Shown one piece after another: positions 1 to 34,308 of a stretch of DNA of 34,308 nucleotides (position 1 is the stretch's first letter; each line of letters opens with the position of its first letter). Position numbers and translations under genes: made by a program. The notes under the pieces are model-generated. The model was not told the origin of the DNA, did not search any database, and saw nothing but the letters and a program-made list of their open reading frames with translations. The stretch comes from a virus. The stretch spans positions 1 to 34,308 of the IMG/VR virus record IMGVR_UViG_3300024979_000015; one strand, given 5' to 3'.

Positions 1-144
1 GTACTCCGGCTTTAGGTACTTTTGCCCTAAATCCAATTGTAAAAGTTTTTCCAATATATTTTACAATATTATATCCTTCAATTTTTGTAAGATTCAAAAA
101 ATAATCACCATTCGCTATAGATGCATCGGCAACGGTGACATTTC
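1..144. repeat. Terminal overlap, left copy
   Basis: These 144 bases are the same as the last 144 of the window except at position 127 (C here, G at 34291). A tail-fibre gene stays in frame when the copies are overlaid, so this is best read as the join of a circular assembly. The mismatch changes a fibre codon (GAT Asp here, CAT His in the other copy). It may be a read-end error or real variation in the phage population. Confidence 0.93.
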
Positions 145-925
145 CTTTTCTTGCGTATGTACCCGTAAGACTTCCTGCTACCCGTGTAACATCAACCCAC
201 GCAGATGATACATAGGAGGATAGCCATCCGTCAAAATCATACGCTCCATTTGCAACGTGTGTAAATGATGATAGATACTGTGCAACTGAAAAATCTCCAT
301 TAATAATATCATTTTCAACAGTTTCAAAATAATCTGGTATAAATGGTATAGAATGGCTATTAACAGTTAATATGCCAATTTCAATAACTGATATACCGCT
401 GTCTAAAATACCCGAGTCTGGAATTATAGTTACATCTGTTACAGCCGAATAAACTGATGATTCAATTACGCCGTATACAGTTCCACCCGTATTTGTTGTT
501 TTTATCCGCCTGCCAACTTGATAAACTGCTGTCTGATCTCCTGATACAGAAAAAGTTTTTGTATCTACAAATATTGGAGTATCAGCTAAAATAGCCCATT
601 GAGTACCAGAGCTGCTGCTGCTAGATGAGCTACCCGATATATTATCTTCAGTGAATATTGGTGATACAGGTGGGTCGCTGTCTGTTGATGGAGCAAGTAC
701 GAATTTATAAAGCTCTCCGCTTTCTAGCCATATTCCGTAAGGCGTTCGACCGGCACTATTTAATATAATAGGATTAGAATTAGCAGTTCCTCCGGTAGAA
801 TCTGTATACGTATTCTTTTTTGTTGTCGATCCTGCATCATAAATAAAAAGCTTTCCTCCTGAATATGGTACTCCGTTTACATCTTCAAACTGTTGTCTGG
901 GACTTGGTGCTATGTTGAATGTCAT
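1..925 (-). CDS. Tail fibre / tailspike protein, N-terminal part (continues across the circular join)
   Basis: The start ATG at 925 overlaps the stop of the transglycosylase gene as ATGA, so translation is probably coupled. The frame is open to base 1 and continues in the right-end copy to the stop at 33539, giving about 516 residues in the circle. The N-terminus (MTFNIAPSPRQQF, then a GGKLFIYDAGSTT-type stretch and an AGRTPYGIWLESGELYKF-like segment) matches the virion-binding domain at the front of many podovirus fibres. A Ser-rich linker follows at about residues 100-108. The fibre would bind the host surface. Its place directly after the ejection genes fits this role. The receptor cannot be inferred. 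Confidence 0.8.
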   Translation of the reverse strand, partial: MTFNIAPSPRQQFEDVNGVPYSGGKLFIYDAGSTTKKNTYTDSTGGTANSNPIILNSAGRTPYGIWLESGELYKFVLAPSTDSDPPVSPIFTEDNISGSSSSSSSSGTQWAILADTPIFVDTKTFSVSGDQTAVYQVGRRIKTTNTGGTVYGVIESSVYSAVTDVTIIPDSGILDSGISVIEIGILTVNSHSIPFIPDYFETVENDIINGDFSVAQYLSSFTHVANGAYDFDGWLSSYVSSAWVDVTRVAGSLTGTYARKGNVTVADASIANGDYFLNLTKIEGYNIVKYIGKTFTIGFRAKVPKAGV

Positions 926-3252
926 TTCTTTGTTTCCGTTTCTGATGTCATCAGTCCGCGCAAGGCTGCTCGCCCTGCTTTATCGTTAAAATTCATTTGC
1001 CCTAGTCCATATTTTTTCATAAGTTCCGCTGCGTATTTTGGATCAAGCTCCGCTTTTGTAAATATTTTAGATAATGCCAAGCTATTATCTCTCGATATTT
1101 TGCCAAGCATCACAGGAGATAATAAGTTTCCTGCTAAATTAGCCGATCCTTTTATCCCTCGCCCCAATATTCCAGGATTATCTCCTAATCCAGCGGCCAT
1201 AATATCGTTAAAAATCGCATCTTTAACACTTAAGTTTTGCGCTGTACTTGATCCAGTCATCATCCCTAAGTTACTTCGAGATTGTAATTTGGAATGCTCT
1301 ATTGCATTTTTAAATGCTCTTTGTTGTGCGGGCGATGTACCTTTCAAAATCTTTAAATTATTGAGTGCATTTTCAAGTTTATTCGCTGCAATCGGGAAAA
1401 CTTGCTCTTGTCCATTGGCATTAGATATTAAAGGATTGCTCATTCTTGCTGTTCTTGCAAGTTTATTTCCAATCTCTATATTAGTTTGTCTTCCAATACT
1501 TTTTGCTTGAGATTTTATATATCTTTTAAATTCTGGTTCAGTTGCTGTTAAAGCATCAGATAATGCTGATTTTGTTTTTTCAAGAGCGCTTGCCGATCTC
1601 TTTATTGACTCAAGCACGGGATCATTAAAAGCATTACCTCTAAGAGTTTCATCCAAGTTTTGCTTAAAGTTGTATACAGCATTAAATTTTGGATTTGTCC
1701 CTAAAGAATTTAAGTCATTAAGTAAGTAATTAAGCCCATCCGTTACACTCTTTTTACCCTCATGCCTTGCTAGGGCTCCCTCAATTGTTGCTCTTACATT
1801 ATCAATCGATACTGGCAAGTTCCTATTTCGCATAGGCTCAGCAATATTTTGAACTTTGGCAAATCCTGCCTGCTTCAAAGCATTAAGCTTTTCTTCACTT
1901 CCAGCTGCTTTTTTTACGTAATCAACAAGTGATTTTGCATTATCAAATTTCCTAGCTCCAAGCATAGATAAAGAATCAACATCAAGGCCTGTCTGGCGCA
2001 TGATTGTTGATATTCCTGGATTTCCTGCTATCTCGGATGCTGAAGGGGTGTATCCTTTTATTGGATTTGATATTGTTGGGACTTTTCCAGTTGCAAGATT
2101 TTCAATTATTTGTGGGCTTTCAATTCCTGATGCCCTATTTAGAGTTCGCCCTGCTACTCCCTCAAGCCCTGCGCCAACTGCTGATTTGCCAGCTCTACTT
2201 GCTGTTCGAGCAGCCGCATTAAGGATACCGATACCAGCTCCAGATGCTACATTTCCTAATACATCTGCTGCTATTTGCTGATTTGGTGATGCCCCAACAT
2301 CTTTAGCAATTCCGCTAGCAGTTTTACCGGCAATAATTCCAGCTATTGAAGTTATAGGATTATTTCCACCAAGCGCTGCGCCTCCAGCTCTAATAGCTGC
2401 ATTGCCGAATTTTGCCATACCAAACGATGGGATTACATACTCGCCAATAGCTTTTGCAGCCGGGTATGTAATTGTATCGGTGCTTGTTGGTTTGTCAAGT
2501 CCAGCAATATCAGATAATTTTTCACCAAATTTACTGGTATTAACGCTTGCTGGCGCAGCAAGTCCAGAGTCTAAAAATGGGTGCCTAAACCCTGTCTTAC
2601 TCTCAATTCCTGCCGCTATTGCATTTGGTAGAGCCTGACTCATACCGTACAATTCTCCAGGCAATGAACTTGCACCCTCGACTAATCCCCTAGTTCCGAC
2701 TGATAATTGATGCAATAATCCAGATCCAAAGCCTTCATTATCTTTTAGATTTTTATCCTGCTGATTCTGCTTCATTGCTACAAATTCTTCAAAGGTTGGC
2801 TTTTTAGCGGCTGTACTTGCAGGCGCTAATCCTGACTGTTTCATTGAAACAAATTCTTCAAAAGTTGGCTTGTATGGCTTTTCGCTTGCTTGTGCTTCGC
2901 TTATTGGATTCAATGATCCTAAAATTTTTGATACGTAATTTTTAGTTTCACTGTATCTTGGGATACCTCCAGCTTTATCGACTGCCCCAGGGCCGGCATT
3001 ATAGGCGGCCAATGCAAGAGATTCATTTCCATTGTACCTATCAAGCATTGCTCCCAAATAATCATTAGCAAATCGTCTTTGCTCTTGTGGACTTCCATCG
3101 CGTAATGGACGTACACCAAATCCTGGATCTCTTGCTGTTCCAGGCATAACTTGAGCCAATCCGCGAGCGCCTTTTGAGCTTACAGCATTATTATTTCCTC
3201 CGCTCTCTTGCTGTATAAGTGCATTCAAAAGTTCTGGACGTACCCTAGCCAT
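922..3252 (-). CDS. Ejection protein with N-terminal SLT-type lytic transglycosylase
   Basis: 776 residues. The first 90 residues are a soluble-lytic-transglycosylase fold: catalytic Glu16 in QQESGGN, GLAQVMPGT at about 31-39 and AYNAGPG at about 83-89. The enzyme would cleave the glycan strand of murein so that DNA can cross the cell wall. The remaining 680 residues are Ala/Gly-rich, with hydrophobic stretches near 270-350, as in podovirus internal virion proteins ejected into the host. A short segment of the type PTFEEFVxMKQ occurs twice (about residues 128-162). The gene follows two other ejection genes and overlaps the previous stop as TAATG. The family role is established; membership of an ejection complex here is inferred from gene order. 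Confidence 0.85.
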   Translation of the reverse strand: MARVRPELLNALIQQESGGNNNAVSSKGARGLAQVMPGTARDPGFGVRPLRDGSPQEQRRFANDYLGAMLDRYNGNESLALAAYNAGPGAVDKAGGIPRYSETKNYVSKILGSLNPISEAQASEKPYKPTFEEFVSMKQSGLAPASTAAKKPTFEEFVAMKQNQQDKNLKDNEGFGSGLLHQLSVGTRGLVEGASSLPGELYGMSQALPNAIAAGIESKTGFRHPFLDSGLAAPASVNTSKFGEKLSDIAGLDKPTSTDTITYPAAKAIGEYVIPSFGMAKFGNAAIRAGGAALGGNNPITSIAGIIAGKTASGIAKDVGASPNQQIAADVLGNVASGAGIGILNAAARTASRAGKSAVGAGLEGVAGRTLNRASGIESPQIIENLATGKVPTISNPIKGYTPSASEIAGNPGISTIMRQTGLDVDSLSMLGARKFDNAKSLVDYVKKAAGSEEKLNALKQAGFAKVQNIAEPMRNRNLPVSIDNVRATIEGALARHEGKKSVTDGLNYLLNDLNSLGTNPKFNAVYNFKQNLDETLRGNAFNDPVLESIKRSASALEKTKSALSDALTATEPEFKRYIKSQAKSIGRQTNIEIGNKLARTARMSNPLISNANGQEQVFPIAANKLENALNNLKILKGTSPAQQRAFKNAIEHSKLQSRSNLGMMTGSSTAQNLSVKDAIFNDIMAAGLGDNPGILGRGIKGSANLAGNLLSPVMLGKISRDNSLALSKIFTKAELDPKYAAELMKKYGLGQMNFNDKAGRAALRGLMTSETETKK

Positions 3253-4433
3253 TATGGAGCTCCATACAATCTTATATACTCGTCCCGATATTCTTTTAGC
3301 TTATCAGGGTGAATATTATTTAGTGTGGATTTTTGAATCTCTGGCTCGATAGGGATATTATTGGCTTTACTTATCCTTGATATTTGATCTTGTGCTAATT
3401 TTTTACCCCTATTTAGCATATCAATATTTATTTTCCCAGTAGTTTTTATGGATTCGCTTGCATCACGCAACCACTCACCTTCCTTTTCACTTAATGCCCC
3501 TAGAGTAGTACCTCCCTGCTTGAGCGCTCCAATCATCTTTAATGATAATTCTGCGTAGCCTTTTTCAAGATTTGATAAGTTTTCTGCATCTTGTCCAGGT
3601 ATTGCTTTTCTGATGTAAGATATTGGCGTACTACCTAATATTGGCCCTGTTTCAGTTTTACTTTGCAAATCTATAAGCCTATCAATATTTGATGTACTAT
3701 CTTTTAAATTTGCAATCACTTCCTGCTTTGCTAGTGCATCTTCTTTAAGCTTTTTATCATAGTCATATTGCTGGCCAATTGTCATTTGCGGCGGCACCGA
3801 TCTATTAAGAGCGCTTTGATCTTGTCCGCGCATCTGCACAGCTCTATTTAATTCATCATTTCTCTGCCTGTACCCTAGCGTAGTATCAAAGTTTTGTTGT
3901 AATCTCTGCTCTTTTTCCTGGAGATAAGCTTGCCTTGTTTCTGCCAATTTATCAGCATGTGTTTTTGCCTGATTTAAGACAAAAGATTGATTATTAGGAT
4001 TGTACTGTTTTGGTATTTTTTCACTTGCTCCTGGTACAGTTTGCTCGACAATATCAATTGCATTATCCCAGGATGATTGATCTTTTGCAGCTCCTGTTAC
4101 TTGTGCTAAGTAGCCGATTATTTTTAAACTATGATCAATAGCGCTTTCAACGTCGGAGTTTTCTTGATTTCTTCCAGCAATCGATTCTGGAGCAAATCCA
4201 GCTTGAGCAGCACCAGTTGAGTATTTTTTCCAGTCTATTTTTCCATCTGTCGTAACAGACCGCTTAACCAGACCTTCAAGCATATTTTTACGAGCTTGAT
4301 CTTTTGTGTAGTCAGCCAATTTATTCCTTCCTGCCGATATCTCAAGCCTCTGACCCTCCATTTCAAATGGAGTTAAACCTTGATCTATCTTTATAGGGCG
4401 CAAATCATTATAAAATCCAGTATTTATAGCCAT
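3252..4433 (-). CDS. Internal virion / DNA ejection protein
   Basis: 393 residues, hydrophilic and mostly helical, with charged coiled-coil-like stretches (about 165-190 and 225-265). No catalytic motif is visible. It lies between the large Ala-rich ejection protein and the transglycosylase protein, the place of the middle ejection protein in P22-type phages. Its stop shares bases with the next start, which suggests fixed ratios of the ejection proteins. Sequence similarity to a named P22 protein cannot be claimed from reading alone. Confidence 0.6.
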   Translation of the reverse strand: MAINTGFYNDLRPIKIDQGLTPFEMEGQRLEISAGRNKLADYTKDQARKNMLEGLVKRSVTTDGKIDWKKYSTGAAQAGFAPESIAGRNQENSDVESAIDHSLKIIGYLAQVTGAAKDQSSWDNAIDIVEQTVPGASEKIPKQYNPNNQSFVLNQAKTHADKLAETRQAYLQEKEQRLQQNFDTTLGYRQRNDELNRAVQMRGQDQSALNRSVPPQMTIGQQYDYDKKLKEDALAKQEVIANLKDSTSNIDRLIDLQSKTETGPILGSTPISYIRKAIPGQDAENLSNLEKGYAELSLKMIGALKQGGTTLGALSEKEGEWLRDASESIKTTGKINIDMLNRGKKLAQDQISRISKANNIPIEPEIQKSTLNNIHPDKLKEYRDEYIRLYGAP

Positions 4434-4434
4434 A

Positions 4435-6582
4435 TCAATACCACTTATTATTGTTGATTAGTTGAGTATATCCGCTATTATATGGCGTAGCACTGCCCAT
4501 ATTATTTAAATATTGTTGTTGCTGATAATTTTGCAAGCCGCTTGTGAGTGCATTTCCTACGCCCTGGATACCGCTCGATACTGCATTTGCATTAGCTATT
4601 TGTCCCTGCGCTCTCGCTTGTGCAGAATCATTAGCTCCCTGTGCTCTTGCATTGCCTATAGCTTGTAAATTATTTCCGACAGTGCTACCGTAATTAGTTG
4701 CCGCATTAGCTAAGTTTGATCCAGTACCGTATTGGTATCCTGCTTGCTGGCCTGCGGCCTGTTGCCCTATCCCTGCCATAGCCGCTAGACGATTAAATGT
4801 ATTTGTTCTATCTCCTGTCCAATTGTTTCTGGAATTTTGATATACGCTAGCCGCATTTGATCTATCATTGCCAAATCGATTATAAGCATTCATCAGCTCA
4901 CCGCTCAAATTAGCACGATTAGCGCCAAATTGATTATATGCGGTATCTGTTCGACCGGCTAGATTAGCCCTATTAGCCCCAAATTGATTATAAGCATTCA
5001 TGGCTTCATTGCTTAGATTTGATCTATTTGAGCCGAATCTATTAAATGCTGAAGTAAGGCTATTATTTAAATCGGCTCTATTTGCATTAAATGCTACCTG
5101 TGCATTATTTAAAGCATTACCTGCTTGTTGCTGAGTTGATTGGAATCGATTAAATGCATTGCCATATTCTTGCGATGCTTGATCACTATTATATTTTGCG
5201 ATTGCTTTTAATGTTGCTCCGCTCAATAATCCACCACTAGCAGCGGCACTATTGTTTATACCTCTATTACCCTCGTCCAACCTAAATTGGTAGCCTGGAT
5301 CAGCTTGATAGTCAGATAATTTAAACCCTCTCGCTAAATCTGCCTCATTAAATCCAGCTGCCCTTAGATAATTTGATCTATTAAAATCCCTTGATAGATC
5401 CCCTGTATTATGCCCACCGGCCTGTAAAAATGCCTCCTGATTAAAATCCTCTGTTAAAGCGCGAGGGCCTCTACCCATGGAGGCTAGCCAAGCAGATTGA
5501 TCAAAATTTTTGATTAGCTCTCTTGGATCAATTCCTTGGGATTGCAACCATGCCGACTGATCAAAATTATCAGTTAATGCAGTTGGAGAGTTGCTTTGCG
5601 ATGTCGAGATTACATTCAGTCGGCGATTAATATCTGATATTGGCAATCCTGTTGCAGCAGCCAATTGCTGTACCGATACGCCATTATCACGCATCGCTTT
5701 AGCTATTTCTGCATCGCTTGCTCCTTGATGATTTGCTAGCCAGCCTTTTATATCATCAGTGCTAAAATTATTATTTTGCTGATTATAATCATATGCAGAT
5801 CTTCCTTGTGATTTTAGCCAAGCAGCTTGATCAAAATTTCTGGATAGATCTTGGGGCTCATTACCACCGCTTGTAGGATCATTTATATAATCTTGTGCCG
5901 AAAATCCACGGTATAAATCCCCTCCATTATCTCCTGCATAAGCATCTTGTGCAGTTTGTCCTGGATCATATGGACGAGCATTTGCCTCCATTACAGCCTG
6001 ATTTGCTAATCTCTGCCGTTGCTCAATTTTAGATAGCTCTCCCGATAAATCTTTGCTAGCCTGATCCCATCCAACATTATTTTGATGCTGTTCAAATTTT
6101 GAATTAAAATCAGATCTGGCGTTATTTGCCGCTTGCTGTTCGGCCATTATTTTAGCCAATGTATTCGCGTCTGTACCACTTGCTGCTCTACCGGCAATGG
6201 CTCCATGAGAAGCTATAGGTGAATGAGTTAATGCCGTAAGCTGTCCCAGCGCTCCAGCTCCTACATTTGCGTATGGTTGCAATGTTGCTGTAGACTGCTG
6301 TAATCCTGATTTTAAAAATCCCTGGCTTTCATCGTATGCGCTTTTTGCAACCTCATTAGCCCTTATCATTGCGGCTTCTTGCTCTTTCGCCGCCTGATCT
6401 GCTGCTATTGCTTGAGTTTTTGCCGCACCTTTAGCCGCTTTGCCTTGCTGTGATGCTGATACCCCTTGAGCAATAGCTCCTGCTGCTGCTGCTGCTACCG
6501 CTACTGCCGCACCTGCCGATATCCCTGCTATATAAAGTGGACACCCGGTAAAAATCCACCAAAAAAACTTAAACAATCGCAT
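4435..6582 (-). CDS. DNA transfer / ejection protein with internal repeats
   Basis: 715 residues from the ATG at 6582, chosen because AGG lies eight bases upstream; a GTG three codons earlier is possible. The N-terminus has hydrophobic and Ala-rich segments (about 3-45) that could insert in a membrane. Two repeat families fill the rest: units of about 20 residues around FDQSAWLxSQG (about 245-415) and units of about 14 residues around NAYNQFGANRANL (about 490-580). A conserved block with YQADPGYQFRLDEG and GGLLSGATLKA lies between them; such blocks are typical of podovirus ejection proteins. It probably forms part of the channel carrying DNA across the envelope. The gene overlaps the end of the cupin gene. 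Confidence 0.75.
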   Translation of the reverse strand: MRLFKFFWWIFTGCPLYIAGISAGAAVAVAAAAAGAIAQGVSASQQGKAAKGAAKTQAIAADQAAKEQEAAMIRANEVAKSAYDESQGFLKSGLQQSTATLQPYANVGAGALGQLTALTHSPIASHGAIAGRAASGTDANTLAKIMAEQQAANNARSDFNSKFEQHQNNVGWDQASKDLSGELSKIEQRQRLANQAVMEANARPYDPGQTAQDAYAGDNGGDLYRGFSAQDYINDPTSGGNEPQDLSRNFDQAAWLKSQGRSAYDYNQQNNNFSTDDIKGWLANHQGASDAEIAKAMRDNGVSVQQLAAATGLPISDINRRLNVISTSQSNSPTALTDNFDQSAWLQSQGIDPRELIKNFDQSAWLASMGRGPRALTEDFNQEAFLQAGGHNTGDLSRDFNRSNYLRAAGFNEADLARGFKLSDYQADPGYQFRLDEGNRGINNSAAASGGLLSGATLKAIAKYNSDQASQEYGNAFNRFQSTQQQAGNALNNAQVAFNANRADLNNSLTSAFNRFGSNRSNLSNEAMNAYNQFGANRANLAGRTDTAYNQFGANRANLSGELMNAYNRFGNDRSNAASVYQNSRNNWTGDRTNTFNRLAAMAGIGQQAAGQQAGYQYGTGSNLANAATNYGSTVGNNLQAIGNARAQGANDSAQARAQGQIANANAVSSGIQGVGNALTSGLQNYQQQQYLNNMGSATPYNSGYTQLINNNKWY

Positions 6583-7102
6583 TTTGAGCACCTAATAACC
6601 TTTTTTGATAATTCAATTCTTGCTTATTTCCGCCCATGCCTTGTATTTGCTCGGCAGGCAAAGCACTAAATATATTTACAATTTCGTGCAAATCTCTAGT
6701 ATTTTTAGGATTTGGTATTACTCCATAAAATAAGCAATCTTCATGAGCATACCCGCTGTTTTTTATTCCAACTACATTTTTAAGGATACATGGAGCCTCA
6801 ATTTCTCGGGTATGATCGCCCTCAACCAAGCGCATCCGGCCTTTAACCAAAAACCAAAAGCACTCAATTTTATAAATCGTACCAGTCAGTATTGTACCGG
6901 CAGGTACAAAAAATTCACGGCAATAAGTATTTAATTCTGTATTTTTATTATCGGTAAACTGATGATTTACAGGGCACTCTACAGGATCAATATTATCTAT
7001 CATAAAATCCTCCATGATTTGTACGCGCTTAATCTGTATGGCTAGCTGCCGCCCAGCTCTAGCATTTTTTATCCGATCTTTGCGTAATAATTTTTTACTC
7101 AT
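6569..7102 (-). CDS. Cupin-fold phage virion-associated protein
   Basis: 177 residues. The middle (about 60-140) looks like a small cupin barrel: CREFFVPAGTILTGTIYK, then FLVKGRMRLVEG and a following beta-rich segment with Gly turns. Similar small cupin proteins occur beside the tail and ejection genes of many podoviruses, where the role is unclear. No complete metal-binding His set is evident, so enzyme activity is not claimed. The basic N-terminus (KKLLRKDRIKNARAGRQ) is notable. It lies between a small tail protein and the first ejection gene. Confidence 0.6.
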   Translation of the reverse strand: MSKKLLRKDRIKNARAGRQLAIQIKRVQIMEDFMIDNIDPVECPVNHQFTDNKNTELNTYCREFFVPAGTILTGTIYKIECFWFLVKGRMRLVEGDHTREIEAPCILKNVVGIKNSGYAHEDCLFYGVIPNPKNTRDLHEIVNIFSALPAEQIQGMGGNKQELNYQKRLLGAQNAIV

Positions 7103-7117
7103 TATGGACTCTTAATA

Positions 7118-7357
7118 TCAAACTACACCTCCGGTAGCATCTACCCAAATGGCTGAACCGCCTGTGTATGCTTTTACCCAAATAGGCTTATTCAGCGTAG
7201 TATCAAAATATGATTTCCCAATAAATAGATCTATAGTAGGCCTCTGTGCAGTGGATCCACTTGCATCAATACTTCCGGCCACTTTCCAAATCCTATCAAA
7301 CCAGTTAGCCCATAATGGCGTAATATATTTATCATCCTGTAATGGCGGCTTTTCCAC
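7118..7357 (-). CDS. Small tail-associated protein
   Basis: 79 residues. The segment PTIDLFIGKSYFDTTLNKPIW followed by WVDATG is a motif common in short phage proteins near tail genes. It starts one base after the gp10-like gene ends. No function is known; a structural or assembly role is inferred from position. Confidence 0.6.
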   Translation of the reverse strand: MEKPPLQDDKYITPLWANWFDRIWKVAGSIDASGSTAQRPTIDLFIGKSYFDTTLNKPIWVKAYTGGSAIWVDATGGVV

Positions 7358-7358
7358 T

Positions 7359-8747
7359 TTACCCTCTATTTATATAAATTCCTGCTATAATACGTTTTAC
7401 TGGATCTGAGATTGATATTTTAAATACCCAATCTCTTGCTATACCTAGCCTAGTCCATCTCGATCTAATTTTGTAATCTCCAATAGATCCCATATCAGAA
7501 AATCTCTCGCTACCCCAAGTGTGCCCATTATCTTTTGATATTTGCAGCATTGCTCTAGGAGTCACTCCCTGCCCTATTGTTGATCCTACTCCAGTTTCAC
7601 AGTCCAATTGTAATTCATTTATCGTAAATCGCTCTAATTGTGTATCAATATGCCGTGTCGTTAGGCTGCTTCGGATAGCTTCACCATTGTCCGTATAATT
7701 ATCTCCGTCTACAATGTATATATTGCCGGTATTATAATCGCTTGTTTTAATCGTGTTAAAATGTGTTACAGATATTTCTGATAAATGGCGTCCTGATCCT
7801 GTTTTTAACTCAGACCATAACTGAGTAGAGCCGTCATATAGCCATGACTTACCAATAGATGTAAAATTTATCTGATAAAATTGATGCCCATTGTATAGAT
7901 AGCTAAGTCCTGTCGCATCTGCAACTCCGCGGTATGAGTTAAAAATAGCATCAATATCATTTGTTGATACTTTCTGTACCGAAAATCCGTTTAAAAAACA
8001 AACATGTACTTCTCCTTGCCTTGATTTCGCCAAAAACATTAGCGACCCATTAAATTCTGCAACGCTCCACCTAGCTGCAAGCCCTAAATCAGATGTGGCG
8101 CTGCTAATTCGTGAGTAAGGAAAGTCCAATGCTCCTGTATTGGCCCAATGCTCAATAGAGCTTTCGCCAAATAAAACCAACCTCCCCTGTAGAGCATGAA
8201 TAGCAACTAATTTGTCTGGTGCATATTCTGTTGTAGCAAAATCTAACGCATTCCATATTTTGCCATCATAAGACGAGGAAAGATGGAACTCTCCTGTATC
8301 ATGCTTATTTACAATGTAAAAACTGTCTGAAAAACAAACAACGTCTGAAAGCACAGCATCTGCATCCGTGACAGGAGCGAATAAGCCGCTTGCTACGACA
8401 AGAGTGTATCCTTTTGTGCCATCAGAAAAAAATATCTGAAATCCGTTATACGCAACACCCACTCTACCTGATGATGTGCTTAACGTACCCAATAATGTTG
8501 CCACTCCAGCATTGCTAATCCGATATAATTTATCAGTATGCACAGCGTATATAACTGACTCGATAACAATCATTGCTCTAACTGGAGTTGCACCTAATTG
8601 AGCAAATAATGTTAGACCTGGCGTACCATAGGCGATAGTTTGCGACCTATCGTCATTTTGCTCAAAAAAAATATTTACTCTTTCCTGTGCTGTAGCGTTC
8701 TCAGACCTAGACTTAACTCCTGAGCCAAATATTCGAATTTTTTTCAT
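7359..8747 (-). CDS. Packaged-DNA stabilisation protein, P22 gp10-like (tail hub)
   Basis: 462 residues beginning MKKIRIFGSGVKSRS, with QERVNIFFE and YGTPGLTLF soon after. This is the typical opening of the P22 gp10 family (normally about 470 residues). The rest is rich in beta strands with aromatic and Gly turns, as expected for a beta-propeller-like hub. In P22 this protein closes the head after packaging and links the portal adaptor to the needle and tailspikes. The order connector, then gp10-like, then ejection genes supports the call. Confidence 0.82.
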   Translation of the reverse strand: MKKIRIFGSGVKSRSENATAQERVNIFFEQNDDRSQTIAYGTPGLTLFAQLGATPVRAMIVIESVIYAVHTDKLYRISNAGVATLLGTLSTSSGRVGVAYNGFQIFFSDGTKGYTLVVASGLFAPVTDADAVLSDVVCFSDSFYIVNKHDTGEFHLSSSYDGKIWNALDFATTEYAPDKLVAIHALQGRLVLFGESSIEHWANTGALDFPYSRISSATSDLGLAARWSVAEFNGSLMFLAKSRQGEVHVCFLNGFSVQKVSTNDIDAIFNSYRGVADATGLSYLYNGHQFYQINFTSIGKSWLYDGSTQLWSELKTGSGRHLSEISVTHFNTIKTSDYNTGNIYIVDGDNYTDNGEAIRSSLTTRHIDTQLERFTINELQLDCETGVGSTIGQGVTPRAMLQISKDNGHTWGSERFSDMGSIGDYKIRSRWTRLGIARDWVFKISISDPVKRIIAGIYINRG

Positions 8748-8809
8748 CGCGAAAGCCGTATAGCTTGTTGATTTTGCAAATTTCCAAAATATAATTGTAT
8801 ATGCTTCAC
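8744..8809 (-). CDS. Possible 21-residue micro-gene between ART-like and gp10-like genes
   Basis: A GTG-started frame encodes 21 residues. Its GTG overlaps the stop of the preceding gene (GTGA) and its stop overlaps the gp10-like start (ATGA). This double coupling is the only support. It could instead be a chance frame that keeps ribosomes moving through the gap. Confidence 0.3.
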   Translation of the reverse strand: MKHIQLYFGNLQNQQAIRLSR

Positions 8810-9702
8810 TTTTTATCTATGTACTGGCTAGATAATGCTGTTCCTGCCAATATTGAAGCCAATATATTTTCGCTATTTTTCTTCTTTGGATCAAAAGCAG
8901 CAAAACGTGATCGTATTTGAGCAGGATTTTTTATTATATAAGCAGGGCCTATCTTATTACCGCCAGGAGTAGTATAATTATTCATCCGCAACGCATCTTT
9001 GCCCATATCCCATGCATTCAAAACAGCTCCTTGAACTTCATGATTCATCACTTCATCAGGTAGATCCATGCTTGCAGGGTAATCAAAACGATGCAGAAGT
9101 GGTAATACATTTTCACCCTGATAATTTCCTGTTAGACCGCGATTTTTGTTTGCAAAATACGCAAATTCATCAGCAATCTGAGGATTATCACCAAGCGATA
9201 CCCCTAGTTGCCCAACCTTGCTCCCGCTGGTAGCTCCACCGTAATTTAAATCAAATTTATCTATATCTCTTGATGTGCCATGATACATTGGCATATCGCT
9301 AAATCCCATAGCCTTGGCTCTATCCAAGGCTGTATTATTTTTTGGTAATCCAAGGCCACCTTTTTCAATAGGCTTTGATGCGTTTGTTTGCGCTAATTTG
9401 TGCGCTTTGCTAAATGCTGTTTTCGGTAAAATCCTAGTAGGATCATTAATACCTAATGCTAATGCAATCATTTGTTGAGGATTGCTAAAATCTTCCTGCT
9501 TTGGCAAAGCATTATTTATATTTGATTTAAGCTGCTGAAAATCATTATTTATAGGCCTTCCTTTTTCGATTAATTGATTATAATCATGAAAATAAGGCTG
9601 TATAAGCTTTAATAATTCATTTTTTTTAATATCCATCGTTCCTATCATTGCGTGATAAGCATCAAGCAATTGATTTTTATTTGGTATTACGGATTTATCC
9701 AT
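8806..9702 (-). CDS. ADP-ribosyltransferase-like (ART-PolyVal type) virion-module protein
   Basis: 298 residues from the ATG at 9702, which overlaps the connector stop (TAATG). After a helical N-terminal third there is MYHGTSRDIDKFDLNYGG at about 137-154, then GVSLGDNPQIADEFA. This is the layout of ART-like domains found in phage 'polyvalent' proteins: the His of YHG, a Gly-rich turn and a serine/acidic segment. The end (QIRSRFAAFDP) is also typical of that group. Such proteins may enter the cell with DNA and modify host proteins, but activity is not shown here. Placement between connector and gp10-like genes suggests a virion protein. Confidence 0.65.
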   Translation of the reverse strand: MDKSVIPNKNQLLDAYHAMIGTMDIKKNELLKLIQPYFHDYNQLIEKGRPINNDFQQLKSNINNALPKQEDFSNPQQMIALALGINDPTRILPKTAFSKAHKLAQTNASKPIEKGGLGLPKNNTALDRAKAMGFSDMPMYHGTSRDIDKFDLNYGGATSGSKVGQLGVSLGDNPQIADEFAYFANKNRGLTGNYQGENVLPLLHRFDYPASMDLPDEVMNHEVQGAVLNAWDMGKDALRMNNYTTPGGNKIGPAYIIKNPAQIRSRFAAFDPKKKNSENILASILAGTALSSQYIDKK

Positions 9703-10394
9703 TACCAATCTCCTATAATTGGTAAATATCCGCGAGATCCATTCCCTCCTAAATCAAGTTTCTTTATTTTTACATTCATCCTCCTTATTACCATGCGAGC
9801 CTTATTTGCAAGAGCTGAAAGTCCAGGCCTGCTATCATTTGCTCCCATCATTTGATGAAGTATTTCGGCAAGGCTAAATCGTATTGCTATTTCATATTCA
9901 CCAGGTATATTTATTGCATCTGCATGAGATGTATATGATGGAAGTTGTATGCTGGATATTAAATGAATAGTTCCAGATATTGGCTGAGGGTAAAAGTAAA
10001 TTATTCCTAATGAATTGGTAGGATTAAAGTATAAAACTTCTGGCCATGTCCCAGATACTCCTTTTACAGATATTTCCTGGTATTCTTCAAAGTTATTGAG
10101 AATATCGATAGGGTAATCAATATTATTTTCACGTAAAAAGGCATAATCAATTCGAGATGGTTGCCTGGTATTAAAATCTCCACCTACACCGATTGTATAT
10201 GTTGATGATCCAGTTGCGGCTTTTGTGGTATCTATCTGAGCATATACAAATAATTTCTGAACAGACCACAAAGCAAGCATTTGATTTAAAGTAGTCAAAG
10301 CATCAGACATTAATGCCGCGCTTGGCTCTTCTGTCTCGTCCAAAACTCCACAGTCTTTTAAAGCGAGCTTAATAATATCTGCTGCTGTAGTCAT
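9702..10394 (-). CDS. Head-tail connector / tail accessory factor (P22 gp4-like role)
   Basis: 230 residues. The N-terminus MTTAADIIKLALKDCGVL with LTTLNQMLALWSVQKL is the usual helical opening of podovirus head-tail adaptor proteins, followed by YTIGVGGDFN and a beta-rich middle, then a helical end rich in Arg/Lys. It would bind beneath the portal ring. The start overlaps the stop of the small preceding gene. Position between capsid genes and the gp10-like gene supports the role. Confidence 0.72.
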   Translation of the reverse strand: MTTAADIIKLALKDCGVLDETEEPSAALMSDALTTLNQMLALWSVQKLFVYAQIDTTKAATGSSTYTIGVGGDFNTRQPSRIDYAFLRENNIDYPIDILNNFEEYQEISVKGVSGTWPEVLYFNPTNSLGIIYFYPQPISGTIHLISSIQLPSYTSHADAINIPGEYEIAIRFSLAEILHQMMGANDSRPGLSALANKARMVIRRMNVKIKKLDLGGNGSRGYLPIIGDW

Positions 10395-10582
10395 TTATTT
10401 TCCTTATTTTTTGATCCAGATGGCCTGCCGCGCTTTCTTTCTAAATCATTATCGACATTTATTTCTTCAACTACATTTTTATTTATTTTTTCGACTACAA
10501 CTCGCCATCCTAATAAAATAAACTTTTCTACGTAATCTTTTTGTATATTTTTTATTCCATATTCATCGTGCTCGATCAACAT
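10391..10582 (-). CDS. Small phage protein with basic GRPxGSKNK tail
   Basis: 63 residues from the ATG at 10582, chosen because GGAGG lies eight bases upstream; a GTG two codons earlier is too close to it. The C-terminus KRGRPSGSKNKENK resembles an AT-hook, which would bind the minor groove of AT-rich DNA. Short proteins with such an end are common between capsid and connector genes. Its start lies inside the glycosyltransferase gene. Function unknown. Confidence 0.55.
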   Translation of the reverse strand: MLIEHDEYGIKNIQKDYVEKFILLGWRVVVEKINKNVVEEINVDNDLERKRGRPSGSKNKENK

Positions 10583-11252
10583 GCTCACTTCCTCCAGGCT
10601 GCTTCAATAAGTATTTGTGTAGATTTCCTTTATAGCATGTATCATCTGTATGATGATTTATATTTAGATTAGGCAATGTCCAAATATCGCCTATTTTTTC
10701 TATCCATCTTTTGCACAGCGCATAGTCTTCTCCGTACCAAATTCCACCTATAGCTCCATGATTAAATAAATCAACAGTTAAAGTGCCATTATCTATGTAC
10801 TGCAATTCTGGATAGGCTTGCATAAATCTAGCTAATCCAAGCTTGGTAATCTTTAAAAATCCAGCCGGAAAACAATGTGCCTTTAATGCTCCATCTTCTC
10901 TGACTTGCGGCTTTCCATCGATGCCAGGTAAAAGAGCTCCCATATATTCCTCAGTATCTCTTTTAAATCGATATGTACCTGCCACCAAATCACCTTTAGC
11001 TTCAATCAATTTTAATAAATCTTCCGGCTCGAAACTTATATCGTGATCAAGAAAAATTATAATATCCGCATTGGCCTCTTGTGCCTTACGAAGCATGGTA
11101 GCACGATTATGAGATATATAAGGCCCTCCAATATTCCAGCATATATAATGATCGTAGCCTTTGCCATCCAACAATTGCACTGCCGCTTCTATTGAGTCAA
11201 GCAAGCACTGAAATGGCCGTGTAATTGTCGGACAGCAAAAAACTATTTTCAT
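10563..11252 (-). CDS. GT-A-fold glycosyltransferase-like protein
   Basis: 229 residues. It opens MKIVFCCPTITRP, has SHNRATMLRKAQEANADIIIFLDHD at about 47-71 (the DHD is a DXD-type sugar-nucleotide and metal site), then GTYRFKRDTEEY and the Trp/Tyr-rich GGIWYGEDYALC near 170, where an acidic pair may hold the catalytic base. This pattern fits a family-2-like glycosyltransferase. Lying between capsid and connector genes, it may glycosylate a virion or host surface component; the acceptor is unknown. Confidence 0.65.
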   Translation of the reverse strand: MKIVFCCPTITRPFQCLLDSIEAAVQLLDGKGYDHYICWNIGGPYISHNRATMLRKAQEANADIIIFLDHDISFEPEDLLKLIEAKGDLVAGTYRFKRDTEEYMGALLPGIDGKPQVREDGALKAHCFPAGFLKITKLGLARFMQAYPELQYIDNGTLTVDLFNHGAIGGIWYGEDYALCKRWIEKIGDIWTLPNLNINHHTDDTCYKGNLHKYLLKQPGGSEHVDRAR

Positions 11253-11253
11253 T

Positions 11254-11310
11254 TTAGCATTTACCAGGGCGTTTTCCTGGAATCTTTGGAGCTTTCTTTT
11301 TAGTTGCCAT
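11254..11310 (-). CDS. Tiny Lys/Pro-rich protein (18 residues)
   Basis: The frame encodes MATKKKAPKIPGKRPGKC and fills the gap between the decoration-like gene and the glycosyltransferase, starting four bases after the former and ending one base before the latter's ATG. Very short basic peptides occur at this place in related phages. It could bind DNA or be a relic. Confidence 0.45.
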   Translation of the reverse strand: MATKKKAPKIPGKRPGKC

Positions 11311-11313
11311 TTT

Positions 11314-11550
11314 TTACACCGTTGCGTAGATGCCTAAACCAATAAGCGTTTTTTGTACCTCTTGCAAAGCAGCTAACTGCGTCGCACCAAATGACGCGCT
11401 AGTAGCAACTCCTGCTGTAGCGTGTACAGCTGAGCTATAAGGGCGCTGAATCACCGGAACTGCACCATAAAAAGATACTTTATCAGCTGCTGCAACACCG
11501 ATTTGCATACCATCAGGAGCGTTACCGCCTAAACTTTCATATACTGCCAT
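11314..11550 (-). CDS. Small capsid-associated protein, possibly head decoration
   Basis: 78 residues. The segments GMQIGVAAADKVSFYG, PVIQRP and the helical end QEVQKTLIGLGIYA are typical of small proteins encoded straight after the coat gene in many phages. Often it is abundant in virions, and decoration or fibre roles have been proposed for such proteins. The role here is inferred from position and pattern only. Confidence 0.55.
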   Translation of the reverse strand: MAVYESLGGNAPDGMQIGVAAADKVSFYGAVPVIQRPYSSAVHATAGVATSASFGATQLAALQEVQKTLIGLGIYATV

Positions 11551-11620
11551 TTTTTTATTCCTATTCTATTTGTTTAGTTTAAATCAGCTCCCAGAGATTA
11601 ATCCGTGAGCGATCTATTTA

Positions 11621-12817
11621 TTAGCCAGCCGCACCAATCATGCGACTTGCCCACTCGGGTCGAAGTGCAGCAAACCCATAAAGAATATCTAATCTCATCA
11701 ACATGCGATCATTGATGATGTCGGATGCCTGCCATACGCGAAGAGAAATACCATCTTGAGTTTTACGTGCGCAAGAAAGCGAATCACCCATTAGCGGCAA
11801 ATCAGCAGTTACGAATTGAAATGCTTCTTTATGATACATCAGCGATTGAGCATAACTTGTAGATGCAGCGCCAACAAAAGTCATAACTTGCGAATTAAAA
11901 TCCGTTGCCGCTAACTGTGCGCCAGTTGATGAGCATACATTTTGATTTGGCCCAGTAAGATAAATTGCTGGAGAAACAACAGAGGCACCTGATGTAGCGC
12001 CACCTGATACCAGTGTAAATTGCTGCAAGTTTCGATAGGCTGCCTTAGTCTCAGGATGGCAAGCATAAACACCGGCAATAGTAAATACAGAGCCAACAGT
12101 AACCTGAGCAGCCGTGAGGGTATGAAAATCCAATGCCCCAGTACCATCAACTACCAAAGCCGCAGCATCGGTTGAGATGGTCACGTCAGATCCATTAGTT
12201 AGAGTCCAAATACGCTCATTTTCGTAAAAGTCAGCCATCGCACGGCGAGCAATCATACCTTCACGATACTGCTCTCCAATATCGTTTGAAGGCGCAAAAT
12301 ACGCCGCAGAACCATTTACCAATGAGCCCATCGTTACCGAGTCCATCATTATTGAGCGCTCATCTTTTGGAGCCAAACCCTGATTTAATTTTGCTCTTGC
12401 CGCCCCAGGAACAGTTAAGTCAGTCATCGCTGTACCAGCTGTACCGGCTACATTGTAAGTTGCCTTAGTAGCGTAAGCCAAAAAGTCAGACTCAATATTT
12501 GATAATAATACAGACATTGCAGGCTGTACATATCGCTTGCTAAATGCTGATACTTGATCTCTATTATCAGTATCAAGCGCAAGCTCTGCACTATTAAATT
12601 GCATATCAACACCATCCTGTGTTGCAAGCGTTATCGTTTGTGTAGACTCCACGGAATCCTGGATATTCATCACCCTTGATCCTGCTCTGCGTGTGTATTT
12701 GTTTGGATTCCGTACGCGCAAAGTCGAGCCTATTTTAGCTCCTGATTGACCAAACGAGTCATCGTATTGACGGTCAACAGTGCCAATAAATGACGCTTTT
12801 TCATGTGCAATAGCAAG
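11621..12817 (-). CDS. Major capsid protein, P22-coat type, exon 2
   Basis: This exon encodes residues 16-413. It starts LAIAHEKASFIGTVDRQYDD and continues GAKIGSTLRVRNP, the hallmark of the P22-type coat family (HK97 fold, about 430 residues in P22). The usual first residues are missing here; they lie at 13664-13708, beyond an intron. Joining C at 12817 to T at 13664 restores an unbroken frame across Arg-Glu-Ala/Leu-Ala-Ile. A start inside this segment (TTG at 12829 or ATG at 12820) would lack the conserved helix and has no good ribosome site, so splicing is the better reading. Confidence 0.88.
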   Translation of the reverse strand, partial: LAIAHEKASFIGTVDRQYDDSFGQSGAKIGSTLRVRNPNKYTRRAGSRVMNIQDSVESTQTITLATQDGVDMQFNSAELALDTDNRDQVSAFSKRYVQPAMSVLLSNIESDFLAYATKATYNVAGTAGTAMTDLTVPGAARAKLNQGLAPKDERSIMMDSVTMGSLVNGSAAYFAPSNDIGEQYREGMIARRAMADFYENERIWTLTNGSDVTISTDAAALVVDGTGALDFHTLTAAQVTVGSVFTIAGVYACHPETKAAYRNLQQFTLVSGGATSGASVVSPAIYLTGPNQNVCSSTGAQLAATDFNSQVMTFVGAASTSYAQSLMYHKEAFQFVTADLPLMGDSLSCARKTQDGISLRVWQASDIINDRMLMRLDILYGFAALRPEWASRMIGAAG

Positions 12818-13663
12818 CATTATATTCAAGATGTGTCGTTAATACATCCCCGGTCTTTTCGACCCGCTGCACGTTTCCTATGCAGAGTAGACTATCTCTT
12901 CAGCCTTATTAATAAGGTTGTTTTGCGCTTCGAGCCACTTGGCTCTACTTCCTCTCGGAATAGTCGTTACACGTTATTTTTGTGTGGGCATATTCCATTG
13001 TTTCTGTGTTTTCCGGTATTGCAATTCATACATAGAATTTGAAAGTCTTTAGGATAGTTATTTTTCTTTAACCATCTATAAATTCTGTCTCCGCCCGCTG
13101 CATTGGCGTTGATTTTTCTATGTTCGTTCCCATCATTTAACACATGATCAATAGATAGAAATAACTTCTGAGTTTCACCGCAACATGCGCATTTATAGCC
13201 GCCATATGCGTTATAAACTTCATCTTTGATCTTTAATGATAGTCGTTTTGCTTTTTCGTTTTCATATTTTCTAAAAACCAAAAGCTCTTCTTCTGTCATT
13301 GCGGCTATTTTATTTTTTCTTCGATTAATACAAGTTTCCTTGTATTTATCGCCCAAATTAGCACGCCATTCTCGATGATATTTATTGTTTTTTTCACTAT
13401 TTTTAGCTCTATATGCCCTGTTATATTCATTATAATGAATTTTACAAAGCTGATCTTTGCCTTTGATAGTGTTCTCAGTTACTTCGTTATTTGGTTTGTA
13501 ATCTTTGCAAACCCTGCACCACTTAAAATCTTCGCTCGGTATTGTCATGTTATTATTGATATGGTTATTTCATAACCATATCATATCGCACAATAATTTA
13601 GATGTCCACCGAATTCACAAAATTATCTACCCTAAATTACTTTAGGGAGGGCCCCATGAATCA
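12818..13663 (-). mobile_element. Group I intron (T4 td-like) in the major capsid gene
   Basis: An 846-base intron. The 5' exon ends GAGGCT (terminal U) and the intron ends in G (12818), as required. In RNA sense, P7 is GACTAT (12960-12965) pairing with ATAGTC (12890-12895). A P8-like hairpin CCTTATTAATAAGG, a P9 hairpin CTGCAT/GTGCAG, GGTC/GACC and GATGT/ACATC hairpins follow in that order. From memory, the 3' third closely resembles the T4 td intron, so subgroup IA2 is likely. GGCC shortly after the 5' site can pair with the exon end as P1. A 10-bp hairpin (GATATGGTTA/TAACCATATC, about 13559-13583) lies just before the endonuclease gene. Confidence 0.9.
12967..13548 (-). CDS. HNH homing endonuclease encoded in the group I intron
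   Basis: 193 residues. An N-terminal zinc motif (CRVCKDY...LC) precedes a basic, helical linker. The C-terminal HNH fold has CACCG near 135, LSIDHVLNDGNEHRK around 146-162, and LCMNCNTGKH near 178. The His of IDH, the Asn of the middle segment and the distal His with CMNC are the usual catalytic and zinc residues. It would cut intron-less capsid alleles and so spread the intron. The gene lies wholly inside the intron and its stop codon lies beside the P7 strand. Confidence 0.88.
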   Translation of the reverse strand: MTIPSEDFKWCRVCKDYKPNNEVTENTIKGKDQLCKIHYNEYNRAYRAKNSEKNNKYHREWRANLGDKYKETCINRRKNKIAAMTEEELLVFRKYENEKAKRLSLKIKDEVYNAYGGYKCACCGETQKLFLSIDHVLNDGNEHRKINANAAGGDRIYRWLKKNNYPKDFQILCMNCNTGKHRNNGICPHKNNV

Positions 13664-13708
13664 AGCCTCTCTTGCAACCATATCAATAAATTTTAGGGTA
13701 TTAGCCAT
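13664..13708 (-). CDS. Major capsid protein, exon 1
   Basis: The 15 codons MANTLKFIDMVAREA form the conserved start of P22-type coat proteins and are followed at once by an in-frame TGA, which would be the second to fourth bases of the intron. AAGG lies 10-13 bases before the ATG. Joined to 12817 it gives a 413-residue coat protein. Confidence 0.88.
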
Positions 13709-13721
13709 TTTGTACTACCTT

Positions 13722-13766
13722 CCGCATGTGCGGGCACTTAAACTTTAAAATCCCGCATGTGCGGGA
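13722..13766. promoter_or_regulatory. Two copies of a palindromic hairpin before the capsid gene
   Basis: CCGCATGTGCGG occurs at 13722-13733 and, with longer arms, TCCCGCATGTGCGGGA at 13751-13766. In the transcript both fold into tight hairpins. The upstream one begins right after the scaffold stop and is followed by ATTTT; the other ends next to the capsid ribosome site. They could adjust the scaffold to coat ratio by attenuation, RNA processing or masking of the start. Function is inferred. Confidence 0.5.
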
Positions 13767-13767
13767 A

Positions 13768-14457
13768 CTATTTACCTTTTCGCCACTTAGCATATTCAGC
13801 GTCAGTCATTTCGCCTGGTGATTTACTTCCACCACTACGACCAGATATCGGCTTAATAGGCTCAGGAGCATTTGAAACTTTTTTAACTTTTTCGCTACCT
13901 AGCTGTAAATCAAGCTTTGTAATCTCACGCGCCATTTTTAGTGGCGATAGATTAGCTATCCTTTCGGCTTCATCAAGATCACCACCTAAATGCACTAATA
14001 TTTTAGCTCCATTATCAGATGTACTCACAAGCTCAAGAAAGTCTCGATTCATTCCGACTAAAGATAAATTAGACATCGCTTTATCAAAACTTTTACCAAA
14101 TTCTTTAACGCCAACTTCATAAGTATCATTGCAGGATTTGTTAAAACTTTCATCATGCCTTAGCTTTTCCGCCTCCTGCTGAACTAATGCCTGTATATCG
14201 TTAGGGTCTATCGTTTGTCCTACCTCTAGCCGAGCTCTTAATTCAGACGCCTCTGCCCTGGCTTGCTCTGCTTCACGTCTAGCTTGATGCTTCTCGTAGA
14301 TAGCTTTATCAATTCTTTTCTGAACCTTATCGTGATCTTGATCTGGCTCAGATGCAGGCTGATCGTTGTTGCCTGATTCATTATTTGCAGGTTTTTCTAC
14401 TTTTTCAAGTTCTGGATCCTGGCCCAATTCCGCGTCTGCGGACACTATTTCTATCAT
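13768..14457 (-). CDS. Scaffolding protein
   Basis: 229 residues, highly charged. Acidic and Pro/Asn-rich at the start (about 1-45), then a long coiled coil (about 45-110, with QARREAEQARAEASELRAR), a helical middle, and a basic end (AEYAKWRKGK) of the kind that binds coat protein. Scaffold lies between portal and coat in P22-like phages, as here, apart from the inserted SGNH gene. No protease domain is visible. Confidence 0.75.
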   Translation of the reverse strand: MIEIVSADAELGQDPELEKVEKPANNESGNNDQPASEPDQDHDKVQKRIDKAIYEKHQARREAEQARAEASELRARLEVGQTIDPNDIQALVQQEAEKLRHDESFNKSCNDTYEVGVKEFGKSFDKAMSNLSLVGMNRDFLELVSTSDNGAKILVHLGGDLDEAERIANLSPLKMAREITKLDLQLGSEKVKKVSNAPEPIKPISGRSGGSKSPGEMTDAEYAKWRKGK

Positions 14458-14509
14458 TTTTTTTTACCTATGTAAAAGCATGTGGAAAATGCCACAAGTC
14501 ACTTAAAAA

Positions 14510-16363
14510 TTATAATCCTCGTACTTTTAAATCATTATCAATATATTCAGTCATTTTTTTAATTAAATACTCTCGACCTACAAATGATGGGTGTGATCCA
14601 TCTGCGCCAATATAAAAATCAGCATTACCAGTTCCAGTTGTCGCCCCCCATAGACCAGTACCTGTAATCCATGAAATCGTAGAATGATATTCTGATTTTT
14701 CATAATTCCATTTATTAAATTCTTCTTGTAATGCCGTATCAAGAGCAGTAGTTGTTGCTCCTGGCCCTGAATTTTCGCTCCAAGGCCCGAATATGATAAT
14801 TATAGCATTTGGATACCTTTTTGCTACATTTTTCCAGCAAGATAAGGCATTTGCAACAACATCTGAAATAGTTAGAGTTATATCATTAAGTCCGTGCCCA
14901 AAAACAATTACATTCGGATTATAATCATAATAATTTTCTTGCAGCACCCCTAGGCAGTTATATTTTGTAGAAGTTGTATTATTATCAGATGATTTTTTAC
15001 CATTTAAGTAGCCTGTACCGCCTATTTGCAAATGTGATACTGCTCTAATTCCTGATCTTACAAATACCTCTCCTCCCAAATCGCGCATACCCATTGGAGT
15101 AGTATATGTCGAAATTGTATTTCCATAACTATCGCCCAAGTACAGCCCCCTAAGAGCATTATAATTTAATGGCAATAAAACACTTTGAGGCAGAAGAGAT
15201 AATCCGCGAATAACTGTAGAACAAGCGACCTCTATAATATATTTCCTTAGTTTTCTTACGCCTGACCAATCTATTGAGTAATATGAAGTACCAGAGCCAG
15301 TAAATAATGTGTTTGCTTCTTCAATGTCATAGCCATCGACTTCAACTAAAACCCTAACTGACGATGATGCCCCAGATATTACAATGGCTGGTTTTGGGTC
15401 ATCTGTTATAAATCCGAAAGTAAACGTACCTGATTGAATTACGGTTCCTGAGCCCCCAATATTTAGATTAAATCCGGCAATTGTTGTTGATGTTGCATTT
15501 GTCAAAGCATTTGATAATTGACTTATTATCGCATTGCTTGGGTCTTGAAGAATGTTTGTTATGGTATATGAAAAACTTGAGCCGGATCCGCCAAGTGATG
15601 TATTTGGTATAGTTAAAATATCACCAACAATATATCCAGTTCCAGACCCGCTCTCAAACTTTGTAATTGCTGAGACTGCTCCGCCTGAAACAGTAACAGA
15701 TAAAGCTTTTGCTCCTGAACCTGAGCCACCAGTGAAACTAACATTGCTATATATCCCATCTATATATCCTGAACCACCTGATATTGTCCCACTGTATAAT
15801 TTTCCTGGTAATGAAGGGTCAACAACAAGTCTTATTGCGGAGCCTGCCGGCGCTGTTTGATTTCCTGTTATGGTTGGTGCTGAATAGGAGCCGTCAGGGG
15901 CATAAGATGAATATCCTAGATAAGCCCATGCCGGCCCTGCTGCTTCTTGTATAAGTGCGGTTGCAGAAAAGGTTGGCTCTGATGCAAGTGAAGTTGCTCC
16001 TGCTGCTATGCTTACGCATACCATCATTTCACCATTTGAATGATGAACAACTGCTCCAACAGCATAAACAGTTAAAGCCGCCCATGCAGGAGCTCGAATT
16101 AACGATCTTTTCTCATAATCACGTTTAAATCTTGATCTATAAACTGATATATCAGTATCATTTATTCTATTATTTGCAATAGATGATCCAATTGCAATTG
16201 CTTCAGATGGTCTTATATTTTTTACATATAGCCAGACATTATTTTTTCTTTCATATACGTTTCCAGTATCAGTTTCATTGAAAATGGAGCCATTAACTAT
16301 GGTAGTTGTTATTGTTGCTCTTTCAGAATTTTTTCCAGAATATATCAGACCATCTATATACAT
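14510..16363 (-). CDS. SGNH/GDSL-hydrolase appendage protein
   Basis: 617 residues. The N-terminal two thirds contain a Trp/Tyr carbohydrate-module-like stretch (APAWAALTVYAVGAVVHHSNG, about 92-111) and Gly/Ser-rich repeats (GSGYIDGIYSNVSFTGGSGSG and GTGYIVGDILTIP), as in phage fibre shafts. The C-terminal third is an SGNH hydrolase: GDS at 410-412 (Ser412 nucleophile), FGHGLND at 488-494 (Asn), and DGSH at 588-591 (Asp/His). Such domains usually remove acetyl groups from surface sugars. It sits between portal and scaffold, an unusual place for a receptor-active protein. Confidence 0.78.
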   Translation of the reverse strand: MYIDGLIYSGKNSERATITTTIVNGSIFNETDTGNVYERKNNVWLYVKNIRPSEAIAIGSSIANNRINDTDISVYRSRFKRDYEKRSLIRAPAWAALTVYAVGAVVHHSNGEMMVCVSIAAGATSLASEPTFSATALIQEAAGPAWAYLGYSSYAPDGSYSAPTITGNQTAPAGSAIRLVVDPSLPGKLYSGTISGGSGYIDGIYSNVSFTGGSGSGAKALSVTVSGGAVSAITKFESGSGTGYIVGDILTIPNTSLGGSGSSFSYTITNILQDPSNAIISQLSNALTNATSTTIAGFNLNIGGSGTVIQSGTFTFGFITDDPKPAIVISGASSSVRVLVEVDGYDIEEANTLFTGSGTSYYSIDWSGVRKLRKYIIEVACSTVIRGLSLLPQSVLLPLNYNALRGLYLGDSYGNTISTYTTPMGMRDLGGEVFVRSGIRAVSHLQIGGTGYLNGKKSSDNNTTSTKYNCLGVLQENYYDYNPNVIVFGHGLNDITLTISDVVANALSCWKNVAKRYPNAIIIIFGPWSENSGPGATTTALDTALQEEFNKWNYEKSEYHSTISWITGTGLWGATTGTGNADFYIGADGSHPSFVGREYLIKKMTEYIDNDLKVRGL

Positions 16364-16365
16364 TT

Positions 16366-18381
16366 TTATCTACCTTGTAGTGATTGTGCTTCTCTTGTCA
16401 TCTCGGCATTTTCTGCGGCTGTATTTGGTGTAGCCAAATCATCAAGTGCCTGCAGTGAAACTGCATGTGCTTGTGCTGGGGATAATATAGGCATTACTAC
16501 TTTAAGTCTATCTGTTTCCGCCTTATATCTGTCAAGATCTTTTTTCTCAAGCTCCTCGGACATTTTTTGTATCGCAATATCCATAGCTTTTATCTGTGAT
16601 TCCTGCTGCTGTAATTGCTGCTCAAATTCTGGCGGTATTTTTTTATTACCTATTTCATTATCTTCTACCAACCCAGGAGGCATAGCTTTTCTTGATCTTT
16701 CAGCAAATTCATCTGCAAAAGGCCAATCTTGTGCCTTTGCAATAATATCTCCGTGAGTTTGCCACAATCCAGGATTAGCTTGCAACATTGCAATCATGCC
16801 GTCGCTAGCCTCAGCTCTCTTAGTCGCATAATTTGCTCCGCTGGCTGCAACCACATCGTACCTGCCGACCGATAGATTATAGATATTTTTTATTTCCCCG
16901 GTTAAATTATCTTCTTTCTCGATGTGCGCTTGAGGCTGATCTGGATCAATAATTACTTTATCTTCTACGCCATCATCGCCTAGCATCCGTACAATTCTTG
17001 CAGTATCGTAAATTTTTGGGATCAAATCAATTAGTATCATAGCAGTGTATCGACGGGCATTATCGGCACTATCAGTAAAGTGATATGTAGCATTATCTCC
17101 CTTACGCTGCAAAGATAGCAATGCACGCCCAGATTGTTGATTAGCATTTTCGCCTAATTGAGCATCGTATTGCCCGCTTGCCGCTTGCATTTCGTCGCTA
17201 GCAATTTGCATGCCCTGGATATAAGCTTGTGCCATTGTTGGCGGCTGTGCTCGCTGAGGAGCAGGGAGAGGATTGCCTTCACTATCAAGATGATTGAATG
17301 GTAAAAATGCGTGTGTATCGGTATTTGCGGTTTCCCAAAAATCTTCATATCCGGCAAATGTTTCCGCCGCCCCAACCCAAGGAGTCTTACCTTGAGCGGC
17401 AACAAAAGCAGCTGCGCTTGATGTCCAAAAATTGTACATTCGTTGGGGATCTTTCATCCATCGCGTGTGGCCTTTACGTATTACTTTGCCATCTATGATT
17501 TTTTCTTCGCCGACAACTCTGATGATAGGTATGTACTTTCCTGGCCAGACTTTTTCTTCAATTATTTTATCTCCTGCTATCAAGCACCATCTTATCTCTT
17601 TGCGTGTAACTTTTCGTACATGCTGAGTCTTATCGATTAAATCCTTATTCTCGATCTTTGACAGCAATACTAAATTACCACCACCTTGATCTACTAACTG
17701 ATCTGATTTTTCCTCGATGTAAAACCATTCGCAAAGCCTAACTTTATCTTTTGACGACCACCCGCCCTCAATATCTCCCCAGTTATCGCTTTTGTTTTTT
17801 ACTTCCGGGTATTTTTCTTCGAATAAGTCAACATCCATATCCTCAAATATAAATGCGCCAAGTGCGTCGCTGCCATCAGATTTTTTATTACCATAAATGA
17901 ATACGTTTAGTGGATTTTCTATCTGATCAATATAGATTTCTTGATCGTTGCTGGATTCATCTACATAATCTGTAGTAATTCTCCAATAGCCTAAGCCAGC
18001 GTCAACTGCAAACTCAAAGGCTTGCCCGTAGGCTATATCTGCGCAAGATTGTGATTCTATATGACGGATGATGCCGTTGAATATTTCGGCTGTTTCCTTG
18101 TCCGCGCCTCCGTCAACAGGCAATACTCTTGGAGATGCACGATTCTTACGAGCATCATTCGTGATTTGTAAATTGTGTTGCTTGATTTTATTGATAGTCA
18201 AAATAGGAAGTTTTGACGTTTTGCGATTTTTTATTTGATCATCATCCCATTGATACTGATTGTCAGAGTCGCCATTAGCAAAGCGCAAATCCTCGCGCCA
18301 AAGCCTACGGTTTTCCGATTCTTCTTCTTCGCATTTAGCAAATATTTTATGTGCTTTTTTTATCAAATCTTTATCTTTCAT
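16366..18381 (-). CDS. Portal protein, P22-like
   Basis: 671 residues (P22 portal about 725). The opening has a charged helix, then LRFANGDSDNQYQWDDDQIKNR, PILTINKIKQHNLQITND and RKNRASPRVLPVDG, the typical start of P22-type portals. A central AASGQYDAQLGENANQQSGRAL motif and the C-terminal Gln-rich coiled coil (about 580-620) fit as well. It forms the twelve-subunit ring through which terminase pumps DNA. It follows large terminase, as expected. Confidence 0.88.
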   Translation of the reverse strand: MKDKDLIKKAHKIFAKCEEEESENRRLWREDLRFANGDSDNQYQWDDDQIKNRKTSKLPILTINKIKQHNLQITNDARKNRASPRVLPVDGGADKETAEIFNGIIRHIESQSCADIAYGQAFEFAVDAGLGYWRITTDYVDESSNDQEIYIDQIENPLNVFIYGNKKSDGSDALGAFIFEDMDVDLFEEKYPEVKNKSDNWGDIEGGWSSKDKVRLCEWFYIEEKSDQLVDQGGGNLVLLSKIENKDLIDKTQHVRKVTRKEIRWCLIAGDKIIEEKVWPGKYIPIIRVVGEEKIIDGKVIRKGHTRWMKDPQRMYNFWTSSAAAFVAAQGKTPWVGAAETFAGYEDFWETANTDTHAFLPFNHLDSEGNPLPAPQRAQPPTMAQAYIQGMQIASDEMQAASGQYDAQLGENANQQSGRALLSLQRKGDNATYHFTDSADNARRYTAMILIDLIPKIYDTARIVRMLGDDGVEDKVIIDPDQPQAHIEKEDNLTGEIKNIYNLSVGRYDVVAASGANYATKRAEASDGMIAMLQANPGLWQTHGDIIAKAQDWPFADEFAERSRKAMPPGLVEDNEIGNKKIPPEFEQQLQQQESQIKAMDIAIQKMSEELEKKDLDRYKAETDRLKVVMPILSPAQAHAVSLQALDDLATPNTAAENAEMTREAQSLQGR

Positions 18382-18435
18382 CGCTTATAAGTACTGATGT
18401 GATTAATAAAAAAGTAGCACAAAAATACATAATTA

Positions 18436-19677
18436 TTAACCCATCCATGAATTTAATCCTGATGATAGCCTTGTACTTGTCTTTGCCTTAAGCTTTGGAA
18501 TCTTATTTGCTGCTGCTCTTCTTGCCCCTTCCAAAGCATATCTGCAAGCATCGATGACGTGATTGTCCTTATCCGCAAGGAGCGGGAGTATGTCGCCTGT
18601 CAGTGGGTCGATTTTATAGCTGTACAGCGATAGCTCATCGATAGTGTGCGTGCAGCGCGGATGAACTACAATATCAAAGCTTTTCAAAAACTCTACCCCT
18701 TCTTCAAGGCTTTTAGGGCCTTTAATTGCTGATCTGATATGAGGAAAGCCATTCTTTTGCATGTGGCTTATAGTTTCCGGCCTAGCGCTATCAGCTGTGA
18801 TAGGCCATTTTTCAGACTCAGGGACTTGCATAAATAACTCTGGAAGATTCACAATCTCACATCCAATCTTGTACGCTTCATAATCGATGTAAAGTATATT
18901 CCCTTCAATAGAGCACCTCACTAAAACTGAAGGATCTACACTAAATCCCCAATCTGCTCCAAGTCGATATATAGTCCCATCTGGCCTATAAAATTCTTCT
19001 ACTTTCCAGTTTTTAAAAACTCTTGCCGAAGTATTTTGTATGTATTGCCCGAGCCAAATATGCCTGTATTTGTCAGGATCACGCTGCCGATCATATTCCA
19101 TCTCGATCCTTAGCTCATTCGGAAACCATGGATTATCTGTGTAATTTGCTTCAACAACTATCGATCCTGGAGGTGGATTGTCGCTTCTTAATAGAGAATC
19201 AATAGGATCTGTCGCTTGCCCTGGATTCCAGGATGCCCAAATTTCTGACCCAGGCTTACGAAATGTAGGACGGACAATATCAAGAGACTTTTGGCTTATG
19301 TTTTGAGCCTCTTCCATCCATAGAATATCAAAGCCTTCAAGAGATTTTATAGAGTCTGAGGTGTGCGATTGAAGTCCGGTAAAAATTATCTCTGAACCGT
19401 TTTTTCCTTTTATTACTGTATCTTGAATTTCAAAAAAATGTTTAACACCATGAGCTTCTATCCGTGATTCTATTAGCCGTTTTGAAGAGTATTTTAAAGA
19501 TCTTTGAGTTTCGCGTGCGCATACTACACCAGTTTTTTTAGCCACACATAAATCTACTATGAAATCTGCAAAAAAATTTGATTTGGCAGACCCTCTGCCA
19601 CCAAATGCACCTTTATACCTTGCTGGCTTAAGGAGCGGTAAAAATACTCTAGCGGTAGGTATATCAAGAGTTGCCAT
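18436..19677 (-). CDS. terL: Terminase large subunit
   Basis: 413 residues from the ATG at 19677; a TTG four codons upstream is less likely. ATPase: Walker A GGRGSAKS at 26-33 and Walker B ILWMEE at about 118-123. The nuclease half has acidic residues in ADWGFSVDPS (Asp242), TADSARPE (Asp296) and DNHVIDACRYA (Asp376), forming the RNase H-like metal site. It powers packaging and cuts DNA when the head is full. The start overlaps the small subunit gene by 14 bases. Confidence 0.92.
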   Translation of the reverse strand: MATLDIPTARVFLPLLKPARYKGAFGGRGSAKSNFFADFIVDLCVAKKTGVVCARETQRSLKYSSKRLIESRIEAHGVKHFFEIQDTVIKGKNGSEIIFTGLQSHTSDSIKSLEGFDILWMEEAQNISQKSLDIVRPTFRKPGSEIWASWNPGQATDPIDSLLRSDNPPPGSIVVEANYTDNPWFPNELRIEMEYDRQRDPDKYRHIWLGQYIQNTSARVFKNWKVEEFYRPDGTIYRLGADWGFSVDPSVLVRCSIEGNILYIDYEAYKIGCEIVNLPELFMQVPESEKWPITADSARPETISHMQKNGFPHIRSAIKGPKSLEEGVEFLKSFDIVVHPRCTHTIDELSLYSYKIDPLTGDILPLLADKDNHVIDACRYALEGARRAAANKIPKLKAKTSTRLSSGLNSWMG

Positions 19678-20023
19678 TGGCAGGATCAATTATCGTGCGC
19701 TTTATTTCAGTAATTTCGACAGATCCGGCATGCTCAATAATACTCGTATCCTTCCACCCTGCCTGACACTTTAGATAAAATATAGTAGCCGCGGTATTTC
19801 CTTCTTCTGACTGCAATATCAAACTTTTTGCCCTTCCTTCTATTGCTTTTGCCTTACCTTTTTTATAATGTAAAGCGACTTCTGGCTGCCTCTCCATTAT
19901 TGCATAAAATGTCGGCCTTGATATGCCTAGATAATCTGATATTTGCTCAATATTTAAGTAAGAAGCAAGCGCTTCTACTTGGGATATTTGCTTATCAGTT
20001 AAAATCATTCCTGACTTAGCCAT
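19664..20023 (-). CDS. terS: Terminase small subunit
   Basis: 119 residues from the ATG at 20023, which has AGGGA just upstream; a longer frame exists but would overlap the previous gene deeply. MILTDKQISQVEALASYL and DYLGISRPTFYAIM form a helix-turn-helix, followed by HYKKGKAKAIEGRAKSL and the oligomerisation segment AATIFYLKCQAGWKD. This is the usual layout of the family that recognises the pac site. It overlaps both neighbours. Confidence 0.82.
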   Translation of the reverse strand: MAKSGMILTDKQISQVEALASYLNIEQISDYLGISRPTFYAIMERQPEVALHYKKGKAKAIEGRAKSLILQSEEGNTAATIFYLKCQAGWKDTSIIEHAGSVEITEIKRTIIDPANGNS

Positions 20024-20243
20024 GTATAATCCCTTTGCTTTGTAGCCAAATGTATCCTCCGGTGATAGTAGCAATTAAAATCCAGATAAATTTTTGAGTT
20101 AAGTTTTTTCCGATCTCTTTGTAAATGTAATCACGCATTTTTTCAATTGCCTTTTCGCTTGCAGATTCTGCTATCTCATCTATCTGCTCTTTACTTAAGC
20201 AAATTGACTTCCTCCTCTCCTCACGGCCATTCCACTGATCCAT
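20016..20243 (-). CDS. Small single-span membrane protein
   Basis: 75 residues. After WNGREERRKS there is an amphipathic helix (about 18-50), then one membrane segment (FIWILIATITGGYIWL, about 52-67) and a short tail. Proteins of this shape are common before terminase genes; some are suspected holins or anti-holins. With no other holin visible, that is possible, but not shown. Confidence 0.55.
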   Translation of the reverse strand: MDQWNGREERRKSICLSKEQIDEIAESASEKAIEKMRDYIYKEIGKNLTQKFIWILIATITGGYIWLQSKGIIHG

Positions 20244-20316
20244 ATAAAAATATTTCGCCTAAAATTAAAAAAAATTGTATACGATATTAAAAATATAACG
20301 CTAGACGACTGCTTAA

Positions 20317-20457
20317 TCAAGCCTTATTCTGATGATAAATTTTAATATCATCATCAGATCCAACTCCATTTTTAACTCTCATACGCAAAGCGTTTATCTT
20401 TTTTGCCCTACGCCCTTCTATCCATGTGGCTAATAATTGCGCTAAATGCTCTTTCAT
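20317..20457 (-). CDS. Small unknown protein overlapping the kinase gene
   Basis: 46 residues beginning MKEHLAQLLATWIEGRRAKK. The first 50 bases lie inside the end of the kinase gene in another frame, and GAGAA precedes the ATG. The rest occupies the gap before the membrane protein, which supports true coding. Unknown role; basic and helical in the first half. Confidence 0.5.
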   Translation of the reverse strand: MKEHLAQLLATWIEGRRAKKINALRMRVKNGVGSDDDIKIYHQNKA

Positions 20458-20947
20458 ATAAGTTCTCTAAATTGCCATTATTTTCTATTTTAGCATCATT
20501 TTTAGATGGTATAAAATTTATTTCGCTTTCGTGCCTATCTATGCTATACGAGTATTCTCTCGATATATAAATAATTAATCCGCCACGATCCCTTATCATC
20601 TCAGCTTCATTTTGAAATCGTACATCATCGATTACAATATTTTCATGATCATAATCTAATCTTTTAGACATAAGCTTAATCCAAATATCATGGCATAATA
20701 ATTTTCTACCCCATTCCGTTCCGAGAGTTTGCAAAATGTGCCGGTAAGAATTTCTGCACGGCTCAATAAAAGAATCCTTATCTATCTCTATAGAATCAAA
20801 ATCTATATCATAATCATCTAGCATTGAGCGAACCATTTTTTTTATTGGATCTGCAAAGCTATAACGATAATATTTATTCTTATCAATCAGCATTTTTGCC
20901 AATGAACTTTTACCTGATCCTTTTTTTCCTGCCAATCCTACGATCAT
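20408..20947 (-). CDS. Deoxynucleoside monophosphate kinase
   Basis: 179 residues. P-loop GKKGSGKSS at 7-15, then YSFADPIKKMV, HILQTLGTEWGRK and the Walker B-like ENIVIDDVRFQNEAEMI. This matches phage dNMP kinases related to T4 gene 1, which phosphorylate dNMPs for DNA synthesis. Its ATG overlaps the stop of the preceding tiny gene. Lying next to packaging genes is common for this enzyme in small phages. Confidence 0.82.
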   Translation of the reverse strand: MIVGLAGKKGSGKSSLAKMLIDKNKYYRYSFADPIKKMVRSMLDDYDIDFDSIEIDKDSFIEPCRNSYRHILQTLGTEWGRKLLCHDIWIKLMSKRLDYDHENIVIDDVRFQNEAEMIRDRGGLIIYISREYSYSIDRHESEINFIPSKNDAKIENNGNLENLYERAFSAIISHMDRRA

Positions 20948-21024
20948 ACGTAAGATATCAATATTGATAGAGTTGTTATTGCCGCTATAGACAAATAAAT
21001 CGATAAAATTATCATGCCTTTCAT
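20944..21024 (-). CDS. Tiny membrane peptide (26 residues)
   Basis: The frame MKGMIILSIYLSIAAITTLS... is almost entirely one membrane helix. Its start overlaps the previous stop and its stop overlaps the kinase start (ATGA on both sides), so it is probably translated. Role unknown; a lysis-timing or membrane-disturbing peptide is possible. Confidence 0.45.
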   Translation of the reverse strand: MKGMIILSIYLSIAAITTLSILISYV

Positions 21025-21164
21025 TTTTTATCCTCTAAACTATCTCTCAATTGGCGTAATAAATTTGTCCATGACTCAATTCCTTTATGTGAATATATCA
21101 TTTTATTAATCTCAGAAAGTATAAATTCTCTCTCATCTTTCCTTCCTTGTTCGTATTTTTTCAT
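21021..21164 (-). CDS. Small unknown protein (47 residues)
   Basis: Starts MKKYEQGRKDEREFILSEIN. The ATG overlaps the preceding stop (ATGA) and its stop overlaps the next start. Helical and charged, with no recognised motif. Confidence 0.5.
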   Translation of the reverse strand: MKKYEQGRKDEREFILSEINKMIYSHKGIESWTNLLRQLRDSLEDKK

Positions 21165-21364
21165 CTTATAATCCCCAAATTTTTTAAATATCTATTAGCT
21201 TTTACACTTGGCAATATTGCCAATCCACTGTGATCATTTAATCCTGCAATATACGCATTTCGTACATCATCGATTCCAACTTTCTTTTTGTAAAATTTCT
21301 CCCATGCTGTTCCTTTCCAAGTGCGGAATCTTCCTGATTGATCTCTTGGTATACTTTCAATCAT
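21161..21364 (-). CDS. Small unknown protein (67 residues)
   Basis: Opens MIESIPRDQSGRFRTWKGTAWEKFY, with a basic aromatic first half; the second half includes DVRNAYIAGLNDHSG. It lies just after the XRE-like regulator and overlaps the next gene. Not recognised. Confidence 0.5.
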   Translation of the reverse strand: MIESIPRDQSGRFRTWKGTAWEKFYKKKVGIDDVRNAYIAGLNDHSGLAILPSVKANRYLKNLGIIR

Positions 21365-21370
21365 ATATTT

Positions 21371-21562
21371 TTATATCCCTTTATCCTTAAAATTAGTTTT
21401 TATACAAAAAAGCTCAAAAAAAGCTGGATGCATTTCCCTTCTACCTCGCTCCCATTTTTGCCAAGCGCCAAACGAGCAATGAATTAGATTCGCTGCCTGA
21501 GTTTGTGTTAGATTCGCATCCATGCGGGCTTTTTTAATATCAGAAGTTGATGGCTTAATCAT
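21371..21562 (-). CDS. XRE-like helix-turn-helix regulator
   Basis: 63 residues from the ATG at 21562, overlapping the preceding stop as ATGA. KARMDANLTQTQAANLIHCS gives helices 1-3 of an XRE fold, and FGAWQKWERGRREMHPAFFELF completes it, close to small phage and prophage regulators of this length. It is the second gene after a promoter with a palindromic operator (21849-21865), so it may control its own operon. It is too short for a CI-type repressor with a separate dimer domain. Confidence 0.72.
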   Translation of the reverse strand: MIKPSTSDIKKARMDANLTQTQAANLIHCSFGAWQKWERGRREMHPAFFELFCIKTNFKDKGI

Positions 21563-21795
21563 CTGCAATTATAATCAACTATATCTCTTATAGACATTTC
21601 AGAATCTGAATCATCTTCAAAACATTTTTTTGCTTGTTCAACAAAATCTTTTATTTTTACATTTTTAAATGCCAATACACCTGTATTATTTATCCATTTA
21701 ATAAATGGGGATTTTATTGAAATGCTACCATCTTTATGATTAATTAATAAATATTTAGTATTGTAAATTCCGCATGTTGTTTCGATAGTTTTCAT
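21559..21795 (-). CDS. Unknown protein, first gene of the late operon
   Basis: 78 residues starting MKTIETTCGIYNTKYLLINH. Beta-rich first half, helical and acidic end (AKKCFEDDSDSEMS). It is the first gene after the strong operator-bearing promoter, with GGAGA before the ATG. Not recognised; an early switch role is possible from position. Confidence 0.5.
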   Translation of the reverse strand: MKTIETTCGIYNTKYLLINHKDGSISIKSPFIKWINNTGVLAFKNVKIKDFVEQAKKCFEDDSDSEMSIRDIVDYNCR

Positions 21796-21844
21796 TTTTT
21801 ATCTCCGGTTTGTGGGGAAGGGAATCCTCTCCACTTGCTAAAAG

Positions 21845-21872
21845 ATTATACTCCCATTGGGAGTAATGTCAA
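21845..21872 (-). promoter_or_regulatory. Sigma70 promoter with palindromic operator between -35 and -10
   Basis: The -35 TTGACA (21867-21872) and -10 TATAAT (21845-21850) are both perfect consensus, 16 bases apart. The spacer contains the 17-bp palindrome TACTCCCATTGGGAGTA (21849-21865), which reaches into the -10. A bound repressor would block polymerase. It should drive the genes from 21795 down into the late module. The small XRE-like gene downstream is the obvious candidate repressor (inference). Confidence 0.75.
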
Positions 21873-21921
21873 CAAATTAATTATATATTTGCAAAAAAAA
21901 AGGAGAGTATTAATGAATTAG

Positions 21922-22143
21922 TTAGGAGTTAGCAATAACTTTTTCTGAACGCTTTCTAAATTCGTAAATACTTAGTTCTAATTTGCTAAAGTTTTCCGAT
22001 ACCGATGCTTCTGCATTATCTATATCTTCATCATTTTCTATGTATATAGCATGTTGCAGCCTATCAACTGATAGCAAAAATAATTCAGCTTTTTTAGCCA
22101 TATATTCAGCAAATTGAATTGCTATTTTCTCATCAGTTATCAT
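21922..22143 (-). CDS. Small helical unknown protein (73 residues)
   Basis: Starts MITDEKIAIQFAEYMAKKAE; almost all helix, acidic in the middle, basic near the end. It is the last gene of the replication block, after RusA. A 9-base T tract lies some 30 bases beyond its stop but without a clear hairpin. Not recognised. Confidence 0.5.
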   Translation of the reverse strand: MITDEKIAIQFAEYMAKKAELFLLSVDRLQHAIYIENDEDIDNAEASVSENFSKLELSIYEFRKRSEKVIANS

Positions 22144-22171
22144 TTTTTAATCTCCAAATCTAATATTGCGA

Positions 22172-22528
22172 TCAACCTGAGCGGGGGATTATGGATACTT
22201 CAATTATTCCATTTTTTACTATTTTTTCATTTAAATTAGCGGCAATCACAAAGCAATGATCATCTACTTTTATTGCATCTGCAATACCATCTAACCCATT
22301 TTTAATAGATGCTATCAAATTATCAATATCTCTACGCCTCTTATCCGGAGCATAAAAGTCTATGTGTACATCTATCTTTTTTGAGTTTACCTCTACTAGC
22401 CCTGCATTTTTTGCCAAAAAAAAGCAGTCTGCTTTATATTTTTTTGCGCTCTTTGCCTTTTTAGCCCAATGCACACGAGAGTTTGGGCTTAAGTATTTAG
22501 GAGGCCATGGTATTTTTATTTTCAACAT
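22172..22528 (-). CDS. rusA: RusA-family Holliday junction resolvase
   Basis: 118 residues from the ATG at 22528, which overlaps the SSB stop (TGATG). PWPPKYLSPNSRVHW near the start, then IDFYAPDKRRRDIDNLIASIKNGLDG with the acidic metal ligands, and AIKVDDHCF with another Asp, as in RusA (about 120 residues). It cuts four-way junctions made during recombination-dependent replication, which fits the ERF protein encoded on the other strand. Confidence 0.88.
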   Translation of the reverse strand: MLKIKIPWPPKYLSPNSRVHWAKKAKSAKKYKADCFFLAKNAGLVEVNSKKIDVHIDFYAPDKRRRDIDNLIASIKNGLDGIADAIKVDDHCFVIAANLNEKIVKNGIIEVSIIPRSG

Positions 22529-22920
22529 CAAAAAGGCAAGTCATCATTAAAATTGTCCTGGCTCGTATTTTGTATTTTACTTCTTTCTACAGGCTTAGGA
22601 GCTGATGATCCTCCAGCGAATTCAATATTTATAATCTTTCCAACCATTTTGAACCCCTGGCCACCTTCTCTCTTTTCATAAATTTCGATGTGCGGATCTC
22701 CAATAATTACGCTTAACTGAGTACCTTTAACTAAATATTGTGCTAAATTTTCTGCTTGCTTACCCCATAATGATGATTCTATCCACTGAGATTCTCTACT
22801 CCCATCAGATCCCTTTCTTCCGTAATTAAATGCCAAAGCCAGAGATGCTACCACACCACCATCCTGTAAATTTCTTAATTCTGCATCACGTCCTAGCCGT
22901 GCAATTCCTGTTAGTATCAT
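22528..22920 (-). CDS. ssb: Single-stranded DNA-binding protein
   Basis: 130 residues. The OB-fold shows in MILTGIARLGRDAELR, VASLALAFNYGRKGSDG and SQWIESSLWGKQAENLAQYL, and the protein ends DDLPF, the acidic tip that recruits partner proteins. It coats ssDNA at the fork. Encoded between a replication-module protein and RusA. Confidence 0.92.
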   Translation of the reverse strand: MILTGIARLGRDAELRNLQDGGVVASLALAFNYGRKGSDGSRESQWIESSLWGKQAENLAQYLVKGTQLSVIIGDPHIEIYEKREGGQGFKMVGKIINIEFAGGSSAPKPVERSKIQNTSQDNFNDDLPF

Positions 22921-22986
22921 AAATTTTCCAAAAAAACTGATAAAAATTATTGAAATATAAAATTAAATTATATCACTTATTTTTTA

Positions 22987-23595
22987 TTATGCAGATTCGC
23001 GCCAATGCTCAGCACAATAAAAATTTTCTTCACCTTTTGTAGAGCTGCTTATTGTTCCAGCATTTTTGCACATTGAATACTTGCAAAGCTGATCTCCATT
23101 AGGCTTTATCGATCTTATATTTTTCCCGTGGATAATTAGCAAAGCCCTGTGATTTTCAATTCTTTTATCCATTTCCGCACGTGTCGGAATCCCTTTTTGA
23201 TTTTCTTTTGCCTCAATAAACATCTTAGTAGGGTCGCAAGTAATTGTTGGAGGTGGCAATGCACTTACACGTTCTGCCTCAATACGATTGATTTCAGCCC
23301 TTTTTTCTTCTTTGCCTACCGCTTCTATTGCTGCTATAAGTTCTTGCACTCCTGGCATGAATTTGGGCGATTCTGATGCAGCTTTTTCGTATCCTGATAA
23401 AATTATTCTAGGATCTTGCTTCTTAAATCTTTCAAGGAGCCTATTTTTTAGGATATTTACCGAATAGTCATCATAATAAATTTTTTTAAATTCCCTTGCA
23501 TAGTCAATCTTCAGAACATTCACAAGTAAAATGATTGCGTGTTTAACGCTTAAGGGCTGTTCGTTGAAGGTTGATTCTATCAGTTCTTTTTTCAT
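22987..23595 (-). CDS. Replication-module protein with C-terminal zinc motif, role unknown
   Basis: 202 residues, starting two bases after the initiator gene stop. Helical N-terminal domain (about 1-100), linker with VSALPPPTITCDPTKMF, and a C-terminal motif CKYSMCKNAGT...FYCAEH (about 170-197) that could hold one zinc. Position directly after the initiator is that of helicase loaders in lambdoid phages. No AAA or other loader motif is visible, so that role is only a guess. Confidence 0.5.
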   Translation of the reverse strand: MKKELIESTFNEQPLSVKHAIILLVNVLKIDYAREFKKIYYDDYSVNILKNRLLERFKKQDPRIILSGYEKAASESPKFMPGVQELIAAIEAVGKEEKRAEINRIEAERVSALPPPTITCDPTKMFIEAKENQKGIPTRAEMDKRIENHRALLIIHGKNIRSIKPNGDQLCKYSMCKNAGTISSSTKGEENFYCAEHWRESA

Positions 23596-23597
23596 TA

Positions 23598-24428
23598 TTA
23601 AAAATCCATTGAGTTAATTACATCTATGATTCTTTGTTCGTGCTCTAAATCTTGCTGCTGAAAACTCTTGTAGTTATTTGCTTGTGCATTGTTTGTTGTT
23701 GGCTTATTTTGAGATTTTGAAAGCCATGAATTTATAAACGATTTCATTCCCCGAATTGTTTTTCTCTTTTTTGGATTTGACACAGACCATCCAATCATAT
23801 TTCTAATTTCATGCTCTACGTGAACGGACGGATATATTAAAATCCATTGATCTATTTCATTTTGTGTTACCTCGTAAAATTCTCCCTCTTTGTTTGTTGG
23901 CAGATAAAAAATCACTTCTGAATTATCTTTCACTTTTTTGCTAGGAGCTATTTTTTTGCTCCATGCAAGTTCAGGAATCAGTACAAGGGAATCAGTGTTA
24001 AGGGAATCAGTGTTAAGGGAATCAGTGTTAAGGGAATCAGCCGGAGTGCAACCGTTCCTTAACCGTTCCTTAACCGTTACGACATAACTATCTGAAAAAC
24101 ATGGTATTAATTCTCCCTTCTCTGTGTGGTGTGGATTTTGGTGCTTTTTGAAATTAATAAGCTCAATGACATCAATTGAGCCTTCAAATTGATATGTAAA
24201 TCTACGGATGTTGCCCAACCGTTCGAGAACCGTTAGATAACCGTTAATGTCGAAATTATCACGGTATGGGAATAATTCTGCTTTAATTCTTAGCGGCCTA
24301 TCCTCCAACATCCCATTTTTATCAGCCAAGCACCAAAGACCGATATAAAGCAGTGAAACATAAGGGTTTTCAACGCCTAAGTATTCATTTTTAAAAAATG
24401 CTGGTTTAATATTTCTAGACCTTGCCAT
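23598..24428 (-). CDS. Phage replication initiator (DnaD / replisome-organiser-like)
   Basis: 276 residues from MARSRNIKPAFFKNEYL (ATG 24428); the longer frame upstream overlaps the RHH gene. The N-terminal winged-helix segment with SLLYIGLWCLADKNGMLEDR and RIKAELFPY is typical of phage initiators. A DSLNT repeat (about 130-147) and a charged linker lead to a helical C-terminal domain (EIDQWILIYPSVHVEHEI and later RGMKSFINSWLSK). Two iteron arrays (24050-24078 and 24217-24245) lie inside the gene, so it probably binds its own coding sequence to start replication, as O does in lambda. Confidence 0.78.
   Translation of the reverse strand: MARSRNIKPAFFKNEYLGVENPYVSLLYIGLWCLADKNGMLEDRPLRIKAELFPYRDNFDINGYLTVLERLGNIRRFTYQFEGSIDVIELINFKKHQNPHHTEKGELIPCFSDSYVVTVKERLRNGCTPADSLNTDSLNTDSLNTDSLVLIPELAWSKKIAPSKKVKDNSEVIFYLPTNKEGEFYEVTQNEIDQWILIYPSVHVEHEIRNMIGWSVSNPKKRKTIRGMKSFINSWLSKSQNKPTTNNAQANNYKSFQQQDLEHEQRIIDVINSMDF
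23971..24040. repeat. 15-bp tandem repeats in the initiator gene
   Basis: AAGGGAATCAGTGTT occurs at 23985-23999, 24000-24014 and 24015-24029, with partial copies on both sides. The unit is five codons long and reads DSLNT, so it expands without breaking the frame. It lies ten bases from the first iteron array and could belong to the origin or only be a flexible linker. Confidence 0.75.
24050..24245. other. Probable replication origin: two triplets of AACCGTT iterons
   Basis: AACCGTT lies at 24050, 24061 and 24072, and again at 24217, 24228 and 24239: two triplets, each with exactly 11-base spacing, about one helical turn. Because 11 is not a multiple of three, the repeats are read in three frames and the protein does not repeat, so selection acts on the DNA. 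The 138 bases between arrays are AT-rich in places. This matches iterons inside the O gene of lambda-like phages. Confidence 0.72.
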
Positions 24429-24696
24429 TTTTAAGCCCATAAGATTCATCAATATAATTAGCCAATAATTTAGCCAAATCATCTTTAATGTTTACATCAT
24501 TTTTTACTATTTCTACTAATTTATTAACTTCATTTTCTTCACTTTCTTTAGCCCGGCGATATTCGATATGGATAAGATTTTCGATAACGCCAGTCATACT
24601 TCTGTTGGATTTATCGCATAATTCTTCAAGCATGCTTCTTTTTTCGTCGCTTACAATAAATCCTATCCGGTTTGATTTTCTTTTCGTTTTTTTCAT
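24415..24696 (-). CDS. Ribbon-helix-helix DNA-binding protein
   Basis: 93 residues. After a basic start (MKKTKRKSNR), IGFIVSDEKRSMLEELC and NRSMTGVIENLIHIEYRRA form the strand and two helices of an RHH fold, followed by a helical acidic tail. It is the first gene after the promoter at 24723-24751, so it may repress that promoter (inference). It overlaps the initiator start. Confidence 0.68.
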   Translation of the reverse strand: MKKTKRKSNRIGFIVSDEKRSMLEELCDKSNRSMTGVIENLIHIEYRRAKESEENEVNKLVEIVKNDVNIKDDLAKLLANYIDESYGLKNGKV

Positions 24697-24722
24697 TTTT
24701 CACCTATTTATTAGTTTTAGTA

Positions 24723-24751
24723 ATTATATTGTATATTTTTAGTAAAGTAAA
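24723..24751 (-). promoter_or_regulatory. Sigma70 promoter of the replication operon
   Basis: -35 TTTACT (24746-24751), 17-base spacer, -10 TATAAT (24723-24728). It lies directly after a terminator on the same strand and 27 bases before the RHH start codon. A duplicate with -10 TATACT lies at 24983-25011. Confidence 0.65.
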
Positions 24752-24812
24752 TAATTTAGGCAAAAAAAACCGGCAATTTTTAGTTACCGGAAGAAGGGGC
24801 TGTATCATAATG
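24725..24812. repeat. Direct repeat (endolysin tail, terminator and promoter), copy 1
   Basis: About 88 bases nearly identical to 24985-25071: one A fewer in an A run and one substitution in the second copy. It spans the end of the endolysin gene, the hairpin terminator and the promoter. With the 77-base match between 24898-24974 and 25365-25441 it marks a tandem duplication followed by deletion. Confidence 0.88.
24762..24790 (-). terminator. Rho-independent terminator, copy 1
   Basis: In the transcript, CCGGUAA pairs with UUGCCGG (one U-G pair) around a seven-base loop and is followed by eight U. It separates upstream accessory and lysis transcription from the replication promoter. Confidence 0.8.
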
Positions 24813-24980
24813 GATTAAAGTATCATGGTAAACTTATAGCTATCAAGTTACCTGATAATAAAGATTTTTTTCTTAATTTTTTTGACTCTATTAATATGTA
24901 AGTGCTTGTTATTATTACATAAATTCCACCTTTTCTGTATTTTTCTTTAAATAAATAACACATTTCTGCTACTTGCAGAA
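24813..24980 (-). pseudogene. Decayed duplicate of the endolysin N-terminal part
   Basis: Bases 24898-24974 match 25365-25441 with four substitutions and encode VAEMCYLFKEKYRKGGIYVI, against VAEMCYLFKEKCRKVGIDVI in the intact copy. The following segment (STYILIES versus STYRDKES) is diverged. The metal-binding C-terminal half is absent: the fragment runs straight into the duplicated terminator. Not expected to make an active enzyme. Confidence 0.75.
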
Positions 24981-24982
24981 TA

Positions 24983-25011
24983 AGTATATTGTATATTTTT
25001 AGTAAAGTAAA
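24983..25011 (-). promoter_or_regulatory. Duplicate promoter
   Basis: -35 TTTACT (25006-25011), 17-base spacer, -10 TATACT (24983-24988). It lies in the second copy of the repeat and points into the decayed endolysin fragment, then into terminator copy 1. It may be silent or give a short RNA. Confidence 0.45.
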
Positions 25012-25071
25012 TAATTTAGGCAAAAAAACCGGCAATTTTTAGTTACCGGAAAAAGGGGCTGTATCATAATG
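24985..25071. repeat. Direct repeat, copy 2
   Basis: Partner of 24725-24812. It holds the end of the frameshifted endolysin, the second terminator and the second promoter. Confidence 0.88.
25022..25049 (-). terminator. Rho-independent terminator, copy 2
   Basis: Same 7-bp CCGG-based stem and seven-base loop as copy 1, followed by seven U. It lies 15 bases past the endolysin stop codon. Confidence 0.8.
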
Positions 25072-25478
25072 TTTTTCCTTTCTTAAAATCAGAAATAGTC
25101 ATCCCTCCGGTAAATTGGCAATGCGCCAATTCTTTAAATCTTTTCCATCGACCGGCCCACTCAAGTCCACATGATTCCGCTATCGATCCACACATTTCAA
25201 ATAGTCCTGGATCGCTCCAATTTGCTTTCCCTTTAACTATTGGCACAAAGTCAAAAGCGACTCTATAATTGTGAGTCGCTTTCACCTGGCCTAGCATTAG
25301 TTACTTTTTTTCCAGGTGCTATGCGACCTTTAGCATATAAATCAGCTTGTGATTCTTTATCTCTGTAAGTGCTTGTTATTATTACATCAATTCCAACTTT
25401 TCTACATTTTTCTTTAAATAAATAACACATTTCTGCTACTTTAGGATGTAAATCTTCTATTTTTCTGCTATTTATCAT
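25064..25478 (-). pseudogene. M15-type peptidase endolysin split by a +1 frameshift
   Basis: The first frame (25263-25478) encodes MINSRKIEDLHPKVAEM, ITSTYRDKESQADLYAKG and VTNARPGES, then stops. The next frame carries HNYRVAFDFVPIVKGK and ends with ELAHCQF. Dropping one base near 25272 gives GES-D-HNY, restoring the SxH and AxD metal-site spacing of L-alanyl-D-glutamate peptidases, which cut murein peptides at lysis. The Gly usual after HNY is Arg here. It may be a real mutation or a sequencing error; no standard slippery site is evident. The only endolysin candidate in the window. Confidence 0.78.
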
Positions 25479-25644
25479 ATTTTTCCAATTTTATTATAAT
25501 TTCGTGCAATCTGATTATTTCAGATTCGTATATTGTCCTTGCCATATTCCATGCCTCATAAGCTAAAACTTCATTAGTATAAATCCCTGAATCAGGGATA
25601 CTATCCCACCAAGATTTAAAAGCTATATCTTCGTCTATTTTCAT
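25468..25644 (-). CDS. Small unknown protein before the endolysin (58 residues)
   Basis: Starts MKIDEDIAFKSWWDSIPDSG, with AYEAWNMARTIYESEIIRLHE; helical with Trp-rich ends. Similar short proteins with a central AYEAWxxA pattern occur in many phage early regions. It overlaps the endolysin start by 11 bases. Function unknown. Confidence 0.6.
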   Translation of the reverse strand: MKIDEDIAFKSWWDSIPDSGIYTNEVLAYEAWNMARTIYESEIIRLHEIIIKLEKYDK

Positions 25645-25678
25645 TTTTTTTAAAATATAAATATATTATGTGTATATT

Positions 25679-25685
25679 ATTATAC
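25679..25685 (+). other. ATTATAC core-like site at the left edge of the cassette region
   Basis: The same heptamer is the outer core of attC5. It lies four bases beyond the stop of the 39-residue gene, as cores do beside other cassette genes. No partner arm is visible, so this may be chance in AT-rich DNA. Confidence 0.3.
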
Positions 25686-25688
25686 GGC

Positions 25689-25808
25689 TTAGTATATTTT
25701 TGCGCGTACCCATTTTGCTCCGCCAAGTGCGACTAATTTGTCGGGCTTTGCCTCACTTTTTGGCCGTCCTGCGCCTTCCATGTCTCCGCCATGGTTACTT
25801 TTTTTCAT
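25689..25808 (-). CDS. Small Gly/Lys-rich protein (39 residues), possible first cassette gene
   Basis: Encodes MKKSNHGGDMEGAGRPKSEA and ends GAKWVRAKIY. GAGRPKSEAKPDKL resembles short basic segments of phage DNA-binding or RHH-linked proteins, but no fold can be assigned. It lies between two core-like heptamers (25679 and 25827) with no full attC arm, as if its attC had been lost. Confidence 0.5.
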   Translation of the reverse strand: MKKSNHGGDMEGAGRPKSEAKPDKLVALGGAKWVRAKIY

Positions 25809-25826
25809 AATAGGTGCCTAATTAGC

Positions 25827-25833
25827 GTTATAC
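25827..25833 (+). other. Left boundary core site GTTATAC of the attC array
   Basis: An exact integron core heptamer overlapping the stop of the DUF1653-like gene. Left of it only TGCCTAATTAGC resembles an L' arm; no matching second half was found. It may be the insertion point or the remnant of another attC. Confidence 0.6.
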
Positions 25834-26013
25834 ATCATCAGTAATCAGTGTGAATTTCTGCTCGAATTCTTCAACTTCTCGCACAAAAATGTCATGCTCG
25901 TTGTCGTCCTTGCAGTAAACAACAACACCCGTCCCATCGCGAGAATTTGTGCAATCCGTCGCGTATGCCAAATGCCGGTAAATATTTCCAGTTTTATTGT
26001 GCCTAAATCTCAT
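25828..26013 (-). CDS. DUF1653-like small protein (cassette gene 1)
   Basis: 61 residues: RFRHNKTGNIYRHLAYATDC, DGTGVVVYCKDD and IFVREVEEFEQKF follow the DUF1653 pattern (YRHxKTGxxYxVL, then VVY and VRxxxxF), a small beta protein of unknown role in phages and bacteria. It starts 15 bases after attC1 in transcription order. Its stop TAA is supplied by the GTTATAC core on its other side. Confidence 0.65.
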   Translation of the reverse strand: MRFRHNKTGNIYRHLAYATDCTNSRDGTGVVVYCKDDNEHDIFVREVEEFEQKFTLITDDV

Positions 26014-26027
26014 AAATTCCTCAAAAT

Positions 26028-26115
26028 GTATAACCCGTCGCTCAAGCAGAGCGCAGCCCTAGTGCCGTGTGTTTATTTACTTTCATCTGTGCGCCTGCTT
26101 AGCTTTGCGTTATAC
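26028..26115 (+). other. attC-like recombination site 1
   Basis: R'' GTATAAC (26028-26034), 5-base spacer, L'' GCTCAAGCAG; then L' CTGCTTAGC, 5-base spacer, R' GTTATAC (26109-26115). The arms pair except for an extra C in L'' and an extra A after AAGCAG, the two extrahelical positions that set attC polarity (G and T on the minus strand). Top strand is plus. Confidence 0.85.
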
Positions 26116-26117
26116 AC

Positions 26118-26291
26118 CTAATAGGTATCTATTAATGTGTTTAAATATTCTTCATTTTCCTGCATAACTAATTCACCTAATGCTACCATTGGCGTTAATC
26201 CAAACCCTGCTGGAGATTCTTGAATATTTGTAAATTCTTCATTTACAGCACACCATAAATCACCATCTTTAAAAACCTTATATTCTTTCAT
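26118..26291 (-). CDS. Small phage protein (57 residues, cassette gene 2)
   Basis: Starts MKEYKVFKDGDLWCAVNEEF and contains NIQESPAGFGLTPMVALGEL, a pattern common in short phage proteins of unknown role (KDGDxWCA ... ESPAGFG.TP..AL..L). AAGGA lies eight bases before the ATG. It lies alone between attC1 and attC2. Confidence 0.65.
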   Translation of the reverse strand: MKEYKVFKDGDLWCAVNEEFTNIQESPAGFGLTPMVALGELVMQENEEYLNTLIDTY

Positions 26292-26313
26292 GTTTTTATC
26301 CTTGCATTAAAAA

Positions 26314-26408
26314 GTATAACTCTTAGTTCAAGCGGAAAAGCCGCCCGAAGCTCGTTTGTTTGTTAAAGTTCTGTGCCAAGCGTCTTTCCGCTTAACACGG
26401 CGTTAGAC
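26314..26408 (+). other. attC-like recombination site 2
   Basis: R'' GTATAAC, L'' GTTCAAGCGG, L' CCGCTTAAC and R' GTTAGAC. The arms form a stem of about 17 bp with the same extra C and A as the other sites and a loop of about 38 bases. It is almost identical to attC3; a T in GCGTCTTTCC (G in attC3) breaks one stem pair. Confidence 0.9.
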
Positions 26409-26618
26409 ACCATGTCTCGGCCCTTTATATGCGTAATCCCAACGGATCAATCCGCGTTTGTGGTCGGTTTCGGCATCATCACCGATAACGGCTCTATTAC
26501 AGCGTGGGCATTTGGTTTCGTTGTTGCATATTGCCGTCTTGCAGCACTTAGTAAACATTGTGCTATTAGTCGGCGAACAAAGAAAAACTCCAGATTTGTA
26601 CCCTTCGTTTATATACAT
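26403..26618 (-). CDS. Small zinc-binding protein (71 residues, cassette gene 3)
   Basis: Starts MYINEGYKSGVFLC. Cys residues in FLC, KCCKTAIC and CPRC, with the His of ETDHKRG, could hold one or two zinc ions. GGGGA lies eight bases before the ATG. The stop lies inside the R' core of attC2. Partner unknown. Confidence 0.6.
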   Translation of the reverse strand: MYINEGYKSGVFLCSPTNSTMFTKCCKTAICNNETKCPRCNRAVIGDDAETDHKRGLIRWDYAYKGPRHGV

Positions 26619-26633
26619 TATTTATCCCCAGTT

Positions 26634-26728
26634 GTCTAACTCTTAGTTCAAGCGGAAAAGCCGCCCGAAGCTCGTTTGTTTGTTAAAGTTCTGTGCCAAG
26701 CGGCTTTCCGCTTAACACGGCGTTATAC
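26634..26728 (+). other. attC-like recombination site 3
   Basis: R'' GTCTAAC, L'' GTTCAAGCGG, L' CCGCTTAAC and R' GTTATAC; 95 bases, a near copy of attC2. The arms AAGCGG(A)AAAGCCGC and GCGGCTTTCCGCTT pair fully apart from the two unpaired bases, the best-preserved site in the array. Confidence 0.92.
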
Positions 26729-26732
26729 GCCA

Positions 26733-26951
26733 TCAATAAAATTTTTCTGCGGAACTAATAAGCGACATTAATCCGCCAATACTTTTAAATGATTGATGTA
26801 CCTCAACTTCGCTTCCATCATCAAATTTAAAAACCATTGTCCTGGTAAATCCTGTAATATTCCTATGCCCAAAAACATCTTTTCTATCCAAAGGGTTAAA
26901 ATTGCGCATTTTTACACCATGTACTTCGTATGCTGATTCTGCTTTAGACAT
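26733..26951 (-). CDS. Unknown small protein (72 residues, cassette gene 4)
   Basis: Starts MSKAESAYEVHGVKMRNFN; then TRTMVFKFDDGSEVEVHQSF suggests a beta hairpin, with a short helical end. Not recognised. It lies alone between attC3 and attC4, and its stop is four bases from the attC3 core. Confidence 0.55.
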   Translation of the reverse strand: MSKAESAYEVHGVKMRNFNPLDRKDVFGHRNITGFTRTMVFKFDDGSEVEVHQSFKSIGGLMSLISSAEKFY

Positions 26952-26956
26952 TGTTA

Positions 26957-27712
26957 TTACCGTGTATAACCCGTCATTAAACCAGACCCGCCGCCACAGT
27001 CCGGTTTGTTATTAAAACCCACTGGCGGCGGGCTGGTTAATTGTGCGTTAGCGGTATCGTACCCAAATATATCATTCTGCTTTGTAGCCTCTTCAATCCG
27101 GCGGCAGGCTATATCAAAATATTTAGATTCTCGCTCAATTCCGGTAAATATCTTGCCCATATTTATAGCCGCCACACCGGTTGTCCCGCTCCCCATAAAT
27201 GGATCAAATACAGTTTTTGCTTCTTGAGCATGAGTTAAACACCATTCCATAATTGGCACAGGCTTTTGTGTTGGGTGTTCACGCAATTCTTTTTTCTTCA
27301 TATTTTCTTGAAGCATTCCATTCCATCGCCACTTTTTCAATCTAACTGCTTTTTTTAAGTTTGTCCAAGCCAATTCAGCGTCAGCAAAATCTCCCGTATT
27401 GTCTTTATCCCAAACCAAAAAGCAGCTTGTTGGTGGCAAGTAAAAATAATTTCCGCCAAAAATTATCTGTGTTGTGCTTTTTTCAAGCATCAACCCAAAA
27501 AGCCAAGCTGGTGGTGGTTGATTATCCCAATCATCGTTTCCAAAATCTCTTGCTGGGATGTTTTTTTGGCCGCGTTTTTTATTTTTTCCTGAAGATTCCC
27601 CAATCCCATACGGCGGATCGGTCAAAATCAAATCGCAATTAGGCAATATCGGCAATATCTCTCTGCAATCTCCAAGGTAAAGCGTTGCACTTCCTATCGT
27701 TTCAATTCTCAT
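26957..27712 (-). CDS. DNA methyltransferase, beta-class order (cassette gene 5)
   Basis: 251 residues. Motif IV DPPY at 32-35, PTQKP at about 147-151 and motif I FDPFMGSG at 169-176. The order IV then I is typical of beta-class N6-adenine or N4-cytosine enzymes; DPPY is usual in both. The recognition domain would lie between them. It could protect phage DNA from host restriction; no restriction partner is visible. Residues from about 220 on are encoded by attC4, giving a Pro/Gly-rich tail. The start is 15 bases from attC5. Confidence 0.85.
   Translation of the reverse strand: MRIETIGSATLYLGDCREILPILPNCDLILTDPPYGIGESSGKNKKRGQKNIPARDFGNDDWDNQPPPAWLFGLMLEKSTTQIIFGGNYFYLPPTSCFLVWDKDNTGDFADAELAWTNLKKAVRLKKWRWNGMLQENMKKKELREHPTQKPVPIMEWCLTHAQEAKTVFDPFMGSGTTGVAAINMGKIFTGIERESKYFDIACRRIEEATKQNDIFGYDTANAQLTSPPPVGFNNKPDCGGGSGLMTGYTR
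26964..27053 (+). other. attC-like recombination site 4, partly coding
   Basis: R'' GTATAAC, L'' ATTAAACCAG, L' CTGGTTAAT and R' GTTAGCG. The arms run on through CCCGCCGCC/GGCGGCGGG. One extra A in L'' and one after CCAG take the places of the usual extra C and A. R' departs from GTTRRRY at its end. The site is read through by the methyltransferase gene. Confidence 0.8.
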
Positions 27713-27727
27713 TCGTGTAATATCTCA

Positions 27728-27787
27728 TGTTAATAGGTCGCTCAAGCCGACTTCGCTAACGCTACGCGGCTTAGCTCTGCATTATAC
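27728..27787 (+). other. attC-like recombination site 5, short
   Basis: L'' GCTCAAGCCG (27740-27749), L' CGGCTTAGC (27767-27775) and R' ATTATAC (27781-27787), with the standard 5-base spacers and the extra C and A. The R'' box (TGTTAAT) is poor, so this site may be weak or dead. Confidence 0.7.
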
Positions 27788-27985
27788 CGCATCATGCCAT
27801 CCAGGATTCGGCGCAACATCTGGAATCTTGACCTGTCTATTTCCGCATCTTGAGCATTCCCTGGACGGTAGGAAATATTGCCTAGCCTCTTTGTAATCAT
27901 GTCCAGAAAGCTTGCACAAAATCGGCATAACAAGTCGGTCAAGAAGATGCCTTAAAGCTCTGCGGTATTTTTTAAAATTCATCAT
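27782..27985 (-). CDS. DUF1660-like zinc protein (cassette gene 6)
   Basis: The conserved part is MPILCKLSGHDYKEARQYFL, then CSRCGNRQV: the CKLxGH...CxxCG pattern of DUF1660 phage proteins, with Cys and His for one zinc. The start is uncertain. The ATG at 27985 has GAGG upstream but would put about 19 extra residues inside attC6; the ATG at 27928, inside the R'' core, gives 48 residues and matches the family better. The stop lies in the attC5 core. Confidence 0.6.
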   Translation of the reverse strand: MMNFKKYRRALRHLLDRLVMPILCKLSGHDYKEARQYFLPSRECSRCGNRQVKIPDVAPNPGWHDAV

Positions 27986-28011
27986 GGCACTGCTTACCTC
28001 GTGCGTTATAC
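27925..28011 (+). other. attC-like recombination site 6, right end of array
   Basis: R'' GCATAAC, L'' GGTCAAGAAG, L' CTGCTTACC, a 6-base spacer, and R' GTTATAC (28005-28011). Extra C and extra A as in the others. R' carries the stop of the flanking 94-residue gene. No further site was found to the right. Confidence 0.82.
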
Positions 28012-28290
28012 CCATAAACTGTCAGCCATGTCTTTCATATTGGTTTTTAGATTGGCTATTGCTTTTTCTGCATCTTCACCTTTACCGGTCGAGTAGTTAT
28101 CATGGAATTTCTTGTGGAATGGGTTGTAGTCGCAAGCTGCAAATTCTTTCTCACTCATGTTTGTTACGCCCATAAGGGAAAATCCACAGCGGGCCTCAAA
28201 TGATCCGTCGTCATGCTGTTTAACATGCACAGGAGTTGTGCTAGCTATTCCCATATTGCTGCACTGGTAAATTACTGTTTTTTCAGTCAT
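28006..28290 (-). CDS. Unknown protein flanking the array (94 residues)
   Basis: Starts MTEKTVIYQCSNMGIASTTP, with FEARCGFSLMGVTNMSEKEF. Not recognised. Its stop TAA is part of the attC6 R' core, but no attC lies upstream of its start, so it is either backbone or a former cassette. Overlaps the previous gene as ATGA. Confidence 0.55.
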   Translation of the reverse strand: MTEKTVIYQCSNMGIASTTPVHVKQHDDGSFEARCGFSLMGVTNMSEKEFAACDYNPFHKKFHDNYSTGKGEDAEKAIANLKTNMKDMADSLWV

Positions 28291-28583
28291 CGTTTCTCCG
28301 CTGGGTATATCACTTCTACGTTAAACCCCATCCCTGATTGACTCTTATATAATCCATCCAGCAAATATATTAAAACTGCTTGCATCTCATAGGGTGCCAA
28401 CGATCTATCACGAATTTTCCCCAGTGCATCAGATAAAATTCTGGCAGCAATTTCGTCATATTTTTCTACGTATCGTGGCTTATTAAGGCATTTTTCATTA
28501 TTTACTGCTCCGCAATAGGTGCATTCAATCCATTTTGATCCGTCGCAATTTCCTTCTTTTTCTATACGATTACAATTTTTCAT
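28287..28583 (-). CDS. Cys-rich unknown protein (98 residues)
   Basis: CDGSKWIECTYCGAVNNEKC near the start suggests a zinc ribbon. DALGKIRDRSLAPYEMQAVLIYLLDG follows as helices. Not recognised. Part of the early accessory operon. Confidence 0.55.
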   Translation of the reverse strand: MKNCNRIEKEGNCDGSKWIECTYCGAVNNEKCLNKPRYVEKYDEIAARILSDALGKIRDRSLAPYEMQAVLIYLLDGLYKSQSGMGFNVEVIYPAEKR

Positions 28584-28593
28584 ATTTTAATCC

Positions 28594-28674
28594 TATATAT
28601 ATTTCATGAATCAAATTTTAGTATATTATCGTCTTCAAATTCATATATACCATTACTATCCGCTTAATCAATAA
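28594..28674 (-). other. Short stretch with coding-like remnant
   Basis: A frame reading DSNGIYEFEDDNILKFDS runs to a TGA but has no start, only a TAA just before it. It may be the tail of a lost gene. Nothing else is seen here. Confidence 0.25.
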
Positions 28675-28890
28675 TTATATCCCCCCAAGCGTTTTTTTTG
28701 AATTTTCAAGATATTTTATAAGTATATCAATTTGTTCAACTAATTTTTCTATTGACTCACTTTTCCTTTCTCCAATTGCATTAACTATCACCTTTGCGCC
28801 TTTTTCATAATTTCCAAAATCAATAGATCCAGATATTTTGAATTGATCAAACCCTTCAAAAGTTTCTTGTATTTGTGTAATTTTCATCAT
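28675..28890 (-). CDS. Unknown early protein (71 residues)
   Basis: Starts MMKITQIQETFEGFDQFKIS; a beta-rich first half and a helical end (IEKLVEQIDILIKYLENSKK). Two ATGs in tandem; GAGAAA precedes them. Not recognised. Confidence 0.5.
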   Translation of the reverse strand: MMKITQIQETFEGFDQFKISGSIDFGNYEKGAKVIVNAIGERKSESIEKLVEQIDILIKYLENSKKTLGGI

Positions 28891-28974
28891 GGTAAATTTC
28901 TCATATTATCTAAAATATCGTTGTAGCGCATCCTCTTTTTTTATATTGATTCAATTGGATGCGGATTTCTGTAA

Positions 28975-29226
28975 TTATTTTGATCTCTTTGTATTCCTGG
29001 ATTTTCTCCTTATTTTTTTATATCTATTGCACTCTCGATTTGCAATAGTTCCTCCCCAAAATAACTCATTATTTGGGCTACTCCCAAGCTCAATTAAAAG
29101 CATTTTAAGCGCGTTTTCTGGTGCGCCTGATGCTTTGTACTGGCTGTAGCATTTACATCGCCCTATGCCGCTCCCATCGCCTATTTTATCAGCAATAAAA
29201 TAGGCGCATTCTTTACAGCAAATCAC
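28975..29226 (-). CDS. Small Cys-rich protein (83 residues)
   Basis: Starts at GTG (29226), which overlaps the stop of the upstream regulator as GTGA. CCKECAYF, GRCKCYSQY and a late ECNRYKK give a likely zinc-binding set seen in small phage early proteins. The end is very basic (KKIRRKSRNTKRSK), so nucleic-acid binding is possible. Confidence 0.55.
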   Translation of the reverse strand: MICCKECAYFIADKIGDGSGIGRCKCYSQYKASGAPENALKMLLIELGSSPNNELFWGGTIANRECNRYKKIRRKSRNTKRSK

Positions 29227-29393
29227 TTGCTAATTAATAATGATTGATTGCGTAATGCAGATAGCAGAGATGCTCTTATTACCTCTGCGCGCGGTGCATT
29301 GGCATTTTCGAGCAATTTATCAAGCTCTACAGCTTCGCTCTTAGTAAGATAGATTACCAGGCGAACATCTCGTAATACTGATTTCTTTTTCAT
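29223..29393 (-). CDS. Possible ribbon-helix-helix regulator (56 residues)
   Basis: Starts MKKKSVLRDVRLVIYLTKSE, then AVELDKLLENANAPRAEVIRASL: a strand followed by two helices of RHH size. First gene of the leftward accessory operon, facing the rightward operon, a natural place for a regulator of the divergent promoters. Confidence 0.55.
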   Translation of the reverse strand: MKKKSVLRDVRLVIYLTKSEAVELDKLLENANAPRAEVIRASLLSALRNQSLLISK

Positions 29394-29423
29394 TTTTATA
29401 TCTAATTAATTTAGGATGGGTAT

Positions 29424-29452
29424 ATCATAGCATAAATTCGTAAATAAAAAAA
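29424..29452 (-). promoter_or_regulatory. Possible extended -10 promoter of the leftward accessory operon
   Basis: TGCTATGAT gives a TGn plus TATGAT -10 (29424-29429), 31 bases before the start codon. The -35 region is only T-rich. Extended -10 promoters can work without a good -35. Confidence 0.4.
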
Positions 29453-29466
29453 ATATAAATAAGTGC

Positions 29467-29495
29467 TTTACATTTATTATAAATAAGTTTAAAAT
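29467..29495 (+). promoter_or_regulatory. Sigma70-like promoter of the rightward recombination operon
   Basis: -35 TTTACA (29467-29472), 17-base spacer and -10 TAAAAT (29490-29495). It lies divergent to the leftward promoter, about 70 bases away. Confidence 0.55.
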
Positions 29496-29528
29496 TTCCC
29501 CGTACTTTTAAAAAAGATGGAGAATAAA

Positions 29529-29696
29529 ATTAGCAAAGAAAAAGCAATATAGATATTCAAATACTGGCACCAAGTACTGGTACATTTATCATAATTGCAT
29601 TGGATTTTTGGTGTAAATGGCTATGATAAAGCGCTTTTAGCATGGCAAAAACAATGGATTGACGGATTTTCTAAATATCAATGGGTACTAAAATGA
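29529..29696 (+). pseudogene. Frameshifted small gene at the front of the rightward operon
   Basis: Fragments in successive frames read SKEK, then QYRYSNTGTKYWYIYHN and IGFLV, then NGYDKALLAWQKQW and so on to a TGA that overlaps the next ATG. Removing one A from AAAGAAAAAG and two bases from GGTGTAAAT joins them into about 55 residues. The start would be ATT. Three lesions suggest decay rather than sequencing error. Confidence 0.5.
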
Positions 29697-29860
29697 ATCA
29701 AACAATTATAGAAAAAAAATTGATTGTAAAATATCTTGAAAAAGAAAAAGAAGTTTGCGCCGCACGAGGAATTAAGCCTAATGCTAAAGATATTGCAATA
29801 AAGATTGCAAATCAAAGAATAGCAATAATGTATCGTATAGGATACATGTATGCAAAATAA
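29693..29860 (+). CDS. Small basic unknown protein (55 residues)
   Basis: Starts MNQTIIEKKLIVKYLEKEKE and ends with ANQRIAIMYRIGYMYAK. Helical and basic. The ATG overlaps the stop of the decayed frame. Not recognised. Confidence 0.5.
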   Translation: MNQTIIEKKLIVKYLEKEKEVCAARGIKPNAKDIAIKIANQRIAIMYRIGYMYAK

Positions 29861-29886
29861 AGTAACTTTAAAAATGGAGAAAAATA

Positions 29887-30483
29887 ATGTTGAAATCTGA
29901 ATCAATTAAAGAATTGGCTCTTGCTCTTTCAAAAGCACAAGGGCAATTTGATCATGCCAAAAAAGATGTGAAAAACGAATTTTTTAAATCAAAATATGCC
30001 GATCTTGCTAGTGTAATAGATGCAGCAAAAAAGCCACTTTCTGACAATGGCTTATCTGTATCGCAAATTTGCGAGACTACAGAATCTGGAGATATACGCC
30101 TTGAAACAATTCTTATGCACTCATCAGGAGAGTACATAAGCGGAAATTATCCAATAAGGCCTATTAAGTCAGATCCACAATCTTATGGGAGCGCGATAAC
30201 TTATGCCAGGAGATATGCTTTTAGCGCTATAACAGGCATAGCGGCTGATGATGATGATGGCAATCAAGCATCTCAATCTGTACCCTATAAAGCGCCAGCC
30301 AAATCAATAGATACAAATAGTATTGATTACTCAATATTGCTAAATAGCGCAAATAGCCTTGATGAGCTTGTAAAATTATGGGAATCAATACCAAAAAATA
30401 AACAAGCTTATTTTGTAGATCTAAAAAATCAACTAAAAGAAAAATTATTAATGATGAATAGTTTTTCTAATGAAAAAAAGTGA
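29887..30483 (+). CDS. erf: ERF-family single-strand annealing protein
   Basis: 198 residues. IKELALALSKAQGQFDHAKKD, FKSKYADLASVIDAAKKPL and SYGSAITYARRYAFSAITGI followed by ADDDDGN are the signature blocks of the ERF family (P22 Erf; usual length about 200). It anneals complementary strands, and in headful phages it can circularise injected DNA. GGAG lies eight bases before the ATG. Acts with SSB and RusA encoded leftward. Confidence 0.9.
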   Translation: MLKSESIKELALALSKAQGQFDHAKKDVKNEFFKSKYADLASVIDAAKKPLSDNGLSVSQICETTESGDIRLETILMHSSGEYISGNYPIRPIKSDPQSYGSAITYARRYAFSAITGIAADDDDGNQASQSVPYKAPAKSIDTNSIDYSILLNSANSLDELVKLWESIPKNKQAYFVDLKNQLKEKLLMMNSFSNEKK

Positions 30484-30649
30484 TAATTTGCTTAATGATT
30501 CAGAGTGGCTAAGTCAGCACATTGCATATGATTATGATTTGCTTCATGACTTTATCGAGAGAGTCGGAATAATACTAGACTCGATCGATAATCCCAGCAA
30601 AGAGCAGTTAAACTCCGCTCGTAAACAAGCATTTTTGGAGATATTTTAA
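30470..30649 (+). CDS. Small acidic unknown protein (59 residues)
   Basis: Starts MKKSDNLLNDSEWLSQHIAY; helical and acidic. It overlaps the ERF gene by 14 bases and ends in TAATG with the next start. Not recognised. Confidence 0.5.
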   Translation: MKKSDNLLNDSEWLSQHIAYDYDLLHDFIERVGIILDSIDNPSKEQLNSARKQAFLEIF

Positions 30650-30786
30650 TGACTAAAAAAGAATTTGAAACAGAATGTAAAAGACTTGAGAGATGCGGAT
30701 GGCATCTAATTGAGTACGAGCCTGAACGTAAATACGCAAAATATACGAGGAATTTATCAACCCTAATCATATGGAGAAAAAAATGA
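30649..30786 (+). CDS. Small unknown protein (45 residues)
   Basis: Starts MTKKEFETECKRLERCGWHL and continues IEYEPERKYAKYTR. Basic with two Cys. Its stop overlaps the next ATG (ATGA). Not recognised. Confidence 0.5.
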   Translation: MTKKEFETECKRLERCGWHLIEYEPERKYAKYTRNLSTLIIWRKK

Positions 30787-31802
30787 ATATTGACGAATCA
30801 ACTGGAGAAATTATACCAGCTAATATAATGCCATTAATAGATAAAGCGCCGGCAATATTTTTAGACGTTGGCGAAGTTGAAATTTATCACAATAATCCAA
30901 TGAAGCTAGTTGAAAAGATAAATTCTCAAGCCGGATATATTGTATTTGATGTACAGAATAAAAAAGAAAGGGATTCTTGCCGAGCGCACGTCGCCAAAAT
31001 CATTAAGTGCATTGCTCCGGCGTGCCAAGAATCAAAAAGGCTTGCGAGTGAGGCAAAAAAAGTTATAAATCAAGATATACATTTTAGAAAAACTTTTGAA
31101 GCCGGAATACGCGAAATAGCAGAGTATCACAGAAAGCCGCTTACTGAGTGGGAGATTGGCTTAGAAATGAAGGCTGAAAAAGCTCGCTTAGAAGCTGAAA
31201 AAATAGAGAATGAAAGAATATATCTTTTAAACTGGGATGATGCTATAGAGTTAAACGAATTATTTGATCTACGCAGAGAAAAAGCAATACGTGAAGCTGA
31301 AATTGAAGCTATTGAAAAATTGAGAGAGCAAGAAGAATACGATAAAAAATTGCAAGAGCAAGGCGCTTTAAGAGAAAGGGAAAAAGTAAAAAAAGAAGCT
31401 GAAATTGAAGCTATTGAAAAATTGAGAGAGCAAGAAGAATACAACCGTAAATTACAAGATATTGGATCCTTAAAAAAGCAAAAAGAGTATGCAATTAGAT
31501 CGCAACAAGAAATTTTAGATCCTAAAATTGAAATAGATAAAAAAATTGAAGTAGATATTGAAGAGCCTGAATCAATACCAAAATCTATAAATGAAAATTA
31601 TATAAAGATAACTATAAGTGAATATGAATCTCTAAAGAGTGATAGCAAAAAACTTAATGATATAAGCCGACTATGGAATCAAGCAAAGCGCATGATAGAT
31701 AGCGCAATACATTCTGATTCATTTGCCGATAGAAATAAAGAAATTAGAGAGGCACAAAAAGTTAGACAATCCGCAATTGATTTAATAGATAGTACTAAAT
31801 GA
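30783..31802 (+). CDS. Coiled-coil phage protein beside ERF
   Basis: 339 residues from the ATG at 30783, with GGAG seven bases upstream. MNIDESTGEIIPANIMPLID and KKERDSCRAHVAKIIKCIAP open a domain often found next to phage recombinases. A long coiled coil follows (about 120-250). Within it, 48 bases (31292-31339) recur at about 31396-31443 and encode EAEIEAIEKLREQEEY twice. The family role is unknown; a recombination accessory is inferred from position. Confidence 0.6.
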   Translation: MNIDESTGEIIPANIMPLIDKAPAIFLDVGEVEIYHNNPMKLVEKINSQAGYIVFDVQNKKERDSCRAHVAKIIKCIAPACQESKRLASEAKKVINQDIHFRKTFEAGIREIAEYHRKPLTEWEIGLEMKAEKARLEAEKIENERIYLLNWDDAIELNELFDLRREKAIREAEIEAIEKLREQEEYDKKLQEQGALREREKVKKEAEIEAIEKLREQEEYNRKLQDIGSLKKQKEYAIRSQQEILDPKIEIDKKIEVDIEEPESIPKSINENYIKITISEYESLKSDSKKLNDISRLWNQAKRMIDSAIHSDSFADRNKEIREAQKVRQSAIDLIDSTK

Positions 31803-32239
31803 ATACTGTAAACTCTGAATATGTAGCAGAAAAACTTAAAATTAAAAATAAAAGCGCAAAATATTTATTGAGTAAAGCAGGAGCTAAGATACCAAAATCA
31901 ATTAATATTTACGATAAAGAAAAGGCGATCATACTTATAAATAAAATGCTTGAAGAATTAAGGCCTATTGAAGAGGGGGTTGTATCACGGGATGATCTTA
32001 TAAAAGAATATGCAGTTAGCCCACGTACAATTGATGCAATACTAAGAGTCACTCCTGTTTATAGAATATATACTGAGAGGGAAAGTCTTTTCCATAGATT
32101 AAAACTTTGGAAATATTGTGATATTTATCCGCATTTAAAAAATGCAAAATTACGATCTGAGTATAATCAAAAAAAAACATTTATTTACGATAGCAATATA
32201 ATAAACTTTTTATCAGGAAATTACTGGAAAATATCATGA
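31799..32239 (+). CDS. Unknown protein, possibly helix-turn-helix (146 residues)
   Basis: Starts MNTVNSEYVAEKLKIKNKSA, with VAEKLKIKNKSAKYLLSKAG and LIKEYAVSPRTIDAILRVTP as possible helix-turn-helix segments. Overlaps the preceding gene as ATGA and the next in the same way. Could be a regulator of the rightward operon; not recognised. Confidence 0.5.
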   Translation: MNTVNSEYVAEKLKIKNKSAKYLLSKAGAKIPKSINIYDKEKAIILINKMLEELRPIEEGVVSRDDLIKEYAVSPRTIDAILRVTPVYRIYTERESLFHRLKLWKYCDIYPHLKNAKLRSEYNQKKTFIYDSNIINFLSGNYWKIS

Positions 32240-32562
32240 ATAATAATGAATTTAAAGATACAGATAATATGGGATGCAGTATAATTTTTATAATGTGCTT
32301 CATACTTTTTTTAGTATGGCTTATGTCTGGATGTGGATCCGTCGGAACAATAACAAAATTTGCTGATGGGACGATAAGCGAAACTCATGCCATAACATTC
32401 GGTTCAACCGCTGCAGTCACAGATTTTAAAGATAACATAAGTGCAAATGGAAGGCGAATAAGCTTTGGAAGTGGAAATTCTGATGTAAATGTTGAAGCCC
32501 TTCAGCAGTCGAATGAAATCCTTGGAAAGCTGCTAGAAGGAGCTGTTAAGGGAATGAAATAA
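32236..32562 (+). CDS. Small putative lipoprotein
   Basis: 108 residues. After 13 mostly polar residues a membrane segment (SIIFIMCFILFLVWLM, about 15-30) ends at SGC, a lipobox-like site with Cys at about 33. The mature part is Gly/Ser/Thr-rich with VGTITKFADGTISETHAITF. It could be an outer-spanin-like or superinfection-exclusion lipoprotein. The latter would fit its expression with early genes. No partner is visible. Confidence 0.55.
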   Translation: MNNNEFKDTDNMGCSIIFIMCFILFLVWLMSGCGSVGTITKFADGTISETHAITFGSTAAVTDFKDNISANGRRISFGSGNSDVNVEALQQSNEILGKLLEGAVKGMK

Positions 32563-32564
32563 AA

Positions 32565-32745
32565 ATTTTGATAGGCTTGCGCGAGGGATAAAATCCCAAC
32601 TCCAGGACAAAGAGATAAAAGGATTAAGCCTAATAAAGCTAGGTATCAAAAAATTGCTCAATGCTTAATGCAGGTAGCCTAAAAGATAAAGCCTGCAATC
32701 TAAGTCAATCCTGCGCTAAAGTTATCGGAAAATTGAGCAAGCTTT
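32565..32745 (+). ncRNA. Structured region after the rightward operon, possible RNA
   Basis: Nested pairings: TAGGCTT (32572-32578) with AAGCCTA (32626-32632), enclosing GGGAT/ATCCC (32585-32597); then TTGCTCAAT (32654-32662) with ATTGAGCAA (32732-32740), enclosing TGCAGG/CCTGCA (32669-32697). GATAAA recurs in the loops. There is no gene and no tRNA shape. It could be a small RNA, a 3' end stabiliser or a DNA site. Confidence 0.45.
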
Positions 32746-32914
32746 ACTATAATTTGCGAGTTTATAAAAAAATTAATTGTGAAAATTAGAATTCGAATGT
32801 ATGCATAGTTATGAAAAAAAATAATGATATACCTTGATAAGGAGCGTAAATCTCTATTACGCGATAAAGATAAGGATGATCATTTTTTTAAAATATTATG
32901 ATATGTATCTAAAA
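32746..32914. other. Gene-free AT-rich stretch with further hairpins
   Basis: No gene found. CCTTGATAAGG and GCGTAA/TTACGC hairpins occur near 32833-32860, with GATAAAGATAAGG next to them, then a run of T after TGATCA. These may belong to the structured region upstream or end its transcript. Confidence 0.35.
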
Positions 32915-32956
32915 TTTAGCTTATACATATTAAATCTATAAAAGCTATAAGCTAAA
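32915..32956. terminator. Possible two-way terminator between convergent operons
   Basis: TTTAGCTTATA (32915-32925) pairs perfectly with TATAAGCTAAA (32946-32956) across 20 bases. Short T runs follow on the minus strand. It lies between the end of the rightward operon and the end of the leftward late operon. Confidence 0.5.
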
Positions 32957-32960
32957 AATC

Positions 32961-33134
32961 CTATTTTTTATCACAATTTTTTGTAAATGATTGTAATCTA
33001 TTTATCATATCATTTTGATGAAATACATGGATAGAAATTAAAGAAATGATCTCTCTTATTATTTTTTTATCATTAGCTTTTAATCTTGCAGCTATATATA
33101 TATCATTTAACTTCTCTTCTTCTTCAGTAAGCAT
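32961..33134 (-). CDS. Last late gene, small unknown protein (57 residues)
   Basis: Starts MLTEEEEKLNDIYIAARLKA and ends with SFTKNCDKK. Helical, basic end. The ATG follows the previous stop by one base, so it is probably co-translated with the fibre-linked gene. Not recognised. Confidence 0.55.
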   Translation of the reverse strand: MLTEEEEKLNDIYIAARLKANDKKIIREIISLISIHVFHQNDMINRLQSFTKNCDKK

Positions 33135-33135
33135 T

Positions 33136-33537
33136 TTATCTTAATCCATCTTGCAAATTATCTATATCGTTTTTTTCCTTTTGTTTTGCGGCTTTTATTC
33201 TTCCATATATATCCATTATTTCATTTATTTCTGATATTTCTGGAGGAGTTAAATTTCCTCCATTTATTTTTTTAAGGACTAGCTCTAGTACTCTTGATAG
33301 TTTTATCATTTGATCGATAGACGATATAATATTAGCTATTTCTAAATTTGACTGCATTTTTATCTCAGAAATTCTTTCATTTCTTGATTCTAAAGAAGTT
33401 TGCGCTTGCTCTGGAGTATTTCCTTCTCTAATCCATTTCATATATTCGATATAGTCTATATTTTTTTCATCTTTTGGGATAACTGCTCCATCATCGAGCC
33501 TGATTATTAATCTATTATTTTTGTGAAATTTGTACAT
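33136..33537 (-). CDS. Tail-fibre-associated protein, possible assembly chaperone
   Basis: 133 residues. MYKFHKNNRLIIRLDDGAVI, then PKDEKNIDYIEYMKWIREGN and TPEQA: an opening common in small proteins that follow phage fibre genes. The rest is helical (about 55-133). The start lies one base after the fibre stop. A chaperone role is inferred from position and pattern. Confidence 0.6.
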   Translation of the reverse strand: MYKFHKNNRLIIRLDDGAVIPKDEKNIDYIEYMKWIREGNTPEQAQTSLESRNERISEIKMQSNLEIANIISSIDQMIKLSRVLELVLKKINGGNLTPPEISEINEIMDIYGRIKAAKQKEKNDIDNLQDGLR

Positions 33538-33538
33538 T

Positions 33539-34308
33539 TTATAATCTCGCTGATAAAGTATAAGCGCCTGAGCCTGTCCAGCCTACAACTCCTGCCGCCG
33601 TTGCGGATCCGTATAGTGAGTGCCCATCATTAGAAATAATATCAAGAGAAAGATTGCCCGTTATATTTGTATGAGATCCTACCGCCACAACTAATCCAGT
33701 AGGAGTGGCTCTCATTGGTATATTGTGCATGCTTTGAGTAGGAGTTTGCGCAGCGGCTGAAGCGTAAGCCCTAAATGGAGTAGTAATATGATATTGATAG
33801 TACCTTTGGCAATGCCTTAGATTTTCTTCATAGTTTTTTATTTTAGAAGTTATTTGAGTTCCTAAATTCATAGTAAAATTTTCTATTTGCCATGAATTGT
33901 TGATAGTATCCAAATCATTTACCTGGGATGCTGTACCCATGTAATTTCCAGTCGTCCAAATATTTGGAGCAGTTTGAAAAGTTGATCCAACCGCATTTGC
34001 AAATCCAATTTGTAGCCCTACCCCTGTGGTGTAATCCCATGTTCCGGCGGTATCGAGCCCACCTACTACTGTGATTTTGCACTCCTGCCATGTATCCGCT
34101 GCTAAAAAATCTATTTCATGGATATAACTATTATTTGATCCTGAATTTCTCAGTGATAGGCAATGTACTCCGGCTTTAGGTACTTTTGCCCTAAATCCAA
34201 TTGTAAAAGTTTTTCCAATATATTTTACAATATTATATCCTTCAATTTTTGTAAGATTCAAAAAATAATCACCATTCGCTATAGATGCATGGGCAACGGT
34301 GACATTTC
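33539..34308 (-). CDS. Tail fibre / tailspike protein, C-terminal part (starts at 925 across the join)
   Basis: Open to the window's right edge and in frame with 925..1 when the 144-base overlap is removed. A beta-rich jelly-roll-like stretch (IGKTFTIGFRAKVPKAGVHC, later DTWQECKITVVGG) leads to the ENLRHCQRYYQYH motif, a well-known mark near the ends of phage fibre proteins, then a beta-rich tip ending GAYTLSARL. A TTG-started reading from 34261 would cut the protein in two and is not preferred. Confidence 0.82.
   Translation of the reverse strand, partial: NVTVAHASIANGDYFLNLTKIEGYNIVKYIGKTFTIGFRAKVPKAGVHCLSLRNSGSNNSYIHEIDFLAADTWQECKITVVGGLDTAGTWDYTTGVGLQIGFANAVGSTFQTAPNIWTTGNYMGTASQVNDLDTINNSWQIENFTMNLGTQITSKIKNYEENLRHCQRYYQYHITTPFRAYASAAAQTPTQSMHNIPMRATPTGLVVAVGSHTNITGNLSLDIISNDGHSLYGSATAAGVVGWTGSGAYTLSARL
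34165..34308. repeat. Terminal overlap, right copy
   Basis: Identical to bases 1-144 except G at 34291 in place of C at 127. See the left copy. Confidence 0.93.

Follow-up and report, generated by a model that had tools for sequence, protein, structure and literature searches.

Integron attC sites with antisense cassette genes in a P22-like phage contig and in other phages

Integrons are well-known bacterial platforms for gene shuffling. Clusters of attC sites lacking an integrase (CALINs) are also known from phages, as is their recombination by IntI1: Qi et al. 2023 (PMC9892861) described 17 phage CALINs, in virulent phages, and IntI1 was active on five of the six sites tested, the bottom strand of PH101 being recombined as efficiently as attCaadA7. 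The main text of that study does not mention antisense genes, and shows neither a shared leader nor the exchange of cassettes between phages. The published CALINs of Pseudoalteromonas phage PH101 and of Caudoviricetes MW202573 resemble the locus described here, in that they are attC arrays without intI, carry methyltransferase cargo and, in our own scan, are reversed in polarity. MW202573 is a P22-like phage, and its terminase is 62% identical to that of the window. It was deposited as Myoviridae, yet has P22-like podovirus portal and coat genes. Sedentary chromosomal and class 1 integrons share with the window the attC layout, single-gene cassettes and G/TT cores (the slash marks the crossover), but the window has no intI and its genes are antisense to the attC sites, an arrangement seen in 0 of the 44 bacterial loci checked. 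Insertion at attG (Loot et al. 2024, as cited in PMC11023631) accounts for the entry of cassettes into a genome without attI, and as cited there its target sites diverge strongly from attI and attC.

The window analysed here comprises an entire IMG/VR contig, linear and 34,308 bases long. It carries P22-like structural genes (terminase, portal and head closure) in addition to Rep and an Erf-like annealing protein. No tyrosine recombinase (PF00589) is encoded across the 34.3-kb contig; as the record is linear and may be incomplete, the statement that there is no integrase is limited to this contig. A megablast of the window against phage records returned zero matches. A 6.7-kb contig from another sample (IMGVR_UViG_3300024985_000031) is 99.99% identical to positions 15889-22595 of the window and does not cover the array; the phage has therefore been seen at least twice. 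When the right-flank gene was used as query for an empty site nothing was found, and no close relative that either has or lacks this array came to light; a strict array was absent from 83 scanned sequences, comprising 80 terminase-relative loci (many of them too short for the region) and three phage genomes.

The attC sites and cassettes of the window

The first-pass annotation of this DNA had reported six attC-like sites on one strand of a phage genome without an integrase, and had proposed a search with an attC covariance model. Model R2 was trained on 31 attC sites with the window excluded, and was run with filters off. Exactly six matches were obtained (E = 6.8e-13 to 2.6e-5), each on the + strand and at one of the sites first reported; the best match outside the array had E = 0.17. 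R2 also recovers the Vibrio and Shewanella attC sites of published phage integrons and the sites of TJE1, MW202573 and PH101, and was thus considered a fair general model. It replaced an earlier model, R1 (bacteria only, with truncated loops), which dropped the R boxes of long-loop sites. The covariation count of R2 was not relied on, as the training sites were picked by a pairing-based motif scan and the count is therefore partly a product of construction. A stricter motif scan found three sites in the window, whereas dinucleotide-shuffled versions of it gave 0.007 on average.

Site S1 (26028-26115) gave the strongest match (64.1 bits, E = 6.8e-13) and was also recognised by its fold. It is followed by S2 at 26314-26408 (E = 2.9e-10; also the repeat D2), S3 at 26634-26728 (E = 1.7e-9), S4 at 26964-27053 (R2 match to 27052, E = 2.8e-9), which forms a strong hairpin with a bottom strand of -24.8 kcal/mol, the short site S5 at 27729-27787 (E = 2.6e-5; 2.7e-4 with R1) and S6 at 27925-28011 (E = 1.2e-9). 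The layout of boxes, 5-base spacers and arms had been read correctly in the first-pass annotation: each site consists of an R'' box, a 5-nt spacer, L'' with one extra base, L', a spacer and an R' box. The extra base in L'' lies on the + strand, as in the GTTCAAGC...GCTTAAC of an ordinary attC, so + is the top strand for all six. Two unpaired bases had been claimed for every site; when folded with DNA parameters, the canonical two-bulge bottom-strand hairpin is clearest in S1, S3 and S4 and less clean in S2, S5 and S6. With the same parameters S6 is equally stable on both strands, and the other five sites are more stable on the bottom strand. The GTTRRRY-type box claimed for all six is present in five, which have a G/TT core in R', but S5 has A/TT (ATTATAC), matching the AAT in its R'' box. 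Because A replaces G at the cleavage core, S5 may be inactive.

S2 and S3 are 96% identical across 100 nt, and their attC type was found in two further phages (G002, 92%; G001, 80%). Both resemble the Xanthomonadales-type attC sites of Lysobacter and relatives; S2 had no match in the plasmid collection. The window sites, all six with the boxes, spacers and extrahelical base of attC, are integron attC sites. Six of them lie within 2 kb with no nearby intI, and the cluster is therefore a CALIN (at least two clustered attC sites, no nearby intI). As an attC array without intI inside a phage genome it is also a phage CALIN as understood by Qi et al. 2023 (PMC9892861), whose 17 examples remove the novelty that the first-pass annotation had implied for such arrays. 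A complete integron, with intI and attI, is absent from the window contig, which may be incomplete.

Six cassettes, about 0.22-0.73 kb in size, are delimited by the cores (the core G of S4 is at 27047); each has one gene, and all six genes are on the - strand. Since the top strand of the attC sites is +, every cassette gene of the window is antisense to its attC, and none of the cassettes has the canonical form in which the ORF runs along the attC and the attC lies downstream of the gene. This opposite-strand placement was absent from the first-pass annotation. Cassette 1 encodes a 61-aa protein (25828-26013) weakly matching DUF1653 (Pfam E = 9e-5, narrowly short of the curated threshold). Cassettes 2 and 4, known from the ORF list and the coding call, encode unknown proteins of 57 aa (26118-26291) and 72 aa (26733-26951), and cassette 3 encodes a Cys-rich protein of 71 aa (26403-26618), likewise of the unknown kind. 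The 251-aa product of cassette 5 (26957-27712) is an N6/N4 DNA methyltransferase (PF01555, E = 3e-21), and cassette 6 (27782-28015, 77 aa) matches the DUF1660 'prophage protein' family (Pfam E = 1.8e-4).

The TTA of a crossover core is the stop codon at 25828, at 26403 (core of S2) and at 27782 (core of S5), and also at 28006, where the core of S6 provides the TAA of the 94-aa right-flank gene (28006-28290, - strand). The window array thus ends exactly at a gene end. The left edge is formed by a solitary core, GTTATAC at 25827, that lacks an accompanying attC; this position had been taken as the start of the array region, and is not an attC site. The core supplies no in-frame stop codon to the methyltransferase gene, whose frame continues through attC S4 (26957-27060) and gains about 33 residues past the stretch to which relatives align. 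Most of the listed relatives of this protein align only to about residues 216-231.

Gene polarity in phage and bacterial arrays

IMG/VR was searched with a degenerate attC pattern blind to gene direction, which gave 114 stretches. Gene calling relied on a codon-usage script, which agreed with most of the MW202573 annotation in the part compared. In the other attC-bearing phage loci the gene lying 3' of R' was antisense in 122 of 139 cases and sense in 17, whereas bacterial arrays subjected to the same kind of scan gave 0 antisense and 44 sense (Fisher p about 1e-28); these counts are of loci rather than contigs, and a few loci come from the same contig (for example L140, L158 and L168). The difference is retained for genes of at least 600 nt (31 antisense and 9 sense in phages, 0 and 11 in bacteria). 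For 67 antisense loci, the longest proteins encoded in the flanks match phage terminases, portals, polymerases, primases and helicases, and as they include terminase, portal, DNA polymerase and primase these loci were taken to be phages. About one sixth of loci were sense or tied. Some of the 'sense' IMG/VR loci were considered as possible host integrons, but none of them had an IntI over the cut-off and they were kept as true exceptions. Among the published CALIN phages, an R2 scan found PH101 and MW202573 to be reversed and TJE1 to be normal.

Antisense polarity therefore occurs in the window and across many phages, and we found no earlier report of it. A literature search, run without preprints and most subscription journals, returned no paper on reversed polarity, a phage leader or the exchange of attC cassettes between phages.

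Polarity also bears on whether the array could be an ordinary bacterial integron fragment that was captured by a phage and later became a stranded relic. Captured integrons are documented in phages, but those of Vibrio anguillarum phage p16 (attC +, genes mostly +) and Shewanella phage M16-3 (attC -, genes -) keep normal polarity, whereas reversal is seen in the window and in most other phage arrays. The resemblance of S2 and S3 to Xanthomonadales-type sites and the degenerate core of S5 would suit a captured fragment; the failure of S2 to match the plasmid collection would not, nor would the closest relative of the window methyltransferase (72% aa identity), which lies in another reversed phage cassette (L249, with other attC sites). 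We consider such an origin unlikely.

When loci were clustered by shared DNA, 59 of the 74 clusters were antisense and 15 were sense or tied. The same bias could in principle have arisen by a founder effect, in which a single arrival of attC antisense to a phage operon was followed by the survival of just those cassettes that read in the operon's direction, with no special pool and no advantage involved. Phage operons are long and one-directional, so that cassettes against the operon would go unexpressed, and both polarities do occur; but a bias that extends over 59 of 74 sequence clusters, whose flanking genes are diverse, requires either many founders or wide exchange. A single founding event is thus very unlikely, and if exchange between phages is frequent this account merges into that of a shared phage pool, which is set out below.

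The position of the gene ends differs in a corresponding manner. In the reversed phage cassettes the attC is just upstream of the gene, with a median of 24 nt between the start codon and the gene's own attC, and the stop codon falls exactly at the core (TAA/C) for 73 of 122 reversed genes, the next commonest offset accounting for 4 genes; the frame bias in reversed arrays is 80:13:9. Of 39 genes in bacterial arrays, 21 have their stop codon in R'', the box of the attC that lies 3' of the gene. As the positions of start and stop relative to the attC are reversed, phage and bacterial cassettes are mirror images about the gene. Overlap of the stop codon with the attC was considered as a phage-only trait, which was ruled out by the mirror case at R'' in bacteria, and for the same reason it is used as supporting evidence only.

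Inverted orientation raises the excision of Vibrio cassettes by bringing the bottom strand onto the template for lagging-strand synthesis (PMC11023631, PMC8946536). By analogy, one possible advantage of the reversed layout may be the placement of the bottom strand on that template.

Array-edge leader and integrase supply

The lone core at 25827 lies within a 16-mer leader, CTAATTAGCG/TTATAC (25818-25833, + strand). This 16-mer or its variant CTAATTAGCG/TTAKRC was found in only five IMG/VR contigs besides the window, and in the window and four of those five it borders an attC array on the 5' side. About 85 nt are common to L118 and L180, and this similarity stops at the core. Hardly any genes are common to the window and the other leader-bearing phages (L180 was left out of this comparison), and the leader as a query returned no phage match. 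In contrast to attG as cited in PMC11023631, several unrelated phages have a conserved leader at the edge of their arrays, an arrangement closer to a dedicated recipient site. We infer that the leader is a candidate attI- or attG-like recipient site. The position beside a phage tyrosine integrase gene is a usual location of accessory genes, and the arrays of L118, L180 and L116 begin there.

Seventeen of 20 array-bearing phage records had no tyrosine recombinase of any kind, and a true IntI was present in only one of 49, suggesting that the integrase normally comes from elsewhere; the integron integrase would then act in trans, presumably from the host. The reversed arrays are likely to be real substrates of it, as IntI1 acts on the bottom strand of the reversed PH101 sites. 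The single IntI, in G451, scored 268.7 bits, over the TIGR02249 cut-off, and lies at the contig end adjoining twelve attC sites with mostly reversed genes; G451 is possibly a complete phage integron. The locus of this contig (L191, G451:C1:24300-35865) also carries exonuclease VIII and several DNA methyltransferase cassettes. An IntI-like integrase 43% identical to that of G451 is encoded at 4680-5678 of Virus Rctr41k (KX853513), in which R2 found no attC.

Cassette exchange and cargo

A unit consisting of an attC and a DNA methyltransferase is common to L089 and L191 (845 nt, 89.6% identity). The homology starts at GCCTAACG and ends at CCCTAACG, both of which are G/TT cores, and the attC sites on the far side differ. 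The two contigs are otherwise nearly unrelated, L089 having tail genes and L191 the exonuclease. These relatives support the exchange of attC cassettes as units between phages, as read from their breakpoints. The first-pass annotation had suggested that accessory genes are exchanged in this way; this is supported by the L089/L191 unit, and is a proposal for the six units of the window. Among 96 cassette proteins seven match N6/N4 methyltransferases and two match Lar restriction alleviation proteins, with singletons including Dam, a C5 methylase, an Acb2/Tad1 hairpin domain and an RNA ligase; the majority are small and unknown.

The most likely explanation of these data is that phages share a pool of reverse-polarity cassettes, which would be restricted to phages and moved by an integron integrase in trans. 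For the window, we consider it probable that the array is a six-cassette CALIN of mirror-image, phage-type cassettes in a P22-like phage, recombined by an integron integrase in trans. Such a cassette comprises, in gene direction, the attC hairpin, a ribosome-binding region and one small gene whose stop often coincides with the core (TAA/C). The enzyme, provided by the host or by an element resident alongside the phage, would bring the bottom strand of an attC into its folded form and link it to a different core; through such joining cassettes would be gained, lost or reordered as units. As the cores are at gene ends and the reversed genes run along the phage operon, every junction would keep genes intact and open to expression by phage transcription, without an integron promoter. 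The cargo is enriched in DNA methyltransferases and includes other likely counter-defence genes. The fuller proposal, of a cassette economy of the phages' own that combines mirror-image cassettes, entry at an attI-like leader, counter-defence cargo, exchange between phages and integrase in trans, is made tentatively; it may well be correct, but is slightly more apt to fail in some part than to hold.

If the shared pool exists, phage counter-defence genes could be swapped as ready units between unrelated phages, a route apart from homologous mosaicism. A phage gene ending in TAA/C with an upstream attC could then in principle be excised as a new cassette, and such excisable genes would suggest a source of new cassettes; because a stop codon can double as the crossover core in the reversed layout, this bears on the open question of cassette origin.

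Least probable of all is that the hairpins are kept for a role in RNA (a 5' leader structure, RNA processing or translation control) with recombination incidental, since although the transcript carries the attC hairpin shortly before the start codon and effects of attC on translation are known in integrons (PMC8876359), the conserved details are those that IntI needs (GTTR in R', spacers of 5 nt, and an extra L'' base confined to one strand), one exact cassette is common to two phages with breakpoints at cores, and IntI1 recombines the PH101 sites (PMC9892861). The hairpins may act as RNA leaders in addition to their role in recombination.

L140 and L158 had been considered as a second exchanged unit, and were dropped as both are from one contig. 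This contig (3300020045_006155, which also includes L168) carries two copies of a 0.66-kb unit that are 86% identical, one of which starts exactly at an attC core.
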